Assembly (NCBI GenBank): GCA_024643945.1
Contig: JAHELX010000178.1
Span: 1-10,002, forward strand
Reading direction: 5' to 3'
Source of the DNA: Anaerolineales bacterium
GTDB taxonomy: Bacteria > Chloroflexota > Anaerolineae > 4572-78 > NAK82
DNA: 10,002 bases
A program made the translations under genes and the position numbers. The notes beneath the pieces were generated by a model. It was not told the origin of the DNA, made no database searches, and saw only the letters and a program-made list of their open reading frames with translations. Below, one piece after another: positions 1-10,002 of this stretch. Position 1 is the first letter of the stretch; each line of letters starts with the position of its first letter.

Positions 1-1
1 C

Positions 2-1891
2 AACTATCTGCAGGCGAAGAAAGCCGGTGCCAAGTTTATTCTCGTAGGCACCATGTACAACGACAGCATTCAGGCCCTGGCCGATGAGTGGATCCCGGTC
101 AGACCCGGCACGGACGCAGCGCTGCTGCTGGGTATGGCCCATCATTTGATCGCCAACAACTTGCACGACCAGGCATTCCTGGACAAATACACTGTCGGCT
201 TTGACGCCGATCATATGCCTGCGGGAGCAGACCCAAAAGAGAACTTTAAGGATTACGTGTTGGGCACCTACGATGGCAGTCCGAAAACACCTGAGTGGGC
301 CTCGGAGATTTGCGGCACACATCCCCGTGTCATCCGGCAGTTCGCGGAGGAGATAGCCACAACCAAACCCATGATTTTCTCCTCCGGGGCAGCCCCGGCA
401 AGAACCCAGCTCGGGCAGCAATATTGCCAGGCCTTCCTGACCGTGGGCTGGATGACGGGCAACGTCGGTACCCACGCGGCTGCGGTCTGCAAGCGCTATC
501 ACAATACTGCCAGTTATGGTGGCTCATCCCTTGTGATTCCGGGAGGAGCCGGGCTCGAGTCACTCCCCAATCCCCTATTCCCTTATGCCACATATGGCTT
601 TGCGAACCCTTCCGCCACCGATTTCTGGGGCGTCGCCTTTGAGCAGATGTGGGATGCCATCCTCAATGGGGAGTTTACGGCTACGGTTCGTGGTACATTG
701 CCATGCAATATTCAGATGATCTGGACAGTTCAACATGGCAGTGGCGGCAATGCGCTCAACGAATCGGCGGGCATCATGAAGGGCATTGAAGCGTATCGGA
801 AGGTCGAGTTCGTCGTCTCCTCCGACATTGTCCTTTCGACGAGATCTAAATACGCCGATGTGGTGCTGCCAGATACCACACCCTGGGAGGAGGAAAATGG
901 CGGATTTCTGACGGGGAACCCGGAGGTGCTCTTCTTCTACAGCCAGGTGATACAGCCGCTCTACGAGGCCAAAGACTGCGGCTATTGGCTGGAACGGGAG
1001 ATGGCGAAACGCTTGGGAGTTGATCCGGATAAGGTTTACTCGATCACGCCGGCGCAGCAAGTCTACAACCAACTGGCTGGCGCCCAGGTCATGAAGGAGG
1101 ATGGGTCGGGCTACGAGCCGCTGCTGACAATCACGGCGCAGGACATCTCAGGCATCGGAGTCCAGGGGAAGCCTCAGACGGGAAGGATCAGCCTCAAGGA
1201 ATTCAAAGATAGGGGCATTTACCAGGTTCGCAGGTCTCCAGGGGACAGCTATATCTACACTCCTGGAGAAGCCTTCCGCAAGGATCCTGAGGCAAACCCG
1301 TTGAAGACCTCCAGCGGCAAACTTGAGATCTATTGTAAAGACTTGGCGGATACCATCGCAGCCTATGGTTTTAGCAAGATCCCGCCCATCGCCCAGTACG
1401 AACCCCCCATCGAAGGATATGAAGCAACTTTCTCCGACTGGGCAAAGAAAGTCAAAGGCGAATATCCTCTGCAGCTTGTCACGCTACACTATATGCGGAG
1501 AAGTCACTCGGTCTTTGACAACATCGCCCAGCTTCGGAAGGCGTTCCCGCAAGCCGTGTGGATGAACCCTATCGATGCGGAGCAGCGCAACCTCAAGCAT
1601 GGCGAGACCGTGCTGGTTAGTAGCCAGCACGGGAAAGTACTGCGGCCAGTGCTGGTCACTGAGCGCGTTACCCCTGGCGTCGTAATCCTGGGCGAAGGCG
1701 CCTGGGTCGAGTTAGATGAAAAGTTGGGCATCGATAAAGCGGGAGCCACCAATATGCTGGATGGGACGCATCCCACAGGACAAGGCGAAGAGCCATGGAA
1801 CACCTGCAACGTCCAGGTGGAAAAGTGGACAGGGGCGGCGCTGGCACCCGATTACACCTGGCCCAAGAGAATTCCAATCAAGGAGGCATAA
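2..1891 (+). CDS. DMSO reductase-family molybdopterin oxidoreductase, catalytic subunit (DmsA-like), 5' partial
   Basis: This is the catalytic subunit of a membrane-bound molybdo-bis(pyranopterin guanine dinucleotide) reductase. The frame is open from base 2 and the first visible ATG (53) is internal, so the true start lies upstream; 629 residues are visible. Seen: the family segment WIPVRPGTDAALLLGMA (visible residues about 35-51), the DVVLP element before an EEENGGF stretch, and a C-terminal molybdopterin-dinucleotide-binding domain (about residue 480 on) ending in the typical NTCNVQVEKW. The N-terminal Fe-S site, the Tat signal and the Mo-ligand residue are outside the window, so substrate (DMSO, TMAO, selenate, polysulfide or other) cannot be decided. 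Where relatives usually read DPR or DPxY before the RPGTD segment, this protein has GTMY. A DmsB/DmsC pair follows 3 nt downstream and a TorD chaperone lies later in the operon, which supports the DmsABC-type assignment. Confidence 0.93.
   Translation, partial: NYLQAKKAGAKFILVGTMYNDSIQALADEWIPVRPGTDAALLLGMAHHLIANNLHDQAFLDKYTVGFDADHMPAGADPKENFKDYVLGTYDGSPKTPEWASEICGTHPRVIRQFAEEIATTKPMIFSSGAAPARTQLGQQYCQAFLTVGWMTGNVGTHAAAVCKRYHNTASYGGSSLVIPGGAGLESLPNPLFPYATYGFANPSATDFWGVAFEQMWDAILNGEFTATVRGTLPCNIQMIWTVQHGSGGNALNESAGIMKGIEAYRKVEFVVSSDIVLSTRSKYADVVLPDTTPWEEENGGFLTGNPEVLFFYSQVIQPLYEAKDCGYWLEREMAKRLGVDPDKVYSITPAQQVYNQLAGAQVMKEDGSGYEPLLTITAQDISGIGVQGKPQTGRISLKEFKDRGIYQVRRSPGDSYIYTPGEAFRKDPEANPLKTSSGKLEIYCKDLADTIAAYGFSKIPPIAQYEPPIEGYEATFSDWAKKVKGEYPLQLVTLHYMRRSHSVFDNIAQLRKAFPQAVWMNPIDAEQRNLKHGETVLVSSQHGKVLRPVLVTERVTPGVVILGEGAWVELDEKLGIDKAGATNMLDGTHPTGQGEEPWNTCNVQVEKWTGAALAPDYTWPKRIPIKEA
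1880..1886 (+). promoter_or_regulatory. Ribosome binding site fixing the GTG start of the DmsB-like gene
   Basis: AAGGAGG lies 8 nt before GTG 1895, within the last codons of the DmsA-like gene. It supports the GTG start and suggests translational coupling. Confidence 0.8.
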
Positions 1892-1894
1892 GCA

Positions 1895-2518
1895 GTGACG
1901 AAGCAATACGCTTTCTATTTTGACGCAAACCTTTGCATCGATTGCAAGGTTTGCCAGATTGCCTGTCAGGACACGCATGACTTGCCCGGATGGAGCCTGT
2001 GGCGGCGCGTATTTGAATACAACGGTGGGACCTGGGTACCTCAAGACAACGTGCTGGTTCCCAGTGGCATCTACACCTACGCGGTCTCGATCTCCTGCAT
2101 GCATTGTCAGGAACCGATTTGCGTGGAGGTCTGTCCTACAGGCGCCATGCACAAACGGGAGGATGGCATCGTCCTCGTCGATCAGAACAAGTGTGTCGGT
2201 TGCCGGTATTGCCAATGGTCCTGCCCTTACGGCGCGCCGGCATATCGAGAAGATCTGGGCGTAATGACCAAGTGTACATTTTGTGAGAACCTGCTAGCTC
2301 AAGGACAAAACCCGGCCTGTGTCGATGCCTGCGTGATGCGCGCCCTGGATTATGGGGAGCTGGACGAGTTGCGGGCCAAATACGGAGACCTCGCCGAAAC
2401 GGCGCCTCTGCCAACCGCGGATATCACGCACCCCTCATTCGTCGTAACGCCTAACAGAGTTGGCCAACCGAGTATCGGCGGGACAGGTCGAATCATTGAT
2501 TTGCAGGAGGAGTTTTAG
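1895..2518 (+). CDS. dmsB: DmsB-like electron-transfer subunit with four [4Fe-4S] clusters
   Basis: This 207-residue ferredoxin-type subunit relays electrons from the membrane anchor to the molybdenum subunit; its length matches DmsB (about 205). Sixteen cysteines form four complete cluster sets: C14/C17/C20/C24, C68/C71/C76/C80, C100/C103/C106/C110 and C127/C130/C142/C146. The third set has the form CVGCRYCQWSCPYG, with Cys at the position where the related NarH has Trp, so four [4Fe-4S] clusters are expected. There is no signal peptide; in this family the subunit is exported with the Tat-bearing catalytic partner (established for DmsAB; inferred here). The start is GTG, supported by AAGGAGG 8 nt upstream. 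It begins 3 nt after the DmsA-like stop and ends 2 nt before the anchor gene, a classic dmsABC layout. The symbol reflects family and context; the substrate of the complex is not known. Confidence 0.93.
   Translation: MTKQYAFYFDANLCIDCKVCQIACQDTHDLPGWSLWRRVFEYNGGTWVPQDNVLVPSGIYTYAVSISCMHCQEPICVEVCPTGAMHKREDGIVLVDQNKCVGCRYCQWSCPYGAPAYREDLGVMTKCTFCENLLAQGQNPACVDACVMRALDYGELDELRAKYGDLAETAPLPTADITHPSFVVTPNRVGQPSIGGTGRIIDLQEEF
2505..2512 (+). promoter_or_regulatory. Ribosome binding site of the DmsC-like gene
   Basis: AGGAGGAG ends 8 nt before ATG 2521 and overlaps the last codons of the upstream gene, consistent with coupled translation. Confidence 0.8.
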
Positions 2519-2520
2519 CT

Positions 2521-3444
2521 ATGGACGTGCGTGATTGGGCACTAGTTGTGTTTACCATTCTCAGCCAAATGGCTGCCGGCTCGTTTATCGTCTTGATGAT
2601 CGTTCACGCTGTAGCCAGTTACAAGATGGGTAGGGAGGAGGCCGATCGATTGAGCGACCCCGTGTTCCCTGCCATCATCCTGGTGCTAGGCGCAGGGTTA
2701 CTGGCTTCATTGGGACACCTCGGCGATCCACTTAATGCACCACTGACCGTTACAAACGTCGGGCGCTCCTGGCTCAGCCGGGAGGTCCTCTCCGGTGTGT
2801 TGTTCTTTGTGGTGGGGGGTGTCTTTGCCGTGATGCAGTGGTTCAAGATTGCGTCCCTGGCTGTGCGCAGTGCCATCGGCTGGTTTGCGGCGTTGATCGG
2901 CTTCGCGCTGGTCTTCATGATGTCCAACATCTACATGGTGCCAACGGAACCTGCCTGGGACACACTCGCCACGCCTTTTATGTTCTTCACCACCGCATTC
3001 CTCCTGGGCTCGCTGGCAGTGGGTGTGGCACTCGTCGCCCACCATGCCTACCTCAAGCGCCATCGGCCGGAATCTGCAGATGTGCAACTTACGTTTCTGC
3101 AGAGTGTAATACGCTGGATCGCGGTGGCTGCCATGGGGCTGCTGGGTGTGGAATTCGTTGTGTATCCCCTTTATCTGGCTGCCTTGGCCGCTGGTCCGCA
3201 GCCCTCAATTGAGAGCGCAAGCCTTATGTTGAATGACTACGGACCTATCCTTGGGTTGCGTCTGGCATTTGTTTTCATCGGGGCCGGTGTTTTGGGGCTA
3301 TTCCTCTACCGCAGCGCCAGCAGCGCCGAGCGAGAGAAGATCACGGGCAGACTAACCTATAGCGCCTTCGTATTGGTCCTCGCGGGTGAAGTGATGGGAA
3401 GGTTCCTGTTCTACGCTTCACACGTACGTCTTGGGTTACTCTGA
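2521..3444 (+). CDS. dmsC: DmsC-like membrane anchor subunit
   Basis: This 307-residue integral membrane protein anchors the reductase and in the DmsC family oxidises menaquinol. Eight hydrophobic segments are visible, at about residues 7-31, 47-67, 87-107, 117-140, 149-178, 195-225, 241-263 and 278-302, matching the eight-helix DmsC topology. Family-like motifs are GHLGDP after helix 2, the SWLSREV segment before helix 3, and a C-terminal GEVMGRFLFYASHV. It is slightly longer than E. coli DmsC (about 287). It starts 2 nt after the DmsB-like stop with a good ribosome binding site. An NrfD/PsrC-type anchor is the alternative, but the motifs and partners fit DmsC better. An 81-nt gap with a strong hairpin follows before the next gene. 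Confidence 0.92.
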   Translation: MDVRDWALVVFTILSQMAAGSFIVLMIVHAVASYKMGREEADRLSDPVFPAIILVLGAGLLASLGHLGDPLNAPLTVTNVGRSWLSREVLSGVLFFVVGGVFAVMQWFKIASLAVRSAIGWFAALIGFALVFMMSNIYMVPTEPAWDTLATPFMFFTTAFLLGSLAVGVALVAHHAYLKRHRPESADVQLTFLQSVIRWIAVAAMGLLGVEFVVYPLYLAALAAGPQPSIESASLMLNDYGPILGLRLAFVFIGAGVLGLFLYRSASSAEREKITGRLTYSAFVLVLAGEVMGRFLFYASHVRLGLL

Positions 3445-3471
3445 TCAGGCCCTCCTCTTACCGAGCTCCAA

Positions 3472-3503
3472 GGGGGCTTTCTCTGCAGGCAGAGAAAGCC
3501 CCC
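3472..3503. other. Perfect 15-bp inverted repeat (hairpin) in the gap after the DmsC-like gene
   Basis: The arm at 3472-3486 (GGGGGCTTTCTCTGC) is exactly complementary to 3489-3503, with only AG between; with a realistic loop the stem is about 13 bp. It lies in the 81-nt gap between the dmsC-like stop and the WD40 gene, ending 12 nt before that gene's AGGTGG ribosome binding site. No T-run follows on either strand, so it is not a standard intrinsic terminator. It may be an RNA processing, stability or attenuation element that lowers expression of the distal genes relative to the ABC genes; this role is inferred. Confidence 0.75.
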
Positions 3504-3525
3504 AGCAGGCCACCCAGGTGGAAAT

Positions 3526-6500
3526 ATGTTCCGGCTGAGCAAATTGAAATCCTTACGCGTGGCCCCCGATTGGCATCCACGCTGGAAGGCCCTAATCGGG
3601 TGGGGTACGTTGCTGGGGATGATTCTGATACTAACCGCAGCATTCCAGTGTCAGGTTTTTCCAACCGACACTGCGAAGAATCCGGGGGTTGTACGCGTTC
3701 TGCCCTTTACTCCCTCGGAGCTTGAAAGTATTACCTCCGGCTTCATGGAGCCAACTAGCTGGGGAACCGCTGGCCTTCAACCGGCCATTTCTCAAAATGG
3801 AATAGACGTAAGACAACTGGCATCCTGGGGGAAGGACACCGGCTACGCAGTAGCGTTTGCGCCAGGCGGTAAGCTGCTCGCCGTGGGTTCTTCGGTAGGG
3901 ATCTACCTGTACGATACGCGAGATCTTTCCGAAACCGATCTAATAGTGACCGGCGTCCGGGTAAGAGGGCTGGCTTTCTCTCCCGATGGCGCGATCCTGG
4001 CGGGAGGGTTATTCGATGATACCGTACGACTATGGCGTGTGGCGGACGGGCGACACCTTCAGACGCTGAAGGGGCATACCAACTGGGTGAGAGACATTGC
4101 CATTTCGCCGGACGGAGCGTATCTTGCCTCAGCCTCGGATGACGACACAGTGCGCCTGTGGCGGCTCTCGGACGGCACCCTGTTGCGCACCATACAGGTA
4201 GGGACGAAGGGCGTCAGATGCGTGGCCTTCTCGCCGGATGGGAAGGTCCTGGCCTCAGGAGACCGGATCGGCGCTGTGCATGTGTGGCGAGTCGCGGATG
4301 GCAAGTTGGTACAGACGCTGCTCGGACACACCGAATGGGTGAGAACGGTGGCTTTCTCGCCCGATGGTAAGTTACTCGCCTCAGGATCGTTCGATAAAAC
4401 GGCCCGGATCTGGCAGTTGGCAAATGGTGAACTTTTGCATACATTGAAGGGACATACAGAGAGTGTCCTCAGTGTAGCTTTCTCGCCCGACGGTGCAACC
4501 CTCGCCACAGGCTCAGCGGACAAGACCATCGGATTGTGGCGCGTAACGGATGGGACTTCCCTGGGGAGATTAACCGGGCACGAGGGATTCGTCTTTGATG
4601 TAGCTTTCTCACCGGAAGGGGCCCTTCTTGCATCGGGAGCTGAAGACAACACGGTACGTGTGTGGAACGTCTCGGGCAAGGAGAAGGCCCAGGAGGCACA
4701 AAGTCAGAGGCCAGGAGAGGGAACTGCGTTTACGACCAGCGACTGTCGCTTTTGTCACCATCCGAAAAGCGCTACCCAACCCTCATTCATTGTGCAGGTC
4801 CGCTGTGAGACGTGCCATCCGGAGGGCGCGTCTTTGAATTGGTGTCCTGCAATTCCGCGTTCGAGCGGGATTAGAGGACTGCCGCGCAGTCTTGCGATCG
4901 AACCTTCCAGAAAGGGAGCGCCGGGAGACCGCAAAGATATCGGGCTGATCATCGCCACACCGGGCAATGGCGAGGTGCTCTATTCTCCCAACAATATGCG
5001 CTCCGTGGCTTTTGTCAAAGGCATCGTGTACCGTAATGGAGACCCCAGCGAAACCCAGGTTCAACTGGATCTATTTTCAGGCTCTAATCGAATCGCGACA
5101 TTGACAACACGTCCCCAGCAAGACGGGACATTTTCCTTTCCTCTCGGCCTGAGCCCAAATGGCGGGCTGCCCGTGAACCAGACAAGCATTGCCAATGATA
5201 TCCTCACTTGCCTATCCTGCCACTCAACCACAGTAGAAGCCTATCTGCCCCCAGGCCAGGTTCGCCTTGTGGTGAATGCGACTACCCCCCAGGGTTCGCA
5301 GGCTCAAGATGAACGCTGGATCGTCGTGGAACGTAGTGGTCAGGCAACGTCCCCCGTGAAGGTACTTGATGAAAACAAGGAAGAGCCCATTCCAGGATTG
5401 CCTGTGCAAGCAATTACTGTTTTGGACGGCTGGAGAGGACGCCAGTTCAGTGCGACGACCGATTCGAAGGGAGACGCAGTGCTTGAGATTGAGGCACTTA
5501 CGGAGGCGTCTACCCCGTATCTTGTGAGCGTGCCGTCGACCGTGTTGAATGGCGTGTTCTACAGCTCACGCCGGCCAGCTCAATTACTGCTTCCACCCGG
5601 TGCAGGTTCGGCAATCTCGGTGACCTTGAATGTGCGTGCCCAGTTAGGGCAGATCCAGGGTGGGCTCGAGCCAGAGGGAAGAGGCGCGGTGGGCTCCGTC
5701 CCCGTTTGGGCGGTTCGCTTGCCGGATGGCGCAACCCACCGGACACAAGCCACTTCCACAGGGCATTTCACTTTCTCACGTCTTCCAATCGCAGACTATT
5801 TGGTCATCTCAGATCCTGATGCAACGGCCGCCCGTGGATGGATTGGGGGGGCGCAAGAAGCCCGGTTGACCACGTCGCCGGTGATGACGATGAATCTGAC
5901 CCTCTCAAAGCTGGAAGGTCTGACCCTGAAAGGTACGGTCCGAGACATCAGTGGTTCACCCTTGCCTTTTGCCTGGGTTGAACTTGACCAGAAGGGGGTC
6001 GCGCTCCCAGTGAACCCGGATACGGGAGAGTGGCTCCTTAGAGGGATTTCCGCCGGTCCTCACACTCTTGTCGTCATCGCGCCGGGTTATTACAGCCAGG
6101 AGCGAAACGTCGCGGCCATACAGGAGACAGCGCAAACACTCGATGTCACTCTAGAGCGTCGACCTGAGACACGCATAGTCGCGTGGGGAGATGGCCAAGT
6201 CGTCATTCCCCCTGAAACGAAAGCCAGCGTCAACAATGGAATCATAAATGTGGAACACGGTTGGTTGTGGGGCAAGGTCGGCGCTGCTGACATCTTAACC
6301 CTCGACGTCTCTGGAGTGGAAATCAAGATGCAGGAGGGGACTTTCTCCTTTGAAAATCGAGCGGGCAAGACCGCCTGGTTCTATCTTGGGAAAGGGAAAG
6401 CGGACATCCAATCGCCTACTGCCGGCGAACCTACCGCCGTGGCTGGAGGTGAGATGGTAGCGTTACTGGAGGGAGGTCACCTATCTGCTGTCCCTCTCGA

Positions 6501-6759
6501 ACCAGTGGCCTTCCGCCTACTTCATCCAGCAGAAGAGACTCCACTTAATCCAGCATGGCAGCCCACAGTACAGGATCGCATCAAGTCATCGCTGACTCAA
6601 GCGGGGGTATCGGCGGCACAGATTTTCACGCTTGGTACCTATGTGGTGATCGTTCTGGCACTCCTATCTACGCTAGTCTTTGCATCGCTGCGATGGGTCA
6701 AGCGCAGCAAGGCACACATTAGATCAGAGGAGGACTCACGTGACGGAAAAGATGAATAG
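3526..6759 (+). CDS. Membrane-anchored WD40 beta-propeller / triheme c-type cytochrome-like fusion protein with FecR-like region
   Basis: I do not recognise this 1077-residue protein as a named family. Domains in order: a hydrophobic segment at about 23-41 after a basic start (signal anchor or signal peptide); seven WD40 repeats at about 104-381, enough for one closed propeller; two CxxCH motifs at C407/C410/H411 and C427/C430/H431; a beta-rich stretch with a third CxxCH at C562/C565/H566; carboxypeptidase-regulatory/Ig-like modules at about 610-700, 705-795 and 800-876; a FecR-like segment at about 880-990; a membrane helix at about 1036-1055; and a short basic, then acidic, cytoplasmic tail. 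CxxCH motifs bind haem c only outside the cytoplasm, consistent with the membrane-anchored design. ATG 3526 has AGGTGG 4 nt upstream. Its place between the anchor and chaperone genes suggests it serves the reductase, perhaps in electron transfer or surface docking (inference). Zn or Fe-S binding by the Cys motifs is possible instead. Confidence 0.85.
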   Translation: MFRLSKLKSLRVAPDWHPRWKALIGWGTLLGMILILTAAFQCQVFPTDTAKNPGVVRVLPFTPSELESITSGFMEPTSWGTAGLQPAISQNGIDVRQLASWGKDTGYAVAFAPGGKLLAVGSSVGIYLYDTRDLSETDLIVTGVRVRGLAFSPDGAILAGGLFDDTVRLWRVADGRHLQTLKGHTNWVRDIAISPDGAYLASASDDDTVRLWRLSDGTLLRTIQVGTKGVRCVAFSPDGKVLASGDRIGAVHVWRVADGKLVQTLLGHTEWVRTVAFSPDGKLLASGSFDKTARIWQLANGELLHTLKGHTESVLSVAFSPDGATLATGSADKTIGLWRVTDGTSLGRLTGHEGFVFDVAFSPEGALLASGAEDNTVRVWNVSGKEKAQEAQSQRPGEGTAFTTSDCRFCHHPKSATQPSFIVQVRCETCHPEGASLNWCPAIPRSSGIRGLPRSLAIEPSRKGAPGDRKDIGLIIATPGNGEVLYSPNNMRSVAFVKGIVYRNGDPSETQVQLDLFSGSNRIATLTTRPQQDGTFSFPLGLSPNGGLPVNQTSIANDILTCLSCHSTTVEAYLPPGQVRLVVNATTPQGSQAQDERWIVVERSGQATSPVKVLDENKEEPIPGLPVQAITVLDGWRGRQFSATTDSKGDAVLEIEALTEASTPYLVSVPSTVLNGVFYSSRRPAQLLLPPGAGSAISVTLNVRAQLGQIQGGLEPEGRGAVGSVPVWAVRLPDGATHRTQATSTGHFTFSRLPIADYLVISDPDATAARGWIGGAQEARLTTSPVMTMNLTLSKLEGLTLKGTVRDISGSPLPFAWVELDQKGVALPVNPDTGEWLLRGISAGPHTLVVIAPGYYSQERNVAAIQETAQTLDVTLERRPETRIVAWGDGQVVIPPETKASVNNGIINVEHGWLWGKVGAADILTLDVSGVEIKMQEGTFSFENRAGKTAWFYLGKGKADIQSPTAGEPTAVAGGEMVALLEGGHLSAVPLEPVAFRLLHPAEETPLNPAWQPTVQDRIKSSLTQAGVSAAQIFTLGTYVVIVLALLSTLVFASLRWVKRSKAHIRSEEDSRDGKDE
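3853..4668 (+). repeat. Tandem 126-nt (42-residue) WD40-coding repeats
   Basis: The segment coding for the AFSPDG-like core recurs with bases starting at 3973, 4099, 4225, 4351, 4477 and 4603, an exact 126-nt step each time. A more diverged first copy lies at 3853, 120 nt before the next. This gives seven blades. The unbroken 42-residue spacing and similar wording at DNA level suggest growth by in-frame tandem duplication. Confidence 0.85.
6726..6733 (+). promoter_or_regulatory. Ribosome binding site that decides the TorD-like start
   Basis: AGAGGAGG lies 6 nt before GTG 6740, inside the end of the WD40 gene. It favours GTG 6740 over the in-frame ATG at 6680 (no such site, and a deep overlap) and over ATG 6752 (18 nt away). 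Confidence 0.75.
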
Positions 6760-7456
6760 ACTACCTGTTGAGCTTGCGGAGCGTTTCTCTTTGCTGGCGG
6801 GACAATCATTGGTGTTAGGCCTGCTTGGAAAGATCCTATACACCTATCCTGAGCAATCGATGCTGAAAACACTACTCGACGAGGATCTATATACCGAAAT
6901 CCCTTTCGCCGGCGAACAGCCAGACGTGATCTCAGGGTTATCGTCATTGAATACATGGTTCCAGAAAGGCACACACAGAAGCAGCAAGGAATTGCTGGAG
7001 GATCTCCGATCGGATTACACGCGGCTGTTCATTGGACCCGGGAAGGTGCTTGCCCCACCCTGGGAATCCGTTTATTTCAGCGAGGAACGTCTGACATTCC
7101 AGGAACGGACGCTACAAGTAAGGCGATGGTACGCCCGATTTGGGCTCCAGTGCGAAAAGTTATATAACGAGCCTGACGATCACGTCGGCCTGGAACTCAC
7201 TTTCGTCGCCCACCTATCCGGCCTGGCAACTCAAGCCGTTGAGCAGGGTGACAATGAGGCCCTGGCAAAGTATCTCGATGCCCAACGAGCCTTCTTATCG
7301 GAACATCTTTTGACGTGGGCGGCTACGTGGTGTGCCCAAGTGCTCCGAGAGTCACGCACGGACTTTTATCGTGGAATTGCCCTGATTGTCCGGGGCGTTT
7401 TGGCTGAACTGGCGGGCAGCCTGGGGATCGAAGGCGTGGAGTCTGTTGCGGTATGA
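6740..7456 (+). CDS. TorD/DmsD-family molybdoenzyme assembly chaperone
   Basis: This 238-residue cytoplasmic chaperone would bind the Tat leader and apo-form of the DmsA-like subunit and help cofactor insertion before export. Family motifs are visible: YTRLFIGP (about residues 93-100) followed by PPWES (106-110), and EPDDHVGLEL (144-153), in an otherwise helical protein. Length fits the family (about 200-240). I chose GTG 6740 because of its ribosome binding site; the longer reading from ATG 6680 would add 20 residues unlike the family. The gene overlaps the WD40 gene by 20 nt, implying co-translation and placing both in the reductase operon. The exact subfamily (TorD, DmsD or NarJ-like) cannot be settled by eye. 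Confidence 0.88.
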   Translation: MTEKMNRLPVELAERFSLLAGQSLVLGLLGKILYTYPEQSMLKTLLDEDLYTEIPFAGEQPDVISGLSSLNTWFQKGTHRSSKELLEDLRSDYTRLFIGPGKVLAPPWESVYFSEERLTFQERTLQVRRWYARFGLQCEKLYNEPDDHVGLELTFVAHLSGLATQAVEQGDNEALAKYLDAQRAFLSEHLLTWAATWCAQVLRESRTDFYRGIALIVRGVLAELAGSLGIEGVESVAV

Positions 7457-7551
7457 ACCTGCTCGATGCGGCGGAAAAACCCGCTCGGGTCTGTCGTGCC
7501 CCCCGGATTCAGGAATAGTGGCAGAAAGATCAAGATGGGCGAGATACACCC
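7457..7551. other. Intergenic gap between the chaperone and radical SAM genes
   Basis: These 95 bases separate the reductase operon from the AT-rich radical SAM gene. Only a weak GCGG/CCGC hairpin (7471-7474/7481-7484) is visible. I see no convincing promoter or terminator, so whether the radical SAM gene is in the same transcript is open. Confidence 0.5.
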
Positions 7552-8877
7552 ATGATTATCGGTATTGATAGGGAAGCTCTGCGAAAAATAAAGAACCCGG
7601 CTTTCTCCTCTTATGCTTCTGTCTACGTTAGGATCTATGAAGACTTTATGGCGCAGATAAGACGAACAGGGATAGAGATTGACCCACAGAGTTACGAAAA
7701 AGAGACCAGCGAAAAAATTGAGCGACTGAAGCAAAAGGGTGCAATCCATAGAAACGACGATAAAAGCATCTATATAAATCGGATTTCACCCGCGTGTGTA
7801 GCTTGCCAGACTGGGTTAGGCAGCATGACTTTCTTTATCTCCTTACAGTGCCATCGAAATTGCTTTTATTGTTTCAATCCTAACCAAGAAAATTATGAGT
7901 ATTACTCCAGGAACAAACGAGACTGCTTGCAAGAACTCGGGTATATCCACGCTAACGGCCTGGAAGTCAAGCATTTGGCTTTAACCGGCGGAGAGCCGTT
8001 ATTGCACAAAGAGGATGCCGTTGAGTTTTTCAAGTACGCAGACGAGAGATTTCCTTCCGCGTATAAACGGCTCTATACTTGCGGAGATCATATTAACGAA
8101 GCGATATTGCAGGAATTAGGGAATGCGCACCTGGATGAAATCCGCTTTAGTATCAGAATTCAAGATTTGGAGAAAGGACACCGACATACCTACGATGGAA
8201 TTGCCCTGGCCAAAGACTATATCCCTAATGTAATGGTCGAGATGCCGGTGCTACCCGACACGCTAGAGATTATGAAAGACGTTTTGTTAGAGTTAGAGAG
8301 GCTGAAGATATTTAGCATCAACTTGCTGGAACTTTGTTATCCACTAGTCAATGCTGAAATCTTTAACCAGAAATCTTATAAAGTAAAAAATCCACCCCAT
8401 AGAGTTCTCTATGACTACTGGTATGCAGGGGGACTCCCAGTAAGCAGAAGTGAATTGGCATGTCTCGATTTATTGGAATTCGCCATTGATGAAAAGCTGA
8501 GGATTGGAGTCCATTATTGTTCGCTGGAGAACAAGCACACCGGGCAAATTTACCAACAAAATTTGAACGGGGAAATGCCCCAGACATTCCATTTCTCGCA
8601 AAAGGATTATTTCCTTAAATCAGCAAAAGTTTTTGGAGAGGACATTTCGAAAGTCCTGACAGTATTCAAAAAGGTCAAGCGCGCCAAATATGTCATCAAC
8701 CAAGAACACAATTATATGGAATTTCATGTGCACAATATCAAAGCGCTGCAGGATCTCGACATGGAAGTCGGGATATCGACAGGTGTCTTGGAAAGTCGCG
8801 AAGATGGGAAATATTTGAGAGAATTGAAAGTGGATTTGACATATCCTCAAATATTTGATCTTGCAACCGATGTGTAA
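7552..8877 (+). CDS. Radical SAM protein of unknown function
   Basis: This 441-residue protein has the radical SAM cluster motif C100-x3-C104-x2-C107 (CHRNCFYC), the aromatic residue before the last Cys being typical, followed by TGGEP at 145-149, the SAM-binding GGE motif. A further pair C82/C85 precedes the motif (ACVACQTGLGS), and more cysteines lie at 125, 177, 262, 304 and 323, so an auxiliary Fe-S cluster is possible. No standard SPASM pattern is evident. The start ATG 7552 has only a weak purine-rich site (GGGCGAG) upstream; the frame is closed by TAG at 7516, and M33 (7648) is an alternative start. The gene follows the chaperone by 95 nt and is visibly AT-richer than its neighbours (for example 20 G/C in 8341-8400), suggesting separate acquisition. 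A role in peptide or cofactor modification is possible but unproven. Confidence 0.85.
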   Translation: MIIGIDREALRKIKNPAFSSYASVYVRIYEDFMAQIRRTGIEIDPQSYEKETSEKIERLKQKGAIHRNDDKSIYINRISPACVACQTGLGSMTFFISLQCHRNCFYCFNPNQENYEYYSRNKRDCLQELGYIHANGLEVKHLALTGGEPLLHKEDAVEFFKYADERFPSAYKRLYTCGDHINEAILQELGNAHLDEIRFSIRIQDLEKGHRHTYDGIALAKDYIPNVMVEMPVLPDTLEIMKDVLLELERLKIFSINLLELCYPLVNAEIFNQKSYKVKNPPHRVLYDYWYAGGLPVSRSELACLDLLEFAIDEKLRIGVHYCSLENKHTGQIYQQNLNGEMPQTFHFSQKDYFLKSAKVFGEDISKVLTVFKKVKRAKYVINQEHNYMEFHVHNIKALQDLDMEVGISTGVLESREDGKYLRELKVDLTYPQIFDLATDV

Positions 8878-8916
8878 ATGGAGTTAATCATCATCCTCAT
8901 AATTGGCCTAGTGTAA
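8878..8916 (+). CDS. Possible 12-residue hydrophobic mini-ORF abutting the radical SAM gene
   Basis: An ATG directly follows the TAA of the radical SAM gene, giving MELIIILIIGLV and then TAA. No clear ribosome binding site is present, so translation would depend on reinitiation after the radical SAM stop. It could be a tiny membrane peptide, the remnant of a lost membrane-protein gene, or chance. It lies just before the structured leader at 8931. Confidence 0.2.
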   Translation: MELIIILIIGLV

Positions 8917-8930
8917 CTACAAAACTGAGA

Positions 8931-9077
8931 CTCTCCGAGCCCTCGAGCCTACGGCTCCTCAGCTATGGCTTAGTGGGCCGGACCCTGAGCGTATCTCAGG
9001 GGGTCATCTCCGTAAATTAAGGAGATGGTCGTGGGTGGGGAAGGAAACGCCCCTGCCTCCTCGTGCTTGGAAAGGAG
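8931..9077 (+). promoter_or_regulatory. Candidate molybdenum-cofactor (Moco) riboswitch aptamer
   Basis: This non-coding leader closes on itself: CTCT 8931-8934 pairs with GGAG 9074-9077 and CCGAGC 8935-8940 pairs with GCTTGG 9065-9070, leaving an AAA bulge at 9071-9073. Inside are a hairpin GAGCC/GGCTC (8945-8949/8953-8957), a hairpin CCCTGAG/CTCAGGG (8983-8989/8995-9001), a 7-bp hairpin CATCTCC/GGAGATG (9005-9011/9021-9027), and GGGG/CCCC (9037-9040/9050-9053) around GGAAAC, which can form a GAAA tetraloop (9044-9047). A TATGG at 8964-8968 could be part of a tetraloop receptor. The size, multi-stem layout and the AAACGCC segment resemble the Moco RNA motif as I recall it. The context (Moco enzyme operon upstream, transporter genes downstream) agrees. 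The pairing is seen; the ligand is inferred, and tungsten cofactor is possible. Confidence 0.6.
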
Positions 9078-9117
9078 AAAGAGCCTGCGGGTTTATCGCA
9101 GCAGGTTGTTGCGCCGG

Positions 9118-9155
9118 ATCGCCGGCCTTCCCAGCTAAGGAGGCCGGCGATTTGT
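9118..9155 (+). terminator. Intrinsic terminator-like hairpin, likely expression platform of the leader
   Basis: ATCGCCGGCCT (9118-9128) is perfectly complementary to AGGCCGGCGAT (9141-9151), an 11-bp GC-rich stem with a 12-nt loop, followed by a modest T-rich tail (TTTGTATT, 9151-9158). It sits between the aptamer candidate and the NTPase start, where a riboswitch terminator would be. A smaller hairpin CTGCG/CGCAG (9085-9089/9097-9101) precedes it. The 3' side of loop and stem holds AAGGAGG (9137-9143), but the ATG is 38 nt further on, so premature termination is likelier than direct masking of a ribosome binding site. Confidence 0.65.
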
Positions 9156-9181
9156 ATTGGTGTGTCACCGAAAGAGCATAA

Positions 9182-9751
9182 ATGAAGGCGCAACCGACAA
9201 TTGTGATACTTAGCGGGGAATCGGGGTGCGGTAAAACCACTCTCTGTACGCGGATCGTCGCTATGACCCGGGCGCGGGGTCTCGCAGTGGCCGGCGTCGT
9301 CACACCACCTCGCCTGACCGATGGCGGCAAGGTCGGACTGGATGTGGAAGACATCCGCTCTGGCCAGCGCCGCCCCCTGGCGGAAGCCTATGCTGAATCC
9401 CACCCCAGCATCGCTGGCGCTGCGGCTGGACCGAGGATGGGGAGTTGGCAATTCTACGCCGACGGCCTGGCCTGGGGGGCGATGCTGCTGCGCCTTGCCA
9501 CACCGTGTGATTTGCTGGTCATCGATGAACTGGGGCCACTGGAGTTGCTCCAGGGTCAGGGATGGACGGTGGGCCTTGAGATCCTCCGGGGCAGCCATTA
9601 CCGCATGGCCCTGGTCACTGTCCGGCCAGGACTGTTGCCACATTTGCGGAAACGGTTAGACCCAGGGGAGCCAATCACCCTGACCATGACCCGAGCTAAT
9701 CGGGATGCGTTACCCGCCCACATCATAGCCCTGTTAGGAGCGGATGGATGA
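9182..9751 (+). CDS. THEP1-like P-loop nucleoside-triphosphatase
   Basis: This 189-residue soluble NTPase has a Walker A motif GESGCGKT (residues 12-19) and a Walker B-type segment LLVIDELGPLEL (111-122) with the DELGPLEL form typical of the THEP1/COG1618 NTPase family. The region GVVTPPRLTDGGKVGLDVEDI (38-58) also matches that family's layout. The family hydrolyses nucleoside triphosphates, but its physiological role is poorly known. ATG 9182 is preceded by an in-frame TAA at 9179 and by a weak GAAAGAG 5 nt upstream, so the start is fixed. It overlaps the ABC ATPase gene through ATGA, so the two are co-translated. Lying behind a candidate Moco riboswitch, it could act in cofactor nucleotide chemistry in a MobB-like way or assist transport; this is inference. 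MobB itself is less likely because of the DELGPLEL motif. Confidence 0.83.
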   Translation: MKAQPTIVILSGESGCGKTTLCTRIVAMTRARGLAVAGVVTPPRLTDGGKVGLDVEDIRSGQRRPLAEAYAESHPSIAGAAAGPRMGSWQFYADGLAWGAMLLRLATPCDLLVIDELGPLELLQGQGWTVGLEILRGSHYRMALVTVRPGLLPHLRKRLDPGEPITLTMTRANRDALPAHIIALLGADG

Positions 9752-10002
9752 TCCAGATCGAAGAACTGACTGTGCGCTATGGGCAGCATCAGGCACTGGA
9801 CAAGGTGAGCCTGCACATCACCCCCGGCGAATTCGTCCTGGTGACCGGCCCCTCAGGCTGTGGCAAGAGTACCCTGGCCCACTGTCTGAATGGTCTCATC
9901 CCCCACGCTATCCCGGCCGAACTGTCCGGCCAGATCATCGTGGACGGACGTGTCACGACGCATTGCTCTGTGGCGGAGCTGGCGACGACAGTGGGTCTGG
10001 TC
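9748..10002 (+). CDS. ABC/ECF-type transporter ATP-binding protein (CbiO/EcfA-like), 3' partial
   Basis: The first 85 residues of an ABC ATPase are visible before the window ends. Walker A is GPSGCGKST (34-42), after an A-loop tyrosine (Y11) in the TVRYGQHQALDKVSL start. The following HCLNGLIPH segment and the later VGLV (just before the expected Q-loop) are characteristic of energy-coupling-factor ATPases (EcfA/CbiO/YkoD type). These power vitamin, cobalt or nickel uptake with an EcfT and a substrate-binding S component, which should lie beyond the window. ATG 9748 overlaps the NTPase stop in ATGA and has AGGAG (9736-9740) 7 nt upstream. The substrate is not known; the upstream leader hints at a molybdenum-cofactor link. 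Confidence 0.9.
   Translation, partial: MIQIEELTVRYGQHQALDKVSLHITPGEFVLVTGPSGCGKSTLAHCLNGLIPHAIPAELSGQIIVDGRVTTHCSVAELATTVGLV

Follow-up and report, generated by a model that had tools for sequence, protein, structure and literature searches.

The leader in front of the last two genes of the window (the whole stretch of 10,002 nucleotides analysed here) is a real Moco riboswitch on a THEP1-ECF operon, one of a recurring set of ECF importers behind Moco riboswitches that is undescribed as far as our searches went. We consider it probable, at roughly 60%, that this riboswitch controls a group I ECF importer together with THEP1 and that the importer supplies molybdenum, most likely as molybdate (with tungstate possible). 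The operon would then encode a complete group I importer (herein ECF(i)) consisting of a fused A-A' ATPase, a YkoE-fold S component of the family S(i) and a T component, accompanied by the THEP1 NTPase, and this importer would supply molybdenum for Moco in bacteria that make the cofactor yet mostly lack ModA.

When the entire window was scanned against Rfam, RF01055 (Moco riboswitch) was the sole family above its gathering score, matching over the full model (1-135) with an E-value of 2.8e-13, and a search of 8700-9400 with permissive filters brought no second riboswitch class near significance (runner-up E 1.3). The earlier note on this DNA, made from the letters alone, had proposed that the leader resembles the Moco motif and that Rfam and homologous leaders be consulted; the proposal is borne out by the RF01055 covariance model, by covariation in 14 homologous leaders and by recurrence elsewhere. 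The features discussed below are as follows.

8921-9093, + strand: Moco riboswitch aptamer, RF01055 (cmscan, 61.9 bits, gathering 36)
8932-8936 (TCTCC) with 9074-9078 (GGAGA), + strand: P1 closing helix (14-leader consensus; 95.7% of cells paired)
8983-9001, + strand: P3a hairpin, 7 pairs, loop 8990-8994 (folding of the P3 interval)
9002-9030, + strand: P3b hairpin, 10 pairs, loop 9012-9020 (folding of the P3 interval)
9115-9154, + strand: terminator-like hairpin, 16 pairs, loop of 8, weak T tract (helix listing, folds)
9182-9751, + strand: THEP1-type NTPase, 189 aa, first gene of the operon (PF03266, 76.8 bits, cut-off 23.9)
9748-10002, + strand: 5' portion of the gene for the ECF A-A' ATPase, truncated by the window end (PF00005; 68% identity to L003 EcfA-A')

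P3a and P3b, in that order, form a tandem hairpin pair at the P3 position, and the P3a sequence is nearly identical in the related loci L003, L004 and L005. A sigma-70-type scan of the + strand of 8700-9400 found no promoter-like site. Across the 14 THEP1/ECF(i) leaders (12 with an ECF importer and two with a FecCD-type importer), 90.6% of the cells of the consensus structure are paired and 15 of its 25 pairs show double-sided changes; none of 500 shuffles was as good, and sliding the partners lowers pairing to 36–48%. In these leaders, 25–69 nt lie at the P3 position, and 12 of the 14 form two hairpins in tandem there, the first of which has only three pairs in L139 and L140. The best fold never gives two hairpins in the P3-bearing leaders of other genes (Tup, Wtp, Moa, S(ii), DUF364; n = 12); the L180 leader could alternatively be drawn with two. 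Two hairpins do form in the ModA leader and in two more leaders, all of genome G127. P3 is absent from 18/21 leaders of the second S component family, S(ii), and from 5/6 leaders of tungsten-type AOR genes (some assigned by eye), L093 with its P3-like hairpin being the exception among the latter.

In the part of Regulski et al. (2008; PMC2408646) covered here, RNAs with P3 are linked to Moco and those lacking it to the tungsten cofactor. TupBCA-type genes, which have a P3-bearing RNA ahead of them in 5/8 cases, break this rule; because of them and of the L093 hairpin, we treat P3 as a hint rather than proof and have rejected a reading of molybdenum versus tungsten from P3 alone. The presence of the P3 region in 14/14 S(i) leaders, set against its frequent absence from S(ii) and AOR leaders, nevertheless offers a handle on the Moco-versus-tungsten-cofactor question. 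Compared with the RF01055 family as that part of PMC2408646 presents it, the RNAs described here share the whole aptamer, the conserved cores, helices P1, P2, P4 and P5 and the molybdenum or tungsten genes downstream, and differ in the tandem P3 hairpins and in having an ECF importer as target.

Downstream of the aptamer, the earlier note had described an 11-bp terminator-like hairpin; the hairpin is present but longer, pairing 9115-9130 with 9139-9154 when G-U pairs are included, and the T tract that follows it is broken and weak (GATTTGTATT). It is not among the sites returned by a simple terminator scan. A script located hairpins in the stretch from aptamer to first gene in 12 of the 14 leaders (L175 and L144 being the two without; a count made without a shuffle control), 10 of these 12 hairpins have at least five T in the best eight bases at the stem end, and the best downstream partner of the GGAAAGGAG strand of P1/P5 falls within the located hairpin in 10/12 leaders. 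Antiterminator pairing of that strand passes 0.05 against shuffles in two of the 14 leaders when each is taken alone (L141 and L152). Terminator-type platforms of Moco riboswitches were described by Regulski et al. (2008), and the E. coli Moco RNA represses once Moco is made (PMC2408646, in the part covered). It is likely that the leader is an OFF switch acting by termination, a grade set by the weak T tract in the window, the few leaders that pass the shuffles and the uncontrolled hairpin count, and the direction of switching is one that we infer. When Moco is plentiful, the aptamer would close, P1 would take up the GGAAAGGAG strand, and the downstream hairpin would terminate transcription and turn the operon off; when Moco is scarce, the operon would be transcribed. 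Between 9137 and 9181 the window also holds a strong Shine-Dalgarno-like AAGGAGG within the terminator-like hairpin, and a TTG at 9152 opens a nine-codon frame whose TAA end lies just ahead of the THEP1 ATG.

Both genes that the earlier note had placed behind the leader, a THEP1-like NTPase and an ECF-type ATPase, hold up. The THEP1 product, which has 261 homologues at E ≤ 0.001, exceeds the PF03266 cut-off, stays below that of NCBIfam PRK13695 (68.9 against 156) and matches MobB (PF03205) weakly (21.4 bits against 26.6). The gene that follows overlaps it by 4 bases, and its first 85 residues, a PF00005 ABC ATPase stretch, align over 85 aa with the ECF A-A' ATPase of L003; the ECF models TIGR04520/04521 are among its many ABC matches, all far under whole-protein cut-offs, as expected at 85 residues. 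Upstream, the window start truncates a gene for a DMSO-reductase-like catalytic subunit; DmsB, an anchor resembling DmsC and a chaperone resembling TorD/DmsD are also encoded there. The neighbouring Moco enzyme operon from which the earlier note drew support is thus real, but by itself it adds little. Inside this DMSO-reductase-type cluster lies a gene (3526-6759) whose 1077-aa product has WD40 repeats and three CxxCH motifs. A radical SAM gene (7552-8877; GC 42%, against 54–63% for the other window genes; no NCBIfam equivalog cut-off reached) stops 43 bases ahead of the riboswitch.

The S and T genes would lie beyond position 10002, and we take their nature from relatives. A 20,391-bp Anaerolineae contig is given for two proteins, P0004 (84% identical to the window THEP1) and P0208 (73% identical to the membrane protein of L003), and we infer that they sit together on it; P0208 stands beside L003 in the S(i) tree; from the listing and the tree position, the window's own S component most probably belongs to S(i).

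From the THEP1 homologues we arrived at 80 loci, about 60 of which have Chloroflexota titles. The Moco RNA of L003 (48.8 bits) stands ahead of genes for THEP1, a fused ECF ATPase of 487 aa, a membrane protein of 200 aa and EcfT (PF02361, CbiQ/EcfT, 51.0 bits), and the survey of other genomes for THEP1-ECF loci behind Moco motifs, which the earlier note had called for, found that the arrangement recurs. A search with the S(i) alignment matched 43 of 396 class genomes (five of them weakly) and 10 of 400 genomes drawn from the phylum. The order A-A', S, T holds in 33 of the 40 fetched S(i) places and also in L003, and THEP1 stands ahead of the ECF genes in 13 of these 41 loci. RF01055 was searched in 44 S(i)-matching genomes and its hits were compared with S(i) by place, RNA searches across more than 40 genomes being run with stricter filters. 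A Moco RNA heads 11 of the 26 S(i) operons with enough upstream DNA, 1.6–4.0 kb upstream of the S gene and on the same strand, where enough means about 3.9 kb or more except for L168 (2.8 kb), kept since the RNA is seen there (10/25 without it). All 11 RNA-bearing operons fall outside one supported 21-row clade of the S(i) tree, in which the testable operons divide into 11/11 with the RNA outside the clade and 0/15 inside; twelve S(i) rows are cut short, and the tree omits three further loci, L173 and L174 with a partial S and L176 with a distant one. No Moco RNA was found near L173 in 7.1 kb of upstream DNA, and L176 lies about 7 kb from a Moco RNA belonging to an S(ii) gene. The RNA-less clade counts against our preferred explanation, as do three THEP1-ECF genomes (G031, G034 and G038) in which no RF01055 match was found anywhere; the genome-wide RF01055 search and the neighbour survey covered the first 40 of the 80 THEP1 loci.

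Several S(i) operons include further genes, two of them mobB-mobA. In L152, a single Moco RNA is followed by MoeA, MobB, MobA, A-A', S and T, with MobB ahead of the ECF genes and THEP1 located elsewhere; the L144 operon runs from the Moco RNA through THEP1, A-A', S, a lipoprotein with PF00174 and T to MobB and MobA. Such lipoprotein genes lie between S and T at L139:7451-7933, L140:7457-7936 and L144:2803-3252; they match PF00174, the oxidoreductase molybdopterin-binding domain, at 43.2–47.9 bits (cut-off 24). In L162 an FmdE (PF02663) gene follows T. Among the 40 surveyed THEP1 loci, a PF01497-FecCD-type importer module adjoins 21, ECF(i) six and neither 13, some of these 13 being loci where the contig ends. 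The PF01497-FecCD importers, which we take to be MolBCA-type, share the THEP1 partner, and a Moco RNA stands ahead of them in at least three THEP1 loci (L004, L005, L095/L040); unlike ECF(i), they depend on a binding protein. In L095 (4277-5023) and L040, a DUF364/DUF4213 'heavy-metal chelation' gene heads the PF01497-FecCD operon behind the Moco RNA, and THEP1 comes last.

The solved structure nearest to S(i) is YkoE, and the S(i) component has the YkoE fold; when the S(i) alignment was searched by sequence against the PDB, nothing matched at E ≤ 10. Because the group I ECF importer YkoEDC transports thiamine and its YkoD, like the ATPase here, is a fused A-A' protein (PMC5037267, in the part covered), ECF(i) might be read as an ordinary YkoEDC-type importer of thiamine or HMP with a Moco RNA in front of it by coincidence. 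The L003 S(i) protein scores 25.1 against a cut-off of 25.2 for PF09819, and some S(i) homologues carry precomputed PF09819 annotations, as this reading would have it. The binding site speaks otherwise: of the five thiamine contacts of YkoE that we compared (Tyr46, Trp49, Glu77, Gln95 and Asp131), all are missing from every one of 38 S(i) rows, and Glu77 is replaced by Lys/Arg. Since the Gln95 column is aligner-dependent in S(i) (Glu in MAFFT, Val in hhalign), we discarded that residue as an argument on thiamine. The S(ii) family (19 rows) keeps one of the five, Glu77 (19/19), with Trp49 changed to His, Gln95 to Ala and Asp131 to Gln in all 19. Nor was any TPP riboswitch (RF00059) found near S(i) in 44 genomes, although 39 of the 44 have one over cut-off, and the sole example on an S(i) contig is 81 kb distant (G045); control of the S(i) ECF genes by TPP is hence rejected. 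Eight other YkoE-like S matches from the same genomes (weak S(ii) matches that are not S(i) genes) served as a positive control: five have a TPP riboswitch within 1.1 kb upstream on the same strand (G399:C143, G485:C75, G460:C267, G480:C7 and G465:C25); those in G442, G503 and G262 lack such a riboswitch. Moco-controlled and TPP-controlled importers of the YkoE fold therefore coexist in one cell. Together with the placement of the Moco RNA and the moeA, mobA and mobB genes within the operons, these observations make a thiamine or HMP importer a very poor candidate. The earlier note had regarded a downstream S component of known, unrelated specificity as counting against its proposal; the S components of the relatives, with a YkoE fold that lacks the thiamine contacts, are not of that kind.

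A second, similarly placed family, S(ii), was found at L089:4567-6108 (G013:C6), where the gene behind a Moco RNA encodes a 463-aa protein and is followed by those for a fused ATPase and a putative T component. The 463-aa protein begins with an S component that matches PF09819 at 70.4 bits and YkoE 5edl at 53.2 bits, and its tail has a PF00174-like region (29.4 bits). S(ii) matches occur in 57 of 392 class genomes, 19 of them full length, and all 19 full-length cases lie directly behind a Moco RNA of the same strand (21/22 when three partial strong matches are added; matches weaker than E 1e-40, in 35 of the 57 genomes, were excluded from this count), the S gene coming first after the RNA. These operons bear on the notion that the riboswitch governs only THEP1 and that the ECF genes merely ride along, which would agree with THEP1 being the first gene of the window and with several S(i) operons having no RNA. 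We find it scarcely credible, given that S(ii) operons sit behind the RNA with the S gene first, that in L139, L140 and L152 the RNA precedes an ECF operon with no THEP1 in front, and that the THEP1 and EcfA genes of the window overlap.

For the substrate, we compared the content of 39 S(i) genomes with that of 39 class-mates without S(i), picked by handle number among genomes not listed as S(i)-matching; all figures are raw genome counts that ignore kinship and incomplete bins. ModA exceeds its cut-off in 3/39 S(i) genomes against 21/39 class-mates (Fisher 1.5e-5, kinship ignored), MoaC is present in 35/39 against 34/39, WtpA in 11/39 against 4/39, and TupA-like matches, none reaching the NCBIfam cut-off, in 21/39 against 20/39. 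These counts indicate that most bacteria with S(i) make Moco and that a tungstate-type importer is often present in them, one of the molybdate type rarely. Among genomes with TupA-like matches, ModA accompanies 1/21 with S(i) and 10/20 without, and seven genomes per group have none of the three binding proteins (ModA, WtpA, TupA-like). Since WtpA or a TupA-like protein is often present, ECF(i) is rarely the sole possible molybdenum or tungsten importer. Judged by genome content, the likeliest substrate is molybdate or tungstate, and the link to molybdenum or tungsten supply suggested in the earlier note gains strength from mobA, mobB and moeA in the same operons and from the rarity of ModA. 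THEP1 would probably be an accessory P-loop NTPase that resembles MobB and serves cofactor assembly or transport. It shares the P-loop NTPase character of MobB (and the weak PF03205 match in the window) but differs in that L144 carries both proteins; a role as plain MobB substitute was rejected on this ground and because MobB exceeds its cut-off in 30/39 S(i) genomes against 20/39 others.

Substrates of ECF importers are usually organic cofactors, and the importer might accordingly take up the pterin part itself (molybdopterin, Moco or an organic molybdenum complex), with the extracytoplasmic PF00174 domain as receptor. The PF00174 lipoproteins of L139, L140 and L144, whose genes separate S from T, and the PF00174-like region fused to the S(ii) component of L089 are in keeping with this. 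We nonetheless regard pterin uptake as unlikely: MoaC is as common with S(i) as without, so that most of these bacteria make the pterin themselves; ModA, rather than synthesis, is what S(i) genomes rarely have; the lipoprotein matches span only about positions 47–163 of the 169 of PF00174; and the TupA of G003 has a weak PF00174-like stretch of its own (below cut-off), which is compatible with oxyanion handling. A broader version, in which the Moco-riboswitch ECF systems import Mo-pterin (Moco/molybdopterin) through a PF00174 receptor, S(i) taking the molybdenum form and S(ii) the tungsten form, strikes us as rather doubtful. If true, it would be the first cofactor-salvage importer for Moco, and the S families, each with its own RNA shape (tandem P3 versus mostly P3-less), would correspond to molybdenum and tungsten forms.

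Supply of molybdenum by ECF(i), our preferred reading, would explain the metal source of many Anaerolineae that make Moco without ModA. ModABC, WtpABC and TupABC have a soluble binding protein and a permease fold unlike that of ECF importers, and to our knowledge ECF substrates are otherwise vitamins and Ni/Co ions. The oxyanion importers likewise stand behind Moco RNAs in these genomes, where such RNAs precede moeA, moaA, WtpA, TupBCA, AOR and ECF genes, as well as ModA in G127. Neither a Moco-controlled ECF importer nor an ECF importer for molybdenum, tungsten or their cofactor was found in the literature searched (open-licence PubMed Central only), and the terms 'ECF', 'energy-coupling' and 'NTPase' were not found in the main text of PMC2408646. 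Of the related reports, in the parts covered, one concerns the cobalt importer CbiMNQO (PMC13119186) and another places a Moco riboswitch ahead of moaA/moaC in Dehalogenimonas (PMC13390414). Cofactor riboswitches have helped to identify ECF vitamin importers (PMC3766115, in the part covered), and a riboswitch that names a cofactor is, in the same way, a strong prior on the substrate of an unnamed S family.

Three further observations were made in related genomes. Pairs of Moco RNAs on the same strand, 0.1–0.8 kb apart, occur at L090, L202, L204 (before WtpA), L089 and L216. Immediately upstream of THEP1 at L001:9271-9960 lies a gene for a remote S-like protein weakly related to S(i) (17/39 identical; profile E 4.9e-4), near which no same-strand EcfA-A' or T match was found. 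At L091:2843-4219 (G003:C155), a TupA-like protein ends in a C-terminal PF00174-like stretch (21.8 bits, below cut-off).
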